NCBI RefSeq assembly: GCF_900113875.1
Contig: NZ_FORA01000002.1
Location: forward strand, 310,001 to 374,000
Source: Jannaschia pohangensis
GTDB lineage: Bacteria; Pseudomonadota; Alphaproteobacteria; Rhodobacterales; Rhodobacteraceae
Direction of reading: 5' to 3'
Length of the DNA stretch: 64,000 nt
Both the position numbers and the translations under genes were made by a program. Under the pieces are notes generated by a model. The model saw nothing but the letters and a program-made list of their open reading frames with translations, searched no databases and had not been told where the DNA came from. Below are positions 1 through 64,000 of the stretch, piece after piece; the stretch's first letter is position 1; each line of letters starts with the position of its first letter.

Positions 1-162
1 GCGGACCGCCCCGGGGGCAGGGGCAGCGAAAGACAGCAAAACGAAGACGAGGACAAAGGCGACGATGCCGAAATAGAACCACCAGTATTCCGACCGCGAT
101 GCCCGCCCGGTGACGTCGAAATACTTCTGCAAACAGGTCGTGATGGCTTCGGCAAACGTCAT
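1..162 (-). CDS. DUF805 family inner-membrane protein, N-terminal part
   Basis: The first 54 residues are visible and the gene runs off the left edge of the window. It begins [20 protein letters not shown] and continues [11 protein letters not shown] followed by a long hydrophobic segment. The combination of a short amphipathic start, an R-S-E-Y-W-W-F motif and a membrane helix is the signature of DUF805 (YhaH-like) small membrane proteins, whose function is unknown. The ATG (160-162) overlaps the TGA of plsY in an ATGA arrangement, so translation is probably coupled to plsY. The RSEYW motif makes the family call fairly secure. The rest of the gene cannot be judged. Confidence 0.85.
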
Positions 163-761
163 TTCTTCCCGATCTTCGGTTCATCCCCCGTGCGGATGCG
201 GGCGATGTTCGCCCTATGACGATAGAATATCAGCGCGGCCAGACCAACGCAGAGCGCCACCGCGTTCGGCGCAAGCCAAAGCGCCCATGCCGGCGCGCTG
301 ACCGCCGCCAGAAGGGCCGCGAGCGACGACATGCGGAAGGCGGCGGCCATGGCGAGCCACGTCAGGCAGGCCGCGGCGCCGAGGGGAAACGACAGCGCCA
401 GAAGGGTGCCAAGGAACGTCGCCACCCCCTTGCCACCGTGGAACCGCAGGAACACCGGGAAGCAATGGCCAAGGAAGGCCATCAGCCCCGCCAGCTGCGC
501 CGCGTCTTCGCCGACCAGCGCCCGCGCCAGCAGCACCGCGACCCCGCCCTTGCCCGCATCCCCCAGAAGGGTCAGCAGCGCGGCAGGCTTGTTGCCGGTG
601 CGCAGAACATTGGTCGCCCCGATGTTACCCGACCCGATCTTGCGCAGATCGCCCAGACCGAACAGCCGCGCCATCACGATCCCGAAGGGCACCGATCCCA
701 GAAGATAGGCCAGAACGGCCACCAGAAGCAGCATGACGGGCGGATTGACGATCTCAGGCAT
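159..761 (-). CDS. plsY: Glycerol-3-phosphate acyltransferase PlsY
   Basis: PlsY is an inner-membrane enzyme that transfers the acyl group of acyl-phosphate to glycerol-3-phosphate, giving lysophosphatidic acid, the first step of phospholipid synthesis. The 200-residue product has the usual length and about five to seven membrane segments. It carries the conserved cytoplasmic loop motifs [12 protein letters not shown] and [11 protein letters not shown], which bind phosphate and substrate. The ATG at 761 is chosen because the longer reading uses a TTG at 782. The start overlaps the end of the DUF1444-like gene by 8 nt and the stop overlaps the DUF805 start, so it sits inside a coupled operon with pyrimidine genes. 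Confidence 0.95.
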
Positions 762-1653
762 CCGGCCCTCCCACGGGCGCAAAGCCGCCCTCGCCGTCGG
801 GTTGGAACTGCGGCCGGAAATCGCCCGCGGGCGTCCAGCTCCAGATCAGGTCCGACTGGCGGTGCGCCAGGTCGTCGGTGAACATGGCGGCAAGATTGCG
901 AACCGCCAGCGGGTCGTTGGCGTCGATGGCGAAGATCTGATCCCGGGTCGGATAGGAGAGCAGCGCGGTGGCCCAGCCGGTCTGTCGCAGGATCGTGTCC
1001 ACCTCGCCCATCGGGACAAGGCTGCCGGTCAACCACGGATCGCCCGGCACGGTGATCAAGTGCAGGCCGTGGCCGATATCCTCGACCGAGGCGTCGACGT
1101 TCAGGCGGGCCCAGTTGTCCTGGCAGAGCGCGATCAGCGCGGCATCGTCCAGACCCAGGCCCGTCACCTCGGCGGCGGACACCATGCGGACAGAGTCGGG
1201 CCGGTTTTCCGCGACCATGATGACGAGGTCGCCATGCTGCGGCAGGAACCAGGGCGAAGGAAGGTCAGGGGTCGCTCCGCGACCGTCCTGCCAGAGTTTC
1301 TGCGCAACTTCCCAACCGGGCTGCCCGGTGGCGTAGCCACCGTGTCGCAGCAGGATCAGAAGGTCGTCGAGGTCGATCACGTCCGACGCTGGCTCGGTCA
1401 CGGAGCGGACATAGCGGTTGACCAGGTCGTCGCGCTCGGACGCGCCTGTCCGCGACAAGTACAGCCAGAGGTTGTGGGCGTCGATGCGGGTCTCCTGCCC
1501 CGACGCGCCCTCAACCGTCACATCAAAGGTCAGCGGCCCCGTCCGCGTGATCGCGCGAACCTGCGGCAGGGCCAGCGCCGCGCGCATCAGCGCCTTTTCG
1601 AGCGCGTCCTGATCCAGATCGCCCGAGGCGCCCTTCTTGAACCATCCGAACAT
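754..1653 (-). CDS. DUF1444-like (YtpQ-type) cytosolic protein
   Basis: A 299-residue soluble protein with no signal peptide or membrane segment. It starts MFGWFKKG and contains an R-x-Y-x-R-S-V region followed by L-L-I-L-L-R and later '[11 protein letters not shown]', which resemble the DUF1444/YtpQ family of unknown function. The assignment is from memory of the family and is moderate. The ATG at 1651-1653 overlaps the TGA of the dihydroorotase-like gene by one base, and the 3' end overlaps plsY, so it is translated with its neighbours. Nothing in the sequence indicates a catalytic role. Confidence 0.7.
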
Positions 1654-2921
1654 CAGACTGCATCCTCCCGATCGAAAACCCGCACACCTCCGACCCAGGT
1701 GCCGATCACCCGGCCTTCCATTCGCGCGCCGTCGAACGGGGTGTTCTTGGATTTGGACGCCAGTTTGAATCGATTCAGCACGAAGGGCGCATCCGGGTCA
1801 AACAGCACGAGGTCGGCAGGCGCGCCCTCGGCCAATGTCCCCGCCGCAAGGCCCAGACGCCGCGCCGGATTCGTCGAAAGCGCCCGCCAGAGCGTCGGCA
1901 GGTCGATATGGCCCGCGTGGACCAGACGCATCGCGGCGGGCAGCAGGGTTTCCAGACCGACCGCCCCCGGGGCCGCCTCCTCGAAAGGCAGGCGCTTGGA
2001 TTCCTCGTCCTGGGGTGTGTGCATGGAGCTGATGATGTCGATGGTCCCATCGGCCAGCGCCTCGACGACGGCCAGCCGGTCCTCCTCGTCGCGCAGGGGC
2101 GGCGTGACCTTGAAGAAGGTGCGGTAGTCGGCCACGTCCAGCACGTTGAGCGTCAGGTGGTGGATCGACGTCCCCGCCGTCACATCCACGCCCTCGGCCT
2201 TGGCACGGCGCAGGGCGGGCAAGGCCGCCGCCACCGTCACCTGATCGAGGTGGTAAGCCACCCCCGTGGCCGCCGCCAGCGCCAGGTCCCGCTCGATCCC
2301 CATGCGTTCGGCCAGGGGCGAGACACCGGGCAAGCCGCGCAGCGAAGCGAATTTGCCCGAGGTGACGCAAGCGCCCGACGACAGCCCCGGATCCTGCGGA
2401 TGACCGATGACCAGCGCGCCGAGCGAGCGGGCATAGACCATGCAGCGGCTCAGGACCTTGGTGTCGGTGACCACATGGGTGCCATCGGTGAAGGCCACCG
2501 CACCCGCATCGCGCAGAAACCCGATCTCGACCATCTCGCGGCCCGCACGACTGCGGGTCAGGGCCGACATGTGCAGGACATTGACGCAGGCCTCGGCGGC
2601 GCGCGACCGGGCGTGCTGCAACATCTCGGGGCTGTCGATGACGGGAATGGTGTCGGGTCGACAGACCATCGTCGTGACCCCGCCGCGCGCCGCCGCGGCA
2701 CCGGCGGTGCGGAAGCTTTCCTTGTGACGCTCGCCCGGTTCCCCGACCTTCACGCCCAGATCCACGATGCCCGGCGCCAGGCATTTGCCCTTGCAGTCGA
2801 TGACGTCCAAGGCAGGCCCCGGCGCGGTGATCCGCCCCCCCTCGATCCGCAGATCGCCAAGGGTGTCGGTTCCGGCCACGGGATCGATCAGGCGGGCATT
2901 GGTCAGAAGGGTCGCGCTCAT
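1653..2921 (-). CDS. pyrC: Dihydroorotase homologue lacking metal-site and catalytic residues (PyrC', PyrX-like)
   Basis: The 422-residue product has the full amidohydrolase fold of the long-form dihydroorotase family, which closes carbamoyl-aspartate to dihydroorotate. The active site is degenerate. The HxH metal motif after 'IVDL' reads G56-V-K58. The 'TDHAPH' catalytic motif reads S299-M-H-T-P-Q304, so the Asp is lost. The 'HVS' histidine region reads L-D-Q-V-T around 225-229. Flanking residues such as 'TSIHHLTLN' and 'GLETLLP' are kept, so the alignment is clear. In pseudomonads an inactive homologue (PyrC'/PyrX) is a structural partner of aspartate carbamoyltransferase. The nearby pyrB suggests the same role here. 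The ATG at 2921 is preferred over an upstream start at 2957. Confidence 0.88.
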   Translation of the reverse strand: MSATLLTNARLIDPVAGTDTLGDLRIEGGRITAPGPALDVIDCKGKCLAPGIVDLGVKVGEPGERHKESFRTAGAAAARGGVTTMVCRPDTIPVIDSPEMLQHARSRAAEACVNVLHMSALTRSRAGREMVEIGFLRDAGAVAFTDGTHVVTDTKVLSRCMVYARSLGALVIGHPQDPGLSSGACVTSGKFASLRGLPGVSPLAERMGIERDLALAAATGVAYHLDQVTVAAALPALRRAKAEGVDVTAGTSIHHLTLNVLDVADYRTFFKVTPPLRDEEDRLAVVEALADGTIDIISSMHTPQDEESKRLPFEEAAPGAVGLETLLPAAMRLVHAGHIDLPTLWRALSTNPARRLGLAAGTLAEGAPADLVLFDPDAPFVLNRFKLASKSKNTPFDGARMEGRVIGTWVGGVRVFDREDAV

Positions 2922-2984
2922 GCCACCGGAGTATCGCCGCACCGGGACCAAGTCCATCGGGGAAGCGCCATTGTCTGCCCGCCC

Positions 2985-3515
2985 TCAGATCAGGATCAGG
3001 ACAGCCGCCAGGGCCAGCGCGGCCAGCACGATCCAGACGATCGTGGCCCCCTTCGGACCGGGACGGGACGTCGGCTTGGGCCTTGCGGGCATCGGTGATG
3101 TGGCCGTCGGGCGCGGCAGGGTGGTCGGGGCCATGTCGGCCTCGGTCGGGGCATAGCTGCCGATGTGGGTGAGGTCGGACCGGGGCGACAGGCTGCTCAG
3201 CCCCGCGACAGCCCCCGCCGCCAGCACGATCACCGTGCCGCCCAGACCGTCGAGGCGGGCGGCGTCGGGGGCGAGCGTTTCCCCGGGGATATCATGGGCC
3301 TGCGCCAGATAGGCGCGCAAACCCATGGGCGCGACATCGCCCACCTCGAAGACCTCGGCGAATTTCGCATCGACCGACCCGCCCACGGCCGCCTGAAGGC
3401 CCGACGAGTCATCGGCAGGCCCGGTCAGATAGCTTTGCGTCGGGATCGGCGCGCCCCCGTCCGAGACGGCGAAAACGTGGATGCGAGGGTCGCGGGGCGG
3501 AATGGGAAAGGTCAT
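2985..3515 (-). CDS. Unknown protein with C-terminal membrane anchor, between pyrB and pyrC'
   Basis: A 176-residue protein starting MTFPIPPRDPRIHVFAVSD. The first ~120 residues are soluble. A proline- and threonine-rich linker follows, and the last ~20 residues form a single strongly hydrophobic segment ending VLILI, so it looks like a tail-anchored membrane protein. No catalytic motif is recognised. It lies between pyrB and the degenerate dihydroorotase in the same orientation. It may link the pyrimidine enzymes to the membrane, but that is inference from position only. Confidence 0.75.
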   Translation of the reverse strand: MTFPIPPRDPRIHVFAVSDGGAPIPTQSYLTGPADDSSGLQAAVGGSVDAKFAEVFEVGDVAPMGLRAYLAQAHDIPGETLAPDAARLDGLGGTVIVLAAGAVAGLSSLSPRSDLTHIGSYAPTEADMAPTTLPRPTATSPMPARPKPTSRPGPKGATIVWIVLAALALAAVLILI

Positions 3516-3596
3516 GAGATCAGGTCACCGATGTCGTTGCTGGCAGGGGTCAACGCGCGGGGACCGGACGGGTTTCGCGCCACGACCTGCGGTCCA

Positions 3597-4541
3597 TCAT
3601 GCCGTTGCGCGCAGGTTCTGCGCCAGCAGATCCATCGCGGCCATGCGGACGGCGACGCCCATCTCGACCTGTTCCTGAATGACCGAGCGGTTGATGTCGT
3701 CGGCGAGGGTTCCGTCGATCTCGACGCCGCGATTCATGGGGCCCGGGTGCATGACGATGGCGTCGGGATTGGCATGGGCCAGCTTGGCGGCGTCGAGGCC
3801 GAAGCGGTGGTAATACTCCCGCTCGGAGGGGATGAAACCGCCGTCCATCCGCTCTTTCTGAAGGCGGAGCATCATGACGACATCGGCGCCCTTCAGGCCC
3901 TCTTCCATGTTATCGGTGACCTCCACCCCGAACTCCGCGATCCCCGACGGCATGAGCGTGGGCGGGCCGACAAGGCGGACGCGGTTCTCCATCTTGCCCA
4001 GCAGGATCAGGTTGGAGCGGGCGACGCGGGAATGGGCGATGTCGCCGCAGATGGCGATGGTCAGGCGGTGCAGGCGACCCTTGGCGCGGCGGATGGTCAG
4101 CGCGTCCAGAAGGGCCTGGGTCGGGTGTTCATGTTTGCCGTCGCCCGCATTGAGCACCGCGCAATTCACCTTGTCCGCCAAGAGGTTGACCGCCCCCGAA
4201 TGGGGATGGCGCACCACCAGCAGGTCGGGGCGCATGGCGTTGAGCGTCAGAGCGGTATCGATCAGCGTCTCGCCTTTTTTCAGACTGCTGGCCTGCATCG
4301 CCATGTTCATCACGTCGGCACCCAGCCGTTTGCCCGCGATCTCGAAGGAGGCCTGTGTGCGGGTCGAGGCCTCGAAGAACATGTTGATCTGGGTGAGACC
4401 GGCAAGGGCGTCGCCGTGCTTGTGGCCCGCGCGGGTGGCTTCGGCATAGTGGTCAGCGCGGTCGAGGAGGGCGGTGATCTCGACCGGGTGCAGGGGCTCG
4501 ATGCCCAGGAGGTGGCGCTGTGTGAACATGTCCGGCTTCAT
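3597..4541 (-). CDS. pyrB: Aspartate carbamoyltransferase catalytic subunit
   Basis: PyrB condenses carbamoyl phosphate with aspartate in the committed step of pyrimidine synthesis. The 314-residue product has the carbamoyl-phosphate motif [12 protein letters not shown], the [11 protein letters not shown] motif and the C-terminal [12 protein letters not shown] motif, and matches the usual length of about 310. The open frame continues far upstream into sequence with no family similarity; the ATG at 4541 ([13 protein letters not shown]) fits the family, with a second possible ATG at 4529. No regulatory subunit PyrI is present, as expected for the class that pairs with an inactive dihydroorotase. 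A run of phased GTACAC repeats lies about 100-140 nt upstream. Confidence 0.95.
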
Positions 4542-4633
4542 GCCGTCTGCGGTGGCGTCAATCAATGGGCTTCGTGTGACCTTGCCGTCACACTGCACGG
4601 GCCGGACCCTTATTTTCATGGGAAAAACAGGTG

Positions 4634-6100
4634 TCACCCCAGGTACACCCCCCGTACACCCGCTGTACAGACGCGCGTACACCCCCCTGCGCACGCCCGC
4701 GCGGCGCGGCGCAACGGGGCTCTGTTCAATGTCACGCGCGCCTGCGCGGAAAGCGCGGCGGAAGGGCAGTCGAGCGTCACGGCGATTTCCGCAAGGAGCG
4801 GAGCGTCCCGGTACGCCGTGGCGATGTGGATGGCGTCGGAGGTGTGCCCCGCTTTGGCGAGCGCACGGGAGAGGTCTCTGAACTGGCGGAAGGTTTCGCG
4901 CGGCAGGGGGCCGAGGGCGCGGAACTGCCGATAGGTCGCCGTGCCGCCCGCGATGTCGCCCGCGTCGAACTGGGCCGTCGCCCATGCGGCGAGGGTGGGC
5001 ATGCGCAGGTCGAAATCCAAATGGTCCAACAGATCATCCAGATCGGTTCGACCCGCACCATGGGCCGCCCGGGCGGCGGCGGCGGCGATGGCCGCAGTTT
5101 TGTGTTTCGTGCGGATATCTTCGAGGTCAGCCGTCCCGATCACGCCGGAAAGCATGTCATAGTCGCCGGTAACCCCGGCAAGTATGGCGAAGGCCTCCTG
5201 GACATAATCTGCGTTGAGCGGGTCAGGCGCCACGCGTGCGACAAGATCCAGAGTTCCTTCCCAATCGCCGTCTTTTGCGGCGTCTTTCACGAGAATTCCG
5301 AAAAGCCGTCTCGGGAGGGGTCCGTCGACTTCGGCCGCGAGTTCGTTTGCATAGGCCTTTAGCCGGTCCTTCTGCGCAGGGGTTGCGGCACGCTCGGTTG
5401 CGTAACCAAGCCAATGGTAGCGCATCTGCGCCTTTGGCAGGGCGCTGATGGTGGCGATCAGCGCGTCGATCTCGCCTGTCGCGAGGACGTGCCGGAAGCC
5501 GAACCATTCAACTTGGTGCTTCTCGGGGAATTCCGGCATCAGGGACGTGAGACTGCGGGCTTCGTCCAGATGCCCCGCGAGCGCGAGCGCAGTCGCAGCG
5601 GAGAAGACACGATCAGGATGGTCCGCCAGATGTGTTTCGAGACCCGCCATGTCACCGCGCGCCCCCAGACACCGCGCGATGGCACCGGAGGCGTCGAGAC
5701 GGTCATCAAAGCGCCGGTCTTCGTCGGTCACCGTCGCCTCAAGCGATGACAGATGGTCGATCAGTCGGGCGGACATCACCGGCCCCGGTCCATAGATCAA
5801 GCCACAGGCGCGGCCCGACAGAAGGGACAGTTGCGTTGACCCCGAGGGCACCCTGGCCTGAAGCCGGTCGAAGAAGATCGGGGCGAAATCCTCCATGGGT
5901 ATGGTCCCCGAGGACTCGACGATCCGGGCAATATCCAAAAGGTCCTGAACGAAAAAGGCGCCGTCAGAGGACGTTTCATCAGCGGCGACCTCAAAAGCCA
6001 TTTCCAGCACGCAATCGCGGGTGGGGGCCGACTGGCAGGTGTCGGCCTTTGCCCCGGTTGCGGCGGCGAGGAGAAGGAGAAGGGCGAGGAGGGACCGCAT
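4634..6100 (-). CDS. Secreted or periplasmic unknown protein with helical-repeat character
   Basis: A 488-residue product beginning [20 protein letters not shown], a clear Sec signal peptide with an A-K-A cleavage site. The mature part is almost entirely predicted helix with repeated A-L-A-G-H / A-x-A-A-A segments resembling degenerate TPR-type solenoids; no catalytic motif is seen. Two cysteine pairs occur near the mature N-terminus (C-Q-S-A-P-T-R-D-C). A longer start at 6133 would add eleven residues before the signal, so 6100 is chosen. The middle of the gene (about 5100-5950) is visibly less GC-rich than its neighbours. It precedes pyrB on the same strand with a 92-nt gap; no functional link is evident. 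Confidence 0.75.
4643..4683. repeat. Helically spaced GTACAC/G direct repeats upstream of pyrB
   Basis: Four GTACA motifs begin at 4643, 4654, 4665 and 4678, with spacings of 11, 11 and 13 bases. Three read GTACAC and one reads GTACAG. They occupy the last codons of the upstream secreted-protein gene and end about 100 nt before the pyrB start. A spacing near one helical turn is what a cooperative DNA-binding protein would use, but chance in a GC-rich coding end cannot be excluded. Confidence 0.4.
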
Positions 6101-6174
6101 GAGCCGGTGGGTAGAGTCGGATTGGGGCAGCATTTTGGAGGTTGAGCGCGCGGGGGGCGCACGGGGGCGCCGAG

Positions 6175-6197
6175 ATCCCCGGGTCGAGCCCGAGGAT
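6175..6197. repeat. Intergenic palindrome of the alphaproteobacterial GGGTCGAGCCCGAGGAT type
   Basis: ATCCCCGGG and CCCGAGGAT arms flank a short TCGAGC loop, giving a 9-bp stem with one mismatch. Sequences of this kind are scattered through alphaproteobacterial genomes and give rise to spurious 'DPRVEPEDD' peptides. It sits in the divergent intergenic region between the secreted protein and the uracil-DNA glycosylase gene, and no second copy was noticed in this window. Confidence 0.55.
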
Positions 6198-6291
6198 GAC
6201 GGTGCGCGGGGTGTGGGTACCGGGGTGACTTTGGCGCGATGGTTTGTCCTTGGCCCTTCCCGACTCGGGGGGGGTGGGTTAGGTCCCTTGA

Positions 6292-7077
6292 ATGATCGAA
6301 GAGATGGATCCGATTGCCGCGCGGGCCACGCTGGAATGGCTGATGGAGATGGGCTGTGACGAGGCCATCGGGGCGGAGCCCGTGGACCGTTTCGCCCTGC
6401 CCGAGCGGATGCCCGGCGGTGCGGCCCCGGCGCGTGCGGCAGCAGTGTCTGCGGCCCCGGTTGCGCCCGTTGTCACCGATCCCGTGGCCGAGGCGGAGGC
6501 GCTGGCCCGGGGGGCCGCGACGCTGGACGCGCTGCGGGATGCTTTGAACGGCTATGACCACTGCGCGTTGAAGAAGGGGGCCAAGTCGCTGGTCTTCAGC
6601 GACGGCAACCCGGCGGCGCGCGTCATGATCATCGGCGAGGCTCCGGGGCGCGAGGAGGACCGGGCGGGCAAGCCCTTCGTCGGGCAGGCCGGGCAATTGC
6701 TGGACCGGATGCTGGGGGCCATCGGCCTTTCGCGCGACACGCTCGACGCGACGCGGGCCGTCTATATCACCAACGTCCTGCCCTGGCGGCCGCCGTCGAA
6801 TCGCGACCCGGAGCCCGATGAGGTGGCGATGATGCTGCCGTTTTTGCGCCGTCACGTGGAGCTGGCCGATCCGGACCTGCTGATCTGCATGGGCAACCAC
6901 GCGTGCAACGCGGTTCTGGGCAAACGCGGCATCACCAAGCTGCGCGGGAGCTGGGATGAGGGGTTCGGCAAGCCGGTCCTGCCGATGCTGCACCCGGCCT
7001 ATCTGCTGCGCCAGCCCGCGGCGAAGCGCGACGCCTGGGCGGATCTGCTGGCCTTGGCGGCGCGGCTGGACGGGTAG
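6292..7077 (+). CDS. Uracil-DNA glycosylase, family 4-like, without the iron-sulfur cysteines
   Basis: The enzyme would remove uracil from DNA for base-excision repair. The 261-residue protein has an N-terminal Ala/Pro-rich extension (about 80 residues) and then the UDG fold with motif GEAPGREED (115-123) and motif HPAYLLR (234-240), both typical of family 4. In classical family 4 enzymes four cysteines bind a 4Fe-4S cluster. Here only C91 remains: the partner position is Y88, the 'KCRPP' cysteine is W in PWRPPSN, and the next is M in EVAMML. It is therefore a cluster-less variant. The ATG at 6292 is used; M5 at 6304 is an alternative. Confidence 0.85.
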   Translation: MIEEMDPIAARATLEWLMEMGCDEAIGAEPVDRFALPERMPGGAAPARAAAVSAAPVAPVVTDPVAEAEALARGAATLDALRDALNGYDHCALKKGAKSLVFSDGNPAARVMIIGEAPGREEDRAGKPFVGQAGQLLDRMLGAIGLSRDTLDATRAVYITNVLPWRPPSNRDPEPDEVAMMLPFLRRHVELADPDLLICMGNHACNAVLGKRGITKLRGSWDEGFGKPVLPMLHPAYLLRQPAAKRDAWADLLALAARLDG

Positions 7078-7188
7078 GCGGGCGACCCGGAAATGGTCCA
7101 GCGGACTGTGACGCGCCGAGCGGGAAGCGGGGGTCGAGAGTGGGGCGGTGGAGACGTCGACGCCGCCGAATGGCAGGTCGGTCGGCGG

Positions 7189-7213
7189 GATCATCGTCCA
7201 ATGGACGATGATC
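7189..7213. repeat. Perfect 11-bp inverted repeat
   Basis: GATCATCGTCC, loop AAT, GGACGATGATC. The arms are fully complementary. It lies 110 nt downstream of the glycosylase gene and could form a hairpin in its transcript, but no T-run follows, so an intrinsic terminator is not supported. A dispersed palindromic repeat or protein-binding site is equally possible. Confidence 0.7.
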
Positions 7214-7276
7214 TAGCTCCGCCTCACCCTCCCAGACCACGAGACCCGAGGTGTCGGTGGCGAAGACGGGCCGTCC

Positions 7277-7317
7277 CCTCTCGGGACATTGCCGCGCAAT
7301 GCCCTGCTGGGCGAGGG
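7277..7317 (+). repeat. REP-like 41-nt palindromic repeat, copy 1, abutting the insertion sequence
   Basis: The stretch starts CCTCTCGGGACATT, has the inner hairpin CATTGC-CGC-GCAATG, and ends GGGCGAGGG directly before the first base of the insertion sequence. It aligns without gaps to the reverse complement of the extra sequence inside the transposase gene (7815-7855), with about 31 of 41 positions identical. The hairpin differs by a compensating G-C to C-G swap. Confidence 0.75.
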
Positions 7318-7335
7318 GGCTCTGTTGCACAAATC
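7318..7335 (+). repeat. Left terminal inverted repeat of the insertion sequence
   Basis: GGCTCTGTTGCACAAATC, an exact match to the reverse complement of the right end at 8391-8408. This is the transposase recognition end. Confidence 0.93.
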
Positions 7336-7380
7336 CTGTAAGGAATTCATCTCGTGAAGCCAGCATGGTAGCTGGGATGC

Positions 7381-8354
7381 ATGAGCAGACCCGCATCCCC
7401 GACCTGCAGGACCAGTAACTGGCCGACCTATAACGAAGCGCTCAAGCGCCGCGGCTCGCTGACGATCTGGTTCGACCCCGAGATGACCTGGGACGCCGCA
7501 CCGACAGGCAGGCGTGGCCGCCAGCAGAGCTATGGCGACGCCGCCATCCAGACGTGCCCGACGATGAAGGTGTTGTTTGGTATGGCGCTCCGTCAGACGA
7601 CAGGCTTCGTCGAAAGCCTGTTGCGGCTGGTTGGTCTCGACTGGGCTGTGCCCGACTTCAGCACCCTGTCCCGCCGCCAGAAGACGTTGGCCGTGAAGAT
7701 CCCGTATCGCGGCTCCAAGGGGCCGCTGCACCTGCTGATCGACAGCACGGGCATCAAGGTCGAGGGCGAAGGCGAGTGGCACGCCCGCAAGCACGGCGGC
7801 CCCAAACGACGGGTCCACTGACCGGCAGGGCATTCCAGCGGAATGTCCCGAGAGGTTGGCGCCAGATCCACCTTGGGATTGATGAGGAAACACTGGAGAT
7901 CCGCGTTGTCGAGGTCACCGGGAGCCATATTGGCGACGCCCCGGTGTTGCCAGACCTTCTCGGCCAGATCCCGGAGGGCCAGGAAATTGGCAGCGTCACG
8001 GCAGACGGGGCCTACGATACTCGCAAATGCCACGATGCGATCGCCGATCGCGGTGCCCATGCGGTCATTCCGCCCCGCAAGAACGCCAAGCCGTGGAAGG
8101 CCGTCACCGCAGGGGCCGCAGCGCGCAACGAGGCCCAGCGCGCTGCGAAATACCTCGGTCGGGCGCTGTGGCGACGATGGAGCGGATACCACCGACGGCG
8201 CCGCGTCGAGACGAAGATGCACTGCGTGAAACTGCTGGGCCAGCGGCTCATGGCACGGGACTTCGACCGTCAGGTCGCCGAACTCCAGGTCCGCATCGCC
8301 GTCCTCAACGGCTACACCGCGCTCGGCATCCCTGTCACAGAGGCCGTGGGATAA
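7381..8354 (+). pseudogene. IS903-type transposase interrupted by a 41-nt palindromic insertion
   Basis: The first part (7381-7815) reads a normal IS5/IS903 N-terminal region, YNEALKRRGSL to KHGGPKRRV, including the first catalytic Asp in LLIDSTGIK. It then meets a TGA at 7819. The family sequence resumes in another frame at 7857 with W-R-Q-I-H-L-G-I-D and runs to TAA at 8354, including VTADGAYDTRKCH (second Asp) and the Y-R-E-like region GYHRRRRVETKMH (Glu). Removing the 41 nt between 7815 and 7857 restores one frame. The break is therefore an insertion, not a programmed frameshift. Confidence 0.9.
7815..7855 (-). repeat. REP-like 41-nt palindromic repeat, copy 2, inside the transposase gene
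   Basis: Read on the minus strand this stretch starts CCTCTCGGGACATT, has the hairpin CATTCC-GCT-GGAATG and then AATGCCCTGC. It aligns to copy 1 at 7277-7317. Stem positions that differ are changed on both sides, so pairing is preserved. It is inverted relative to copy 1 and shifts the transposase reading frame. Boundaries are uncertain by one or two bases. Confidence 0.75.
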
Positions 8355-8390
8355 GTCTGTCTGGGGAAAGGGGAAGTCTGCCAATCACCC

Positions 8391-8408
8391 GATTTGTGCA
8401 ACAGAGCC
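8391..8408 (-). repeat. Right terminal inverted repeat of the insertion sequence
   Basis: GATTTGTGCAACAGAGCC, the exact reverse complement of the left end. The following bases (GGTATGTGG) do not repeat the left flank. Confidence 0.93.
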
Positions 8409-8591
8409 GGTATGTGGATGAAATGCATCCGAGCAGGTAGCGTTAATGCCAAGCCAACACCGCTCGTCACCCGTTGGTCGTCCCCCCTTCCGAAACCCCA
8501 GAGAGGCCTGTGCGCGGGTGCGGCATTGCCTTTCGGGGATGGCGCGGGTTTGCTGCGCGGCGATCCGTGACATCCCGGGAAAGGGACCCCC

Positions 8592-9416
8592 ATGACCTAT
8601 ACGCCCCCCAAAGTCTGGCAGAACACCGCGTCCGGCGGGCAGTTCGCCTCGATCAACCGGCCCGTGGCGGGACCGACCCACGACAAGGAATTGCCGGTGG
8701 GGGAGCATCCCTATCAGCTCTATTCGCTGGCGACGCCCAATGGGGTGAAGGTCACGCTGCTCTTCGAGGAGCTGATCGAGGCGGGGCATGACATCGACTA
8801 TGACGCCTGGCTCATCAAGATCGGGGACGGCGACCAGTTCGGCTCGGGCTTTGTCGAGGTGAACCCCAATTCCAAGATCCCCGCCCTGATGGACCGGACC
8901 GGGCCGGAGCCGGTGCGCGTGTTCGAGAGCGCGGCGATCATGCTGCATCTGGCAGAGCGCTATAGCGCGTTCCTGGGCGACAACCGGCCCGAGATGCTGT
9001 CCTGGCTGTTCTGGCAGATGGGATCGGCCCCGTTCCTGGGCGGCGGGTTCGGGCATTTCTATGCCTATGCGCCCGAAAAGTACGAATACCCCATCAACCG
9101 CTATGCGATGGAGTCGAAGCGGCAACTGGACGTGCTGGACCGGCGTCTGGCCGAGGTGCCGTTCGTGGCGGGCGACGACTATACGATTGCCGATATAGCG
9201 ATCTGGTCGTGGTACGGGCAGCTTGTGCTGGGGCGGCTCTACGATGCGGCGGAGTTCCTCGATGTCGCGAGCTACAAGAACGTCGTCGCCTGGGCCGAAA
9301 AGATCGACGCCCGGCCCGCGACCCGGCGGGGCCGGATGGTCAACCGGACCTTCGGCGACGACGAGAGCCTGAAGCTGCCCGAGCGGCATTCGCGCGCGGA
9401 TTTCGTGCGGTCATGA
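8592..9416 (+). CDS. yghU: Glutathione-dependent disulfide-bond oxidoreductase, Nu-class GST (YghU-type)
   Basis: YghU-type Nu-class glutathione transferases bind two glutathiones and show disulfide-bond reductase and organic-peroxide reductase activity. The 274-residue protein matches YghU over its length: YSLATPNGVKVT in the thioredoxin fold, DAWLIKIGDGDQFGSGF, VEVNPNSKIPAL, the ES motif in RVFESAAIM, and FLGGGFGHFY in the helical domain. GGGAAAGGG lies just upstream of the ATG. The stop overlaps the next ATG (ATGA), placing it first in a three-gene coupled operon with a LysE-type exporter and moaB. The 183 bases between the insertion sequence and this gene hold no other gene. Confidence 0.94.
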   Translation: MTYTPPKVWQNTASGGQFASINRPVAGPTHDKELPVGEHPYQLYSLATPNGVKVTLLFEELIEAGHDIDYDAWLIKIGDGDQFGSGFVEVNPNSKIPALMDRTGPEPVRVFESAAIMLHLAERYSAFLGDNRPEMLSWLFWQMGSAPFLGGGFGHFYAYAPEKYEYPINRYAMESKRQLDVLDRRLAEVPFVAGDDYTIADIAIWSWYGQLVLGRLYDAAEFLDVASYKNVVAWAEKIDARPATRRGRMVNRTFGDDESLKLPERHSRADFVRS

Positions 9417-10030
9417 TCGATCCGGTCGTCCTGCTGACCGTTGTCCCTGCTGCGCTGGCGCTGAACCTGACGCCGGGGGCGGACATGATGTTCTGCCTGG
9501 CGCAGGGGATGCGCGGCGGCGGTCGGGCGGCGGTCGCGGCCTCGGCCGGGATTTCGACCGGCTCGATGATCGCGAGCGGGCTGGCGGGTCTGGGCCTTGG
9601 CGCGCTGGTCGCGTCGTTGCCCTGGCTTTTCGATACGATCCGCTGGGTCGGGGTCGCCTATCTGGTCTGGCTTGCCGTGCAGACCTTGCGCAGGCCGCTG
9701 GGCCGGTCGGAGGTGCCCGCGGCGCGGCCATCGCGGGCCTTTCGGGACGGGTTGATCATCAACCTGTCGAACCCGAAGGTGATCCTGTTCATCCTGGCTT
9801 TCGTGCCGCAGTTCGTGGACCCGGAGGGCCCGGTTCTGGCGCAGTTCCTGATCTTCGGGGGTATCCTGTCGCTGGGCGGCTTTGTCGTGAACGGCGCGGT
9901 CGGCCTGTCGGCGGGGGGGCTGGGCCGTCGACTGGCGGCAAGTCCGGGGGTGGAGCGGGTGCTGCGTGTCGCATCGGCCACCGTGTTCGCCGGTTTGGCG
10001 GCGCGGCTGGCGCTGGAGCAACGACCATGA
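9413..10030 (+). CDS. LysE/RhtB-family amino-acid exporter
   Basis: A 205-residue inner-membrane protein with about six hydrophobic segments. The N-terminal region NLTPGADMMFCLAQGMRGG and the mid motif NLSNPKVILFILAFVPQF are the hallmark motifs of the LysE/RhtB translocators, which export amino acids or related metabolites using proton motive force. The substrate cannot be read from sequence. The ATG at 9413 overlaps the yghU stop, and its own TGA overlaps the moaB ATG, so all three are probably translated from one message. Confidence 0.9.
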   Translation: MIDPVVLLTVVPAALALNLTPGADMMFCLAQGMRGGGRAAVAASAGISTGSMIASGLAGLGLGALVASLPWLFDTIRWVGVAYLVWLAVQTLRRPLGRSEVPAARPSRAFRDGLIINLSNPKVILFILAFVPQFVDPEGPVLAQFLIFGGILSLGGFVVNGAVGLSAGGLGRRLAASPGVERVLRVASATVFAGLAARLALEQRP

Positions 10031-10557
10031 CCGAACGTGCCTTTCTGCCCTGCCGCATCGCGGTGCTGACGGTGTCGGACACGCGAACGCCGGCGGACGA
10101 CCGGTCGGGTGATACCCTCGTCGAGCGGCTTACGGCGGCCGGGCATATGCTGGCCGACCGCGACATCACGCCGGACGACCGGGTGGGCATCGCCGAGCAT
10201 CTGACCCGTTGGATCGGAGAGGAGGCCATCGACGTCATCATCACCACCGGCGGCACGGGCCTGACCGGGCGGGACGTGACGGTCGAGGCGCACAGGGACG
10301 TCTACGAGAAGGAAATCGACGCCTTCGGGACGATGTTTACCATCATCTCGATGCAGAAAATCGGGACCTCGGCGGTGCAATCGCGGGCCTGCGCGGGCGT
10401 GGCGGGCGGCACATATCTCTTCGCCCTGCCCGGCTCGCCCTCGGCTTGCCGCGATGCCTGGGACGAGATTCTGGTGCATCAACTGGATTATCGGCACAAA
10501 CCCTGCAACTTCGTGGAAATCATGCCGCGCCTCGACGAACATTTGCGACGGAAATAG
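10027..10557 (+). CDS. moaB: Molybdenum cofactor biosynthesis protein B
   Basis: MoaB belongs to the MogA/MoaB fold that adenylylates molybdopterin during molybdenum cofactor assembly; in many bacteria it is redundant with MogA. The 176-residue protein has VLTVSDTRTPADDRSGD, IITTGGTGLTGRDVT and ALPGSPSACRDAW, the three diagnostic nucleotide- and pterin-site motifs, and normal length. It is cotranscribed with the LysE-type exporter through an ATGA overlap; the biological reason for that pairing is not evident. Confidence 0.94.
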   Translation: MTERAFLPCRIAVLTVSDTRTPADDRSGDTLVERLTAAGHMLADRDITPDDRVGIAEHLTRWIGEEAIDVIITTGGTGLTGRDVTVEAHRDVYEKEIDAFGTMFTIISMQKIGTSAVQSRACAGVAGGTYLFALPGSPSACRDAWDEILVHQLDYRHKPCNFVEIMPRLDEHLRRK

Positions 10558-10629
10558 ATTTCCCGCGCGTGAATGATTGGCAGGGGCGGATTTCGCCTTA
10601 TCTGTTTGGCGGTCATCAACGGGGTCCAC

Positions 10630-12084
10630 ATGCGTTTTCTTGGCCGAAGTCTTGTCGCTCTGTTCCTTGCCGCCGTCACCTTCGGTCTTTTGGGTTGGGC
10701 GGCGCAGATCACGAAATCCGCATTGGACGAACGCAATGCGCGCGAGGCGGGGGGCCCGCCCGCGCGGGAGCGTGTTCTGGCCGTCAACGTGGTCACCGCC
10801 ACGCCCGAGGATATCGCCCCCACCCTCACCGCCTTCGGAGAGATCCGGGCCCGCCGCGTGCTCGAACTGCGCGCGCCGGTGGCGGGGCGGATCGTGGAAC
10901 TGGCCGAGGGGTTCGAAGAGGGCGCGACCGTGTTACAGGGCGAGACCCTGCTGCGGATCGACCCGGCGGGAGCGGAGGCGGATCTGGCGCTGGCCCGGGC
11001 CGATCTGGGGGGAACCGAAGCCGAGCTTCGCGATGCCGAGCGCGGCCTTGCCCTGGCCCAGGCCGAGTTGGAAGGGGCCGAGCGGCAGCGGGATTTGCAG
11101 GAGCAGGCGCTTCGCCGTCAGCAGGACCTGTCGCAGCGGGGCGTCGGATCGGCGGCGGCGGTCGAGGGGGCGGAGCTTGCCCTGTCCGCGGCGGAGCAGA
11201 CCATCCTGACCCGGCGCGGCGTCATCGCGCAGGCCGAGACACGGATCGACAGCGCCCGGCTGGCCATCGACCGCGCCCGCATCGCGGTGACCGAAGCGGA
11301 GCGGGATCTGGCGGACCGGGTGCTGGTCGCGGAATTCGAGGGGCAGTTGACCGATGTCACCGTCCTGAGCGGCGGCCTCGTCAGCCAGAACGAGCGGATC
11401 GCGCAACTGATCGACCCCGACGCGCTGGAAGTGGCGTTTCGGCTGTCCGCGGCGCAACACGCCCGGCTGCTCGATGGTCAGGGCGACCTGCGAGGGGCGA
11501 CGGTGCGCGCCGTGCTGGACGTCGACGGGCTGGACCTGACGGCGACGGGCACGATCACCCGCGAGGCGGCGGCGGTGGGCGAAGGCCAGACCGGGCGTCT
11601 GGTGTTTGCGCGGCTGGACGACACGCGCGGTTTCCGGCCCGGCGATTTCGTCCGGGTCGAGGTCGAGGAGCCGGTGCTGACGGGCGCGATCCGCCTGCCC
11701 GCGACGGCGCTTTCGGCACAGGGCGATGTGCTTCTGGTGACCGAGGAGGAACGGCTGGAGGAGATGGCCGTCACCCTGCTGCGGAGGCAAGGTGACGACA
11801 TCCTGGTGCGCGGCCCGATCGAGGGGCGCGAGGTGGTGGCCGAACGCACGCCCGCGCTGGGCGCCGGGATCAAGGTGCGCCCCCTGCGTCCCGGAGCCGG
11901 TGCCGAGGCCGAGGCGCCGACGCTGGTGACGCTCGACCCAGAGCGACGCGCCCGGATCGTGGCCTTCGTGGAGGCGAACACGCGCATCCCGTCGGATGTG
12001 AAGACACGGATGCTGACCCAGCTTCAGGCCGAGGAAGTGCCCGCCGCCATGGTCGAGCGCCTCGAATCCCGGATGGGGGGCTGA
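10630..12084 (+). CDS. RND efflux periplasmic adaptor (HlyD/AcrA-type)
   Basis: The membrane-fusion protein connects an inner-membrane RND pump to an outer-membrane channel. The 484-residue product starts MRFLGRSLVALFLAAVTFG, a single N-terminal membrane anchor. The lipoyl/barrel half 'LELRAPVAGRIVELAEGFEE' is followed by a long heptad-rich coiled-coil hairpin (about residues 110-230, many A-E-L-x-x-A repeats) and a second lipoyl/beta-barrel half. The upstream start at 10573 is rejected because the membrane anchor would then be internal. It ends one base before the pump gene, so the pair forms one operon. No outer-membrane channel gene is adjacent. Confidence 0.9.
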   Translation: MRFLGRSLVALFLAAVTFGLLGWAAQITKSALDERNAREAGGPPARERVLAVNVVTATPEDIAPTLTAFGEIRARRVLELRAPVAGRIVELAEGFEEGATVLQGETLLRIDPAGAEADLALARADLGGTEAELRDAERGLALAQAELEGAERQRDLQEQALRRQQDLSQRGVGSAAAVEGAELALSAAEQTILTRRGVIAQAETRIDSARLAIDRARIAVTEAERDLADRVLVAEFEGQLTDVTVLSGGLVSQNERIAQLIDPDALEVAFRLSAAQHARLLDGQGDLRGATVRAVLDVDGLDLTATGTITREAAAVGEGQTGRLVFARLDDTRGFRPGDFVRVEVEEPVLTGAIRLPATALSAQGDVLLVTEEERLEEMAVTLLRRQGDDILVRGPIEGREVVAERTPALGAGIKVRPLRPGAGAEAEAPTLVTLDPERRARIVAFVEANTRIPSDVKTRMLTQLQAEEVPAAMVERLESRMGG

Positions 12085-12085
12085 G

Positions 12086-15000
12086 ATGGGCATCCTCGGC
12101 TATTTCACGCGCCATCGCACCGCCGCGAACCTGCTGCTGGTCCTGATGATCGCGGCGGGCGCGCTGGCCCTGCCAAACATGCGGGCGCAGTTCTTTCCGG
12201 ATGTCGTGGTCGAGGACGTATCTGTCTCGATCCGCTGGGACGGAGCCGGGGCCGAGGATGTCGACCAGGGCATTGTACAGGTTCTGGAGCCCGCGCTTCT
12301 GGCGGTCGAGGGCGTCACCGACAGCTCGTCCGTCAGCCGCGAAGGATCGGCGCAGATCAGCATCGAGTTCGAGCCGGGGCGCGACCCGACCGAGGCCGCC
12401 GACGATGTGCAGGCCGCTATCGACGCCGTTTCGGGCCTGCCCGACGGGATCGACGACCCCGAGGTGCGACAGGGCCGCTGGCGCGACAGGGTCACAGATG
12501 TGATCGTCACCGGCCCCGTGGGCGTGGACCAATTGGCGCGGATCACCGACGAATTCGTCGTCCAGCTGTTCGCCGCCGGGGTGACCCGGACCACCGTCCG
12601 CGGCATCGCCGCGCCCGAGATCGTGATCGAGGTGCCCACCGCCAACCTGATCCGTCACGGCCTGACCATGGCCGAGATCGCCGAGGCCGTCGCCGCCGAG
12701 GCCCAGGCCGACCCGGCCGGCGATGTGACGGGTGCCAACGCCCGGGTCCGCACCGGAGAGGCGCGGCGGGGCACCGCCGATATCGCCCAGATCGTCCTGC
12801 GCCGCGGGTCGGACGGATCGGCCCTGACCGTGGGCGATCTGGCGCGCGTGACATCCGAAGGTGTCGATCGGGACCGCGCCTATTTCGTGGACGACAACCC
12901 GGCGATCAGCGTGCGGGTGGACCGGTCCGCCGAGGGTGACGCCATCGCCCTGCAACGGGCCGTCGAGGGCGTCGTCGAGGATGTCTTGCAGGATGCCCCC
13001 CAGGGCACCCGGATCGAGTTGATCCGCACCCGGACCGAGGCGATCACCGGGCGCATCGACCTGTTGATCGACAACGCGATGATGGGTCTGGCGCTGGTGG
13101 TGGCGCTGCTGTTCCTGTTCCTGAACGCACGCACCGCGTTCTGGGTGGCGGCGGGCATTCCGGTGGCGATGTTTTCGGCCATCGCGCTGATGTGGGCGGC
13201 GGGCATCACGATCAACATGATCTCCCTGTTCGCGCTCATCATCACGCTGGGAATCGTGGTCGATGACGCCATCGTCGTGGGCGAACACGCCGATTTCCGC
13301 GCCCGCCGCCTGGGCGAGGATCCGGCGACCGCCGCCGAAAAGGCCGCGCGGCGCATGTTCACGCCGGTCTTCAGCGCGACCCTGACCACGGTGATCGCCT
13401 TTTTCGGGCTGGTCGCCATCGGCGGGCGGTTCGGGGATCTGATCATCGACATTCCCTTCACCGTGATCGTCGTCTTGGTCGCGTCGCTGGTCGAATGCTT
13501 CCTGATCTTGCCGCATCACATGGCAGGGGCCCTGAAGCATACGGCCGAGGAGCATTGGTACGACTGGCCGTCGCGGATCGTGAACCGGGGGTTCGTCCGC
13601 CTGCGCGAGACGCTGTTCCGGCCCCTGGTGCGGCTGGTGCTCTGGGCGCGCTATCCGGTGGCGGCGCTGGCCGTCGTTCTACTGGCTTCGCAGGCGGCGA
13701 TGTTCCTGCGCGGCGACGTGCAGTGGCGGTTCTTCAATGCGCCCGAACAGGGGTCGGTCACCGGCAATTTCGCCATGGCGGACGGCGCCACCCGCGAGGA
13801 CACGCTGGCCCAGATGCGCGAGTTGCAGCGCGCCGCGACCGAGCTTGGCGCCCGCTACGAGGCGGAGCATGGGCTCAACCCGCTGACACATGTGCTGGCC
13901 GAGATCGGCGGCAATTCGGGGCGGTCCCTGTCGTCGGCCGATGACAAGGACCCCGACCAGCTGGGCGCGATCTCCATCGAGTTGATCGACGCCGATCTGC
14001 GCCCCTATTCCAGCGGAACCTTCGTCAGCGAGTTGCAGGACAGCGTGCGCCAATTGCCCCTGACCGAAGAGATCAGCTTCCGCTCCTGGGGGTCGGGGCC
14101 GGGCGGCGACAGCCTGTCGGTCGATTTCTTCGGCGCGGATTCAGCGACGCTCAAAGCGGCGGCAGTGGCGCTGAAGAACGAGGTCTCCCAGTTCAGCGAG
14201 GTTTCGGCGGTCGAGGACAGCCTGCCGTTCGACAAGGACGAGTTGATCCTTGCGTTGACGCCGCAGGGCGAGGCACTGGGCTTCGACATCGACGCCCTGG
14301 GCCGGACGCTGCGCAACCGTTTGAACGGGATCGAGGCGGCGACCTTCCCCGCGGGCCCCCGCACCGGCGAGATCCGCGTCGAGTTGCCCGAGGGCGAGGT
14401 TCGGGCCGATTTCCTCGACACCCTGCGCCTGACCGCGCCCTCGGGGGCAGAGGTCGCGCTGTCGGACATCGTCACCGTGTCGGTGCGGTCGGGCTTTGCC
14501 ACCGTCCAGCGCGAGAACGGGGTACAGGTCGTCACCGTCACCGGCGAGATCAATCAGGACGACGCCGCCCGCGCCAATGAAATCGCCGCCGCGCTGCGGG
14601 AAACCATCCTGCCGCAGATCGCGTCGGACTATCAGGTGGCCTTCCGACAGGGCGGTCTGGCCGAGCAGGAGCGCGAGTTCCTGACCGATGCGACCTTGGG
14701 ATTGGTCAGCTGCCTTCTGGGCATCTACCTCGTGCTGGCCTGGATCTTTTCCAGCTGGTCGCGGCCCGGCGTCATCATGGCGGTGATCCCCTTCGGCCTG
14801 ATCGGAGCGATCTGGGGGCACTGGTGGTGGGATGTGCCGCTGTCGATGTTCTCGGTCGTGGGCCTGATCGGGATGACGGGGATCATCATCAACGATTCCA
14901 TCGTTCTGGTGACCACGGTCGATGAATACGCCGAGGATCGCGCCCTGATGCCCGCCATCGTGGACGCGGTCTGCGACCGGCTGCGGCCCATCCTTCTGAC

Positions 15001-15469
15001 GACGCTGACCACGGTTCTGGGCCTTGCGCCGCTTCTTTATGAGAGTTCGTCGCAGGCGCAATTCCTGCGACCCACGGTCATCACACTGAGCTATGGACTG
15101 GGTTTCGGCATGGTGCTGGTGCTGTTCCTCGTGCCCGCGATCCTGGCCATGGGGCACGATTTCGCGCGCATGGGCACGGCGCTGCGCCGGATGCTGCGCC
15201 TGTCGGCCCGTCAGCGGGGGCGCGGCGTGGGCCTCATGGGGCTGATCGTCGGGACAGTGGTAGCGTTGTGGGGCTTTGCGACGCTGGGCTGGCACCTGGT
15301 GTACGGCGGGGTCTGGACGCCGCTGGCACCCGTGCTGGCCTTTGCGCCGACGGACGGGACGGCGCAGGTGCTGGGCGTGTTCCTGGCGGGCACGGTGATC
15401 CTGCTGCTGGCGGTCTGGGTCATCGCAGGCGTGCGCATCGGGCGGCGGGGCGCGACCCGGACGACCTGA
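12086..15469 (+). CDS. RND-family efflux pump, inner-membrane permease (AcrB-like) with extended C-terminus
   Basis: A 1127-residue proton-driven transporter. It has the RND layout: an N-terminal helix (GILGYFTRHRTAANLLLVL), a large periplasmic porter domain, the TM4 motif GIVVDDAIVVGE near residue 390 whose paired Asp residues carry protons, a second periplasmic domain and the GMTGIIINDSIVLV segment near residue 930. Classical RND pumps end soon after TM12. Here the sequence continues past 'LVPAILAMGHDF' with a basic stretch and two further hydrophobic segments up to residue ~1120. Substrate is unknown. It is transcribed with the adaptor and faces nusB. Confidence 0.92.
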   Translation: MGILGYFTRHRTAANLLLVLMIAAGALALPNMRAQFFPDVVVEDVSVSIRWDGAGAEDVDQGIVQVLEPALLAVEGVTDSSSVSREGSAQISIEFEPGRDPTEAADDVQAAIDAVSGLPDGIDDPEVRQGRWRDRVTDVIVTGPVGVDQLARITDEFVVQLFAAGVTRTTVRGIAAPEIVIEVPTANLIRHGLTMAEIAEAVAAEAQADPAGDVTGANARVRTGEARRGTADIAQIVLRRGSDGSALTVGDLARVTSEGVDRDRAYFVDDNPAISVRVDRSAEGDAIALQRAVEGVVEDVLQDAPQGTRIELIRTRTEAITGRIDLLIDNAMMGLALVVALLFLFLNARTAFWVAAGIPVAMFSAIALMWAAGITINMISLFALIITLGIVVDDAIVVGEHADFRARRLGEDPATAAEKAARRMFTPVFSATLTTVIAFFGLVAIGGRFGDLIIDIPFTVIVVLVASLVECFLILPHHMAGALKHTAEEHWYDWPSRIVNRGFVRLRETLFRPLVRLVLWARYPVAALAVVLLASQAAMFLRGDVQWRFFNAPEQGSVTGNFAMADGATREDTLAQMRELQRAATELGARYEAEHGLNPLTHVLAEIGGNSGRSLSSADDKDPDQLGAISIELIDADLRPYSSGTFVSELQDSVRQLPLTEEISFRSWGSGPGGDSLSVDFFGADSATLKAAAVALKNEVSQFSEVSAVEDSLPFDKDELILALTPQGEALGFDIDALGRTLRNRLNGIEAATFPAGPRTGEIRVELPEGEVRADFLDTLRLTAPSGAEVALSDIVTVSVRSGFATVQRENGVQVVTVTGEINQDDAARANEIAAALRETILPQIASDYQVAFRQGGLAEQEREFLTDATLGLVSCLLGIYLVLAWIFSSWSRPGVIMAVIPFGLIGAIWGHWWWDVPLSMFSVVGLIGMTGIIINDSIVLVTTVDEYAEDRALMPAIVDAVCDRLRPILLTTLTTVLGLAPLLYESSSQAQFLRPTVITLSYGLGFGMVLVLFLVPAILAMGHDFARMGTALRRMLRLSARQRGRGVGLMGLIVGTVVALWGFATLGWHLVYGGVWTPLAPVLAFAPTDGTAQVLGVFLAGTVILLLAVWVIAGVRIGRRGATRTT

Positions 15470-15477
15470 AGCGACGC

Positions 15478-15960
15478 TCAGAAGGCGGCGGGCTTCGCCT
15501 CGCGCGCCATGTGGTCGAGGACGGCGTTGACGAAGCCGGCCTCCTTGCCCTCGGGGAAGAACGCCCGGGCGATTTCGACGAATTCGTTGATGACGACCTT
15601 GGGCGGCGTGTCGCGGTCCACCAGTTCGGCCCCGGCGGCGCGAAACAGCGCCCGCAGGGTCGGGTCGATGCGCGCGATGGGCCATTTGGCCACCAGAGCC
15701 CGGTCGGTCAGCTGGTCGATCCGCGCCTGATGGTTAACGGCCCCTTCGAGCAGGGCGCGGAAGGTGGTCAGGTCGGCCTCGGAAACTTCGCCCTCTTCCA
15801 GGATCATGCCGAAGCGATGATCTTCGAACTCGGCGCGGACCTTGTCGACGGTCTGGCCCATGGCCTCCATCTGGAACAACGCCTGCACGGCATTGAGCCG
15901 CGCGGCGGAGCGCATCCGACGCTTGAGCGCGCGTTTCTCGTCTGGGGTCATCTCGGCCAT
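15478..15960 (-). CDS. nusB: Transcription antitermination factor NusB
   Basis: NusB binds boxA RNA with ribosomal protein S10 and supports rRNA antitermination. The 160-residue all-helical protein has the typical N-terminal RSAARLNAVQALFQMEA and C-terminal DTPPKVVINEFVEIARAFF ... FVNAVLDHM motifs. It follows ribH by 31 nt on the same strand, the common ribH-nusB arrangement. Its end is 8 nt from the end of the convergent RND pump gene. Confidence 0.96.
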   Translation of the reverse strand: MAEMTPDEKRALKRRMRSAARLNAVQALFQMEAMGQTVDKVRAEFEDHRFGMILEEGEVSEADLTTFRALLEGAVNHQARIDQLTDRALVAKWPIARIDPTLRALFRAAGAELVDRDTPPKVVINEFVEIARAFFPEGKEAGFVNAVLDHMAREAKPAAF

Positions 15961-15991
15961 GGGCGCGACCTAGGGGGCGGTGACGCGCGCG

Positions 15992-16537
15992 TCAAGCGAC
16001 CGTCGGCCCCTTCTTTTCGGCGGCGTCGTAATGGAAGCTGCCGGGCTTGAACCCGATGCCGGATTCGGCCTTCTTCATCCCGCGTTGCAGGGCGATCAGA
16101 TGCAGCGCCGCCGCCGCCGCGCCACCCGCCGTATCGAGGCGTTCGGCATCGGCGCGTTCCTCGGCCTGCTCCATGTTCTCGACGGTGATGATGCCGTTGC
16201 CGATGCAGGCCCCGGCCAGCCCGAGGGTGGCAATCGCCCGCGCGCTTTCGTTCACCACCACATCGTAGTGCGAGGTCCGTCCCCGGATGACACAGCCGAG
16301 CGCGACATAGCCGTCGAAATCCGCCTGACGGTGCGCGATGCCGATGGCCGTGGGGATTTCGAGCGAGCCCGGCATCTCGACCGTCTCGTGGGTGGCGCCC
16401 GCGGCCTCGAGCACCTTGCGGGCCGAGGCCAGCTGCGCGGCCGAGATCGCGCCGTAATAGGGGGCGATGACGATCAGGACCTTGGGCGCCTTGTCGAAAC
16501 TGGGCAGGGCCAGCACGTTGTCGGAATGTCCGGCCAT
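15992..16537 (-). CDS. ribH: 6,7-dimethyl-8-ribityllumazine synthase
   Basis: RibH joins 3,4-dihydroxybutanone-4-phosphate with the pyrimidine intermediate to give lumazine, the penultimate step of riboflavin synthesis. The 181-residue protein has the substrate motifs VEMPGSLEIP and the catalytic loop GCVIRGRTSHYDVV with the active His. It starts 4 nt after the end of the ribB gene, so substrate producer and user are cotranscribed. A short C-terminal tail (FKPGSFHYDAAEKKG) extends beyond the core fold. Confidence 0.95.
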   Translation of the reverse strand: MAGHSDNVLALPSFDKAPKVLIVIAPYYGAISAAQLASARKVLEAAGATHETVEMPGSLEIPTAIGIAHRQADFDGYVALGCVIRGRTSHYDVVVNESARAIATLGLAGACIGNGIITVENMEQAEERADAERLDTAGGAAAAALHLIALQRGMKKAESGIGFKPGSFHYDAAEKKGPTVA

Positions 16538-16541
16538 GGGG

Positions 16542-17660
16542 TCAATCCTTTGGAATGGGGCGGGTGCCGGTGATGGTCAGGCCGTAAGCCTCCAGCCCGA
16601 CGATGCGGGGCGCGCCGGAATTGGTCACCAGCTCCATCTCGTGAATGCCGAGGGCGGCGAGGATCTGCGCGCCGAGGCCGTACTGGCGCAACTTCTGCGG
16701 CGACACTCCGCCCGGGTCGAGTTTCATTTCCGTATCGCGCAGCAGGACAACGACGCCCCGCCCTTCGTCCGCGATCACCCGCATGGCCCCGGCAAGGTCG
16801 CTGTCGCCGATGCCGAGCATGTCTTCGAGCGGATTGACGGCGTGCATCCGCACCAAGAGCGGATCGGGGGTCGAGATGTCGCCTTTCGTCAGGACGATGT
16901 GTTCGGAGCCCTGCGTCTCGTCGGTGAAGACGCGCATCAGCCATTCGCCGCCCACCTTGGCCGTCACCGGGCGCGAGGCTGTCTGGTTCACCAGGTTGTC
17001 ATAGCGACGGCGGTAGGAAATCAGGTCGCTGATGGTGCCGATCTTGAGGCCGTGGCGCTGCGCGAAGGCAATGAGGTCGGGCAGCCGCGCCATCGAGCCG
17101 TCGTCCTTCATGATCTCGCAGATCACGCCGGAGGGGTTGAGACCGGCCAGACGGGAAATGTCGGTCGCAGCCTCTGTGTGACCCGCGCGAACCAGGACAC
17201 CGCCGTCGCGGGCGCGCAGCGGGAAGACGTGGCCCGGGGTGGCAATGTCGGCAGCACCCTTGCTCGCGTCGATGGCCACGCTGACGGTGCGCGCCCGGTC
17301 ATGGGCGCTGATCCCGGTGCTGACGCCCTCGCGCGCCTCGATCGAGACGGTGAAGGCCGTCTCGTGACGGCTGGAGTTCTGCGAGGCCATCAGCGGCAGG
17401 CCAAGCGCGTCGATCCGCTCCCCCGGCAGGGTCAGGCAGATCAGGCCACGTCCGTGGGTCGCCATGAAGTTGATCGCATCGGGGGTGGCCATCTGGGCCG
17501 GGATGACCAGATCGCCCTCGTTCTCCCGGTCCTCGTGGTCGACCAGGATGAACATGCGCCCGTTGCGGGCGTCCTCGATGATATCCTCGATGGAGGAAAT
17601 GATGTCCTTGAATTCCGCCTCGACCGGGCCGGGCGTCTCGAAGGGGATGGGGTCGGCCAT
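16542..17660 (-). CDS. ribB: 3,4-dihydroxy-2-butanone-4-phosphate synthase with degenerate GTP cyclohydrolase II domain
   Basis: The N-terminal ~210 residues form an intact DHBP synthase with the acidic metal motif DHEDRENEGD (41-50), the substrate region SRHETAFTVSIEAREG and GHTEAA. It converts ribulose-5-phosphate for the riboflavin pathway. The C-terminal ~150 residues have the RibA fold but no zinc cysteines: where RibA has C-x-x-G-D-x-x-x-S-x-R-C-D-C, this reads L-V-R-M-H-A-V-N-P-L-E-D. The later 'YGLGAQILAALGI' is kept. GTP cyclohydrolase II activity is therefore unlikely and another RibA must exist elsewhere. The ATG at 17660 is chosen because the family starts here although the frame stays open upstream. 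Confidence 0.9.
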   Translation of the reverse strand: MADPIPFETPGPVEAEFKDIISSIEDIIEDARNGRMFILVDHEDRENEGDLVIPAQMATPDAINFMATHGRGLICLTLPGERIDALGLPLMASQNSSRHETAFTVSIEAREGVSTGISAHDRARTVSVAIDASKGAADIATPGHVFPLRARDGGVLVRAGHTEAATDISRLAGLNPSGVICEIMKDDGSMARLPDLIAFAQRHGLKIGTISDLISYRRRYDNLVNQTASRPVTAKVGGEWLMRVFTDETQGSEHIVLTKGDISTPDPLLVRMHAVNPLEDMLGIGDSDLAGAMRVIADEGRGVVVLLRDTEMKLDPGGVSPQKLRQYGLGAQILAALGIHEMELVTNSGAPRIVGLEAYGLTITGTRPIPKD

Positions 17661-17734
17661 GGGGCACCTCCTGATTGCGTCCCATGTAGTCGCGCAGGCC
17701 CGCGGGGGCCAGCCCAAGTGACGGGGCGTCTGTG

Positions 17735-18502
17735 CTATTTCGTCTGCATCCGGCGCACCATCTTGAGGACCATGCGGCGCGGCATCAGCGGGATCACCCA
17801 GTTCACCAGCACCGACAGAAGCCCTTCGTTGACGACCAGCAACTGACCCGCGCGCATGGCCTGATAGGCGATCCGGGCGACCGAGGCGGGGCTTTTCCCC
17901 TGTTTTGTCAGCGGCGTGTCGCGCAGGTCGGCGCGGTCGGCGAAATCTGTCTCCACGTAGCCGGGGGCCAGGACGGTGACGGTCACGCCCTTGTCGCGCA
18001 GCTCCTCGTCCAGGGCATGGCTGAAGCTTTGGACGAAGGCCTTGGTGGCGAAATACGTCGCCTGAAGCGGGCCGGGCATCATCCCGGCGGTGGATCCGAC
18101 GTTCAGGATGCGGCCCCGGCCGCGCGCCACCATGCCGGGGGCAAGCGCGTGGCACAGGACCATGATCGCGCGGACGTTGAGGTCGACCATGGCGAGGTCA
18201 TCGGCCAGCGGGCGGTCGATGAAAGCCCCGCGCCCGCCGAAGCCCGCGTTGTTGATGAGGTAGTCCAGCGGTTCATCCCGGCAGGCGGCGATCAGCGTCT
18301 CAAGCCCCTCGGGCGTGCCGATGTCGCAGGCGACGCAGGTCACGCGGATGCCGTCGTGTCGGCCCTCCAGTTCGGCCTTGAGTGCCTCGAGTTCGGGCAG
18401 GCGGCGGGCGGTCACGATCAGGTCGCCGCCCTTGGCCGCGTGGTATTCCGCCAGGGCCCGGCCAATGCCGCCCGAGGCGCCGGTGACGAGTGCCAGGGTC
18501 AT
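17735..18502 (-). CDS. Short-chain dehydrogenase/reductase
   Basis: A 255-residue classical SDR. It has the Rossmann motif TGASGGIGRA, the structural motif NNAGFGG and the catalytic S-T-A-G ... Y-F-A-T-K (Ser-Tyr-Lys), so it should oxidise or reduce an alcohol/carbonyl with NAD(P). Preference for NADP is suggested by basic residues after the second strand (TARRLPE). The C-terminus is basic and slightly hydrophobic (VNWVIPLMPRRMVLKM), as in membrane-associated SDRs. The ATG overlaps the upstream gene's TGA. Substrate is unknown. Confidence 0.9.
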   Translation of the reverse strand: MTLALVTGASGGIGRALAEYHAAKGGDLIVTARRLPELEALKAELEGRHDGIRVTCVACDIGTPEGLETLIAACRDEPLDYLINNAGFGGRGAFIDRPLADDLAMVDLNVRAIMVLCHALAPGMVARGRGRILNVGSTAGMMPGPLQATYFATKAFVQSFSHALDEELRDKGVTVTVLAPGYVETDFADRADLRDTPLTKQGKSPASVARIAYQAMRAGQLLVVNEGLLSVLVNWVIPLMPRRMVLKMVRRMQTK

Positions 18503-19089
18503 GAGGTCGCTCCGAAATAGCGGTCGCCGGAAATGTAGCCCGCGGCCCGCAGCGCGGCACACCAGCTGGCCTCGAACGCGGTTTCGCCGACGATCAGCAC
18601 GGCATCGGCGGGCAGGCCCCGGTCCGTGACCGACCGGCGCAGCGTCGCGCGCATCTCGGTCCAGTTGTCCGTGAAACGCGGGGCGCGGGCGGCCCAGTCC
18701 AGCGGGGCGACCGCGTCCGGCGACAGGGGCGCGTGCATCAGGGCCCCGCGCGCGGCCTCGACGAGGGCCAGTTTCGCGGCGCGCGCCGCCTCGATCTCCG
18801 CCGCACGGATCATGCCGAGCGCATTGGAGGAGAACAGCAGCGCCACGATGTCGCGCCCGGTGGTGGCGCGCACCGATGCGTAGGTGCCGTAGTCGAGGCC
18901 GAGGGCCGCCGCCCGCTTGATCCGCATCCGGATGATCGGCAGCGGCAGGGTCGGGCCGAGCAAGTCCTTGCGCGCGCGCCGCCATTGATGGAGCCGCCCG
19001 GTGTAGCCGTTGAAATCCTGACCGGAATTATGCCCGATGCCAGGCCCCGCCCCTGTCAGACCTGCCCCGTTCAGATGCGTGCGCTTCAT
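18499..19089 (-). CDS. Conserved unknown protein with GIGHNSG motif
   Basis: A 196-residue soluble protein. The N-terminal tail carries GIGHNSGQ, a short motif seen near the N-terminus of many Rhodobacterales proteins. The rest is helical and Ala/Arg-rich (RMRIKRAAALGLDYGTYASV), with no signal peptide, membrane segment or catalytic motif recognised. It overlaps the SDR gene by ATGA, so the two are likely made together. It is divergent from the GNAT gene across a 58-nt promoter region. Confidence 0.7.
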   Translation of the reverse strand: MKRTHLNGAGLTGAGPGIGHNSGQDFNGYTGRLHQWRRARKDLLGPTLPLPIIRMRIKRAAALGLDYGTYASVRATTGRDIVALLFSSNALGMIRAAEIEAARAAKLALVEAARGALMHAPLSPDAVAPLDWAARAPRFTDNWTEMRATLRRSVTDRGLPADAVLIVGETAFEASWCAALRAAGYISGDRYFGATS

Positions 19090-19147
19090 CGGATCGTCCC
19101 CTCGTGTCGTGGTTGACGCAATTTAGCCCATCCGACAGGGTCAGGCC

Positions 19148-19672
19148 ATGCCCGACCCCCTGGCCAGCACCGCGGACGTCGTTCTGCGCCGCCTTCGGCC
19201 CGATGATCTGCCTGAATTTCAGGCGTATCGCCGGGATCCCGAGGTGGCGCGGTATCAATCCTGGACGCCGATGGACGATGGGACGGCCCGCGCCTTCCTG
19301 GCCCATGCGGCGACGGCACCGCTGTTCGAGGACGGGCAGTGGTCCCAGATCGGCATCGCGAGCCAAGGCCGGCTGGTGGGCGACATGGGGCTGTGTCGGT
19401 CGGGCGAGGCGGTCGAGGTCGGCATCACGCTGGCGCGTCCGGCGCAGGGGCACGGGACTGGCCGGATTGCGATGGAACTGGCGTTCGGGCTGATCTGGGC
19501 CCGGACCGGGGCCAACCGGATCATCGGCATCACGGATGCGCGCAATGCGCCGTCGATCCGGTTGATGGAGGCCTGTGGAATGGTGTTCGTGTCGCGCGAC
19601 GATGCGGTGTTCAACGGCGAGGATTGCGTGGAGTTGACCTATGCCCTGCCCCGACCCCAGCCTGCGCCCTGA
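19148..19672 (+). CDS. GNAT-family N-acetyltransferase (RimJ/RimL-like)
   Basis: A 174-residue acetyl-CoA-dependent acyltransferase. The start VVLRRLRPDDLPEFQAYRRD is the typical first strand/helix of the RimJ/RimL subgroup. The acetyl-CoA motif is ARPAQGHGTGRIAMELAFG, and the last part NAPSIRLMEACGMVF is the conserved N-x-x-S-x-x-L-x-E-x-x-G-F/M element. The acceptor could be a ribosomal or other N-terminus or a small amine; sequence does not decide. It converges on the secreted-protein gene at 19718. Confidence 0.88.
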   Translation: MPDPLASTADVVLRRLRPDDLPEFQAYRRDPEVARYQSWTPMDDGTARAFLAHAATAPLFEDGQWSQIGIASQGRLVGDMGLCRSGEAVEVGITLARPAQGHGTGRIAMELAFGLIWARTGANRIIGITDARNAPSIRLMEACGMVFVSRDDAVFNGEDCVELTYALPRPQPAP

Positions 19673-19717
19673 CCGACCGGTGCCGCTGTCCCGCGCCGTG
19701 CGACGGCGTTTCGATTG

Positions 19718-20743
19718 CTACCGGACAAGCTGTGCTTCGAGGCGCCGGATGACCGTCGCGCGCGACGTGTAATAGTAGATATACCCATCTGATTCCGCAT
19801 CGATGTCCGGGTGCCCGGTGCACGTCCGGTTCGTTCCGATTTCCCGGCTCAGACCATGCGCCCAGAGCAGCTTGCGCTCATCCTGGATCGGGATGTCATG
19901 GGGCCACAGGCTTTCCCGGGCGACCCCCGAGAAAGCCGCACCTTCGGGAGATTCATAGCGGCATACCCTGATCTGCGCGCCGTCCAGTGGGCCGCCTTGC
20001 AAGTAGTCGTCGTACACTGCCTGCACGGCTTCGTGCTCGATCTTCGGGGCCTGGTAGGGTCCGAATGCGTCCGGTCCCCATGGGACGTCTTCCTGAGTCA
20101 CAAGGCGCAAATTTCGAAACGCTTGCAGGCCCTCGAGCGAAATCGGAGGCAAACCGACGGAAAAGAGCAGCGCATTCTCCTGGATCAGGAAGGCGCTTGC
20201 GCCGCATTCGTCGTCCGTCGCGGCCTGTATCGCCGCTTTCACGATGACGTCATTGATTGCCTGGAAGCGTTCCCGGCTTCCCGAAATCCCTCCGACCATC
20301 CGCGACAACATTCCCAGGGGCGTGTCCGCGTCAGCGAAGGCGAATGCAGTCGTATCGATGACTTTCTGGTTCAAGAACCGCTCAAAGCCGCCGGTGACCA
20401 GCGGGTTCGCGACCGCCGTGACTTCGTTGACGATGTAGGGTCTGGTCTTGTCCCAGACATCGGCGCGCAGATCAGCCGCGCATTCGAAGATCACGGAATA
20501 ATGGACGAGTTTTCCGATGTCGCGACGCAGCTCTCGCATGGCCGCGCTTGCCTGTTCGTCGAGGCCGTCCAACTCGTCGAGGTCGTCGATCGTGTCCGGC
20601 CCCACGGCCATACGCGCAAAGCTTGCGATGAATCCCGTTGCGACATCCTCGATGGCCGCGCGATCCGTCTGGGCCGCCACGGAAGAGGCCCCGAAGGCGA
20701 AGACCGTCAGGAAGAGCGAAAACACCGTCCGGAATTGCTCCAT
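19718..20743 (-). CDS. Secreted unknown protein of atypical composition
   Basis: A 341-residue protein with a Sec signal peptide (FSLFLTVFAFGASSVAAQ, cleavage after A-A-Q). The mature part is acidic (DTIDDLDELDGLDE) with four or five cysteines and no recognised motif. The start used is ATG 20743; the frame reaches a TTG two codons earlier. Base composition is clearly lower in GC and codon choice is less biased than in the adjacent rib and GNAT genes, which suggests horizontal arrival or weak selection. It is isolated, with a convergent gene on one side and a 48-nt gap to the small rib-linked gene on the other. Confidence 0.7.
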   Translation of the reverse strand: MEQFRTVFSLFLTVFAFGASSVAAQTDRAAIEDVATGFIASFARMAVGPDTIDDLDELDGLDEQASAAMRELRRDIGKLVHYSVIFECAADLRADVWDKTRPYIVNEVTAVANPLVTGGFERFLNQKVIDTTAFAFADADTPLGMLSRMVGGISGSRERFQAINDVIVKAAIQAATDDECGASAFLIQENALLFSVGLPPISLEGLQAFRNLRLVTQEDVPWGPDAFGPYQAPKIEHEAVQAVYDDYLQGGPLDGAQIRVCRYESPEGAAFSGVARESLWPHDIPIQDERKLLWAHGLSREIGTNRTCTGHPDIDAESDGYIYYYTSRATVIRRLEAQLVR

Positions 20744-20791
20744 GATCAATGCTCCACGATCACTGTTCCGAGCGGATCAAATAGGTGCCTC

Positions 20792-21091
20792 TCAGCCGTC
20801 CCGCACCGCGCCGCCGTCCCGACGAAGTGTTCTGCAAACCCGGGACTGCGTCAAGCGGCCCTGGGTTTCAAGCGTCGGGAGCTGCACCCAACCGACGGTC
20901 TCCGCCGCATCGGCCTGCGCCGCCGCGCGGTCGGCAAAGCCCATGCGGGGCGGGTGCAGGTGACGCCAGCCGTGGCCGTCTTCGGGGTCGCGGCGGCATT
21001 CGACCCAGCCAAAGTCCGCCCCCAGTTGCAAAAGGTCCACGCAGCGGTCGCCACCCTCATCCTCGAGCGAGGCGAGGACCAGGCGCTTCAT
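20792..21091 (-). CDS. Small unknown protein coupled to ribE
   Basis: A 99-residue soluble protein starting MKRLVLASLEDEGGDRCVDL. Its ATG overlaps the ribE TGA (ATGA), the strongest evidence that it is real. The core ADFGWVECRRDPEDGHGW is rich in aromatic and acidic residues; no known domain is recognised. The last ~20 residues are basic and may not be structured. A role near riboflavin synthesis is only suggested by position. Confidence 0.65.
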   Translation of the reverse strand: MKRLVLASLEDEGGDRCVDLLQLGADFGWVECRRDPEDGHGWRHLHPPRMGFADRAAAQADAAETVGWVQLPTLETQGRLTQSRVCRTLRRDGGAVRDG

Positions 21092-21687
21092 CCCGCTTCG
21101 GCCAGCCGCGCAACATAGCGGGCGAGCGTGTCGATCTCGAGATTGACGGCATCGCCCACGGCCAGATCGCCCCAGGCCGTGACCTGTTGGGTGTGGGGGA
21201 TCATGTTGATCCCGAAGCGGTTTCCCTCGACCTCGTTCACAGTCAGGGACGTGCCCTGAAGCGCGACCGACCCCTTGGGCGCGATGAACCGGGCGAGGGC
21301 CTGGGGCGCCTCGAAGAGGTAGCGCAGGGAGTCGCCCTCGGGCGTGATCGACAGGATCGTGGCGACACCGTCCACATGGCCCGACACGATGTGCCCACCC
21401 AGTTCGTCGCCCACCCGAAGCGCCCGCTCCAGATTGACGCGGGTGCCCTCCTGCCAGCGACCAAGCGCGGTCTTCGACAGGCTTTCGGCGCTGACGTCCA
21501 CGTCGAACCAGCCGCCCGCGTCGTCCGCGCCCCGGTCCACGACGGTCAGGCAGCAGCCGTCGCAGGCGATGGACGCCCCCAGATCGATGCCCGCCGGATC
21601 ATAGCGGGTGCCCACGCGAATCCGCAGGTCGCCCCGATTTTCCAGCGCGCGAATCCGTCCGATGTCGGTTATGATGCCAGTGAACAT
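21088..21687 (-). CDS. ribE: Riboflavin synthase, alpha-chain type
   Basis: RibE dismutates two lumazine molecules to riboflavin plus the pyrimidine intermediate. The 199-residue product shows the internal duplication of two barrels: the first begins MFTGIITDIGRI and contains SIACDGCCLTVV, the second begins HIVSGHVDGVATI and contains GSVALQGTSLTVNEV. Length is normal. The upstream open frame is rejected since MFTGII is the invariant family start. It is separated from ribB-ribH by about 3.4 kb. No FMN riboswitch was recognised in the 138-nt region before it. Confidence 0.95.
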   Translation of the reverse strand: MFTGIITDIGRIRALENRGDLRIRVGTRYDPAGIDLGASIACDGCCLTVVDRGADDAGGWFDVDVSAESLSKTALGRWQEGTRVNLERALRVGDELGGHIVSGHVDGVATILSITPEGDSLRYLFEAPQALARFIAPKGSVALQGTSLTVNEVEGNRFGINMIPHTQQVTAWGDLAVGDAVNLEIDTLARYVARLAEAG

Positions 21688-21825
21688 TGGAGCCCTTTCT
21701 GCGACGTCCATTCCAGCTAGCGCTGTGGGGAATTGGTCGCAAGTGCCCCAATCGTGCCACAAACGCGCCTTTCCCCTGCCAATGCGCGGCCCGATAAAAG
21801 GCAGGATACAATCTTGAGGGCCGCA
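21688..21825. promoter_or_regulatory. Divergent intergenic region between ribE and the capsule genes
   Basis: 138 bases that must hold promoters for ribE (minus) and kpsS (plus). An AT-richer stretch GATAAAAGGCAGGATACA (21793-21810) precedes kpsS and could include a -10 element, but no confident -35/-10 pair is claimed. The conserved FMN-riboswitch core was looked for and not seen. Confidence 0.35.
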
Positions 21826-23109
21826 ATGCGTCCGACGCGCCGATTCCTGTTCCTGCAAGGGCCACATGGGCCTTTCTTCCACCGTCTGGGGGCTCTGCTC
21901 CGGTCGGCGGGGGCGGAGGTGTGGCGCGTGGGGTTCAACCGCGGGGACGAGGCGTTCTGGTTCCACCCGGGCAGTTACATCCCCTATCAGGACAGCCCCG
22001 AAAACTGGCCCGCGACCTGCGAAACCTTGATGGAAACCAAGGGGATCACCGATCTGGTCCTCTATGGCGACGTGCGCACCATCCACGCGCAGGCCATCGG
22101 GATCGCCAAGGCGCGGGGCATCACCGTGCATGTCTTCGAGGAAGGGTATCTGCGCCCCTGGTGGGTCAGCTATGAACGCGGCGGGTCCAACGGCAATTCG
22201 CGCCTGATGGACAAGAGCGTGCCGGAAATGCAGGCCGCGCTGGCCGAGCTGGACCTGCATCTGCCCGATGCGCCGGCACATTGGGGCGATATGCGCCATC
22301 ATGTGTTCTATGGCGCGCTCTATCATTGGTTCGTGATCTCGCGCCCGGGCAAGTACCGCGCCTATCGCCCGCACCGCGATATCACCGTCCTCAAGGAATT
22401 CCGGCTCTACCTGCGTCGGCTGGTGATGATGCCGTTGACTTCACTTCGGCGGAGGATCGCCACCCGTGCCATCACGCGCGGCGGCTTTCCCTATCACCTG
22501 TGCCTGATGCAGCTGTCCCATGACGCCAGTTTCCGGGCGCATTCGCCGTTCAAATCGATGGATGAGTTCCTGGAATCGGTGATCGAAGGCTTCGCCAAGG
22601 GCGCGCCGACCCATCACCACCTGGTCTTCAAGGCGCATCCCCTGGAAGACGGGCGCACCCCGGTGCGGGCGACGTTGAACCGGCTGATTGCCGCCCATGG
22701 CCTTCGGGGCCGGGTGCATTACCTGCGCGGCGGCAAGCTGGCCTATCTGATGAACGAAGCGCGCAGCGCGGTGACCGTCAATTCGACTGCGGCGCAACAG
22801 GCGCTCTGGCGCGGCCTGCCGGTCAAGGCAATGGGCACTTCGGTCTATTCCAAGCCCGAATTCGTCAGCGATCAGGACATCGCCGACTTTTTCGCCGACC
22901 CCGCGCGGCCCGACAGCCGGGCTTACCGCGATTATCGCCACTACCTGCTGGAAACCAGCCAGGTCGCCGGCGGGTTTTATTCCGCCCGGGGCAGACGGCA
23001 ACTTTTACGCCAAGTTGTGGACATGATGTTGTCCGACCTTGACCCGTATGATCGGCTGGCGACGGGAAAACCCGCGCCACGTCAGAATTTGAAACTGGTA
23101 TCCGGATAA
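21826..23109 (+). CDS. kpsS: Capsular polysaccharide biosynthesis protein, KpsS-like (beta-Kdo transferase family)
   Basis: KpsS-type enzymes add the beta-Kdo linker on the lipid anchor of group 2 capsules at the inner face of the inner membrane. The 427-residue protein begins MRPTRRFLFLQGPHGPFFHRLG, typical of KpsS, followed by HVFEEGYLRPWWV and the C-terminal HLVFKAHPLEDGR ... VTVNSTAAQQALWRGLPVKAMG segment, which is the donor-site core of this glycosyltransferase class. The frame is open upstream, but ATG 21826 fits the family start. It is first in a run with an export protein and kpsC. Confidence 0.9.
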   Translation: MRPTRRFLFLQGPHGPFFHRLGALLRSAGAEVWRVGFNRGDEAFWFHPGSYIPYQDSPENWPATCETLMETKGITDLVLYGDVRTIHAQAIGIAKARGITVHVFEEGYLRPWWVSYERGGSNGNSRLMDKSVPEMQAALAELDLHLPDAPAHWGDMRHHVFYGALYHWFVISRPGKYRAYRPHRDITVLKEFRLYLRRLVMMPLTSLRRRIATRAITRGGFPYHLCLMQLSHDASFRAHSPFKSMDEFLESVIEGFAKGAPTHHHLVFKAHPLEDGRTPVRATLNRLIAAHGLRGRVHYLRGGKLAYLMNEARSAVTVNSTAAQQALWRGLPVKAMGTSVYSKPEFVSDQDIADFFADPARPDSRAYRDYRHYLLETSQVAGGFYSARGRRQLLRQVVDMMLSDLDPYDRLATGKPAPRQNLKLVSG

Positions 23110-23136
23110 GGTACCTTTAACCAAGCAAAGCCCGGA

Positions 23137-23152
23137 CGGGGGTCAACCCCCG
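23137..23152 (+). repeat. Short hairpin between kpsS and the export gene
   Basis: CGGGGGT-CA-ACCCCCG gives a perfect 7-bp GC-rich stem in the 77-nt gap. No T-run follows, so an intrinsic terminator is not supported; it may moderate read-through or protect message ends. Confidence 0.5.
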
Positions 23153-23186
23153 CAAGAGGCAAGAGGCAGATCGAAAGGCAGTTCAC

Positions 23187-24326
23187 GTGAGCAGACAGGC
23201 ATCCCGACGGGCGCGGTCCATCGCCCTATTCCTGGTCGTGACCATGGTGGCATCCTGCGGGACGTTGCCCCGGTCCGGTCCGAACAAACGCGAAATCTTT
23301 GCGGGATCCGTCCTGCAAGAGGGCGACGCCTTCGTGGTAAGCGTGAATCCGCGCGTCACGGCGGCGACAGCTGTTGTGCCCGCCCTCGGGTTTTCGTCCG
23401 TCTTCCGCGACGCGGGCGAGTTGGGGGCCGATACGATCCGTCCCGGCGACACGCTCGGCCTCATCATCTATGAGAACGTCGAGGACGGCCTTCTGACATC
23501 GACCGGGGCCTCGGCCTCGCTGATCGACGAGGTTCAGGTCGACAGTTCCGGCTTCATCTTCATCCCCTATGCCGGCCGCTTGCGGGCCGCCGACAGCACG
23601 CCCGAGCAACTGCGCCGCCTGATCACGCGCCGTCTGGACGAGCAGACCCCCGACCCGCAGGTCGTGGTGCGCCGTCTCGCAGGCGACGGGGCCACGGTCA
23701 GCATCGTCGGCGGGGCCGGCGCGCAAGGCGTCTATCCCATCGAGCGACCGACCCGGACCCTGTCGGCCATGATCGCCGCCGCCGGTGGATTTTCGATCGC
23801 GCCGGAAATCGCGCTGGTCACCGTCACGCGCGGCAACCGGTCCGAGACGGCCTATCTGTCCGATCTCTACAAGAACCCGCACATGGACATCGCCCTGCGC
23901 AACGGCGACCGCATCTTCATCGAGGAAGACACGCGGGCCTTCACCGTCCTGGGTGCGACCGGCACGCAGAACCGGCTGGAGTTCGAGACCGAGACGTTGT
24001 CGGCCATCGAAGCCCTGGCCCAGGTCGGCGGTCTGAACGCGAATGTCGCCAACCCGACCGGCGTCTTCGTCTTCCGCAACGAACCCGAAGAGATCGCCCG
24101 CGCCGTGATGGGCCGCGACGACCTGATCGGGACGCAGCGGCTGGTCTATGTTCTCGACCTGACGCGGCCCAATGGCATGTTCGACGCCCGGGACTTCGTG
24201 ATCCGGGACGGCGATACCGTCTATGTGACCGAGGCCCCGATCGTCGGCTGGAACCGGTCCGTCGCGGCTATCTTCGGCTCTCTCGGGCAGGTGACCGCTG
24301 CGGGGTCCGCCGTTGGCATCAACTGA
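23187..24326 (+). CDS. wza: Outer-membrane polysaccharide export lipoprotein (Wza/KpsD-type)
   Basis: The protein would form the outer-membrane channel for capsule export. The 379-residue product has a lipoprotein signal with lipobox V-A-S-C-G near residue 25. A Poly_export domain follows (IRPGDTLGLIIYENVEDGLLT ... VDSSGFIFIPYAGRL), then SLBB-type repeats (GGAGAQGVYPIERPTRTLSAMIA and VLGATGTQNRLEFE). The start codon is GTG with AAAGG nine bases upstream. The end overlaps kpsC by 14 nt. It is shorter than E. coli KpsD and closer to Wza in layout. Confidence 0.9.
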   Translation: MSRQASRRARSIALFLVVTMVASCGTLPRSGPNKREIFAGSVLQEGDAFVVSVNPRVTAATAVVPALGFSSVFRDAGELGADTIRPGDTLGLIIYENVEDGLLTSTGASASLIDEVQVDSSGFIFIPYAGRLRAADSTPEQLRRLITRRLDEQTPDPQVVVRRLAGDGATVSIVGGAGAQGVYPIERPTRTLSAMIAAAGGFSIAPEIALVTVTRGNRSETAYLSDLYKNPHMDIALRNGDRIFIEEDTRAFTVLGATGTQNRLEFETETLSAIEALAQVGGLNANVANPTGVFVFRNEPEEIARAVMGRDDLIGTQRLVYVLDLTRPNGMFDARDFVIRDGDTVYVTEAPIVGWNRSVAAIFGSLGQVTAAGSAVGIN

Positions 24327-26283
24327 CGGCGGCGACAGGATCACCGCCCGATATGTTTCGGGCGGGTTTCTGAACCGCCGTATCCGCCGCATTGCATCGC
24401 TGGCCGGGGTCGATCTTCGCCCCGGCCTGCCGCGTTCCGGCGACTGGGTCGCGGCCTGGGGCCATGCGGGCACATCCGCGCGGGCCGAAGCCGTCGCCGC
24501 ACGGCGCGGTGCCCGGATCCTGCGGATCGAGGATGCCTTCCTGCGCTCGCTCCACCCCGGGCGCAGCGGCGAGCCGACCCTGGGCCTGACCATCGACCGG
24601 CGCGGCGCCTGGTTCGACAGCCGCTCGCCGTCGGACCTCGAAGTCTTGCTGGCCACCGACAGTTTCGAAGACGGGTCCCTGATCGCGCAGACACGCGTGT
24701 TGATGGACGAATGGGCGCGGTCGGGGGTCACGAAATACGCGGCGACACGCGCCGACCTCACGGCCCCTGCCCCGGGCTATATCCTCGTCATCGACCAGAC
24801 GCGGGGCGACGCCTCGATCACCCTGGGCAATGCGCGTGACACGACATTCCGCGAGATGCTGCTGATCGCGCGGGAGGAAAACCCCGGTCAGCCGATCCTG
24901 ATCAAGACCCACCCCGAGACGAACGAGGGCCACCGACCCGGGCACTACGGCCTTGAAGACGTGGTCCATGGGGCGACGCTGGAAACCCGGCCCATTGCGC
25001 CGTCGATCCTGCTGTCGGGGGCGCAGAAGGTCTATACCGTCAGCAGCCAGATGGGGTTCGAGGCGATCCTGCACGGCCACCGGCCCGTCACCTTCGGACA
25101 GCCGTTCTATTCCGGCTGGGGGCTGGACGACGACCGGAACCCGCTGGATCGCCGCCACCGCAAGCTGACGCGGACGCAGCTGTTTGCGGGTTGTATGGTG
25201 CTCTATCCACATTGGTACGATCCGCATCGCGATGCGCTTTGCGACCCGGTCGATGTCGTCCGCATCCTGCAGGCGCGGGCGCGGGCCTGGGCCGAGGATC
25301 GGGCGGGGTGGTCGGCCCCCGGCATGCGCCTGTGGAAGCGCGCGCCCCTGCGCCGGTTCTTCGACGGGCCCCTCGATTTCAAGGATGGATCGGACAAGCC
25401 GCGCCTGCTCTGGGGGCAGGCGAAGGCACCCGAGGACCGGCCCGTGACCCGGCTGGAAGACGGGTTCCTGCGGTCGCGGGGTCTGGGGGCCGAGTTGATC
25501 CCGCCCCTGTCGCTCGTCCTCGACAGACAGGGACTCTATTACGATCCGACGAAGCACAGCGATCTGGAGGCGGCGGTGATCCGCGCCGCCGCCTTGCCGC
25601 CCGAGGCGCTGGACCGGGCGCGCCGCCTGCGGACGGCCATCGTGAAAAACAACGTCACGAAATACAATCTGCAAGGCACCCTGCCCGACCTGCCCGAAGG
25701 GCCGATCCTGCTGGTTCCCGGACAGGTGGCCGACGATGCGTCGGTCCGGCTGGGCACCACGGATGTGGCCGACAACGCCGCCCTTCTGGCCGCGGCGCGG
25801 GCGGCCAACCCGGACGCCTTCATCGTTTACAAACCGCACCCGGACGTGGAGGCGGGCCTGCGCGAGGGCGCCATCGACGCCACTGACGCGGACCTGGTGG
25901 CGACCCGCGCCGACCCGCTGGCCCTGATTGCCCGGGCCGAGGCGGTCTGGACGATGACATCCCTTCTGGGGTTCGAGGCGCTCTTGCGGGAAACCCCCGT
26001 CACCACGTTGGGCGCGCCGTTCTACGCCGGCTGGGGCCTGACCGATGATCGCGGAAAGATCCCGGCCCGGCGGCGCGCGGCGCGCCCGTCGCTCGATGCG
26101 CTCGTGCAGGCGGTATTGATCGACTATCCGCGCTATTTCGATCCGGTCACCGGCTCTGCCTGCCCGCCCGAAACGGTGGTCCATCGCCTGGCCCATGGGC
26201 CGCTTCCCACGCCCGGCCCGCTCAATCGCGTCCTGTCTAAGGCGCAGGGCGCGCTGGCCTCGCAGGCCTGGCTCTGGCGCTGA
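24313..26283 (+). CDS. kpsC: Capsular polysaccharide biosynthesis protein KpsC-like, two-domain Kdo transferase
   Basis: KpsC extends the poly-Kdo linker on the capsule lipid. The 656-residue protein is an obvious internal duplication: each half has an N-terminal R-I-E-D-A-F-L-R-S / R-L-E-D-G-F-L-R-S motif, then a D-x-x-V-T-K-Y segment, P-I-L-I-K-T-H-P-E or I-V-Y-K-P-H-P-D, and the donor-site motif TFGQPFYSGWGLDDDR or TLGAPFYAGWGLTDDR. The probable start is TTG at 24313, overlapping the export gene; no in-frame ATG lies nearby. The stop directly abuts the end of the convergent parA-like gene. Confidence 0.92.
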   Translation: MASTDGGDRITARYVSGGFLNRRIRRIASLAGVDLRPGLPRSGDWVAAWGHAGTSARAEAVAARRGARILRIEDAFLRSLHPGRSGEPTLGLTIDRRGAWFDSRSPSDLEVLLATDSFEDGSLIAQTRVLMDEWARSGVTKYAATRADLTAPAPGYILVIDQTRGDASITLGNARDTTFREMLLIAREENPGQPILIKTHPETNEGHRPGHYGLEDVVHGATLETRPIAPSILLSGAQKVYTVSSQMGFEAILHGHRPVTFGQPFYSGWGLDDDRNPLDRRHRKLTRTQLFAGCMVLYPHWYDPHRDALCDPVDVVRILQARARAWAEDRAGWSAPGMRLWKRAPLRRFFDGPLDFKDGSDKPRLLWGQAKAPEDRPVTRLEDGFLRSRGLGAELIPPLSLVLDRQGLYYDPTKHSDLEAAVIRAAALPPEALDRARRLRTAIVKNNVTKYNLQGTLPDLPEGPILLVPGQVADDASVRLGTTDVADNAALLAAARAANPDAFIVYKPHPDVEAGLREGAIDATDADLVATRADPLALIARAEAVWTMTSLLGFEALLRETPVTTLGAPFYAGWGLTDDRGKIPARRRAARPSLDALVQAVLIDYPRYFDPVTGSACPPETVVHRLAHGPLPTPGPLNRVLSKAQGALASQAWLWR

Positions 26284-26922
26284 TCAGAGGTCGAGGCGGC
26301 CCAGGATTTCATCCACAAGGGCGGCGATTTCGGCCGCCGCGGCCTTGGCCCCCGGATATTCGCGCACGCCCTGCCCCGTGCCCATGGCCTCGGCATAGGC
26401 GACGCGGTTGGCGATGATGGATGCGGCGGGGTCCGCCTCCAGATCCGACAGGGCGGCCTGCACCGATGCGGTCAGATTGGTGCCCGCCCGCGCGCGGTTC
26501 AGCACCGCAAGGGGGCGCTTGCCGTCACGTGCGGCCATTTCCAGCACGCCTTCGGTGGCCCAGAGGTCGACCTGGCTGGCCGTGACCGGCACCACGACCA
26601 GATCCGACACCTTGAGAGCCGGACGCAGGTCGCTGTCGATCTTGGGCGGTGTGTCGATCAGCACGAAGTCATGGCTGTCCTTGTATTTCCCGGCCTCGTA
26701 GCTGACGCCCCAGGCCGACGAGGTCGAAAAAGTCAGATCGCCCTGAAGGCCCTTGGTCCGCTCGTACCGGGTCATGAACCACCGCCCGAGCGAACCCTGC
26801 GGATCGCTGTCCAGAAGGGCCACGCCATGTCCGCGCGCCGCCAGTTCGACAGCAAGGTTGGCGCAGAGCGTCGTCTTGCCGGAGCCGCCCTTCTGCTGGG
26901 CAAGGGTGATGATCGTGGCCAT
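26284..26922 (-). CDS. ParA/MinD-like P-loop ATPase, orphan
   Basis: A 212-residue cytosolic ATPase. The start MATIITLAQQKGGSGKTTLCANLA holds the deviant Walker A box KGGSGKTT of the ParA family. LLDSDPQGSLGRW is the A' region and FVLIDTPPKIDSDLR the Walker B. Such proteins position cargo on the nucleoid or at poles. There is no parB or parS nearby, so this is not a plasmid or chromosome partition pair. The ATG at 26922 is preferred to 26949. It lies tail to tail with kpsC, and cargo is unknown. Confidence 0.88.
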   Translation of the reverse strand: MATIITLAQQKGGSGKTTLCANLAVELAARGHGVALLDSDPQGSLGRWFMTRYERTKGLQGDLTFSTSSAWGVSYEAGKYKDSHDFVLIDTPPKIDSDLRPALKVSDLVVVPVTASQVDLWATEGVLEMAARDGKRPLAVLNRARAGTNLTASVQAALSDLEADPAASIIANRVAYAEAMGTGQGVREYPGAKAAAAEIAALVDEILGRLDL

Positions 26923-27023
26923 GGGCCCTCCGATGCTGCGTTGCAGCATTTACCTTGCGGCATATCCGGGGGCGGGTCAATGGAGAGGCAGGCTTCGCGG
27001 CAGGGTTGAACCCGAAAGGCGCT

Positions 27024-27099
<76 letters not shown>

Positions 27100-27226
27100 A
27101 ACGGCTGCCGATATGGCCGCGCCCCCGGGCCCTGTCAAGCGAGGGGGCACGGGATGGAACCCGGGGCCCCGGCTTGCGCGTTGGCAGCCGTGGCCTTACG
27201 GCTGAACAGGCGGAAGGGCCCGTTGC

Positions 27227-28489
27227 ATGTTTCTGACCCAGAACATTTGGAAATTGCGCGAATGGGCGCGACAGGTCTGGCCGCGCGTCGCGATCTTCTG
27301 CGTCGGTGCAATCATCTCTGCGGCCATCGCGCCGCTGATCTCGCCGTTCGTCCCCGACCGCCTGCGCCAGACGATCGACGAGGTGGCGGTGCTTGCCCTG
27401 CTGTCGATCCTGACGAGTTCCATGCTGGGTGTCGCCGCATTCTCCCTGACCGTGATGGTGACCGCGCATCACTTCGCCTCCGGTCAGGTCACCCCCCGCT
27501 CGCACCGGCTGCTGCGGCAGGACGGCCGCACCCAATCGGTGATCGCGACCTTCATCGGGGCCTTCGTCTTCGCGCTGGTGACGACGGCGGCGATTCATGC
27601 CGACCTTTATGGCGGCCTCGATTTTGTGGTGATCTATGGCGTGACCATCCTGGTCATAACGGCGGTGATCGTCGCGCTGATCCGGTGGGTCCATCAACTG
27701 GCCAGCCTCGGCTCGATCGAGACGACGACGGCGCGGGTCGAGGATGTGACACGCGATTCCCTGTCGATCCGGATGCGCGCGCCCTTCCTTGGGGGGCATC
27801 CCCTGCGCTCGGACGATCGGGAAACGGGCGAGCCGGTGGTCGCCACGGCTTACGGCGTTGTCCGGCATGTCGACGTGCAATCGCTGTCAGAGATCGCCGA
27901 GGAGGAGGATGGCTGGGTGCATCTGATGGTTGCGCCGGGCGACCAGGTGGTGCCGGGCGATCTGATCCTGCGGCTGGACAGGTCCGACGGCGGTGCCCTG
28001 TCGGACGAACTGACGGACAAGCTGCGCGACCGGGTGTCGGTCGGCGATATGCGATCTTTCGATCAGGACCCGGTTTTCGGTCTTCAGGTCCTGTCGGAAA
28101 TCGGCCAGCGCGCCCTGTCGCCCGGCATCAACGACCCGCGCACGGCCGTCGACGTCGTGTCTCGCCTTATGGGGCTTTTGGGAAGCTGGGCACCCGATGA
28201 TGGCAATGACCCGCTGCCCCGGCTGCGCGCCCCCGATCTGGACCGGCGCGTCATGGTCGAGGCGGCCTTCGATGCCATTGCCCGCGACGGCGAGGACCTG
28301 CTGGAAGTGCAACTGGCCGTGCAGGCCGCCCTCTCCCATCTGGCCGGGCACGAGGACGGCGCACTGGCGCGCGCGGCGCGGGAGATTTCCGCCCGCGCAC
28401 TCGCCCGATCCGACACTGCCCTGACTCTGGAGGAAGATCGCGCCCGGGTCAGGGCCGCAGCCCCCGCCTATTCCGCCGCTTCGAGATAG
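27227..28489 (+). CDS. DUF2254 domain-containing membrane protein
   Basis: A 420-residue inner-membrane protein. Four hydrophobic segments fall in the first ~160 residues ([75 protein letters not shown]). A soluble C-terminal half with the DUF2254 signature '[20 protein letters not shown]' and 'DPRTAVD' follows. The function of the family is not established. GGAAGG precedes the ATG by ten bases. Its 3' end overlaps the end of the convergent gcvP gene by 22 nt. Confidence 0.88.
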
Positions 28490-31302
28490 GTGTCGAGCGG
28501 CGGGCAGGTGCAGATCAGGTTGCGGTCGCCCGCCACGTTGTCGACCCGATTGACCGGCGGCCAGTATTTGTCGACGCGGAAGGCACCCGGCGGGAAGCAC
28601 CCGGCCTCGCGGCTGTAGGGGCGGTCCCAGTCGCGGACCAGGTCCTCCATCGTGTGCGGCGCATTCTTGAGCGGGTTGTTCACCGCGTCCATGTCGCCCC
28701 GCTCGATCGCCCGCACCTCCTCGCGGATGGCCAACATCGCGTCAATGAAGCGGTCGAGTTCGGGCTTGGGCTCGCTCTCGGTCGGCTCTACCATTAGGGT
28801 GCCCGCGACCGGCCAGGACATGGTCGGCGCATGAAAGCCGTTGTCGATCAGGCGCTTGGCAACGTCGTCGACGGTCACATGGGCGGTCTCGTCGAAGGGC
28901 CGGGTGTCGAGGATGCATTCATGAGCGATGCGTCCGTTCCGCCCGGTGAAGAGGATGTCATAGGCCCCCTCCAGCCGCTTGGCGATGTAGTTGGCCGACA
29001 GGATCGCGACCTTGGTGGCCTGGGTCAGACCGGCGCCGCCCATCATCATCACATAGGCATAGCTGATCGGCAGGATCGACGCGCTGCCATAGGGGGCGGC
29101 GGACACCGGCCCCTCGCTCGACCCTTCGGCCTCGGGGTGGCCGGGCAGATAGGGGGCCAGATGCGCCTTGACGCCGATGGGCCCCATGCCGGGGCCGCCG
29201 CCGCCGTGCGGGATGCAGAACGTCTTGTGCAGGTTCAGGTGGCTGACGTCGGCCCCGATCTCCCCGGGTTTGGCCAGGCCCACCAGCGCGTTCAGGTTCG
29301 CACCGTCGAGATAGACCTGCCCGCCATGCTTGTGGGTGATCTCGCAGACCTTCCGGACGGTATCCTCGAACACGCCGTGGGTGGAGGGATAGGTGATCAT
29401 GCAGGCGGCCAGATCGTCGCCCGCCGCTTCGGCCTTGGCCGCCAGATCCTCGAGGTCCACATCGCCGTTGTCGGCGGATTTCACCACCACGACCTTCATC
29501 CCCGCCATCTGGGCCGAGGCGGGGTTGGTCCCATGGGCCGAGGTCGGAATAAGGCAGATGCGCCGGTTCGCCTGACCGTTCGCACGGTGATAGGCGGCGA
29601 TGGTCAGAAGACCCGCGTATTCGCCCTGTGCGCCGGAATTGGGCTGCATCGACATGGCGTCATAGCCGGTGATGACACAGAGACGCTGCGCCAATTCGTC
29701 GATCATCTCCCGATAGCCCTGCGCATCCTCGGCGGGGGCAAAGGGGTGCAGACGCCCGAATTCGGGGAAGGTCACCGGCATCATCTCGACCGCGGCGTTC
29801 AGCTTCATGGTGCAGGACCCGAGAGGGATCATCGCGCGGTCCAGCGCCAGATCGCGGTCGGCCAGGCGGCGCATGTAGCGCATCATCTCGGCTTCGGCGC
29901 GGTTCATGTGAAAGATCGGATGGGTCAGGTAATCGCTGCGCCGCTGCAACCCTTCGGGAATGTCGATGCGGGGGGTCGGCGTCGCCTCTACCCCGAAAGC
30001 CCGCAGCAGACGGGCCAGGATGTCGCCATCCGTCAGCTCGTCACAGGCGATCCCGATCCGGTCCGTCCCGATCTTGCGCAGGGTGATTCCTTCGGCGCGG
30101 GCCGACCGCCAGATGACACCCTGCATCGCGCCCACCTTGACCGTCAGCGTGTCGAAAACATGGGCAGGGTTCACGTCGAAACCCGCACCGGCAAGGGCGT
30201 CTCGCAGGGCCACAGCATGGCTGTGAACATGGGTGGCAATGTGGTGAAGGCCCTTGGGGCCGTGGAACACCGCATAGAAGCTTGCCATTACGGCCAGCAA
30301 GGCCTGCGCGGTGCAGACGTTGGACGTCGCCTTTTCGCGGCGGATGTGCTGCTCGCGGGTTTGCAGCGACAAACGGTAGGCCTTGTTGCCGTGGCTGTCG
30401 ACCGAGACGCCGACCAGACGCCCGGGGATCGACCGCTTGTAGGCATCCGCACAGGCGAGGAAGGCGGCATGCGGCCCACCATAGCCGAGCGGCACGCCGA
30501 ACCGCTGCGCCGAGCCCACGGCGATGTCGGCGCCCATGGCCCCCGGCTCCTTGAGCAGGCAGAGCGCCAGCAGGTCCGTCGCCACGATACCCAGCGCCTT
30601 GGCCGCGTGCAGCGCCTCCATCTGGGGGGTCAGGTCGGTCAAGCCGCCGAAGGTGTCGGGATACTGGAAGATCGCGCCGAACACCGCCTCGGGGTCGAGA
30701 TTGGCCACCTCGTCCACGATGACCTCGATCCCCAGCGGTTCGGCCCGGGTCCGCATGACGGCGATGTTCTGCGGATGGCAGCGCGCGTCGATGAAGAACC
30801 CGGTGGCCTTCGACTTGGCGACCCGCTGCGCCATGACCATGGCCTCGGCACAGGCGGTCGATTCATCCAGCAGGGACGCGTTTGACACCGGCAGCCCGGT
30901 CAGGTCGCTGACCATGGTCTGGAAGTTCAGCAGCGCCTCGAGCCGACCTTGGGCGATTTCGGGCTGATAGGGGGTATAGGCCGTGTACCACGCCGGGTTT
31001 TCCAGGATGTTGCGCTGGATCGCCGGGGGGGTCACCGTGTCGGAATAGCCCTGCCCGATCATGCTGACCGTGACGGTGTTGCGGCTGGCGATGTCCCGCA
31101 TCCGCGCCAGGATCGCGTGTTCCGTCATCTGCGGCCAGGGCAGCGGGTCGGCCTGACGGATCGACTGCGGCACGGTTTCGTCGATCAGCGCATCGAGGCT
31201 GTCGCAGCCGACGACCGCCAGCATCTCTGCCATCTCGGCGGGCGAGGGTCCGATGTGGCGGCGGTTGGCGAAATCGTAGGTGTCGTAGTCGGTCAGGGAC
31301 AT
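28468..31302 (-). CDS. gcvP: Glycine dehydrogenase (decarboxylating), P-protein
   Basis: GcvP is the PLP enzyme of the glycine cleavage system, which decarboxylates glycine and passes the aminomethyl group to lipoylated GcvH. The 944-residue product has the fused two-half layout of the proteobacterial homodimer. The C-terminal half has the PLP lysine in [21 protein letters not shown]. The N-terminal half keeps [12 protein letters not shown] and the [11 protein letters not shown] motif. The start [11 protein letters not shown] (31302) is chosen over an open upstream extension with no family similarity. It is third in a riboswitch-led gcvT-gcvH-gcvP operon. Confidence 0.97.
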
Positions 31303-31352
31303 GGGATCGCTCCGGGGGGATTGGCACGTGGTCTGGAAGGTGGGGCCGCGAC

Positions 31353-31369
31353 GGTCACATCCCGTGACC
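31353..31369. repeat. Inverted repeat in the gcvH-gcvP gap
   Basis: GGTCAC-ATCCC-GTGACC, six-base perfect arms, in the 99-nt space between gcvH and gcvP. It might be a weak processing or pausing hairpin; no T-run follows. Confidence 0.45.
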
Positions 31370-31401
31370 ATCGCCATGCCGCCGTCGGGTTCGGTGGAAC
31401 C

Positions 31402-31761
31402 CTAGTCTCCGATGAATTCCTTGTAGCCGTCTTCATCCATCAGGCCGTCCATCTCCTCGGGGGTGGTGGTCGTCATGCGGAAGAACCAGGCGGCTTCGGC
31501 ATCTTCGTTCACAAGGCCGGGCGTTGCGGCCAGCGCGTCGTTCACCTCGACGATCTCGCCGTCGAGCGGGGCCATGATGTCGGACGCGGCCTTGACCGAT
31601 TCGATCACGACGATCTCTTCGCCCTTGGTGACGGTCTGGCCGATCTCGGGTAGCTCGACAAAGACGACATCGCCCAGTTGGGTCGCCGCATGTTCGGTGA
31701 TGCCGACGGTGATGACGCCGTCATTGTCGTCAAGCCATTCGTGGTCTTCGGTGTATTTCAT
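31402..31761 (-). CDS. gcvH: Glycine cleavage system H protein
   Basis: GcvH is the lipoyl carrier that shuttles the aminomethyl group between GcvP, GcvT and lipoamide dehydrogenase. The 119-residue protein has the usual length, MKYTEDHEWL at the N-terminus and the lipoylation site IESVKAASDIMAP with the modified Lys. It lies 15 nt after gcvT in the same operon. Confidence 0.97.
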   Translation of the reverse strand: MKYTEDHEWLDDNDGVITVGITEHAATQLGDVVFVELPEIGQTVTKGEEIVVIESVKAASDIMAPLDGEIVEVNDALAATPGLVNEDAEAAWFFRMTTTTPEEMDGLMDEDGYKEFIGD

Positions 31762-31776
31762 CTGGGCCTCTCGGAG

Positions 31777-32886
31777 TCAGCGCTTGTAGCGCGGCTGGTG
31801 GAAGGGAAGTTCGGCCACGGCAACCGGCAGGCGTTTGCCCCGGACGTCGCCGAACAGGATGGTCCCCGGCGCAATATCCGCAGGAATGTAGCCCATGGCA
31901 ATCGGGGCGCCGACCGTGGGGCCAAAGCCGCCCGAAGTGACGATGCCGCAGGGTTGCGCGTCCGTCTCGGACGCATAGAGCGCGACACCGGCCCGCATGG
32001 GCGCGCGGCCTTCGGGGCGGAGACCCGCGCGGCGACGGGCCGGCCCGCCGTCCAGTTCCGCGAGGATCCGGTCAGCCCCGGGAAAGCCCCCGGCCCGGTC
32101 GCCACCGGTGCGCCGGACCTTCTGGATGGCCCAGGCCAGATCGGCCTCGACGGGCGAAATCTCGGCCGTCAGGTCCTGTCCATAGAGCGGCATCCCCGCC
32201 TCGAGACGCAGGGAATCGCGCGCGCCCAGACCGATGGGCAGAACCGCGTCATCGGCCAGGATCGCGCGGGCCAGCGCCTCGGCGCGGTCCACCGGCACGC
32301 TTATCTCGAAGCCGTCTTCGCCGGTATAGCCCGACCGGCTGATCCAGAGGTCCGCGCCGTTCCAGGCCAGCGTCGCCACGTCCATGAACCGCAGGGCGGC
32401 CACGCCCGGCACCAGCGCCTCGAGCACCGTTTCGGCGGACGGACCCTGCAACGCCAGAAGGGCGCGGTCCTCCAGCATCTCGACCGACAGTCCGGGCAGG
32501 CCCGCGCGCAGGATTTCCATGTCCTGATGCTTCATCGCCCCGTTGACCACGAGGAACAGGTGATCGCCCCGATTGGCGAACATCAGGTCGTCGGCCACAC
32601 CGCCATCGGGCAGGGTCAGCAGGCCGTAACGTTGCCGCCCTTCGCCCAGGCCCATGACGTTCACCGGGATCAACGCCTCGAGTGCCGCCGCAGCGCCGTC
32701 GCCCCGCACGATCACCTGACCCATGTGGGACACGTCAAACAGACCCGCCTTCGACCGCACGTGCAGATGTTCGGCCATCACCCCGGCGGGATACTGAACG
32801 GCCATCGAATAGCCCGCGAAGGGCACCATCTTGCCGCCAAGGTCCGCGTGGAGCGCCGCCAGCGGCAGGGGGATCGGATCGGACAT
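31777..32886 (-). CDS. gcvT: Aminomethyltransferase, glycine cleavage T protein
   Basis: GcvT transfers the methylene from the H-protein intermediate to tetrahydrofolate and releases ammonia. The 369-residue protein has GGKMVPFAGYSMAVQYPAG at the N-terminus, GLFDVSHMGQV, and the folate-site region SRSGYTGEDGFEI ... LGARDSLRLEAGMPLYG. The ATG at 32886 is preferred; AGGTG lies six bases upstream. Immediately upstream is a tandem glycine riboswitch, so all three gcv genes should be induced by glycine. Confidence 0.96.
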   Translation of the reverse strand: MSDPIPLPLAALHADLGGKMVPFAGYSMAVQYPAGVMAEHLHVRSKAGLFDVSHMGQVIVRGDGAAAALEALIPVNVMGLGEGRQRYGLLTLPDGGVADDLMFANRGDHLFLVVNGAMKHQDMEILRAGLPGLSVEMLEDRALLALQGPSAETVLEALVPGVAALRFMDVATLAWNGADLWISRSGYTGEDGFEISVPVDRAEALARAILADDAVLPIGLGARDSLRLEAGMPLYGQDLTAEISPVEADLAWAIQKVRRTGGDRAGGFPGADRILAELDGGPARRRAGLRPEGRAPMRAGVALYASETDAQPCGIVTSGGFGPTVGAPIAMGYIPADIAPGTILFGDVRGKRLPVAVAELPFHQPRYKR

Positions 32887-32921
32887 GGTCGCACCTCGCA
32901 GGGGTCGGGTTGACCCGGTCA

Positions 32922-33081
32922 GTGCCCCCTCTGTCCCTTCGCCTGAGATCGCTATCCCTTCGGCGGACGCAAATGCGCCTCTCTCCAGAGTGTTCCGCGC
33001 GACAGGTCCGTTTGCCTGAGAGTTTACCGGGGCGGTTGCTCCTTCGGCCCTGCCCATCCGGCAGAGTCTCCCGTGTCGCGC
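32922..33081 (-). ncRNA. Tandem glycine riboswitch (two aptamers) controlling gcvTHP
   Basis: On the minus strand aptamer 1 (33081-32997) is closed by a perfect 8-bp P1 stem, GCGCGACA with TGTCGCGC. It contains GGGAGA, CCGAAGGAGCAA and CTCTCAGGCAAA-GGAC, the conserved glycine-aptamer core. Aptamer 2 (about 32990-32922) contains CTCTGGAGAG, CGCCGAAGGGATAGC and ATCTCAGGCGAAGGGACAGAG. A short hairpin CGGGT-CA-ACCCG (32906-32917) lies between the second aptamer and the gcvT ribosome-binding site and may be part of the expression platform. Glycine binding normally turns such genes on. Confidence 0.95.
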
Positions 33082-33212
33082 GTTTCCTATAGGAAACTAC
33101 CCCCTGCCCCCGCAAGTGCGAAAATGCGGGGTCCGTGGCCAATCGACCGGCTTGCGTCCGACGCGGCGGTCTGTTCACCCTGCCACCTGTCGACCAACCC
33201 CGCAGGACCCGC

Positions 33213-33731
33213 ATGACACCGCGCTTTTTCGGCTATGGCAGCCTCGTCAACCTGACCACCCATGACTATCCGAACCCGCAGCGTCTACGCGTTGCAGGCT
33301 GGCGGCGGGCCTGGCGTCACACGCCACTGCAACCTGCGGCCTTCCTGACTGCCGTGCCCGACCCGGGCAGCGTCATCGACGGGATCATGGCGGACGTGCC
33401 CGCCGACGACTGGGCCGCGCTGGACCAACGCGAAAGCGGCTATATCCGCAGCCCGGTGGCCGAAGGGGCGCAGATCTATCACATCCCCCACGACCTGCAT
33501 GGCCCGGCGACGCAAGCCTGCACCATTCTGCTCAGCTATCTGGATGTCGTGGTACAGGGATATCTGCGCGAATTCGGCACCGACGGCGTGGCGGCGTTCT
33601 TCGAGACGACGGACGGATGGGACACCCCGATCCACGATGATCGCACCGCGCCGCTCTATCCCCGGGCGCGAACGCTCAGCCCCGAGGAGCTAGCGCTGGT
33701 CGACCGCCAATTGGCCCGGGTCCGGTCCTGA
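33213..33731 (+). CDS. Gamma-glutamylcyclotransferase-like protein (AIG2/GGCT fold)
   Basis: A 172-residue protein with the GGCT signature: N-terminal FFGYGSLVN (substrate-binding YGSL loop) and the proton-acceptor Glu in LDQRESGYIR. Members cleave gamma-glutamyl amino acids to 5-oxoproline, but specificity varies widely. The ATG at 33213 gives the family start (MTPRFFGYGS); an upstream start at 33135 lies within non-family sequence. It is divergent from the gcv operon and converges on the DsbD-like gene with a 3-nt gap. Confidence 0.85.
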   Translation: MTPRFFGYGSLVNLTTHDYPNPQRLRVAGWRRAWRHTPLQPAAFLTAVPDPGSVIDGIMADVPADDWAALDQRESGYIRSPVAEGAQIYHIPHDLHGPATQACTILLSYLDVVVQGYLREFGTDGVAAFFETTDGWDTPIHDDRTAPLYPRARTLSPEELALVDRQLARVRS

Positions 33732-33734
33732 GGG

Positions 33735-35738
33735 TCAGTCGGCCGCACGGGCCAGCGCCTCCAGCACGACCGCCTCGGTCAGAAGCTCGGGCAGCACGAT
33801 GCCGTCCGGCGCGCCAGGGCCGAAAACCTGATTGAACGGAATGCCGAACCGCCCGTTGGCGCGCAGGTATTCGGTGATCGTGTCGCTTGGACGGGTCCAG
33901 TCGGCCTGAAGTGCGGTCACCTGCGACAACGCCTCGGCCACCGCGCCCTGATCCAGGACAAGCCGCTTGTTGGCCTTGCAGGTGAGGCACCAATCGGCGG
34001 TGACATCGACGAAGACGACTTGGCCCGCGGCCACCTCATCGCGTACCCGATCCTCGGACCAGACATCCCAGCCGGTCGCAACCGAGGCGACCGCGACCGG
34101 TGCCGTGGGCACGACCATCGCGACGGCCAGCACGGCGGCAAGGCCCACCGATCCGACCAGAACCGGCCAGCGACGCAGGGCCAGCGCGGCGAACATCGCG
34201 GCGGCAAGACCGCTGACGGCCAGCGCCAGGGGCCAGCCCGCCGAGGCTGCAAGAACGCTGACCAACCAGACCGCCGTCAGCAGCAGCAGGCAAGCCAGAC
34301 CCGCCTGCACCGTCTTCATCCAGCGCCCCGGGCGGGGCAGCAACCGGATCAGCCCGGGCCAGACCGCCACGGCCAGATAGGGGGCCGACAACCCGAGCCC
34401 CATGGCCAGAAACACCGCCAGCACTTCGGTCGGGCCATGGGTCAGCGCATAGGTGACGGCGGTCCCGATGAAGGGCGCGGAGCAGGGCGTCGCCATGACG
34501 GCGGCAAAGGCCCCCGTGGCGAAATCGCCGCCAAGGCCCCCGCGGCTTTCGGTGCGGGCCATGCCGGTCATGGCCCCCGACCCGATTCCCACGGCAAAGA
34601 AGCCCAGCATATTGGCGGCGAACAGCACTATGAGGCCGATCATCAGCGCAAGGAACACGGGGTTCTGGAACTGGATGCCCCACCCCACGGCGACGCCCGC
34701 CGCACGAAGGGCGATCACCAGTCCCGACAGGACGGCGAAGAAGGCGAGGACACCGGCGACCGACGCAAGGAACCCTGCCCGGACCCGGGCCCGCGACTGG
34801 TCGGCCATGGCCAGCGCCGAGGTCAGCTTGATCGACAGAACCGGAAGGACGCAGGGCATGACGTTGAGGATCAGCCCGCCCAGCATCGCCACCAGCAGGA
34901 TGCCCCAGAGGCCGGTCCCGGTCGTGGGCCTTGCGGGCGGTGCGGCCCCGGGATCGGCGCGCAAGGTGGCCGCGCGGTCACCGTCCACCAGCGTCAGGTC
35001 CAGTGCGCCGTCACCCGGCGACAGGACCGGCAGGCGCGCCCAGAGGGTCTGACCCCCGTCCGCCAGCACGATTTCGGGCAGACCGAAGGCGGCGTAGTCG
35101 CCATGTTCCGGGAAGACGTCGACACCGCCGAATGACACCTCAGAGCGGGCCAGGAAGGTGAGCGCGGCGTCGTCCAAATGGACCTGCTCCAGGGTGATTC
35201 CCGCCTCCTCGCCCGTCTTTGGAACTTGCGCGATCCAGGTCGACAGCCGGTCGGCAGCGGCCATGTCGATGCCGCCCCCCCGAGGCAGGTCGAGCGTCAT
35301 GGACAGCGTTTCGGGGATGCAGACATCGGCGCAGACGAGGATATTCGCATCCAGGGACAGGCGCGCGGGCTTCCCCGCCTCGGTCAGCATCACGGTCAGG
35401 GGAAAGAGCACCTCTTGCCCATAGCCGAAGTTCTGAATCTCGAAGGCCTCGAACCGGGTGGGGGCGGGATAGGACAGGGTAACGGAGGCGATGTTCTCGC
35501 TGCCGTCCCAAGACAATTCCGGCGGCAATCCGACCTCGCCCGGCGACCGCCAATAGGTCTTCCATCCGTCATCGAGCGCGATGGCCAGGCCCGCCGAAAC
35601 GGTGCGGCCACCCGGCCCGACCCCGTCTTCGACCGAGATGATCTGTCCGCGCGACACGGCGCCCGCGGACACCGGCGATTCCGCCGCCCAGAGCGGTGCG
35701 GCAAGAATCGAAAAAAGGGCGACAAGTCGGGCAAACAT
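33735..35738 (-). CDS. DsbD-family thiol:disulfide interchange protein, ScsB-like
   Basis: The protein would carry electrons from cytoplasmic thioredoxin across the inner membrane to periplasmic partners. The 667-residue product has a signal peptide, an N-terminal periplasmic domain with the pair C136-A-D-V-C140 (followed by I-P-E, as in ScsB), and eight or so membrane segments with C296 in LNVMPCVLP and C419 in ATPCSAPF. The C-terminal thioredoxin-like domain has W-C-L-T-C at 583-587. All three cysteine pairs are present. It faces a DsbA-like gene on the other strand, suggesting a reductive ScsB-ScsC style pair. Confidence 0.92.
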   Translation of the reverse strand: MFARLVALFSILAAPLWAAESPVSAGAVSRGQIISVEDGVGPGGRTVSAGLAIALDDGWKTYWRSPGEVGLPPELSWDGSENIASVTLSYPAPTRFEAFEIQNFGYGQEVLFPLTVMLTEAGKPARLSLDANILVCADVCIPETLSMTLDLPRGGGIDMAAADRLSTWIAQVPKTGEEAGITLEQVHLDDAALTFLARSEVSFGGVDVFPEHGDYAAFGLPEIVLADGGQTLWARLPVLSPGDGALDLTLVDGDRAATLRADPGAAPPARPTTGTGLWGILLVAMLGGLILNVMPCVLPVLSIKLTSALAMADQSRARVRAGFLASVAGVLAFFAVLSGLVIALRAAGVAVGWGIQFQNPVFLALMIGLIVLFAANMLGFFAVGIGSGAMTGMARTESRGGLGGDFATGAFAAVMATPCSAPFIGTAVTYALTHGPTEVLAVFLAMGLGLSAPYLAVAVWPGLIRLLPRPGRWMKTVQAGLACLLLLTAVWLVSVLAASAGWPLALAVSGLAAAMFAALALRRWPVLVGSVGLAAVLAVAMVVPTAPVAVASVATGWDVWSEDRVRDEVAAGQVVFVDVTADWCLTCKANKRLVLDQGAVAEALSQVTALQADWTRPSDTITEYLRANGRFGIPFNQVFGPGAPDGIVLPELLTEAVVLEALARAAD

Positions 35739-35878
35739 GGCCTTTCAATATGTCCTCTGCGCCGCACCAGCGAGGGGGTGCCGCACAGAATGACGCGAAC
35801 GTGACCATCTGTCCCGCTTGCGCCCGCCCGCATCCGCGTCCAACCTGTCACGGACCCGTGACCGTACTGGAGCCCCGG

Positions 35879-36610
35879 ATGCCCCGTCTCGCCCCCCTCG
35901 CCATCGCCGCGGCCCTTGCCATGTCGCTGGCCGCCCCTGCCACGGCGCAGGACTTCACGCCCGAGGAAATCAAGCAGCTGGCCCTGCAGGCGATCCTGGA
36001 AAACCCCGAGATCGTGATGGAGGCCGTCGGCATCCTGCAGGCCCGCGACGCCGCCGAAGCCGAGGCGCAGGCGCAGGCCACCCTGGGCGACAACCGCGAC
36101 CTGCTGGAGCGCGACCCGAACGCCCCAGTCCTTGGCAACCCCGATGGCGATGTGACCGTGGTGGAGTTCTTCGACTACAATTGCCCCTATTGTCGGCGCG
36201 CCGGGGACGAGGTGGCCAAGCTGAAGGATGCCGATGACAACGTCCGGATCGTCTACCGCGAATGGCCGATCCTGGGCGAAGGGTCCGACTTTGCGGCACG
36301 GGCGGCGCTCGCCTCTCGGGCGCAGGACAAATACGGCGAATTCCACGAGGCGCTGATGGGCGCTCGGGGCCGGGTGGACGAGACATCGGTGCTGCAGATC
36401 GCCGTCGAAGTTGGTCTGGATCTCGACCGGCTGCGCGCCGACATGGAAGCCCCGGACGTGCAGGCGCATATCGACACGTCGATGCGGCTGGCACAGGAGC
36501 TGGGCTTTACCGGCACGCCCAGTTTCGTGATCGGCGACACCCGCGCCCCCGGCCTGATCGAGGCCGCGCGCATGATCGAACTGGTCGAAGCGGAGCGCAA
36601 CGGCGGCTAG
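35879..36610 (+). CDS. DsbA-family periplasmic thiol oxidoreductase (ScsC/Com1-like)
   Basis: A 243-residue secreted protein with signal peptide (LAPLAIAAALAMSLAAPATAQ). A helical N-terminal stalk of about 60 residues (IKQLALQAILENPEIVMEAV ...) follows, of the kind that makes ScsC-type proteins oligomeric, then a thioredoxin fold with active site N-C102-P-Y-C105. The cis-proline loop reads FTGTPSFVIG. It could isomerise or reduce disulfides with the divergent DsbD-like protein as electron donor. The frame is open upstream to 35696, but the signal peptide fixes the start at 35879. It overlaps the convergent thioesterase stop by 4 nt. Confidence 0.92.
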   Translation: MPRLAPLAIAAALAMSLAAPATAQDFTPEEIKQLALQAILENPEIVMEAVGILQARDAAEAEAQAQATLGDNRDLLERDPNAPVLGNPDGDVTVVEFFDYNCPYCRRAGDEVAKLKDADDNVRIVYREWPILGEGSDFAARAALASRAQDKYGEFHEALMGARGRVDETSVLQIAVEVGLDLDRLRADMEAPDVQAHIDTSMRLAQELGFTGTPSFVIGDTRAPGLIEAARMIELVEAERNGG

Positions 36611-37026
36611 ACCAGGCTGGCCCTGACCGGCACCATCGTGCCCAAGGCGGTCGCCACATGGGCACCGTCGTCCCCGTAGACATCGGCAGCCACCGCAATC
36701 AGGCGACGGCCCGGGCGCAGAACGCGGCCCTCGGCCACCAATTGCCCGCGCGCGGGGGCCAGAAGGGATATCCGAAATTCGCTGGTGACGACCTCCGCAT
36801 CGGGGTCCATCAGGGTGAGCGCGGCATAGCCGGCGGCGGAATCGGCCAACGCAAAGGTCAGCCCGGCGTGGCCAGCCCCCTGCTGCTGACTGCTGGCCTC
36901 GGTCACCTGCGCCTCGACCCGGACGCGGCCCGGTTCGACATGGGCCAGCGTCGCGCCAAGGGTGCGCATCAACCCCTGCTGTTCGAAACTCCGACGAATG
37001 CGCGCCCGCAACGCGTCGTCGGTCAC
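36607..37026 (-). CDS. PaaI-family hotdog thioesterase (second of two)
   Basis: A 139-residue hotdog-fold protein. The conserved substrate segment reads GAGHAGLTFALADSAAGYAAL, where typical PaaI enzymes have H-G-G-x-x-x-x-L-x-D. The Asp of the ADS motif is kept. It probably hydrolyses an acyl- or aryl-CoA. The GTG at 37026 forms a GTGA overlap with the upstream thioesterase stop, so it is chosen; ATG 37050 is an alternative giving 147 residues. Confidence 0.85.
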   Translation of the reverse strand: MTDDALRARIRRSFEQQGLMRTLGATLAHVEPGRVRVEAQVTEASSQQQGAGHAGLTFALADSAAGYAALTLMDPDAEVVTSEFRISLLAPARGQLVAEGRVLRPGRRLIAVAADVYGDDGAHVATALGTMVPVRASLV

Positions 37027-37535
37027 GGTCTGCCCGCCATGATGAGGCACGTCGTCGACCCGGTGGCATAGAGCTTGCCGTCCTCGACCCCCCGGATCAC
37101 ACCCTCGGCGACACCCGTGGATCGCCCGGCGTGGGACACGGTGCCGATCGCCTCGATCGCCATGCCGATGGGCAGGGCGCGGGTCACGTTCACCTTGTAT
37201 TCGAGGGTGGTGTAGTAACTGCCCTGCGGGACGCGGGTCATCACCGCACAGGCCATGCAGCTGTCCAGAAGGGTGCCGTACCAGCCGCCGTGAACCGTCC
37301 CGAGCGGGTTGCAGTGATCGAATGTCGGCGTGCCCGCGAAAACGACGCGTCCGGGGGCCACCTCGGTCACGCGGTAGTTCAGGAGCCGCCCGATGGGCGG
37401 TTGCGGCAGGGTGCCGTCGCGCACCGCCTCCATGAATTGCAGGCCGGACATCGACAGGACGGTGTCGCGGCTGGCCAATGCGTCAGGGCCGTTTGCATAG
37501 AACAGCGGCGGAAGATCGTCGGTTGTCTTGGTCAA
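37023..37535 (-). CDS. PaaI-family hotdog thioesterase (first of two)
   Basis: A 170-residue hotdog thioesterase. It has the N-terminal element SGLQFMEAVRDGTLPQPPI and the catalytic region NPLGTVHGGWYGTLLDSCMACAV with the HGG turn and the L-L-D-S Asp. Substrate is likely a CoA thioester. No ATG lies at the N-terminus; TTG 37535 is chosen because GGGGA sits five bases before it. TTG 37553 and ATG 37451 are other possibilities. It is coupled to a second, diverged hotdog gene. Confidence 0.87.
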   Translation of the reverse strand: MTKTTDDLPPLFYANGPDALASRDTVLSMSGLQFMEAVRDGTLPQPPIGRLLNYRVTEVAPGRVVFAGTPTFDHCNPLGTVHGGWYGTLLDSCMACAVMTRVPQGSYYTTLEYKVNVTRALPIGMAIEAIGTVSHAGRSTGVAEGVIRGVEDGKLYATGSTTCLIMAGRP

Positions 37536-37585
37536 GGTCGTCCCCGCAGGCAATCAGCCCGCGAAGACTAGCCGCATGGGCGGGG

Positions 37586-38443
37586 TCAGGCCACCCTGCT
37601 CAGTGCCGGTTCCGGGACCAGACCCAGGGCGGAACAGACATCGCGGGTCAGCTCCGGACGGTTGAGCGTGTAGAAGTGCAGATGCTCGCAACCTTCCTCG
37701 ACCAGACGGTCCGCCAGCTCCGCCGCCTGTGCAATCGCCAGCAGGTCGGCGCGGTCGTCCCGCAGCGCGACTTCGAAGGCGGCGGCCAGATCGTCGGGGA
37801 TATAGGCGCCGCAGCTGCGGGCGAATTTGGAGGCCTTGGTCCAATCCTCGATCGGCAGCAGACCGGGTACGATGGGCGCATCGATGCCCGCCTTTACGCA
37901 ACGGTCGCGGAACCGCAAGAAGCTGTCAGCATCGAAGAAGAACTGGCTGATCGCTTCGGAGGCCCCGGCGTCGATCTTGCGCTTGAGCCATGCGATATCG
38001 GCCTCGGCGCTGGCGGCTTCGGGGTGAACATCGGGATAGCAGCCGACACGAACGGTGAAATCCTCCTGAGCCAGCGCCGCGATCAACTCGACCGAATCGG
38101 CAAACCCGTCGGGATGGGGCACGAAGCCCTTGGCGCCCTTGGGCGGATCGCCCCGCAAGGCGACGATGTCGGTGACACCGGCGGCCTTGAAGCCGCGGGC
38201 GACCTCCAGCGTTTCCTCGCGGCTGGCATCGACGCAGGTCAGGTGTCCGGCCACGCGCAGGCCGAACTGCTTGCCCAGCGTCGCCACCGCTTCGCGCGTC
38301 AATTCGCGGGTGGTTCCGCCCGCGCCATAGGTGACGCTGACCCATTCGGGGGCAAGCGGAGCAAGAGTGTTGACGCAATCCCACAGGCGGAAGCTGCCTT
38401 CGAGGGACTTGGGCGGGAAGAATTCGAACGAAACGGTGGGCAT
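37586..38443 (-). CDS. metF: Methylenetetrahydrofolate reductase
   Basis: MetF reduces 5,10-methylene-THF to 5-methyl-THF with NADH and FAD, supplying methyl groups for methionine. The 285-residue product begins MPTVSFEFFPPKS, the universal MTHFR start, followed by VTYGAGGTTRE, VALRGDPPKGAKGF and ISQFFFDADSFLRF. ATG 38443 is selected because AAAGGA lies eight bases upstream; ATG 38452 would lie inside that ribosome-binding site. It is divergent from a MetR-type regulator. Confidence 0.95.
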   Translation of the reverse strand: MPTVSFEFFPPKSLEGSFRLWDCVNTLAPLAPEWVSVTYGAGGTTRELTREAVATLGKQFGLRVAGHLTCVDASREETLEVARGFKAAGVTDIVALRGDPPKGAKGFVPHPDGFADSVELIAALAQEDFTVRVGCYPDVHPEAASAEADIAWLKRKIDAGASEAISQFFFDADSFLRFRDRCVKAGIDAPIVPGLLPIEDWTKASKFARSCGAYIPDDLAAAFEVALRDDRADLLAIAQAAELADRLVEEGCEHLHFYTLNRPELTRDVCSALGLVPEPALSRVA

Positions 38444-38491
38444 GACAGGCATCCTTTGACGGTTGTCCTGTTGTGCCCTGTTCCGGTATCG

Positions 38492-38504
38492 TGAGACAGG
38501 CTCA
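38492..38504. promoter_or_regulatory. Candidate MetR operator between metF and metR
   Basis: The 100-nt divergent region contains TGAG-ACAGG-CTCA, a symmetric site of the LysR T-N11-A type, similar to the TGAA-N5-TTCA sites of MetR. Its position between the two starts fits joint control of metF and metR. No test beyond pattern matching is possible here. Confidence 0.5.
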
Positions 38505-38543
38505 TAATCTTCAACATCAACATGAGCGATCCGGGGATTGGAC

Positions 38544-39461
38544 ATGAAGCTGCATCTGGAATTCCGGCACCTGCGGACGATCCGCGCGATCCACGATTGC
38601 GGCGGGTTGGCGCGGGCAGCGGACCGGTTGAACATCACGCAGAGCGCGCTCAGCCATCAGGTCAAGAACCTGGAGGATCAGATCGGCGTCGAGCTGTTCG
38701 TGCGTCGCTCCAAGCCGATGAAGCTGTCGGCGGCCGGGCAGCGCCTGCTCAAGCTGGCGGATCAGGTGCTCCCTCAGGTCGAGGCGGTGGAGCAGGATTT
38801 TGCGGGCCTTCTGTCGGGCAAGACGGGTCGACTGCACATCGCCATCGAATGCCACGCCTGTTTCGAATGGCTGTTCCCTGTGCTGGAGCAGTTCCGCCGC
38901 GCCTGGCCCGAGGTCGACGTCGACATTCGCCCGGGCCTGCAATTCCAGGCCCTGCCCGCACTGGAGCGGGAGGAGGTGGACCTTGTCGTCTCCTCTGACC
39001 CCGACACGATCCCCGGCGTGGAATTCGCGCCGCTCTTCGACTATGAGCCGGTCTTTCTGGCGTCGTCGCAGCACCCTCTGGCGACGAAGCCCTTCATCGA
39101 AGCGCAGGATTTCATCGGCGAAACCCTCATCACCTATCCGGTGGAGCGGCCCCGCCTCGACGTCTTCAGCCAACTTCTGACCCCCGCCGGGGTCGAGCCC
39201 GCCGCCATCCGGCAAGTGGAGCTGACGGCAGTGATCCTGCTGCTGGTGGCGTCGAACCGGGGGGTCAGCGTGTTGCCCGATTGGGTGGTGCGCGAGGTGC
39301 GGTACAATTCCGACTACGTGACCCGGCCCCTGACCGAAAAGGGCCTGACCCGGCGTCTCTATGCAGCCGTGCGCGAGACGGACGCCGCCAAACCCTTCAT
39401 GGCCCACGTGCTGCGCCTGATGCGGACGGAACCGCTGAAACTGCAACGGCAACCCGCCTGA
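38544..39461 (+). CDS. metR: LysR-family regulator MetR
   Basis: A 305-residue LysR-type activator. The N-terminal winged helix-turn-helix reads LARAADRLNITQSALSHQVK followed by LEDQIGVELFVRR, the MetR-type recognition helix. The effector domain IECHACFEWLFPVLEQFR matches MetR, whose coactivator is homocysteine. Divergence from metF supports the call. The start ATG 38544 is preceded by GGGGA; the frame also has a TTG at 38538. Confidence 0.92.
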   Translation: MKLHLEFRHLRTIRAIHDCGGLARAADRLNITQSALSHQVKNLEDQIGVELFVRRSKPMKLSAAGQRLLKLADQVLPQVEAVEQDFAGLLSGKTGRLHIAIECHACFEWLFPVLEQFRRAWPEVDVDIRPGLQFQALPALEREEVDLVVSSDPDTIPGVEFAPLFDYEPVFLASSQHPLATKPFIEAQDFIGETLITYPVERPRLDVFSQLLTPAGVEPAAIRQVELTAVILLLVASNRGVSVLPDWVVREVRYNSDYVTRPLTEKGLTRRLYAAVRETDAAKPFMAHVLRLMRTEPLKLQRQPA

Positions 39462-39467
39462 GACCCC

Positions 39468-40067
39468 ATGCTCGACTTCCTGATCCAGATGATCGGCACG
39501 CGCCCGATCGAAATCACCGCCGTGCTGTGCGGCCTGGCCAACGTGATCCTGATCGTCCGGCGGTCGATCTGGAACTATCCCTTCGGCTTCCTCGTGGTCA
39601 TTCTCTATGCGCTGATATTCTTTGAATATCAGCTCTATAGCGACGCGCTGTTGCAGGTGTATTTCTTCTTCATCCAGATCTACGGCCTATGGAACTGGCT
39701 GCGTCACCGGCAGGATGACGGGCGGATCGTTGTCGAGGTGCTGACCCTGCGGGAACGGGCGATCTATGGCGCGGTCACGGTTGCGGGTTGGGCCACGCTC
39801 GCCACGCTGATGGGCCGCTACACCGACGCCTCCTTCCCCTGGTGGGACGGGGCCATCGCGGCGCTGTCGGTGCTGGCGCAATTCCTGCTGTCTCGGCGCA
39901 AGCTGGAGAACTGGGTTCTGTGGATTGCCGTCGACGTGCTGGCCATCGGCCTTTTCTGGATCAAGGGGCTGCAACCGACGGCGGCGCTTTACGGGGTGTT
40001 TCTGGTCCTGGCCACCATGGGCCTCCTGCAGTGGCTGCGGGCCTGGCGCGAACAGCGGCCCCTATGA
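39468..40067 (+). CDS. pnuC: Nicotinamide riboside/mononucleotide transporter PnuC
   Basis: PnuC is an inner-membrane facilitator for nicotinamide riboside. The 199-residue protein has about seven hydrophobic segments, the N-terminal NVILIVRRSIWNYPFGFL and LQVYFFFIQIYGLWNWLR, and the C-terminal W-V-L-W-I-A-V-D-V element typical of PnuC. Its TGA overlaps the nadR ATG (ATGA), coupling import with phosphorylation and adenylylation of the substrate. It follows metR by 6 nt. Confidence 0.94.
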   Translation: MLDFLIQMIGTRPIEITAVLCGLANVILIVRRSIWNYPFGFLVVILYALIFFEYQLYSDALLQVYFFFIQIYGLWNWLRHRQDDGRIVVEVLTLRERAIYGAVTVAGWATLATLMGRYTDASFPWWDGAIAALSVLAQFLLSRRKLENWVLWIAVDVLAIGLFWIKGLQPTAALYGVFLVLATMGLLQWLRAWREQRPL

Positions 40068-41041
40068 CGACGCGCGGTTTCCTTCTGGGAAAGTTCATGC
40101 CGCTGCATGCGGGCCACCTGTTCCTTATCGACGTCGCCGCGCGGCACGTGGACCAGCTGTCGGTGATGCTCTGCACAAGGGACGTCGAACCGATTGCCGC
40201 CGACCTGCGCGCGGGCTGGATGCGCGCCTCGCTGCCCCTGGGCGTCCGACTCCTCCACATGCACCGCGACATCCCGCAGGAACCCGCCGACCACCCCGAC
40301 TTCTGGGCGATCTGGCGGGCGGCGGTGCGCGAACACCACCCCGCGCCCATCGACGTCGTCTTCGGCTCCGAGCCCTATGTGGAGCCATTCGCCCGGGTGC
40401 TGGACGCCCGCCCCTTCCCGGTCGACATCGACCGGCAGACCGTGCCGATTTCGGCCACGGACATCCGCCTTGATCCGGCGGCGCATTGGCCGCATGTGCC
40501 GCCCGCCGTCCGTCCGCATTTCCAGCGGCGCATCTGCCTGATGGGGCCGGAAAGCTGCGGCAAGTCCACTCTGGCCGAGACGCTGGCCCACGATCTCGGC
40601 ACGCTGCACATCCCGGAACAGGGTCGCGCCTATGATGCGCTGTTCCGGCAGGGGGCCGACTGGACGCCGGACGATTTCACCGACCTGGCCCGGCGGCACA
40701 TGTCCGTAGCCGGGGCCATCGCGGCGCGCGCGGGGCCGGTACTGCCCGAGGATACCGACCTGCTTCAGACGATGATCTGGGCACGGTTCCTGCTGGGTCA
40801 TGTGCCGGAAGCCCTGCTGCGGGTGCTGGCCGAATTCGTGCCCGCCCACCTCTATCTGCTGATGACGCCCGATGTGCCCTGGGTGCAAGACGGCACCCGG
40901 TATCAGGTGGACCCGAGCGAGCGGCGCGCCTTCTTCGAGGAATGCAGGGCTCTCCTCGACCGGGTCGGGGCGTCCTATGTCGTGGTGAGCGGGCCCGACC
41001 ACGGCGATCGCCTGCGCCAGGCGCGCGCGGTCATAGCCTAG
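40064..41041 (+). CDS. nadR: NadR-like bifunctional NMN adenylyltransferase / nicotinamide riboside kinase
   Basis: The 325-residue protein joins a nucleotidyltransferase and a kinase. The N-terminal half has GKFMPLHAGH (9-18), the HxGH motif of NMN adenylyltransferases, and PISATDIR. The C-terminal half starts LMGPESCGKSTLAETLA with a P-loop near residue 160, typical of the ribosylnicotinamide kinase of NadR. There is no N-terminal DNA-binding domain, unlike enterobacterial NadR, so it is an enzyme only. With PnuC it forms an NAD salvage unit. It overlaps the convergent tetR stop by 4 nt. Confidence 0.93.
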   Translation: MTTRGFLLGKFMPLHAGHLFLIDVAARHVDQLSVMLCTRDVEPIAADLRAGWMRASLPLGVRLLHMHRDIPQEPADHPDFWAIWRAAVREHHPAPIDVVFGSEPYVEPFARVLDARPFPVDIDRQTVPISATDIRLDPAAHWPHVPPAVRPHFQRRICLMGPESCGKSTLAETLAHDLGTLHIPEQGRAYDALFRQGADWTPDDFTDLARRHMSVAGAIAARAGPVLPEDTDLLQTMIWARFLLGHVPEALLRVLAEFVPAHLYLLMTPDVPWVQDGTRYQVDPSERRAFFEECRALLDRVGASYVVVSGPDHGDRLRQARAVIA

Positions 41042-41607
41042 ATCAGGCGCAACGCCGCCGTCCGAAGCGTCTGATCGTCCATCCCGGACCGGGCCGCTGC
41101 CGACAGGCCCATCATCGCGACGGAAATCGCGCTGACCTCTGCCCGGGCGGTGTCCGCATCGGCCCCGAGCTCCATCGCCCGCGCCATCATGGCGGCCCGG
41201 CGCGCGGCGACGATCGCGCCCAGATCGTCGCGAAGGGCGCTGTCCCCGGTGCTGCCAAGGGTGCCGAGCACGAGGCACCCGACTCCGCCATCGCGCAGAT
41301 AGAGGTCCAGCGCCGCCAGCAGCACCCGACGCCGCAGATCGGCAAGATCCGACGCCCCGGATATCGCCTCCTCATAGACCTGACCGCTGGCCGCACCATA
41401 ACGTGCCACGGCCCGGTCAAAGAGCGCCCGCTTGGAACCATAGGCCGCGTAAAGGCTGGGCGGTTTGATCGCGAGCGCATCGCACAGGTCGGACACGGAC
41501 ACATCGTCATACCCCCGTCGGGCAAACGCCCGCAGGGCCAGATCGACGCCCGCCTCGGCATCGAAGGTGCGGGGACGGCCCCGGCAGGGTTTTTCTATAG
41601 GGGCCAC
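41038..41607 (-). CDS. TetR-family transcriptional regulator
   Basis: A 189-residue one-component regulator. The helix-turn-helix is AFARRGYDDVSVSDLCDALAI followed by SLYAAYGSKRALF, a standard TetR N-terminus. The C-terminal ligand domain is helical. The only start in frame after an upstream stop is GTG at 41605-41607. It is divergent from a GST gene across 78 nt containing operator-like inverted repeats, so it likely represses the GST and itself. Confidence 0.92.
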   Translation of the reverse strand: MAPIEKPCRGRPRTFDAEAGVDLALRAFARRGYDDVSVSDLCDALAIKPPSLYAAYGSKRALFDRAVARYGAASGQVYEEAISGASDLADLRRRVLLAALDLYLRDGGVGCLVLGTLGSTGDSALRDDLGAIVAARRAAMMARAMELGADADTARAEVSAISVAMMGLSAAARSGMDDQTLRTAALRLI

Positions 41608-41635
41608 TAATCAATCCTTGACGGCACAGCCTTTC

Positions 41636-41651
41636 TATAGCACCCGCTATA
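41636..41651. promoter_or_regulatory. Candidate TetR operator before the GST gene
   Basis: TATAGC-ACCC-GCTATA is a perfect 6-bp inverted repeat, and a related TTTCTATAG half-site recurs at 41592-41600 next to the tetR start. Two TTTCTATAG copies 40 bases apart between divergent genes are what a TetR regulator and its target would show. Confidence 0.65.
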
Positions 41652-41685
41652 CATATCTCTCAACCCCCACCCGAAAGGTCGCGTC

Positions 41686-42354
41686 ATGCAGTTCTATTTC
41701 CACACCACGCCCAATCCCTTCAAAGTCGCCCTGATGATCGAGGAACTGGGCCTGTCACCGGAGATCATCCCCGTCGACACCCGCAAGGGTGAGCAGCATG
41801 CACCCGATTTCCTGAAGGTGAACCCGAACGCCAAGCTGCCCGCGCTGGTCGACGGGTCGCAGGCCATTTTCGACTCCGGCGCGATCATCCTCTATCTTGC
41901 GCAGAAGCACGGAAAGTTCCTGCCCACCGGCGACGCGGCCATGGGCGAGGTCCTGTCGTGGTTCTTCTTCATCGCCTCGGGGATCGGTCCCTATTCGGGT
42001 CAGGCAGTGCATTTCACCCGCGTCCACAAGGACAGCGCCTATGCGACGAACCGCTATAGCAGGGAAATCGCCCGCCACTACAAGGTGCTCGACGACCGGC
42101 TGGGGGCGTCCGACTGGATCGGCGGTGCGGACTACGGCATCTGCGACATCGCCGCCTGGGGATGGGTCCGCGCGGCGGGCTTCGTGATGGAGGGTCAGGG
42201 AGGTCTGGCCAATTATCCGAACGTCCAGGCGTGGTTCGACCGCGTCAATGCCCGCCCCGCTGCGACCCGCGCCGACGAATACGCCAAGAAGTTCGAATTC
42301 AAGGCCGAGATGGACGAAGCCGCCATGCGCGCGATGTTCCCGCAGAACTTCTGA
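41686..42354 (+). CDS. Glutathione S-transferase family protein
   Basis: A 222-residue GST. The thioredoxin fold has FYFHTTPNPFKVALMIEELG, NPNAKLPALVDG and the D-S-G-A-I-I-L-Y-L segment for glutathione binding. The helical domain has YGICDIAAWGWV, the N-capping box region. It resembles the YfcG/Nu group in its NPNxKxPA loop. The divergent TetR gene suggests induction by a xenobiotic or stress ligand. AAAGGT lies upstream of the ATG. Confidence 0.92.
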   Translation: MQFYFHTTPNPFKVALMIEELGLSPEIIPVDTRKGEQHAPDFLKVNPNAKLPALVDGSQAIFDSGAIILYLAQKHGKFLPTGDAAMGEVLSWFFFIASGIGPYSGQAVHFTRVHKDSAYATNRYSREIARHYKVLDDRLGASDWIGGADYGICDIAAWGWVRAAGFVMEGQGGLANYPNVQAWFDRVNARPAATRADEYAKKFEFKAEMDEAAMRAMFPQNF

Positions 42355-42399
42355 TCCGATCTTGAGAACCCGCCCCGGGACCACCATCTCGGGGCGGTC

Positions 42400-42765
42400 A
42401 TGAACAGGCTAGTCGCGATCCTGACCGCAGCGGTCCTCTTGCCATCCGCAGTCCATGCGGACGCCGCAGATCAACTGGCCGTTTGCGTGGGCGATACCCT
42501 CGCGACCCTGAACCAGGACGAGCCGGTCGAGACGATATCCGTGCGCCACGAAGAAGATCGGCCGGACGGCATTGGGACCTTCATCTCCGGTCGCGTTGGC
42601 CAACATGAGATCTGGGTCGTTCTGTTCGACTCCGAGCAGACGCCACCCGTTGTCTGGGAAACCGACACCGGCGAAACCGGCATCCCTTTCCGAACCCCGG
42701 TTCCAGCCAAGGTTCTTGCCGCTTTCGCAGGGTGCGGTGCGGGATTCGCGGGGACATGGCGGTAA
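42400..42765 (+). CDS. Small secreted unknown protein
   Basis: A 121-residue protein with a Sec signal peptide (LVAILTAAVLLPSAVHADA). Mature sequence is about 100 residues with two cysteines (one near the N-terminus, one in FAGCGAGF), which could form a disulfide. No family is recognised. It is 45 nt downstream of the GST gene on the same strand and may be cotranscribed. Confidence 0.65.
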   Translation: MNRLVAILTAAVLLPSAVHADAADQLAVCVGDTLATLNQDEPVETISVRHEEDRPDGIGTFISGRVGQHEIWVVLFDSEQTPPVVWETDTGETGIPFRTPVPAKVLAAFAGCGAGFAGTWR

Positions 42766-42853
42766 GAGCTTTGGACGGAACCGGTCATGCCGGATCGGCC
42801 ATCGTCGAACATGACCCCCAAAGATTTCCCCTCGCCGGAACGCGATCGAACCG

Positions 42854-43822
42854 TCACCCCTCGATCAGGCCGAGCGAGCGGAAAGACACTTCCTGATCCT
42901 TGCCGATGATCATGTGGTCGTGGATCACGATATCTAGCGCGCCGCAGGCGGCCATGATCCGCCCCGTCATTTCGATATCCGCCTCGCTCGGCGTGGGGTC
43001 GCCCGAAGGGTGGTTGTGGACGAGGATCAGCGCGCTGGCATTCAATTCCAGCGCCCGGCGCGTCACCTCGCGCGGATAGACGGGGACATGATCGACCGTC
43101 CCCTCGCCCTGCGCCTCGTCCGCGATGACGCGGTTCTTGCGGTCCAGAAAAAGGATGCGGAACTGTTCGGTGTCGCGGTGCGCCATGGTCGTGCGGCAAT
43201 AGGTGACGACATCCGACCAGGACGACAGAACCTCCCGATTGAGGATCTTGGCTTGACCCATGCGATGCGCAAAGGCTTCGACGATGCGCAGTTGCAGGAA
43301 CACCCTGTCCGTCGCTCCCTCCACCCGAAGGATGTTGCGCTCGGATGCCGCGACGACGCCGTTGAGATCGCCGAAGGCCAGCAAGAGACGTTTCGCCAGG
43401 GGTTTCACGTCGATCCGGGGGATGGCGTTGAACAGCATCAGCTCCAGAAGCTCGTATTCCGGCATCGCCTGATGGCCGCCCGACAGGAACCGGCCGCGCA
43501 GCCGTTCGCGGTGCCCCCAGTAGTGCGGCCGCTGCGCGCCATCGGCGTCGCGCACCATGCCGCCCCCGGCGCTCTCCGAGGGGGCAAGCCGGTCCGGTCG
43601 GCGCCATGTCCTGGCATGTGCGGGTTGCGTGACGACACCGGGCGGCGGCAGGCGCGCCTCCAGTTCGTCCAATCCGCGCTGCGCGGCCTCGCCGAACCCA
43701 CCGGCTGACCGGTCCTCAGCGGCGACATAGATCGGGATTTCGGGGCGGGTGGTGGCAGACGCCGGCAGTTTGTCCTGAACCCAGTTCTTGAGCGTGGAAA
43801 GATCGAAACGAGTGTTCTTCAT
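42854..43822 (-). CDS. radC: RadC-family JAMM-domain protein
   Basis: RadC proteins carry an MPN+/JAMM metalloprotease-like domain; the historical DNA-repair role is doubtful. The 322-residue product has a variable N-terminal region of about 90 residues, the helix-hairpin-helix-like part LRGRFLSGGHQAMPEYELLELML, and the metal motif VHNHPSGDPTPSEAD with the conserved Glu upstream. The long N-terminal tail is unusual; core RadC is about 220 residues. The ATG at 43822 is used, divergent from suhB. Confidence 0.93.
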   Translation of the reverse strand: MKNTRFDLSTLKNWVQDKLPASATTRPEIPIYVAAEDRSAGGFGEAAQRGLDELEARLPPPGVVTQPAHARTWRRPDRLAPSESAGGGMVRDADGAQRPHYWGHRERLRGRFLSGGHQAMPEYELLELMLFNAIPRIDVKPLAKRLLLAFGDLNGVVAASERNILRVEGATDRVFLQLRIVEAFAHRMGQAKILNREVLSSWSDVVTYCRTTMAHRDTEQFRILFLDRKNRVIADEAQGEGTVDHVPVYPREVTRRALELNASALILVHNHPSGDPTPSEADIEMTGRIMAACGALDIVIHDHMIIGKDQEVSFRSLGLIEG

Positions 43823-43970
43823 GCGCCCCCCGGCCCTGCGATCCGACGACACTAGGGCGACACTGGTAAACGGATCGTTAATGGCGCGCCATCTCGGGAC
43901 CTCCGCCGCCCGTTGCCCATTGCCGCAACACCGGTTACACGCGCCGCCTGACCGGACCCGGAGTGCGACG

Positions 43971-44765
43971 ATGCAAGGCAGTGCCAACCTCAACGTGATG
44001 ATCAAGGCCGCCCGCAAGGCCGGACGCTCCCTGCTGAAGGATTTCGGCGAGGTCGAGAACCTTCAGGTGTCGACCAAGGGCCCCGGCGATTTCGTCAGCC
44101 GGGCCGACCGCCGGGCCGAGGAGATCATTCGCGAAGACCTGACCGAGGCGCGCCCCTCCTATGGGTGGCTGGGCGAGGAATCGGACCCGGTCGAAGGCAA
44201 GGATCCGACCCGCCGCTGGATCGTGGACCCGCTGGACGGCACGACGAACTTCCTGCACGGGATGCCCCATTGGGCAGTGTCCATCGCGCTGGAACACAAG
44301 GGCGAAATCACCTCTGCCGTCATCTACGACCCGACCAAGGACGAGCTGTTCTGGGCGGAAAAGGGCACCGGTGCCTGGCTTGACGGGCGCTCGCGTCTGC
44401 GGGTGTCGGGTCGCACCTCGATGATCGAGACGGTCTATGCGACGGGCCTGCCCTTTGCCGGGGGCAGATACCTGCCTGCCGCGCTCAAGGATCTGGGGAA
44501 CCTGCTGCCGGTCTGTGCGGGCGTGCGCCGCTTCGGGGCCGCCTCCCTGGACCTCGCCTATGTCGCTGCGGGCCGCTACGACGGCTATTGGGAGCGGGGC
44601 CTGAAGCCCTGGGACATCGCGGCAGGCATCCTGATCGTGCGCGAGGCAGGCGGCTTTGTGGAGCCGATCCGCGCGGCGCAGAACATGCTGGAAGACGGGC
44701 ACCTGATCGCGGGCTCCGGCGGCGTGTTCGACAAGTTCGCCAAGATCATTCGCGACGGCGACTGA
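43971..44765 (+). CDS. suhB: Inositol monophosphatase family protein SuhB
   Basis: A 264-residue Mg-dependent phosphatase. It has the metal motifs GWLGEESD, WIVDPLDGTTNFLHG and the C-terminal LKPWDIAAGILIVREAGG, all diagnostic of IMPase/SuhB. It hydrolyses inositol-1-phosphate or related sugar phosphates; SuhB also associates with rRNA antitermination complexes in E. coli. The frame is open upstream to 43788, but ATG 43971 gives the family start. Confidence 0.95.
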   Translation: MQGSANLNVMIKAARKAGRSLLKDFGEVENLQVSTKGPGDFVSRADRRAEEIIREDLTEARPSYGWLGEESDPVEGKDPTRRWIVDPLDGTTNFLHGMPHWAVSIALEHKGEITSAVIYDPTKDELFWAEKGTGAWLDGRSRLRVSGRTSMIETVYATGLPFAGGRYLPAALKDLGNLLPVCAGVRRFGAASLDLAYVAAGRYDGYWERGLKPWDIAAGILIVREAGGFVEPIRAAQNMLEDGHLIAGSGGVFDKFAKIIRDGD

Positions 44766-44771
44766 CGTCCC

Positions 44772-45803
44772 TCAGGCCTGCGCGGTCGGATAACGGTTGC
44801 GCAGCGCGCCTGCGACATCGGCGAACCAGGGTGCAAACCCTGCTGTCTGGCTGTCGGTGTCTGCAATCTCGCCCATCCGATGGCAAAGCCCGTCGACAAC
44901 CGACGGCACCGCCCCCATCCGGTCCAGGCGCAGGGCCTCCTCCGCGTCGGTCCAGCCCGCTTCGGCCAGCCGCATCGCGATCTTCTTGAGACGGTTGGCC
45001 GCCACCAGCACCGCAAGGCGCCGCGCAAGTTTGCGAGCGGTCTCGTCAGGGATGAATTCCGCCAGCAAATCGTCGGTCGGGGCCCGGTCGATCCCCCACC
45101 AATCGTCGGCGATCATCCAGCTCAGATCCTCGACCCCGCTGCGGCGACCGAACATGTCCCAGTCAAACCACAGGACGGTTCCGTCGGGCTGCACCGATCC
45201 GTTGGCCAGCCGCGCGTCCCAACGGGTGAAGCGCGACGGTGCCGCGGTCAGCGACCGGGCAAGGGCATCGGCATCGACCTGAGGGCGGGCGATGGCCAGA
45301 TCACCCGACAGGAAATACGGCTGTGACACCAGATCCTCGGCCCAGCCGGGACGGGTGCCGAGACCGGGCAAGCGGGCCAGGACATCCAGACGGCGGTCCA
45401 TCGCGGCGCGGCAGGCATCAAGCGATGCCATCGCCGCGCGGGCAAGGGCAATCCGCCGGTCGGGGTCGGCCTTGACCATCGCATGGGACAGGCGGTTCCG
45501 GCCCCCGTCCTGCTGGAGCAGCAAGCCCTCGCGAAAACCGATCACACGCGGCACCGGGGCGCCTTCGGAGGACAGAACCTGCAGCAGCCCCGCCTCGGCT
45601 TCGGCCCGGGCGGCGGCGGCCCGTCGCGTGGCGATCACGGTGCTGCCGTCGTCGAGTTGCAAGCGCACCGACTGACGTCCCTTGCCGCCGGGCGCGGTCA
45701 CGGCATCGACCGACTTGCCGGTCATCTGAACCGTCAAGGCCTTGATCCAGCCCAGAGAGCCTGGCTTGAAAGAGATCGTCGGGGCGTCGGACACGGTCAG
45801 CAT
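44772..45803 (-). CDS. Phosphotransferase of the aminoglycoside/choline-kinase fold
   Basis: A 343-residue kinase-like protein. The N-lobe has VRLQLDDGSTVIATRR, the C-lobe catalytic loop reads RWDARLANGSV, where kinases of this fold have H-x-D-x-x-x-x-N, and the metal-site motif is LWFDWDMFG. The catalytic Asp and Asn are in place (W-D-A-R-L-A-N). Substrate unknown; antibiotic resistance should not be assumed. ATG 45803 is chosen. Convergent with suhB (6 nt apart) and divergent from deoC. Confidence 0.82.
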   Translation of the reverse strand: MLTVSDAPTISFKPGSLGWIKALTVQMTGKSVDAVTAPGGKGRQSVRLQLDDGSTVIATRRAAAARAEAEAGLLQVLSSEGAPVPRVIGFREGLLLQQDGGRNRLSHAMVKADPDRRIALARAAMASLDACRAAMDRRLDVLARLPGLGTRPGWAEDLVSQPYFLSGDLAIARPQVDADALARSLTAAPSRFTRWDARLANGSVQPDGTVLWFDWDMFGRRSGVEDLSWMIADDWWGIDRAPTDDLLAEFIPDETARKLARRLAVLVAANRLKKIAMRLAEAGWTDAEEALRLDRMGAVPSVVDGLCHRMGEIADTDSQTAGFAPWFADVAGALRNRYPTAQA

Positions 45804-45915
45804 ACTCCTGAAAACGTCGATCGGCCCCCAGATCGTCGCAGGGGCAAGGTTGCACTCAGGCCTTGGGCCATGCAACGCTTTTCCAGAAACCTGATGGCAA
45901 AATCCCGGAATTTCC

Positions 45916-46869
45916 GTGTCCAATACCGAACTGCCCCGAAATGACGGCCTGGCCTTCGACCCCGCGGTGGTCGAAGCGGTCCGCGTCAACACACCCGCAT
46001 CCCAGCGTCGGGCGGCCTCTCTGCCCGCGCGTCGGTCGCTCAAGAAAGACCATCAGGCGGCCTGGCTGGCCCGCGCGATCAGCATGATCGACCTGACGAC
46101 GCTGTCGGGCGACGACACGCCGGGCCGGGTAAAACGCTTGTGCGCCAAGGCGTTGCAGCCGGTGCGTCCGGACCTGCTGGAGGCCATCGGCCTGCCGGAC
46201 CTGACGACCGGGGCGATCTGCGTCTATCACGAGATGGTGCCGGTCGCGGTCGAAGCGGTCCGGGGTCGCATCCCTGTCGCCGCCGTGTCGACCGGCTTTC
46301 CGGCGGGCCTGTCGCCCTTCGATCTGCGCTTGGCCGAGATTGAGCGGTCCGTCGCCGAAGGCGCCACCGAGATCGACATCGTCATCTCGCGTCGCCATGT
46401 CCTGACCGGAAACTGGGCCGCACTTTATGACGAGACGGCACAGATGCGCGCCGCCTGCGGGCCCGCCCACATGAAGGCGATTCTGGCGACCGGAGAGCTT
46501 GGGACGCTGAAGAACGTGATGAAGGCCAGCATGGTCACGATGATGGCCGGGTCGGATTTCATCAAGACCTCGACCGGCAAGGAAGCCGTGAACGCCACGC
46601 TCCCCGTCTCGCTGACCATGATGCGTGCGATCCGCACCTATGAGGCGATGAGCGGGTTCAAGGTCGGCTACAAACCGGCGGGCGGCGTGTCGAAGGCCAA
46701 GGATGCGGTGACCTATCTGGCGCTCCTGAAGGAAGAACTCGGCGATCGTTGGCTGCGCCCGGATCTGTTTCGCTTCGGGGCCTCGTCCCTGCTCGGTGAT
46801 ATCGAGCGGCAGTTGGAGCATCACGTGACGGGCCGGTATTCGGCCAGCTATCGCCACGCCGTAGGCTGA
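45916..46869 (+). CDS. deoC: Deoxyribose-phosphate aldolase
   Basis: DeoC cleaves 2-deoxyribose-5-phosphate to glyceraldehyde-3-phosphate and acetaldehyde. The 317-residue protein is the long form, with an extra N-terminal segment of about 60 residues. The active-site lysine is in DFIKTSTGKEAV, the proton-relay Lys in FKVGYKPAGGVSKAKD, and the Asp in ATEIDIVISR. The start is GTG 45916, preceded by GGAA. A stem-loop follows the stop and leads into an aldehyde dehydrogenase gene that could remove the acetaldehyde. Confidence 0.94.
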   Translation: MSNTELPRNDGLAFDPAVVEAVRVNTPASQRRAASLPARRSLKKDHQAAWLARAISMIDLTTLSGDDTPGRVKRLCAKALQPVRPDLLEAIGLPDLTTGAICVYHEMVPVAVEAVRGRIPVAAVSTGFPAGLSPFDLRLAEIERSVAEGATEIDIVISRRHVLTGNWAALYDETAQMRAACGPAHMKAILATGELGTLKNVMKASMVTMMAGSDFIKTSTGKEAVNATLPVSLTMMRAIRTYEAMSGFKVGYKPAGGVSKAKDAVTYLALLKEELGDRWLRPDLFRFGASSLLGDIERQLEHHVTGRYSASYRHAVG

Positions 46870-46873
46870 GGGC

Positions 46874-46934
46874 GGGAGCGAGGGGCCAGCCCCTCGCGCT
46901 CCCCGGAGTATTTGGAAAGCAGAGAAGGCGCAAA
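46874..46934 (+). repeat. Stem-loop repeat between deoC and the aldehyde dehydrogenase gene
   Basis: GCGAGGGGC-CA-GCCCCTCGC is a perfect 9-bp stem (46878-46897), extended by GGGAGC/GCTCCC with a one-base bulge. It is followed by CCGGAGTATTTGGAAAGCAG and AGAAGGCG before the ATG. The hairpin plus CCGGAGTATTTGG tail is a motif seen before many genes in Rhodobacterales. It may attenuate or process the deoC-ALDH message. Confidence 0.6.
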
Positions 46935-49244
46935 ATGACCGTGGCCGAGATTTTCGAGAGCATGGAATGGGGCCCCGCCCCCGAGAGCCGCGCCGAGGCG
47001 GATGCCTGGTTGGACCGGCATGGACGCAGCTTTGGCCACTACATCGGCGGCACGCGCGGCAAGCCGGGCAAGACATTTGACACCGTGAACCCCGCGACGG
47101 GCGAGGTTCTGGCGCAGGTGACCCAAGGGACGGACGCGGATGTGACGGCGGCGGTCAAGGCCGCGCGCAAGGCCCAGAAGGGGTGGGCCGCGACGTCAGA
47201 CCATGACCGGGCGAAGGTGCTTTATGCCATCGCGCGGGGGCTGCAAAAACACGCGCGTCTGTTGGCCGTGCTCGAGGTGCTGGACACCGGCAAGCCCATC
47301 CGGGAGGCCCGCGATATCGACGTGGCCCTGGCCGCGCGGCACTTCTATCATCATGCGGGCCACGCGGAGTTGCGCGCCGAGCTGATGCCGGACGCGGAAC
47401 CATGGGGCGTCTGCGGGCAGATCGTGCCGTGGAATTTCCCCCTGCTGATGCTGGCCTGGAAGATCGCCCCGGCGCTGGCCATGGGGAACACGGTTGTGTT
47501 GAAGCCCGCCGAATGGACGCCGCTGACCGCGCTGGCCTTTGCCGACATCTGCGATGGAGCGGGCGTGCCGCCGGGGGTCATCAACATCGTCACCGGCGAC
47601 GGCGAAACCGGGGCCGCGCTGACCGCCGCCCAGATCGACAAGCTTGCCTTTACCGGCAGCACCGAAGTGGGCCGCATCCTGCGCCGGGCCACGGCCGGGC
47701 GCGAGATGGGGCTGACGCTGGAGTTGGGGGGCAAATCCCCCTACGTCGTCTTCGAGGACGCCGATATCGACGGTGCGGTCGAGGGGCTGGTCGATGCCAT
47801 CTGGTTCAACGGCGGACAGGTCTGCTGCGCCGGATCGCGCCTGTTGGTGCAGGAGGGGATCGCCGAGGATTTCCTGACCCGGCTCAAAACCCGCATGGCC
47901 CGCATCCGTGTTGGCGATCCCTTGGATAAATCGGTCGACATGGGTGCGCTCGTCCATGCCGACCACAAGGCCCACGTCGAGGCGATTCTGACCCGCACCA
48001 CTGGCACCATCACCCGGGGCGAGGCGCCCGAGGGGTGTTATCTGCCGCCGATCCTGGTGACCGACCTGCATTCGGCCGATCCGCTGATGCAGCAGGAGGT
48101 GTTCGGCCCGGTCCTTGCCGCGATGACCTTCCGCACCCCCGCCGAGGCGGTGCAGCTGGCCAATGACACGCCCTATGGTCTGGCCGCGTCGGTCTGGTCA
48201 CAGGACATCGACATGGCGCTGGACACCGCGCCGCGCATCCGGGCCGGTGTGATCTGGGTCAATGGCGCCAACATGCTGGACGCCGCCGCACCCTTTGGCG
48301 GCATGCGCGAGTCGGGGTTCGGTCGCGAAGGCGGGGTCGCCGGACTGGCCGCCTATGTGCGCCCCGTGCAGGGGGCCAACCTGACCGCGTTGAAGGTCTA
48401 CGACGACCCGAAAGGCGTGACCCCGGCGATGGACCGGACCGCGAAGATGTTCATCGGCGGCAAGCAGGCCCGGCCCGACGGGGGCTATACCCGCGCCGTC
48501 ATCGGCCCCAAGGGTCGGGTGGGCGAGGTCGGCATCGCCAACCGCAAGGATCTGCGCAATGCGGTCGAGGCGGCCCACGCCGCGAAATCCTGGAGCGGGT
48601 CGACGGGGCATCTGCGGGCGCAGATCCTCTATTACCTGGCCGAGAACCTGTCCGCGCGCGAAGCGGAGTTCGACGCGCGGCTGACGGCTCAGACCGGCAG
48701 CAAGGGCGAGACATCCGAGGCGATCCGCCACCTGTTCCGATGGGCCGCCTGGGCCGACAAGAATGACGGGCGGACCCTGGGTGTGCCGATGGGGGGGCTG
48801 GCGCTGGCGCTCAACACGCCGATGGGCGTGGTCGGAGCCTTCGCCCCGGAGGAGGCCCCGCTGACGGGTCTGGTGCAGATCATCGGGGCGGCGCTCGCCA
48901 CCGGCAACCGGCTGGTCGTCGCGGCACCGGAAACCGCGCCGCTGACCGCGACGGACCTGTATCAGGTTCTGGAGACGTCGGACGTCCCCGCCGGCGTGGT
49001 CAACATCCTGACCGGAGACCACGCCGAACTGGCCGCGCAAATGGCGGGCCACCGGGACATCGACGCGGTCTGGAGCTTTTCGTCAGCCGATATCTCTGCG
49101 GTGATCGAGAGGGAGGCCGCAGGCGACCTGAAGCGCACATGGGTCAACAACGGTCGCACGCGCGACTGGTCATCGGGCGACACGGCACCGTGGCGCGCGG
49201 CGTCCACGGACGTCCAGACCATCTGGATCCCGTTCGGCGTCTGA
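46935..49244 (+). CDS. ALDH16-like aldehyde dehydrogenase with inactive second domain
   Basis: A 769-residue protein with two aldehyde-dehydrogenase domains in tandem. The N-terminal domain (about 1-490) is complete: VVPWNFPLL-like substrate region QIVPWNFPL, Glu263 in LELGGKSPYV, and the nucleophilic Cys in FNGGQVCCAGSRL (297/298). The C-terminal domain (about 500-769) keeps the nucleotide fold (MGVVGAFAPEEAPLTG, GVVNILTGD) but has no catalytic Cys segment and is truncated. This is the ALDH16 layout known from animals and some bacteria including Rhodobacteraceae. Location after deoC suggests oxidation of acetaldehyde. Confidence 0.92.
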   Translation: MTVAEIFESMEWGPAPESRAEADAWLDRHGRSFGHYIGGTRGKPGKTFDTVNPATGEVLAQVTQGTDADVTAAVKAARKAQKGWAATSDHDRAKVLYAIARGLQKHARLLAVLEVLDTGKPIREARDIDVALAARHFYHHAGHAELRAELMPDAEPWGVCGQIVPWNFPLLMLAWKIAPALAMGNTVVLKPAEWTPLTALAFADICDGAGVPPGVINIVTGDGETGAALTAAQIDKLAFTGSTEVGRILRRATAGREMGLTLELGGKSPYVVFEDADIDGAVEGLVDAIWFNGGQVCCAGSRLLVQEGIAEDFLTRLKTRMARIRVGDPLDKSVDMGALVHADHKAHVEAILTRTTGTITRGEAPEGCYLPPILVTDLHSADPLMQQEVFGPVLAAMTFRTPAEAVQLANDTPYGLAASVWSQDIDMALDTAPRIRAGVIWVNGANMLDAAAPFGGMRESGFGREGGVAGLAAYVRPVQGANLTALKVYDDPKGVTPAMDRTAKMFIGGKQARPDGGYTRAVIGPKGRVGEVGIANRKDLRNAVEAAHAAKSWSGSTGHLRAQILYYLAENLSAREAEFDARLTAQTGSKGETSEAIRHLFRWAAWADKNDGRTLGVPMGGLALALNTPMGVVGAFAPEEAPLTGLVQIIGAALATGNRLVVAAPETAPLTATDLYQVLETSDVPAGVVNILTGDHAELAAQMAGHRDIDAVWSFSSADISAVIEREAAGDLKRTWVNNGRTRDWSSGDTAPWRAASTDVQTIWIPFGV

Positions 49245-49293
49245 CCCCGATGCGAAGGCAATTCCGGGCGCAACCGGCGCCCGGACCGGCGGA

Positions 49294-49458
49294 TCAGCGA
49301 ACCGGCGACCGGAAAATGAACACGCCGAGCACGACAATCGTCACGAGGGCCGCTCCCCATCCGGGGTGAGTCGGATTGATCTGGTAGCCCGCGAATTCAA
49401 AGGCGAGATCACCGATGCAGGTCATGCCAAGGACCGGAATATCAAAGCAATTCGTCAT
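49294..49458 (-). CDS. Small putative membrane protein, 54 residues
   Basis: A short frame on the minus strand encodes MTNCFDIPVLGMTCIGDLAF, then EFAGYQINPTHPGWGAALVT and IVVLGVFIFRSPVR. The C-terminal third is a single hydrophobic helix with basic end, and AGGT lies eight bases before the ATG. It is too short for most gene callers and has no recognised family. The coding potential is inferred from the membrane-like pattern and the plausible start only. Confidence 0.45.
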   Translation of the reverse strand: MTNCFDIPVLGMTCIGDLAFEFAGYQINPTHPGWGAALVTIVVLGVFIFRSPVR

Positions 49459-49750
49459 TTTCGATTACCTGTGTTTTACCAATTCAAACCCGGGGCCACA
49501 CCACCCCTTCGTGACAACCATACCGCCGAAATGAGGCGCGCATGGGGCATTGTCGTGGCGGCCTTTTCCACATTTGGGCAACAGGACCTGGCGCCGGACC
49601 ATCGCCGTAGGGCGCGTTCGGAGAATGCAGGCCACAGGCAAGTGTCCTCAAACAATTCCCGAATGGCCGACGTGGCGCGACGACCCGCGCCTTGGAATGG
49701 ACGTCATTGCCCGAATCCTCCGCGCCCGAAAACGGCAAATCCGAGATGTG
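49459..49750. other. Intergenic stretch with no convincing gene
   Basis: 292 bases between the small putative membrane protein and the end of the OxyR-like gene. It is somewhat less GC-rich than its surroundings (for example TCGATTACCTGTGTTTTACC). Open frames across it are antisense to the OxyR-like gene or Arg/Pro-rich and were not accepted. No clear terminator, RNA or repeat was seen. Confidence 0.5.
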
Positions 49751-50671
49751 TCAGCCGATCACGCGGACCTCCGGGGCGGCGCGCGACAGGGTGGTGCGGA
49801 TCGCATGGGCGAGCTCTGAATAGGCGTCCCCCGGTCCCGCCGTGCGACGCCAGATCATGCCGATGTCGCGTCCCGGTGCCGGGTCGGACAGGGGGCGCGC
49901 GACCACCAGCGCCTCGCGCGCGACTTCGGACCGGACGTAGAGCGCGGGCAGGATGGACAGGCCAAGACCCGTCGCAACCATCTGTCGAAGCGTGTCCAGC
50001 GATGTCCCCGCATAGTCGAGCGACAGCAGAGCCCCCGTCTCTTCGGCCAGGGCCGCGACGGTGTCGTGCAGGCGGTGCCCGGCCTCGAGCGTCATCACCG
50101 TCTCGCCGCGCAGAGCGTTGCGGGGCAGAACCTCATGGGTGCAAAGCGGGTGATCCGCCGGAAGCACCGCCAGAAGCGGTTCGTGGAACAACGGCTCCAC
50201 ATGCAGGTCGGGCGCTTCCAGCGGGACCGGAAAGAACAGCGCATCCAGACTGCCGTCGCGCAGCCGTCCGAGCAGGTCGGATGCCGTCCCTTCGCGGACA
50301 TAGAACTTCAGCTTGGGGAACTTGCTGTGAAGGTCGGGAATGATCAGCGGCAGGAAATATCCGCCAAGCGATCCGACGATGCCGACCCGGATCGTGCCAC
50401 CAAGCGGATCGGCCCCACCCCGCGCGACGGCGGCGATATCGGCCACGTCGCGCAAGACGACCCGCGCCCGCGCCACCACCTGCGCCCCGACGGGCGTGAG
50501 GGTGACACCTGACCGGGACCTCTCGACCAGCTGGACACCCAGCTTGCCTTCCAGCTCCCGCAGTTGGGCGCTAAGGGTGGGTTGGGTCACGTGGACGCTT
50601 TCGGCGGCACGCCGGAAATGGAGCGTATCCGCGACGGCGACCAGATAACGAAACTGCTGTAGCGTGGGCAT
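49751..50671 (-). CDS. oxyR: OxyR-like LysR-family regulator lacking the redox cysteines
   Basis: A 306-residue LysR regulator closest to OxyR. The DNA-binding part HFRRAAESVHVTQPTLSAQL matches OxyR closely, and the effector domain aligns throughout (LPADHPL, TSLDTLRQMVATGLGLSILPAL, DIGMIWRR). The two cysteines that form the peroxide-sensing disulfide in E. coli OxyR (199 and 208) are R200 and A209 here, in TLEAGHRLHDTVAALAEETG. The only cysteine is C177. Peroxide sensing by the known mechanism is therefore excluded. An OxyR-type half operator lies 11 bp upstream, and it is divergent from mrp. Confidence 0.85.
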   Translation of the reverse strand: MPTLQQFRYLVAVADTLHFRRAAESVHVTQPTLSAQLRELEGKLGVQLVERSRSGVTLTPVGAQVVARARVVLRDVADIAAVARGGADPLGGTIRVGIVGSLGGYFLPLIIPDLHSKFPKLKFYVREGTASDLLGRLRDGSLDALFFPVPLEAPDLHVEPLFHEPLLAVLPADHPLCTHEVLPRNALRGETVMTLEAGHRLHDTVAALAEETGALLSLDYAGTSLDTLRQMVATGLGLSILPALYVRSEVAREALVVARPLSDPAPGRDIGMIWRRTAGPGDAYSELAHAIRTTLSRAAPEVRVIG

Positions 50672-50681
50672 CAGCCCTCCG

Positions 50682-50696
50682 ATAGCTCAGGACTAT
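50682..50696. promoter_or_regulatory. OxyR-type operator half (ATAG-N7-CTAT)
   Basis: ATAG-CTCAGGA-CTAT matches the OxyR half-site pattern exactly. Seven bases later TATC (50704-50707) occupies the place of the next ATAG imperfectly. It lies between the OxyR-like start (50671) and mrpA (50771), a fitting place for autoregulation or control of mrp. Confidence 0.65.
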
Positions 50697-50770
50697 TGAA
50701 CTTTATCTAGTCGCATGACTTGAACAATCAAACCCCGCTGCTATCTGGCCACCAGACGCGAAGGAAGACG

Positions 50771-53008
50771 ATGGCACAGACCGAACAGACAGGACGTTTT
50801 CTCGGGGGCCCCGCCGGATGGGTTTCTGTGGCCGTGCCTGCCGCGTTGTTCGTCTGGTTCCTGCAATTCCTGCCCCAGATCGGCGCGGGCGAGGTCGTTC
50901 GCCTCAGCATCGACTGGGTTCCGTCGCTTGGCGTCTCGATCGGGCTGCTGATCGACGGGTTGTCGCTGTCGTTCGCGCTGCTGATCACCGGGATCGGCGC
51001 GCTCGTCACGCTCTATTCGACGTCATACCTTGGTGGCCACGTCCACTACAGCCGGTTCGTGATCTTCCTTCTGGCTTTCATGACCGGAATGCTGGGCCTT
51101 GTCCTGTCCGACAACCTGCTGGCGCTGTTCGTCTTCTGGGAAGTGACGACGATCTCCTCCTACCTGCTGATCGGGTTCGATGCCGATGCCGCCAAGGCCC
51201 GGCGCAATGCGCTTCAGGCGCTTCTGGTGACGGGCACGGGCGGGCTCGCCTTCCTGGCCGGGATCGTCCTGATCGGGGTCGCGGCGGGCACCTTCGATCT
51301 GTCGCAGATCGAGGGCACGCTGACCGAGCATCCGCTCTATCTGCCGATCTTCCTGCTGGTTGTTGCCGCCGCCTTCACCAAATCGGCGCAGGTGCCGCTG
51401 CACTTCTGGCTGCCCAACGCAATGGCCGCGCCGACGCCGGTATCGGCCTATCTGCACTCGGCCACCATGGTGAAGGGCGGCGTCTATCTGCTGGCGCGGA
51501 TGAACCCGACGCTTGGGGGCACCGACATCTGGTTCTGGACGCTGGTGATCTTTGGCGGCGTGACGGCGGTTTTCGCCAGCATCCTCGCCATCCGCCAGAC
51601 CGACATAAAGCAGGTCCTGGCCTATACGACGCTCATGGCGCTCGGCACGCTGGTGATGTTCATCGGGGTCGGCACGGACAAGGCCATCGAGGCGGCGATG
51701 ACCTTCCTTCTGGTCCACAGCTTCTACAAGGCGTCGCTGTTCCTGATGATCGGCGTGGTCGATCACGGCACCGGAACGCGCGAGTCCACGGTGCTGCGCG
51801 GCCTCTGGCGCGCGATGCCGGTGACGGCGCTGGCGGCAATGCTGGCCGCGCTCAGCATGGCGGGCGTGCCGCCGCTCTTCGGCTTTGTCGGCAAGGAATT
51901 CCTCTACAAGGCGTCACTCGATGCCCCGGCCTGGCTTTGGGTCACCTGCGCGATCTTCGCCGCTTCGGCGTTGATGTTCGCGGCGGGGGGCATCGTCGCC
52001 TGGCGTCCCTTCGTGGGCGAGCTGGCCGAGACGCCCGTCAAGCCGCATGAGGGGCCGTTGCCCATGCTGGTCGGCCCGTTGCTTCTCGCGGTCTTGGGCC
52101 TGGGGGCGGGGCTTTTCCCGGATTACGCGGAATGGCTGGTGCGCCCGGCCGCCGCCGCCGTTGCGGGTGCGCCGGTCGAGGTCGACCTCTATCTCTTCAA
52201 AGAGGTGAACTCCGCCTTCCTGCTGTCGATGGTGACCTTCGCGACGGGCTTCGTCCTCTACCTGCTGCACCCCCGCCTGCGCGACGGTCTCGCGCGCTTC
52301 AAGCCGCGGTTCGACCCCGGGTGGGACAGGGTGATGGACGGCGTGGCCGCCGGTGCCGCCGGGCTGACCGGGGTGATCCAGACGGGCCAGCTGCGCCGCT
52401 ACGTGTTCATCACCTTCGCGACCCTCGCCATCCTGGTTGCCATCTCGGTGGTGCGCGGCCGGATCGACACGCCTCTGGCCAGTTTCGAGGATCTGCGGAT
52501 CAAGCATTGGGCCGTCCTCCTCTTCATCATGGCGGGCGCGCTGCTGACGGCCTTCACCAATTCGCGCATGACGGCGGTCGCGGCCCTTGGAACGGTCGGA
52601 ATCGGCGTGGCGCTGGTGTTCATCATGTTCGGCGCGCCTGACGTGGCCATCACCCAGCTTCTGGTCGAGGTGCTTCAGGTCGTGCTGGTCGCGGTCGTCA
52701 TGCTGAAGCTGCCCCATCTGAACCCGGAATCAATCAGCCGCGTGCGGCCCTGGGATCTGGCCCTGGCGCTCAGCATCGGCGCGCTCACCACACTCGTGCT
52801 GCTGGCGGTGATGGCGGCCCCCCTCGACCTGCGCCTGACCGCGTTCTTCGAGGCGACCTCGGCCCCAATCGCCTATGGCCGCAACATCGTGAACGTGATC
52901 CTCGTCGATTTCCGCGCCCTCGATACCTTCGGGGAAATCGCGGTCGTCGCCGTCGCGGCCCTGGGCGCCTTCGCGCTGCTGCGCGGCACCAGGCGGCCCA
53001 GCCCATGA
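50771..53008 (+). CDS. mrpA: Mrp cation/proton antiporter subunit A
   Basis: MrpA is the large antiporter subunit related to complex I NuoL. The 745-residue protein has about 18-20 membrane segments: the NuoL-like core with [32 protein letters not shown] and [13 protein letters not shown], followed by a C-terminal part ([35 protein letters not shown]) that corresponds to the MrpA tail/MbhD-E region. ATG 50771 is preceded by AAGGAAG. It starts a seven-gene operon that exports Na+ (or K+) in exchange for protons and is divergent from the OxyR-like regulator. Confidence 0.94.
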
Positions 53009-53021
53009 CGGAGGCGCACCA

Positions 53022-53444
53022 ATGACAACCTCCCTCATCGTGCGGGCGGCGACCCGGATCCTCGTGGGTCTGCTTCTGGTCTTCTCGATCTACATGCTGC
53101 TGCGCGGCCACAATGAACCGGGCGGCGGTTTCATCGGCGGGCTGATCGGGGCGACCGGCTTCATCCTCTATGCCATCGCTCATGGCTGCCGCGCCGCGCG
53201 CGAAGCACTGCGCCTGGAGCCGCAGACCATCGCGGTGGCGGGGCTGGGCATCGCGCTGGTCTCGGGTCTGGCGGGTGCGATCCCCGGCGATGCCATCTTC
53301 ACCGGCCAATGGCTGTTCCTTGGTGCGACCGAGACGGACAAGGGCTGGCCCCTGTCGACCATCCTCGTGTTCGATATCGGCGTCTACCTGGTCGTTCTGG
53401 GCGCAGTCCTGACCCTCGTCTTTGCGCTGGAGGAGGAAGTCTGA
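53022..53444 (+). CDS. mrpB: Mrp antiporter subunit B
   Basis: A 140-residue protein with four hydrophobic segments and the MrpB signature [24 protein letters not shown]. It is an essential partner of MrpA/C/D in the hetero-oligomeric antiporter. GGAGG lies eight bases upstream of the ATG. The TGA overlaps the mrpC ATG by one base. Confidence 0.94.
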
Positions 53445-53803
53445 TGGAAACCCTTGTCGCCCTCATGGTCGGAGCCTTGGTCGCCGCCGCCGTCTATCTG
53501 ATGCTGGCCCGCAATGTGCTGCGCTTTCTGTTCGGCCTGATCCTGATTTCCAACGCCGCGAACCTGCTGATTTTTGCCTCGGGTGGGCTGACGCCGGATT
53601 CGCCGCCGCTCATCGACGAGGGCGCGATTGCCCCGGCCGCGGGCGCGGCCAATGCGTTGCCCCAAGCGCTGGTCCTGACGGCCATCGTGATCGGCTTCGG
53701 CCTGTTCGCCTTCGCGCTGGTCCTCGTCTACCGCGCCTATCAGACGATGGGCACGCTCAATTCCGACGACATGCGCCTGGCCGAGCCGGAGGAGCGGTCT
53801 TGA
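53444..53803 (+). CDS. mrpC: Mrp antiporter subunit C (NuoK-like)
   Basis: A 119-residue protein with three membrane segments homologous to NuoK of complex I. It has LRFLFGLILISNAANLLIF and PLPQALVLTAIVIGFG-like NALPQALVLTAIVIGFG, the conserved NuoK/MrpC elements. It starts inside the mrpB stop and ends inside the mrpD start, with a charged tail DDMRLAEPEERS. Confidence 0.95.
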   Translation: METLVALMVGALVAAAVYLMLARNVLRFLFGLILISNAANLLIFASGGLTPDSPPLIDEGAIAPAAGAANALPQALVLTAIVIGFGLFAFALVLVYRAYQTMGTLNSDDMRLAEPEERS

Positions 53804-55299
53804 CCCTTCTGCTGCCGCTTCCCATCGTCATCGCCTTTGCCACCGCGATCCTCGCCTTCTTCTTCCGCAACGGATCGGAGGGGCGCTGGATCTCGGTCAT
53901 CGGCTCGGCCCTGATGCTGGTGACCGGCTGCATCCTGCTGTCGGAGGTCATGGCCAACGGCCCGCAGGCCGCGCAGATGGGCAATTGGCCCGCCCCCTTC
54001 GGCATCACGTTGGTGGCCGATACGCTTTCGGCGGTGATGGTCGTCATCACCGGCATCACGGCGCTGGCGGTCAGCGTCTATGCCACGGCGGACGTGACCC
54101 GGGACATGGAGCAGCAGGGCTATCACGCCCTCTTCCAGGTCCTGATCGCGGGCGTGACCGGTGCCTTCCTGACCGGCGACCTCTTCAACCTCTACGTCTG
54201 GTTCGAGGTGATGCTCATCTCCTCCTTCGGCCTGCTCGTCATGGGCGGCAAGCGGGTGCAGATGGATGCGGGAATCAAATACGTCACCCTCAACCTGATC
54301 TCCACGATCCTGTTCCTGTCGGGCATCGGGCTGCTTTACGGGGTGACCGGAACGCTGAACCTGGCCGACCTGCACCATGCGGTAAAGCTGGCCGACCCCG
54401 GTCTGGTGACGGTGATCGCGACGATGTTCCTCGTGGGCTTCGGCATCAAATCGGCGGTCTTCCCGCTCTTCTTCTGGCTGCCCGCCTCGTATCACACCCC
54501 GTCCTTCGCGGTCTCGGCGGTCTTCGCGGGCCTGCTCACCAAGGTGGGCGTCTATGCGATGATCCGCATGTTCACGCTGGTCTTCACGCAAGACATCGCC
54601 TGGACACACGGCCTCCTCCTCTGGATCGCCTGCCTGACCATGGTGACGGGCGTTCTGGGCGCGGCGGCGCAGACCGACTTCCGCCGCGTCCTGTCGTTCC
54701 ACATCGTCAGCCAGATCGGCTACATGATCCTGGGCCTTGCCCTGCTGACGCCGCTGGCGCTGATGGGGGCGGTCTTCTACCTGGTCCACCACATCATCGT
54801 GAAGGCGAACCTCTTTCTGGTGGCGGGCGTGGCCAACCGCATCGCGGGCGGCACGGAAATCGACCGCATCGGCGGCCTCTACAAGGGCGCGCCCTTCCTC
54901 GCCTTCCTGTTCCTGATCCCGGCGTTCTCGCTGGCGGGCTTTCCGCCCCTGTCGGGCTTCTGGGCGAAGTACGTGCTGGTGAAAGCCTCGATGGATCTCG
55001 AGCTCTGGATCGTGGCGGCAACGGCGCTGGCCGTGGGCCTGATGACGATCTATTCGATGACCAAGATCTGGGGCCGCGCCTTCTGGAAGCCGCATCCCGC
55101 CGGCACCGTCCCGACCCTGTCCAGCCTCTCGCTCGGAACCCGCATGGCCATGTTGCTGCCGATTTCGGGGCTGGCTCTGCTCACCGTGCTGATCGGCCTC
55201 TTCCCCGAGACCTTCGTGCAACTGGCCACGACCGCCGCCGAAGAATTGCTCGACCCGACCGCCTACCTTGCCGCCGTCCTGGGGGAGGAGCCCGCATGA
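53800..55299 (+). CDS. mrpD: Mrp antiporter subunit D (NuoN/M-like)
   Basis: MrpD is the second proton-channel-like subunit. The 499-residue protein has about 14 membrane segments with YVWFEVMLISSFGLLVMGG, SAVFPLFFWLPASYHTPSFA and HIVSQIGYMILGLAL, the antiporter-like motifs with channel Lys/Glu/His. The start is TTG at 53800, giving MTLLLPLPIVIAFATAIL and a TTGA overlap with mrpC; the next ATG would remove the first membrane segment. The stop overlaps mrpE by ATGA. Confidence 0.94.
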   Translation: MTLLLPLPIVIAFATAILAFFFRNGSEGRWISVIGSALMLVTGCILLSEVMANGPQAAQMGNWPAPFGITLVADTLSAVMVVITGITALAVSVYATADVTRDMEQQGYHALFQVLIAGVTGAFLTGDLFNLYVWFEVMLISSFGLLVMGGKRVQMDAGIKYVTLNLISTILFLSGIGLLYGVTGTLNLADLHHAVKLADPGLVTVIATMFLVGFGIKSAVFPLFFWLPASYHTPSFAVSAVFAGLLTKVGVYAMIRMFTLVFTQDIAWTHGLLLWIACLTMVTGVLGAAAQTDFRRVLSFHIVSQIGYMILGLALLTPLALMGAVFYLVHHIIVKANLFLVAGVANRIAGGTEIDRIGGLYKGAPFLAFLFLIPAFSLAGFPPLSGFWAKYVLVKASMDLELWIVAATALAVGLMTIYSMTKIWGRAFWKPHPAGTVPTLSSLSLGTRMAMLLPISGLALLTVLIGLFPETFVQLATTAAEELLDPTAYLAAVLGEEPA

Positions 55300-55775
55300 A
55301 CCTGTTCCTGCTGAACATCCTGCTCGCCGTGTCCTGGGCGGGCCTGACCGGCGAATTCAACCTACTGGGCCTTGGCATCGGGTTCGTGGTGGGCTTTCTC
55401 GCCCTCTGGATGGTGCAACCGCTGTTCGAAAACCGGGGCGGCAGTTATTTCCTGCGCGTCTTCCGGGTACTCAAGCTGATCGTGCTGTTTCACTGGGAGC
55501 TCATTATCTCCTCTGTCTCGGTCGCCTGGGATGTGCTGACCCCCCGCCACCGGGCGCGTCCCGGCATCATCTGCGTGCCGCTCAAGGCCAAGGGCGAAGC
55601 GGAGGTGCTGCTCGTCACAAACCTCATCTCGCTGACCCCGGGCACCCTGTCGCTGGACGTGACCGAGGATTGCAACACACTGGTCATCCACGCCATGTTT
55701 GCCGATGACCCCGAGGCCATCGCGGCCCAGATCGAGAACGGCATGGAGAAATGGGTGCGGGAGGCGCTGGCATGA
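55296..55775 (+). CDS. mrpE: Mrp antiporter subunit E
   Basis: A 159-residue protein with two N-terminal membrane segments and a cytosolic part. It shows the MrpE pattern VFRVLKLIVLFHWELIISSV and LLVTNLISLTPGTLSLDV. MrpE contributes to complex assembly. Both ends overlap neighbours by ATGA. Confidence 0.94.
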   Translation: MNLFLLNILLAVSWAGLTGEFNLLGLGIGFVVGFLALWMVQPLFENRGGSYFLRVFRVLKLIVLFHWELIISSVSVAWDVLTPRHRARPGIICVPLKAKGEAEVLLVTNLISLTPGTLSLDVTEDCNTLVIHAMFADDPEAIAAQIENGMEKWVREALA

Positions 55776-56116
55776 TGTCCCCGTCCCTCACCGACCAGAT
55801 GCCGATCCTGTCCGTCTGCGTCCAGATTGCCTTTGGCATGGTCATGGTCGGCGTCATCCTGGCCATGTTCCGCCTGATCAAGGGGCCCAGCCTGCCCGAC
55901 CGGGTCGTCGCGCTGGACACGATGACCGTCCTCATCGTCAGCTTCTGCGGCCTCTTCGCGCTGGATACCGGATCGACGGCCTATCTCGACGTGGCGGTCG
56001 TGCTGGCCCTGATCGGGTTTCTGGCCACGGTCGCCTTGGCCCGCTTCGTGGAGCGCAAGGCGCGACGCCCCGAGGCGGATCACCTGAACACCGCAGGGGA
56101 CGACCATGATACTTGA
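55772..56116 (+). CDS. mrpF: Mrp antiporter subunit F
   Basis: A 114-residue protein with three membrane segments and the MrpF motif RLIKGPSLPDRVVALDTMTV. The ATG at 55772 overlaps the mrpE stop. The C-terminal tail overlaps the start of mrpG by 11 nt. Confidence 0.94.
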   Translation: MMSPSLTDQMPILSVCVQIAFGMVMVGVILAMFRLIKGPSLPDRVVALDTMTVLIVSFCGLFALDTGSTAYLDVAVVLALIGFLATVALARFVERKARRPEADHLNTAGDDHDT

Positions 56117-56468
56117 GATCTTCCTGTCGGCCTGCGTCCTTCTGGGCGGCTTCTTCGCCTTCATCGCGGGCCTTGGCATCCTGCGCCTGCCGGACGTTCT
56201 GATCCGGATGCACGCGACGACCAAGGCGGGGACACTGGCCAGCGGCCTCATCATCCTTGCGGTGGCGATCGGCTTTGCCGATGCCTCGACAGTCGCGCGG
56301 TCGGTAGCGATCATGCTGTTCCTGCTGCTGACCGCCCCCGTCGCCGCGCATATGATCGGCCGCGCCGCCTTCCGCTCGGGCGTCCCGCTCTGGAAGCCCA
56401 CCAAGATCGACCCCGAGGCACGGATCAAGCTGGGCGTGCGGGACGTCGACACGCCACCGCGAGACTGA
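56106..56468 (+). CDS. mrpG: Mrp antiporter subunit G
   Basis: A 120-residue protein with three membrane segments and the MrpG signature LGILRLPDVLIRMHATTKAGTL, then TAPVAAHMIGRAAF. It closes the complete mrpABCDEFG set. It converges on the DUF1523 gene with an 11-nt gap, so transcription of the two operons must end in very little space. Confidence 0.95.
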   Translation: MILEIFLSACVLLGGFFAFIAGLGILRLPDVLIRMHATTKAGTLASGLIILAVAIGFADASTVARSVAIMLFLLLTAPVAAHMIGRAAFRSGVPLWKPTKIDPEARIKLGVRDVDTPPRD

Positions 56469-56479
56469 CCCTCCGGGCG

Positions 56480-57130
56480 TCAAACCCGCGGCTTGCCCTT
56501 CCAGGTGTCGAGCCACGCGCGGAAACCCTTGCGACGTTCGTTCACGCTGTCCACGGCATCGTCCCATTGCTCGTCCGCAGCCTCCAGCAGGGGGTCGATG
56601 CGATTGCGGCGAAAGCGGATGATCCGCACGGTGATCGCCCAGAGGATCGCGGCCAGGATCGTCAGGAAGACGATGTTGAACCAGGGGATGACCGTGACAT
56701 CCGGCCCCTCGACCGGGCGCACGCCGACGGCGTTCGGAAAGATCGTCAGGAATTCAGACCGCCAACCATAATGCGTCAGCGCGACCCACTGCGGCGCGGC
56801 GGCCGTCGAGGTAAGGTCACGCGCCTCTGCCTGAAGGTTCGAGGAATCGAGCTTGAAGTACGGCGGCCAGCCCCAGCCCGTATCCTCGTTGCGATAGACG
56901 GAGGGGCGGCCATTGGGTTTCACCGTCTCGATGAAGCGCACGTCACGGGTCGCCCCGGCCACGGTGCCCACATCCGGCGAGGCCCAGAAGATCGAGTTCT
57001 CGCCAAAATCGATGCGCCGGTTTTCCGACCCCACGATGCGGACGATATCCGTCTGCGGCAGAGTGTAATGCAGGAACCCGCCGAAGAACGTCACGACGAC
57101 AAGCAGCAGGATCCATTTCACATAAGTCAT
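56480..57130 (-). CDS. DUF1523 family membrane protein
   Basis: A 216-residue protein with an N-terminal membrane segment (WILLLVVVTFFGGFLHYTL), a ~110-residue extracytoplasmic domain rich in W and Y (GWGWPPYFKLDSS, HYGWRSEFLTIFPNAV), a second membrane segment (WFNIVFLTILAAILWAITV) and a basic cytosolic tail. This layout and the P-Q-T-D-I-V-R-I-V-G start match DUF1523, of unknown function. It is the last gene of the eleven-gene AAA+ cluster. Confidence 0.85.
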   Translation of the reverse strand: MTYVKWILLLVVVTFFGGFLHYTLPQTDIVRIVGSENRRIDFGENSIFWASPDVGTVAGATRDVRFIETVKPNGRPSVYRNEDTGWGWPPYFKLDSSNLQAEARDLTSTAAAPQWVALTHYGWRSEFLTIFPNAVGVRPVEGPDVTVIPWFNIVFLTILAAILWAITVRIIRFRRNRIDPLLEAADEQWDDAVDSVNERRKGFRAWLDTWKGKPRV

Positions 57131-57143
57131 CGGCAGCGCCCCC

Positions 57144-57410
57144 TCAGGCGTAGTTCACGAGATACACCAGAAGACATATGAGCGTGATCGGCACGACATA
57201 CACCCCCCAGAGCAATTTGCGGCGCAGACTGCGTTTGTATTCCGCCATCCCGATATCCACGAAGGTGTGGCGCGGCAGCGGGGGTTTCTCGGTCTCCCAC
57301 TCGGCCTCCAGGCGGTCGCGTTCGCCCGCGCGAAACCAGAACACCATGCACCAATAGACGACCGTCAGGACGACCAGCAAGACCACGACAAGTCTCAGCA
57401 ATCCGAGCAT
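57144..57410 (-). CDS. Small unknown membrane protein (AAA+ cluster)
   Basis: An 88-residue protein with two hydrophobic segments (LLRLVVVLLVVLTVVYWCMV and LLWGVYVVPITLICLLVYLV) separated by a charged cytosolic loop (RAGERDRLEAEWETEKPPLP ... YKRSLRRK). No family is recognised. It lies 1 nt after the DUF6638-like stop and 13 nt before DUF1523, so it is almost certainly in one transcript with them. Confidence 0.75.
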   Translation of the reverse strand: MLGLLRLVVVLLVVLTVVYWCMVFWFRAGERDRLEAEWETEKPPLPRHTFVDIGMAEYKRSLRRKLLWGVYVVPITLICLLVYLVNYA

Positions 57411-57411
57411 A

Positions 57412-58716
57412 TCACCCCCAGGGCCCCTTGACCCGTTTCTGCACCTTCGGGACCGGATGCGTCACGTCGGAGGCATACAGATGCGCCCAAACCCCGTCCC
57501 GGTCGGCAGCATAGTCGGTTGCCAGCCTTTCCGCGACCCAGGTCTTCAACGTGTCGGGGCTGGCCGCGTAACGCGCATAGAACAGCGGCTTGTGGCAGAT
57601 GTGGAGCTGGCGGAAATCCTGCGGGGCAAGTTCCGCCAGAAGCATGTTGGTCAGGTCGCGCAACGGTCCGGGCGCGGCCCGCAGGGTGTGGAAATAGGCC
57701 GGGTTCGCGCTGTCGATCCGGGGCCAGGCGCCCCGCCCCTCGGCCCAGGCCAGCATCGCCCCCAGGGCATGCACCTCCGGCGGCAGGACCGCGGCATGAA
57801 CCTGCATCGCCCGCCTGAGCGCCCGGTCGGACACTGCATCCGGCAGGTGCCCCGCGTGACCCAGCGCATCGATGGCCAGATGCTCCAGCTTTTCGCGCAG
57901 GATGTCGGCCGCCGCCACACCCCGTCCCTCGACGATGGGCTGCACCAGGTTGTTCATCTGCAGGAAGGTCGCCACGACGTTGCGCATCGACAGGTCGATC
58001 ACCTCGATCCCCGGCGCGGGGAACGGGCGATTGGCCAGAACGGCCTTCGACCCGACCGACCGGAAGACATAGACCCCGCCATGGTGCGCGGTCCAGAAAT
58101 CGTCCTGCTGGAACGACGCCGTCTCGAAGGTCACGGGCGCGCGGGTCACGTCGCCGGTCGCCTGCGCCAGCCCGATCATCTTCGACACCAGCACATCGTC
58201 CCACCAGGCGTCCTCTTCCTCGCGGAAGCGGCGGATCAGGGTGTCGAGCTTCGCCGCATCCCGCACCACGCCAGTCGTCGTATCCGCCTCGACCGTGACG
58301 GTCCGGATATCGAGCAAATGCGCCGGATCCGCGACCGAATAGACCGAATTCTGAAGCTCTCCGGCGACGGCATCCCGTGCGGTCAGCGTGAAAAGCTGCG
58401 CCTCGTTGCGGGCGATGAAATCGCGGATGATCTGTGCCGACGTCGAGAATTTCATCTCGAGCAGCGGGGCCTCCCGCTGACGGGTCGACAGCAGGATGAT
58501 CTGCCGATTGCAGCCACCGGGATTGAGGTAGTCCATATCGTCCAGCTCATCCCCCACCTCGGGGGAAAAGCCGCTCAGGTCGATGTGGAAATGATCCAGC
58601 GTGGTCCGCTTGCCCGTCAGATGCTCCAGCGCCCGGTTGTACCGCTCGATAAGCGCCGGTGAAGCGACTTCGAACAGACCGCCGAACATCAGGCCGTGTT
58701 GGATGAGGCGTTTCAT
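57412..58716 (-). CDS. DUF6638-like cytosolic protein (AAA+ cluster)
   Basis: A 434-residue soluble protein beginning MKRLIQHGLMFGGLFEVASP. It has DFHIDLSGFSPEVGDELDD and YLNPGGCNRQIILLST near the N-terminus and DDFWTAHHGGVYVFRS in the middle. These resemble proteins annotated DUF6638 in Rhodobacterales, from memory. There is no known catalytic motif; the region 'ARNEAQLFTLTARDAVAGEL' is strongly helical. Its ATG overlaps the stop of a 44-residue secreted peptide gene. It may be the soluble partner of the ATPase. Confidence 0.75.
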   Translation of the reverse strand: MKRLIQHGLMFGGLFEVASPALIERYNRALEHLTGKRTTLDHFHIDLSGFSPEVGDELDDMDYLNPGGCNRQIILLSTRQREAPLLEMKFSTSAQIIRDFIARNEAQLFTLTARDAVAGELQNSVYSVADPAHLLDIRTVTVEADTTTGVVRDAAKLDTLIRRFREEEDAWWDDVLVSKMIGLAQATGDVTRAPVTFETASFQQDDFWTAHHGGVYVFRSVGSKAVLANRPFPAPGIEVIDLSMRNVVATFLQMNNLVQPIVEGRGVAAADILREKLEHLAIDALGHAGHLPDAVSDRALRRAMQVHAAVLPPEVHALGAMLAWAEGRGAWPRIDSANPAYFHTLRAAPGPLRDLTNMLLAELAPQDFRQLHICHKPLFYARYAASPDTLKTWVAERLATDYAADRDGVWAHLYASDVTHPVPKVQKRVKGPWG

Positions 58717-58847
58717 GCGCCCGCTCCCATCACGAGGCATGAGGGCCCGATGATCGGCACACCCATCATCGCCGCGTCACCCGGATTCACCGCCTGACCC
58801 AGCGCGAAGCTGGCCAACAAGCACCCGATCAGGAACGTCCTGAGCAT
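58713..58847 (-). CDS. Small secreted peptide, 44 residues (AAA+ cluster)
   Basis: The frame encodes MLRTFLIGCLLASFALGQAV followed by NPGDAAMMGVPIIGPSCLVM and GAGA. It looks like a signal or lipoprotein-type leader (hydrophobic core, C at residue 9) with a tiny mature part. Strong support comes from AAGGGGG five bases before the ATG and from the ATGA overlap with the next gene. It is below usual gene-calling length. Confidence 0.6.
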   Translation of the reverse strand: MLRTFLIGCLLASFALGQAVNPGDAAMMGVPIIGPSCLVMGAGA

Positions 58848-58887
58848 GTCGTCCCCCTTCGCATCAAGTGCTGGCGTCCCAAATCCA

Positions 58888-59301
58888 TCACGCGACCCCC
58901 CATCGCCGCCACAGCGTCGCGCCGAAGGCCCCTGTGGCCAGCACCGTCGTCACCGCACTCCCCAAGAGGGTAGCCCCGAAGTTCTTCAGCGCTTCCCCCG
59001 CCTGCGCCAGAACCGGTAGGATGAACAGCGGTGCTGCCAAGGGGCCCAGGTTTTCCGCCGTTAGCGCCATATCCTCTTCGACCGGATTGGCGACGGCCAG
59101 CACGTTTTCCAACGCCACAAGAGCAAAGAACCCGACCACAGGGATCAGCGCACAGCCCGCCACCAGCCGGATCCACGCGCGGTGGCGCGAGATCCATCGC
59201 CCCAGCAGAACTGCCGCGATCACGGGAAATCCGACCACCGAGATCAGCAAGTAGCCATGCGACAGCAGCGCGTTCCACAAGATGGCAAGGTCACGCATCA
59301 T
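58888..59301 (-). CDS. Unknown multi-pass membrane protein (AAA+ cluster)
   Basis: A 137-residue protein starting MMRDLAILWNALLSHGYLLI with four hydrophobic segments: LLISVVGFPVIAAVLLG, LVAGCALIPVVGFFALVAL, APLFILPVLAQAG and LGSAVTTVLATGAFGATLW. Nothing identifies its function. Start MM at 59301 overlaps the previous gene by 11 nt; a longer frame to 59334 adds Cys/Arg-rich residues unlike a real N-terminus. Confidence 0.75.
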   Translation of the reverse strand: MMRDLAILWNALLSHGYLLISVVGFPVIAAVLLGRWISRHRAWIRLVAGCALIPVVGFFALVALENVLAVANPVEEDMALTAENLGPLAAPLFILPVLAQAGEALKNFGATLLGSAVTTVLATGAFGATLWRRWGVA

Positions 59302-59665
59302 TCGCGGACACCTCCTGCTTGCGCAACATGCCACCCACGGCCGCGCCGATCACAGCAAAAAGCGTCACGGCCAGCGCCCCCAGAACCGAGGCGATGACCA
59401 TGAAGACCATATCGAACAGGTCCAGCGCCACGACGGCCGGCAAGGCATAGCCAAGCGCCGGCTCTTGCTCCAGGGCCGTGAAGGTGTCGACCGGATCGGC
59501 AAAATGGCGGCGTAACATGATCCAGCTTACCACCACTCCCAGGGGAAACCCGAACAGCAGCGCCAGTGTCTTCGGCCCAAGGTTCGCCGCCCCCGGAGGC
59601 CGCGTGTCGAACCGCGCGCAGGCCCCGGCCGCGACGGCGACAACGGCGCAGAAGAGGCCAAACAT
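59291..59665 (-). CDS. Unknown multi-pass membrane protein (AAA+ cluster)
   Basis: A 124-residue protein starting MFGLFCAVVAVAAGACARFD with three hydrophobic segments (N-terminal, TLALLFGFPLGVVVSWIML, and MVFMVIASVLGALAVTLFAV) and a short charged tail KQEVSAND. The ATG overlaps the TGA of the gene before it by one base (TGATG). No family is recognised. It and its two neighbours are similar in size and may form a small membrane complex. Confidence 0.75.
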   Translation of the reverse strand: MFGLFCAVVAVAAGACARFDTRPPGAANLGPKTLALLFGFPLGVVVSWIMLRRHFADPVDTFTALEQEPALGYALPAVVALDLFDMVFMVIASVLGALAVTLFAVIGAAVGGMLRKQEVSANDA

Positions 59666-59976
59666 CACCACACCGCCTCCTTCCAGCCGCGCGGCAGGTT
59701 GGCGACCGACAGGATCATGACCGGCGCCCAGATCAGCGCGGCCTTGGTGGACAGCAACAGGAAATGCCACGGCGCAGCACTCAGGATCACATCGCCTGCG
59801 TCCCCGTAGAGCACATAGAACCCGCCCGCCGCGATCAGCGCCAGAAGGCAGGCCGACAAAAGCGCGATGACGAAGAGCCAGCCGACCCCCTCGGGCAGCA
59901 GCTTCGACAAAAGCCACGGCACGACCCAGGCCGCCAGCCCGAGCAGCACGAGAGGAAGGGCGACATCCGTCAGCAT
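59665..59976 (-). CDS. Unknown three-pass membrane protein (AAA+ cluster)
   Basis: A 103-residue protein starting MLTDVALPLVLLGLAAWVVP. Three or four hydrophobic segments are visible: the N-terminal one, GWLFVIALLSACLLALIAA and LLLSTKAALIWAPVMILSV. It starts five nt after the AAA+ ATPase stop. No function is recognised; position suggests it is a membrane partner of the ATPase. Confidence 0.75.
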   Translation of the reverse strand: MLTDVALPLVLLGLAAWVVPWLLSKLLPEGVGWLFVIALLSACLLALIAAGGFYVLYGDAGDVILSAAPWHFLLLSTKAALIWAPVMILSVANLPRGWKEAVW

Positions 59977-59981
59977 CCGCC

Positions 59982-61898
59982 TCAGCCCTTCCCTGCCAGA
60001 TAGCGGCGCTTGGCCTCTTCCATCCGGCCCATGTCGCGCACGGCGTTGTCGATGGCGACCTCGTCGGACTTGTCGGCATAGCGGAATTCGCTGTCGGCGT
60101 AGCGGTTCACCTCCTGCAGGACCATCTCGGTCGTGATCGGCACCCGCATCTCGTTCACCATGCCCATCTTGTCGTCATAGGCCTTGTGCATGAAGGCCTC
60201 GGGCGTCTCGAACCATTCGTCGGGCAGCTCCACATCCATCGCCCGCACCTTCACGGCGTCGGTGATATTCTTGATGGCGCGCCCGGTGAACCGCTCGTCC
60301 GCCATATGGATGCCCTTCAAATAGGTGCCGATCTTGGCGATCGTGTCCAACTCCCCGATCCGGCCGCGCACATCGTCGAAAACCTGCGCCAGCTTCTGTT
60401 CCGCCGGGCGGGAATGCTTGGCGAAACTCTCGGCCACGGCGCGGGTCAACTCCTGAGCGGCATAAAGCTCGTGCTCGCCCATCGGAATGTCATGCCGCTT
60501 GCCCAGCAGAAGGGCGAGGATGTCGATGTAGTCTTCCCGCGTCTGCGGCCCGTCCACCAGGAACCGCGCGCCCGCCCGCTGGCGCAGGGCGTCGTCCACA
60601 TTCTCCGGATAGTTCGAGAACATGCCGAAGGTGCAATTGCCCCGCACGACCGTATTGGCCCCCGCGAAACTCTCCATCAACACGGCGGTGATCTCCAGCT
60701 GGCCCGCCGAGGCCTGCCGGTCGCCGCGCTTGCCCGCCAGCTGGTCGATGTCGTCGATGGTGCCGAAGCCGATGACATTGGGGTCCAGCACGCCGTTGAT
60801 GAAGGCCTTGGCATTCTGCGCCGACTTGCCCTGATAGCTGTCGATACTGTCGGTCGACAGGTTCTCATAGCGGAAGGGATAGCCCGCCACCTCGCAATAG
60901 CCGTGGATCAGACCGGCCATCATCTGGATCAGGGTCGTCTTGCCCGTGCCCGGCGCACCGTCGCCCATGAAGGTGAAGATGAAGCCGCCAAGATCGGCAA
61001 AGGGGTTCAGCTTGCGCTCGAAATCATAGGCCATCAGCATCTTGGACAGCTTGAGCGCCTGATGCTTGGCGATATGGTTCCCCACCACCTCATGCGGTTT
61101 CTTGAACTGCATCACCAGCGGTTTGCCCGCCGCCCGCAAGGCCGGTGCAAATCCGTTCAGCGTCAGGTCATCCGCCTCGATCCGGTAGCTGGCCGCCCCG
61201 AAAATCGCGCCCCGCGCCGCGTGCTGCGCGCGGTCGGCCAGACGCGCCAGCAGCGCCTCGCATTGCGCGGCAAGCGTCGCGACCATCTGGTCGTCGTCCA
61301 GCCCGTCCAGCCGCTGGTCGATCTCCCACAGCAGACCTTCGAGCATCGCCTGCGCGTTGTCGGTCAGCACCTCTTCGGGCGAGGCGACCTCGGTCGATGT
61401 CGTGCCCCGCAGCGGCGCGATCAGGAAGGCCAGCGCGTTGGCGAAGACATGGCCCACGGCCAGCGCCTCGGCCTCCAGCAGCTCGGTGAACTTGGCGCGG
61501 TCCCCCTCTGGCAGACGCCCGGCCAGGTTCGCGGCCTTGAGCGCATCCAGACCCGACCGGTCCTCCAGCGCCCCGCCGATGGCCAGCGCAATCGCCAACG
61601 CGCGGAGCATCCCCTGCAAGACCTGCGCGCGGGCGGGCGTCACCAGCCCCTCACCCTCGATGGTGTCGCGCAGGTGGACGGCCCCCGCGGGCGTGGTCCG
61701 CCGCGTTACCAATCCCGGCGTCGTCGACCGGAACCGCGACCGCGTGCCGATGCCGGGTGACCGCTCCGGGGCGGTCCGCTCGCTCGCCTTGCCCAGGCGG
61801 GGCGCATGATCGAAGCCCGACAAAAGCGCCAGCGCCGCGTCATAGCGGGCCGTGATCTCGGCTTCGGTCAATTCCATCGCGTCCGCAGACATGCTCAT
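59982..61898 (-). CDS. AAA+ ATPase with N-terminal helical domain, core of the right-end cluster
   Basis: A 638-residue cytosolic protein. Residues 1-290 are helical with no known domain (Ala/Leu/Glu-rich). The AAA+ module follows: Walker A GDGAPGTGKTTL (312-323), Walker B-like IGFGTIDDIDQLAG (376-389), sensor-1 region FGMFSNYPENVDDA with N429, and candidate arginine fingers R439/R441 in ALRQRAGARF. The C-terminal part RAIKNITDAVKVRAMDV is the lid helix. The DDID instead of DExx may bind Mg-ATP as in other AAA+ branches. AAGGAA precedes the ATG. It is the only ATPase among eleven linked genes and presumably powers them. Confidence 0.85.
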   Translation of the reverse strand: MSMSADAMELTEAEITARYDAALALLSGFDHAPRLGKASERTAPERSPGIGTRSRFRSTTPGLVTRRTTPAGAVHLRDTIEGEGLVTPARAQVLQGMLRALAIALAIGGALEDRSGLDALKAANLAGRLPEGDRAKFTELLEAEALAVGHVFANALAFLIAPLRGTTSTEVASPEEVLTDNAQAMLEGLLWEIDQRLDGLDDDQMVATLAAQCEALLARLADRAQHAARGAIFGAASYRIEADDLTLNGFAPALRAAGKPLVMQFKKPHEVVGNHIAKHQALKLSKMLMAYDFERKLNPFADLGGFIFTFMGDGAPGTGKTTLIQMMAGLIHGYCEVAGYPFRYENLSTDSIDSYQGKSAQNAKAFINGVLDPNVIGFGTIDDIDQLAGKRGDRQASAGQLEITAVLMESFAGANTVVRGNCTFGMFSNYPENVDDALRQRAGARFLVDGPQTREDYIDILALLLGKRHDIPMGEHELYAAQELTRAVAESFAKHSRPAEQKLAQVFDDVRGRIGELDTIAKIGTYLKGIHMADERFTGRAIKNITDAVKVRAMDVELPDEWFETPEAFMHKAYDDKMGMVNEMRVPITTEMVLQEVNRYADSEFRYADKSDEVAIDNAVRDMGRMEEAKRRYLAGKG

Positions 61899-61916
61899 CT
61901 CGTCGTTCCTTCCAAT

Positions 61917-63032
61917 TCACCCGACCCGCCACAGCCGACCGTCACCCACCACATATTTCACGACACCGGCGAACCCCGGCGGGGACGTCTCGGCCAACGC
62001 CTGAAAGACCGGTTCGGGCAGGATGGCCGCACGCTCGGTCCGGGTCGCACCACTGTCCTGCGCCGCCAGATCCGGCAGCGACCAGACCTGCTTGTCCACC
62101 GACGAAAACCATCCCGCCTTTTGGGACAGGACCCGCTCGGAAACCAAGGTCTCCAGCGTCCAGGCCAGCGCCCAATCCTGCCCGGCGGGCGCGCGCGCCG
62201 CGGCCATCACCTCGCCCAGCCCCTCGGTCTGGAGCGTATAGGCCGAGGAATACATCGGCCCCACCGTCAGCCGGGTCAGGCGCTTGGGGTGAATGTCCTC
62301 GAAATCGTCGTCGAACCCCTTGGCCACGGTCAGCAGTTTCAACTCCGGCAAGGCCTGCGCCATCAGGTGGCCCTGCACCCGCTCCCACCGGGCGAAATCG
62401 GCGGACAGGGGCCTGCGCCCTGCGTCTTCCGCCTCCATGATCCAGATCACCGGCAGGTTGCGCTGACCGTCCCAGGCCGACCAGTCGATCGACACCCGCA
62501 TGGGATCACCTGCCGCACCCCGAAGCTGCGCATCGTTGCGCGGCCAGAACATGTCCCCCTGCAACAGCTCGTCGTGATAAAGCCGCTGCGACATGGCGTA
62601 TTGCAGGTCGGTCGGAATGCGCCGCTCACCCACGATGGCGGCGATCATCGCCTCCTTCAGGGTGTCGGGGTCGGGGATGCGCTGCAGATGGCCAACCGAT
62701 TGCGCGGCGTCCGAGGCCATCGACAACAGCTCCTGCAGGACCGGAAAGCCGCTGGCCGACCGGTCCACGGTCAGGCTGCCCAGAAAGACGCCCGTATCCC
62801 GCCCCGTCATCAGGTACTTGTGGCTCAGCGCGCGGAAGGTGTGGTTCAGGCCCGACAGATGCGCGGCCACCGCGTCCAGCTCCAGACGGGTCAACCGCCC
62901 GCTCTGCTCCATCTCGGCGGCGACGCGCGGCAGGTGGCTCAGGATCGTCTCGAACTTCGCGAAATAGCGCCGTGCCTGACGGTTTTCCTGCAGGACTGCG
63001 TGGTCACGGACAAGGTCTTGCTTGAGCGTCAT
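61917..63032 (-). CDS. Unknown soluble protein upstream of the AAA+ ATPase
   Basis: A 371-residue protein starting MTLKQDLVRDHAVLQENRQA, without signal peptide or membrane segment. The N-terminal ~150 residues are helical; the middle has DWSAWDGQRNLPVIWIMEAE and the second half is mixed alpha/beta. No domain is recognised. The frame is open upstream, but ATG 63032 avoids overlap with the previous gene's body. It ends 18 nt before the ATPase ATG, making it a likely adaptor or substrate-binding partner. Confidence 0.72.
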   Translation of the reverse strand: MTLKQDLVRDHAVLQENRQARRYFAKFETILSHLPRVAAEMEQSGRLTRLELDAVAAHLSGLNHTFRALSHKYLMTGRDTGVFLGSLTVDRSASGFPVLQELLSMASDAAQSVGHLQRIPDPDTLKEAMIAAIVGERRIPTDLQYAMSQRLYHDELLQGDMFWPRNDAQLRGAAGDPMRVSIDWSAWDGQRNLPVIWIMEAEDAGRRPLSADFARWERVQGHLMAQALPELKLLTVAKGFDDDFEDIHPKRLTRLTVGPMYSSAYTLQTEGLGEVMAAARAPAGQDWALAWTLETLVSERVLSQKAGWFSSVDKQVWSLPDLAAQDSGATRTERAAILPEPVFQALAETSPPGFAGVVKYVVGDGRLWRVG

Positions 63033-63036
63033 CGTC

Positions 63037-63534
63037 TCAGAAACTCTGCAATCGCAGAAGGCCGGTGCCGTCCTGCAGGCGGTAAAGGATGATCTGGTCC
63101 CGGCCCGTCGTCTCTTCGGTCCGCCCGGTGACGGCACCATGGGACGCGATGTCGAGATGCCAATATGTCTCGATCAGCCGATCCAGCACGCCCGCTTCAT
63201 GGTCCAGGGTCGGCCCCATCTCGATCGCGCCCATCGCCGCCGCGGGAATCAAGGCCACCGCGCTCAGGTCGCTGTTGAAGGCGGATTTCAACTCGCCGTA
63301 GCCCGCGAATTCCACGCCCGCCAGGGCCCCTCCGAAAACTTCCGCTGCGGCCCGCTCGGTATAGCCGCGATTGGCCTGCGACGCGGGGTCGATGTCCGTT
63401 GCGGACGGGAAGGCGAGGAACAACGGCAGGACCGCCGCAATGATCGCCGACGCCATGGCCCCGAGGACGACAAGAACCCAGACCCACCACCGCTTGTAGA
63501 GCGGCCTGCGGGGTTTAATCACGTCACCGCTCAT
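63037..63534 (-). CDS. Unknown protein with N-terminal membrane anchor (AAA+ cluster)
   Basis: A 165-residue protein: MSGDVIKPRRPLYKRWWVWV, one hydrophobic helix (VLVVLGAMASAIIAAVLPLF), then about 120 extracytoplasmic residues with TERAAAEVFGGALAGVEFAG. Basic residues before the helix predict an N-in, C-out topology. Start 63534 overlaps the stop of the gene before it by ATGA; the following gene starts 4 nt after its stop. Confidence 0.75.
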   Translation of the reverse strand: MSGDVIKPRRPLYKRWWVWVLVVLGAMASAIIAAVLPLFLAFPSATDIDPASQANRGYTERAAAEVFGGALAGVEFAGYGELKSAFNSDLSAVALIPAAAMGAIEMGPTLDHEAGVLDRLIETYWHLDIASHGAVTGRTEETTGRDQIILYRLQDGTGLLRLQSF

Positions 63535-63998
63535 GGCGCGGCCCCGGTCGGCCAAGCAAGCCAGAGCGCGGCGCAAAAGCAAAGACCCGAAAGCCCCGCC
63601 AACCGCAGCCAGAGCCGCCGCGATATCGCGGGCCGGGGGAACAGCGGGGCACCGCGCGGGCGGGTCGCCCAGAGAACCATCGCCTCGGCCCGCGCATCCA
63701 CCGCGTCATGGGCCCGAATACGCCACGCCCGATGCGGGATCGCCGCGGCGCCCAGATGTCCAAAGGCAAAGACCGCCTCGATCACCGGATCCCCGATGGT
63801 CAAGACAAGCCACCAGACCGCCCCGAGGATCAGGCCCAGCAGGATCGGCGCGAACATGGCGAAGCTCAGCCCCTGCATCACCGCCTCGAAGACATCGACC
63901 CGATGCACGCCGATGGCCCAGATCACCCCCATCGCGCTGAAAACCGCCATCGTCGCCAGAATGCCGCGCCCGGTCACGATCGGCGCCCCCTCATCCAC
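63531..63998 (-). CDS. Unknown membrane protein at the window edge (AAA+ cluster, possibly truncated)
   Basis: At least 155 residues with three hydrophobic segments: TMAVFSAMGVIWAIGVH, FAPILLGLILGAVWWLVLTI and LWLRLAGLSGLCFCAALWLAW. The first codon visible in frame is GTG 63998, with an ATG at 63950, and the frame may continue beyond the window, so the true start is not known. It overlaps the following gene by ATGA. No family is recognised. Confidence 0.65.
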   Translation of the reverse strand: MDEGAPIVTGRGILATMAVFSAMGVIWAIGVHRVDVFEAVMQGLSFAMFAPILLGLILGAVWWLVLTIGDPVIEAVFAFGHLGAAAIPHRAWRIRAHDAVDARAEAMVLWATRPRGAPLFPRPAISRRLWLRLAGLSGLCFCAALWLAWPTGAAP

Positions 63999-64000
63999 GA

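Follow-up and report, generated by a model that had tools for sequence, protein, structure and literature searches.

A four-gene AAA+ ATPase core with two hypervariable gene slots in Jannaschia pohangensis and relatives

An operon of twelve genes

The window analysed here, a stretch of 64,000 nucleotides from Jannaschia pohangensis, ends in a run of co-directional genes on the minus strand, which extends from 63531 down to 56480. Adjacent genes meet in junctions ranging from 8-nt overlaps to 18-nt gaps, the sole exception being the 40 nt between g7 and g8, and the GC content at codon position 3 is 0.79-0.88 across all genes of the run. An earlier, sequence-only reading had counted eleven tightly packed, co-directional genes. 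The packing and the direction hold, but the operon comprises twelve genes, since the first one lies just beyond the window and the gene at the edge is cut. A scan of the operon for consensus promoters and terminators remained at chance level.

The first gene, termed coil, encodes a helical core protein of 356 amino acids (aa) and occupies the window equivalent of 64309-65376, directly upstream of g1. It starts with GTG, its stop codon ends 10 nt ahead of g1, and its other neighbour is the divergent gene argE. The gene g1 (63531..64000, truncated by the edge) starts at L032:8296, i.e., window position 64295, and yields a full-length product of 254 aa with five predicted transmembrane segments. 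Slot variability assigns it to the cargo of slot 1, together with g2 (63037..63534), which encodes 165 aa with one N-terminal transmembrane segment. Two core genes follow, g3 (61917..63032; 371 aa, soluble) and the AAA+ ATPase gene (59982..61898; 638 aa). Slot 3 then harbours g5 (59665..59976), coding for a semi-conserved small membrane protein of 103 aa, the cargo genes g6 (59291..59668; 125 aa, four predicted transmembrane segments) and g7 (58888..59298; 136 aa, two predicted transmembrane segments), and at its end g8 (58713..58847). The latter had been read as a 44-residue secreted peptide; its codon composition fits, tblastn finds a relative in 0 of 80 named loci, and g8 is kept as a weak candidate. 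The operon closes with the soluble core protein DUF6638 (PF20343; 57412..58716; 434 aa) and with g10 (57144..57410; 88 aa) and DUF1523 (PF07509; 56480..57130; 216 aa), which have two transmembrane segments each. All twelve genes are encoded on the minus strand. For several of them, including DUF6638 (434 aa from 58716), g2 (165 aa) and g7 (136 aa), starts shorter than the longest open reading frame were chosen on the basis of homologues and spacing.

The co-inherited core and a separate membrane pair

Coil, g3, the AAA+ ATPase and DUF6638 are all-or-none: the same 70 of 121 sampled genomes hold each of them, the identity of the four sets having been matched by eye. Their order and strand are constant in 20/20 fetched genomes and in 76/76 named loci with all four genes, and both are kept in 12/12 further loci beyond the family, including Rhizobiaceae and Vibrio spp. 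(two near-identical Vibrio loci are among the 12). The exception is locus L118, where coil, g3 and the ATPase are present and DUF6638 was not found within 9 kb. The distribution is patchy; the core is absent from 51 of the 121 genomes, and both states occur in nine genera, e.g., the one labelled genus g1, with two genomes of either kind. In the conserved genes pN is far below pS, and by this measure and the recurrence of the core in 70 of 121 genomes the gene run is more than a chance arrangement. Distances among the ATPases correlate with those among TelA proteins (r=0.58, p=0.0001; nine genomes) in a Mantel test that leaves out one genome for a wrong TelA frame (r=0.09, p=0.18 with it), and the inheritance of the core looks mostly vertical. 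Phage records contain no match for the window's DUF6638 or the Vibrio ATPase, and the ten matches in a plasmid collection all reside on replicons of 0.88-4.6 Mb typed as non-mobilizable.

A lack of co-conservation, named with the earlier reading as an observation that would refute it, applies to six of the eleven genes: in the 80 named loci, tblastn finds g1 in one locus, g5 in 13, and g2, g6, g7 and g8 in none. It does not apply to g3, the ATPase, DUF6638 or coil. DUF1523, correctly called before and a full family member (3.2e-71; 238.8 bits vs a cut-off of 23), is found in 117/121 genomes, whether the ATPase is present or not. DUF1523 and g10 are a membrane pair separate from the core, and the membrane proteins next to the core vary by lineage (DUF1523, DUF2333 in Rhizobiaceae, or none). 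The proposal that all eleven genes form a single co-conserved membrane machine, attractive for their tight spacing and common direction, is therefore very improbable: six of the eleven are not conserved, DUF1523 is independent of the ATPase, and the slot genes are swapped among close relatives. The idea of a membrane-associated machine leaned on the variable genes plus the DUF1523/g10 pair, which is separable. In a simple hydropathy scan, coil, g3 and DUF6638 lack any membrane segment, and the ATPase shows two such stretches towards its N terminus.

With a PF00004 match of 3.4e-11 (44.2 bits vs a cut-off of 21.2), the ATPase is a member of the classical AAA family. The motifs GDGAPGTGKTT and IDDID noticed previously are present, the Walker A motif within residues 312-322 (G312, D313, G314, P316, G317, T318, G319, K320, T321) and the Walker B motif as D382-D383-I384-D385. 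The usual Walker B residue is E, and the window ATPase carries D at that place. A pore-loop-like Y355-Q356-G357, R439, R441 and R445 in the arginine-finger region and a sensor-2-like G539-R540 complete the set, and at least 97% of the 114 sequences compared, Vibrio included, keep the named residues. No Pfam domain, MIT included, was found in the N-terminal region.

The soluble partners fit the earlier notion of an ATPase-driven system to which no role is assigned: profile searches assign a function to none of the core proteins, the AAA domain aside. The core proteins show no homology among each other. DUF6638, previously labelled “DUF6638-like”, is a full member of its family (2e-163; 544.8 bits vs a cut-off of 27), for which a literature search retrieved no paper under DUF6638 or PF20343. 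The predicted fold of g3 (pLDDT 87.5) has no match at E<=0.001 in the PDB and BFVD; as the comparison covered these two collections and not cellular predicted structures, a new fold is not claimed. None of the PADLOC 2.0 models names a core protein of the window or any of the four Vibrio core proteins. The best matches are generic AAA (TRIP13 2.9e-5, IetA 5e-4), and the others are weak, e.g., LmuB (0.003) for coil. Literature searches on the core, the embedded cargo and Rhodobacteraceae hotspots found no account of the locus among the matches listed.

Of the four core proteins, coil is conserved best (73-92% identity). Its model is all-helical, with hairpin helices at 100-187 and 191-276, and is confident only in the middle (~140-230); with a pLDDT of 58 it is too poor to use, and a Foldseek search returned many kinds of coiled coils, including Vipp1, with no hit at E<=0.001. 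This protein is central to a housekeeping explanation of the locus, to which we give substantial, though minority, weight. The core would then serve membrane remodelling or quality control in the manner of Vps4 and ESCRT-III/PspA-like proteins, coil polymerising at the inner membrane with DUF1523/g10 or DUF2333 as anchor, the AAA+ ATPase disassembling it, and the slots being a passive safe harbour unrelated to function. Such a role suits the conservation and the predicted helical hairpin of coil, the broadly vertical inheritance (AAA vs TelA), the lineage-specific membrane neighbours and the Vibrio loci, which hold the core without cargo. Operons of PspA or Snf7 with an AAA+ ATPase are on record (PMC11237479).

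Yet the profile evidence points away from these families. PspA, Snf7 and TelA do not appear among the 25 of 40 Pfam families listed for 20 coil members (E up to 1), nor PspA/Vipp1 or Snf7 in the full Pfam table of the window's own coil. By profile, membership of coil in the PspA family is rejected: PF04012 finds only another gene in the genome, located elsewhere. A likeness to TelA (PF05816), presumed at first, was rejected by Pfam and by three hhalign runs (probability <1%); true TelA is encoded in 40/41 genomes, in J. pohangensis on another contig. No amphipathic N-terminal helix is evident in coil by eye, and it is odd for a housekeeping function to be missing from 51/121 genomes and to be present in some members and absent from others in nine genera.

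Two hypervariable slots and their cargo

The small membrane genes other than g10 and DUF1523 occupy two hypervariable positions, slot 1 and slot 3. The ATPase genes of 18 Ruegeria loci share a median identity of 88.6%; less than 20% of slot 3 aligns in 147/153 pairs, with AAA and DUF6638 aligned over their full length, and the same applies to slot 1 in 128/136 pairs. Even in the 26 closest pairs listed, which are not mutually independent and share 96.6-98.3% ATPase protein identity, slot 3 is aligned below 20% in 23. In 16 Ruegeria loci the slots, non-coding DNA included, have a GC content of 0.48-0.49 vs 0.57 for the core. Of the 96 distinct loci, 11 have a slot 3 of less than 150 nt. Two genomes were sampled twice (L033/L106 and L035/L115), and the slot-gene counts are unaffected. 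As judged from these alignments, slot contents are exchanged between close relatives, and copies of core-gene ends within slots (3/149 slots tested by DNA, one more by protein) fit recombination.

The slot-3 genes of relatives encode nucleases of the Mrr or DUF559 type, proteins that are AbiJ-like or carry a HEPN motif, or membrane proteins. The previous statement that the set lacks a nuclease is right for the window; in some relatives, nucleases do occur in the corresponding slot. Cargo domains above the cut-off are Mrr_cat (1.2e-32), DUF559 (8.5e-35) and putAbiC (1.6e-17); AbiJ_NTD4 (5.3e-7), DUF4145 (8e-4) and HATPase (1.4e-4) are below it. Most cargo, however, consists of predicted membrane proteins (66/100 slot-3 and 49/51 slot-1 genes), mostly small and without family, and defence or nuclease models match few of the 91 cargo cluster representatives. 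The motif R-x(4-6)-H is conserved in three cargo families, and on its own it is weak, because the scan also matched the HATPase family. In cargo pairs pN is far below pS.

One R-x(4-6)-H family, for which 244 genomes were scanned, is located in slot 3 in 5/6 matched genomes, the sixth match being weak and containing stops. Another HEPN-motif family lies in the slot in just 5/10 genomes. These counts are biased since the query families originated from the slot. A hotspot within such an operon, where one cargo family is intact in no other place among the 244 genomes, needs a reason, and this speaks against the housekeeping explanation. The gene g5 is retained in some genomes without the core, and a core-less Jannaschia genome keeps g5 and an interrupted Mrr gene in the slot; hence, cargo is able to exist without the core.

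Hypervariable cassettes at fixed positions between conserved flanks, with many small membrane proteins and perhaps a secreted peptide among their products, might also denote a polymorphic competition or kin-recognition locus, where toxin/immunity-like pairs would be exported or displayed via the core and diversified by selection between neighbouring strains. We deem this improbable, as the core and the scanned cargo profiles lack secretion, adhesin or polymorphic-toxin trafficking families, and no export signal is seen by eye on nuclease-type cargo.

A candidate machine and its known counterparts

We tentatively favour, at a little under even confidence, a core machine equipped with effector cassettes that can be exchanged, its role probably being anti-phage or envelope-stress immunity. 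An AAA+ ring, presumably a hexamer, would thread or remodel its co-inherited helical partner coil, with g3 and DUF6638 as putative adaptors and the pair g10-DUF1523 (DUF2333 in Rhizobiaceae) as a possible inner-membrane tether. The slot cassettes, i.e., small membrane, HEPN-motif and nuclease-type proteins, would be the effectors, which the machine may restrain, or deliver upon sensing phage or envelope damage, like abortive-infection systems. The immunity part is opposed by the vertical-looking core, the lack of a PADLOC name and of a match in phage records, the cargo-less Vibrio loci, the predominance of family-less membrane cargo with few defence matches, and cargo without core. A bolder version, which we consider rather unlikely, is an immune platform of Alpha- and Gammaproteobacteria not described before: a four-protein AAA+ chassis, acting as sensor and ATPase, would be re-armed from strain to strain through recombination at two fixed slots with HEPN RNases, Mrr/DUF559 nucleases and membrane proteins.

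The core unites four families, three of them without known activity, in a single all-or-none unit that occurs in Rhodobacteraceae and as far afield as Rhizobiaceae and Vibrio. Cassette turnover beside 97%-identical flanking proteins is usually a sign of strong conflict, be it with phages or with competitors. Should the core control the cargo, the locus would be a modular immune chassis with an effector pool readable from genomes; if it does not, a precise gene-exchange hotspot within a conserved operon remains.

Several known systems resemble parts of the locus. In neighbourhoods of PspA/Snf7 with Vps4-type AAA+ ATPases, as described in PMC11237479, a classical AAA+ ATPase likewise lies next to an all-helical protein and membrane proteins; unlike there, coil has no Pfam match to PspA/Snf7 and the ATPase N-terminal region no MIT domain by Pfam. 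The TelA family (PF05816) shares with coil a soluble, all-helical nature and a comparable length, and differs by the lack of profile similarity in three tests. AbiJ/HEPN abortive-infection proteins have a likeness in some relatives' cargo with sub-threshold AbiJ_NTD4 or DUF4145 and R-x(4-6)-H; these are cargo rather than core, and the window contains none. Finally, candidate defence genes embedded in Hma or in BREX/DISARM are variable defence-type genes nested at fixed places in a conserved operon. The host operon described here has no helicase or methylase and matches only generic AAA in PADLOC 2.0, and many of its cassettes are small membrane proteins.

Layout of the gene run and its four-gene core

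The minus-strand run from 63531 to 56480 was recovered in the order g1, g2, g3 (371 aa), AAA+ ATPase, g5, g6, g7, g8, DUF6638, g10 and DUF1523. Extension of the contig sequence revealed that g1 is truncated by the window edge, and that the run starts with a twelfth gene, coil, which encodes a 356-aa helical protein (L032:8310-9377, the window's own contig region) and adjoins a divergent argE. The ATPase shares 88% identity with its J. helgolandensis counterpart, in a comparison from which the host's own record is possibly absent. The sequence-only reading had proposed a single membrane-associated machine of eleven genes. The run as such is real, and the single machine is replaced by a four-gene ATPase core (coil, g3, AAA+ ATPase, DUF6638), a separable membrane pair (g10, 88 aa, and DUF1523) and two cassette slots, slot 1 between coil and g3 and slot 3 between the ATPase and DUF6638, occupied in the window by g1, g2 and g5-g8. 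Plus-strand genes at 50720-56468, which by eye resemble a multisubunit Na+/H+ antiporter, are convergent with DUF1523; the final gene of this set lies close to the cluster in 4 of the 80 named loci, those of the four Jannaschia relatives.

Each core gene occurs in 70 of 121 genomes of one family, the same 70 for all four (listed handles compared by eye), and no genome among the 121 carried only some of them. Strand and order were constant in 20/20 fetched genomes and in all 76 named loci with the four genes. Among the 80 named loci, coil is absent from 3 and DUF6638 from 2, and contig ends are the site of all coil misses and of one DUF6638 miss. The only DUF6638 miss away from a contig end is a Roseovarius locus (L118, 10932-19932), where coil, g3 and the ATPase are present and unrelated downstream genes replace DUF6638, with none within 9 kb. 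The core order also holds in 12/12 loci from beyond the family (Sinorhizobium, Shinella, two near-identical Vibrio records and eight other genomes); in those compared with the J. marina proteins, the ATPase was 38-65% identical and DUF6638 24-49%. In a class-wide sample, 7 of 385 genomes have the ATPase (2 outside the family), and in a phylum-wide sample, 26 of 398 have DUF6638 (12 outside).

An exchangeable membrane partner

DUF1523 is present in 117 of the 121 genomes, and the four genomes devoid of it also lack the core. Sixteen DUF1523 loci that lie apart from the core cluster were also compared (14 in core-less genomes, two second copies); g10 was detected beside DUF1523 in 12 of them and g5 in 4. 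A core-less Jannaschia has, in order, argE, g5, an Mrr gene (interrupted in the assembly), g10 and DUF1523 (L052:9048-10334, minus strand). In 6/6 Rhizobiaceae-type loci (two named Rhizobiaceae and four genomes from a single family), DUF6638 is followed instead by a DUF2333 membrane protein; in Vibrio, mfd comes next. The membrane partner is therefore both exchangeable and separable.

Hypervariable slots and their cargo

The contents of both slots differ among relatives. In 86 of 98 distinct loci, 159 genes were called, which form 91 BLAST clusters including 68 singletons; the g3-to-ATPase interval holds 8 of them. No inserts were found in 80 loci at the DUF6638-g10 junction (spacing -4 to 15 nt) or the g10-DUF1523 junction (7 to 14 nt). 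Among 18 Ruegeria loci (153 pairs; 136 for slot 1), the ATPase and DUF6638 aligned over their full length at median identities of 88.6% and 85.4%; less than 20% aligned in 147/153 pairs for slot 3 and in 128/136 for slot 1. In every pair, at least 20% of the 1.2 kb downstream of DUF1523 aligned (median 94%), and 85 pairs fell short of 20% coverage in the 1.2 kb upstream of coil. Even at 96.6-98.3% ATPase protein identity, slot 3 aligned over less than 20% of its length in 23 of 26 pairs, the closest shown out of 200 with at least 90% ATPase identity. The pairs L134/L166 and L122/L132 have slot 1 in common and a different or partly similar slot 3, and thus the slots swap independently. Copies of neighbouring core-gene ends lie within 3 of 149 slots by DNA (L123, L129, L136) and in the L144 slot by protein, which fits recombination. 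At L123 (10929-11999), the ATPase 3' end is duplicated within slot 3 (132 nt, 92%), as if two cassettes had been joined by recombination.

By simple hydropathy, 49/51 slot-1 and 66/100 slot-3 genes encode predicted membrane proteins. Slot-3 matches above the Pfam cut-off comprise Mrr in L161 and DUF559 in L181 (BLAST and a scan of 91 representatives) and in 5/6 Rhizobiaceae-type loci, including S. meliloti, where the interval also holds an IS4-type transposase next to the gene for the DUF559 endonuclease (L191:10986-12731). Below the cut-off are HATPase (L049, L116), AbiJ_NTD4 (L040, with a relative in L158) and DUF4145 (L036 and three relatives). Cargo representatives also yielded one putAbiC and one AbiP (PADLOC) match. 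An R-x(4-6)-H motif, which we take to indicate HEPN, occurs in every aligned row of three cargo families (4/4, 2/2 and 8/8, two of the eight rows from the same genome). The motif is weak alone, since the HATPase pair gave a hit in the same scan, and the HEPN label of the largest family is tentative because it lacks Pfam support. Two families, picked for their presence in the slot, were surveyed in 244 genomes. Six genomes carried the first, five in slot 3 and one as a weak match with stops elsewhere; ten carried the second, which lay in slot 3 in five of them. Copies of a HEPN-motif family outside the slot lie near an ABC-F-like gene in L231, L236 and L237, and near a NadD-like gene in L231 and L236 (both by eye), possibly a second hotspot. 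Cargo pairs show pN of 0.22-0.34 versus pS of 0.80-0.89, and therefore represent real, constrained genes.

The ATPase and the role of the locus

The ATPase motifs (Walker A, pore-loop-like Y-Q-G, arginine-finger candidates and sensor-2-like GR) are conserved as far as Vibrio and consistent with a polypeptide-remodelling ring. Of 114 relatives, at least 97% have DDID (I/V allowed) as Walker B; the position of D383 (60750-60752) is usually Glu, and Asp could slow hydrolysis. Co-inheritance, coil conservation and the predicted helical hairpin of coil suggest that the ATPase may thread coil. The fold of g3 is confidently predicted (pLDDT 87.5), and neither PDB nor BFVD contained a match to it at E<=0.001.

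At the centre of our proposal, the core machine would control the slot cassettes. The strongest counterargument is that cargo occurs without the core and the core without cargo. A remodelling machine that resides within a cargo hotspot comes close behind as an explanation. Immunity is the best single reading of the locus, which we hold at slightly less than even confidence.
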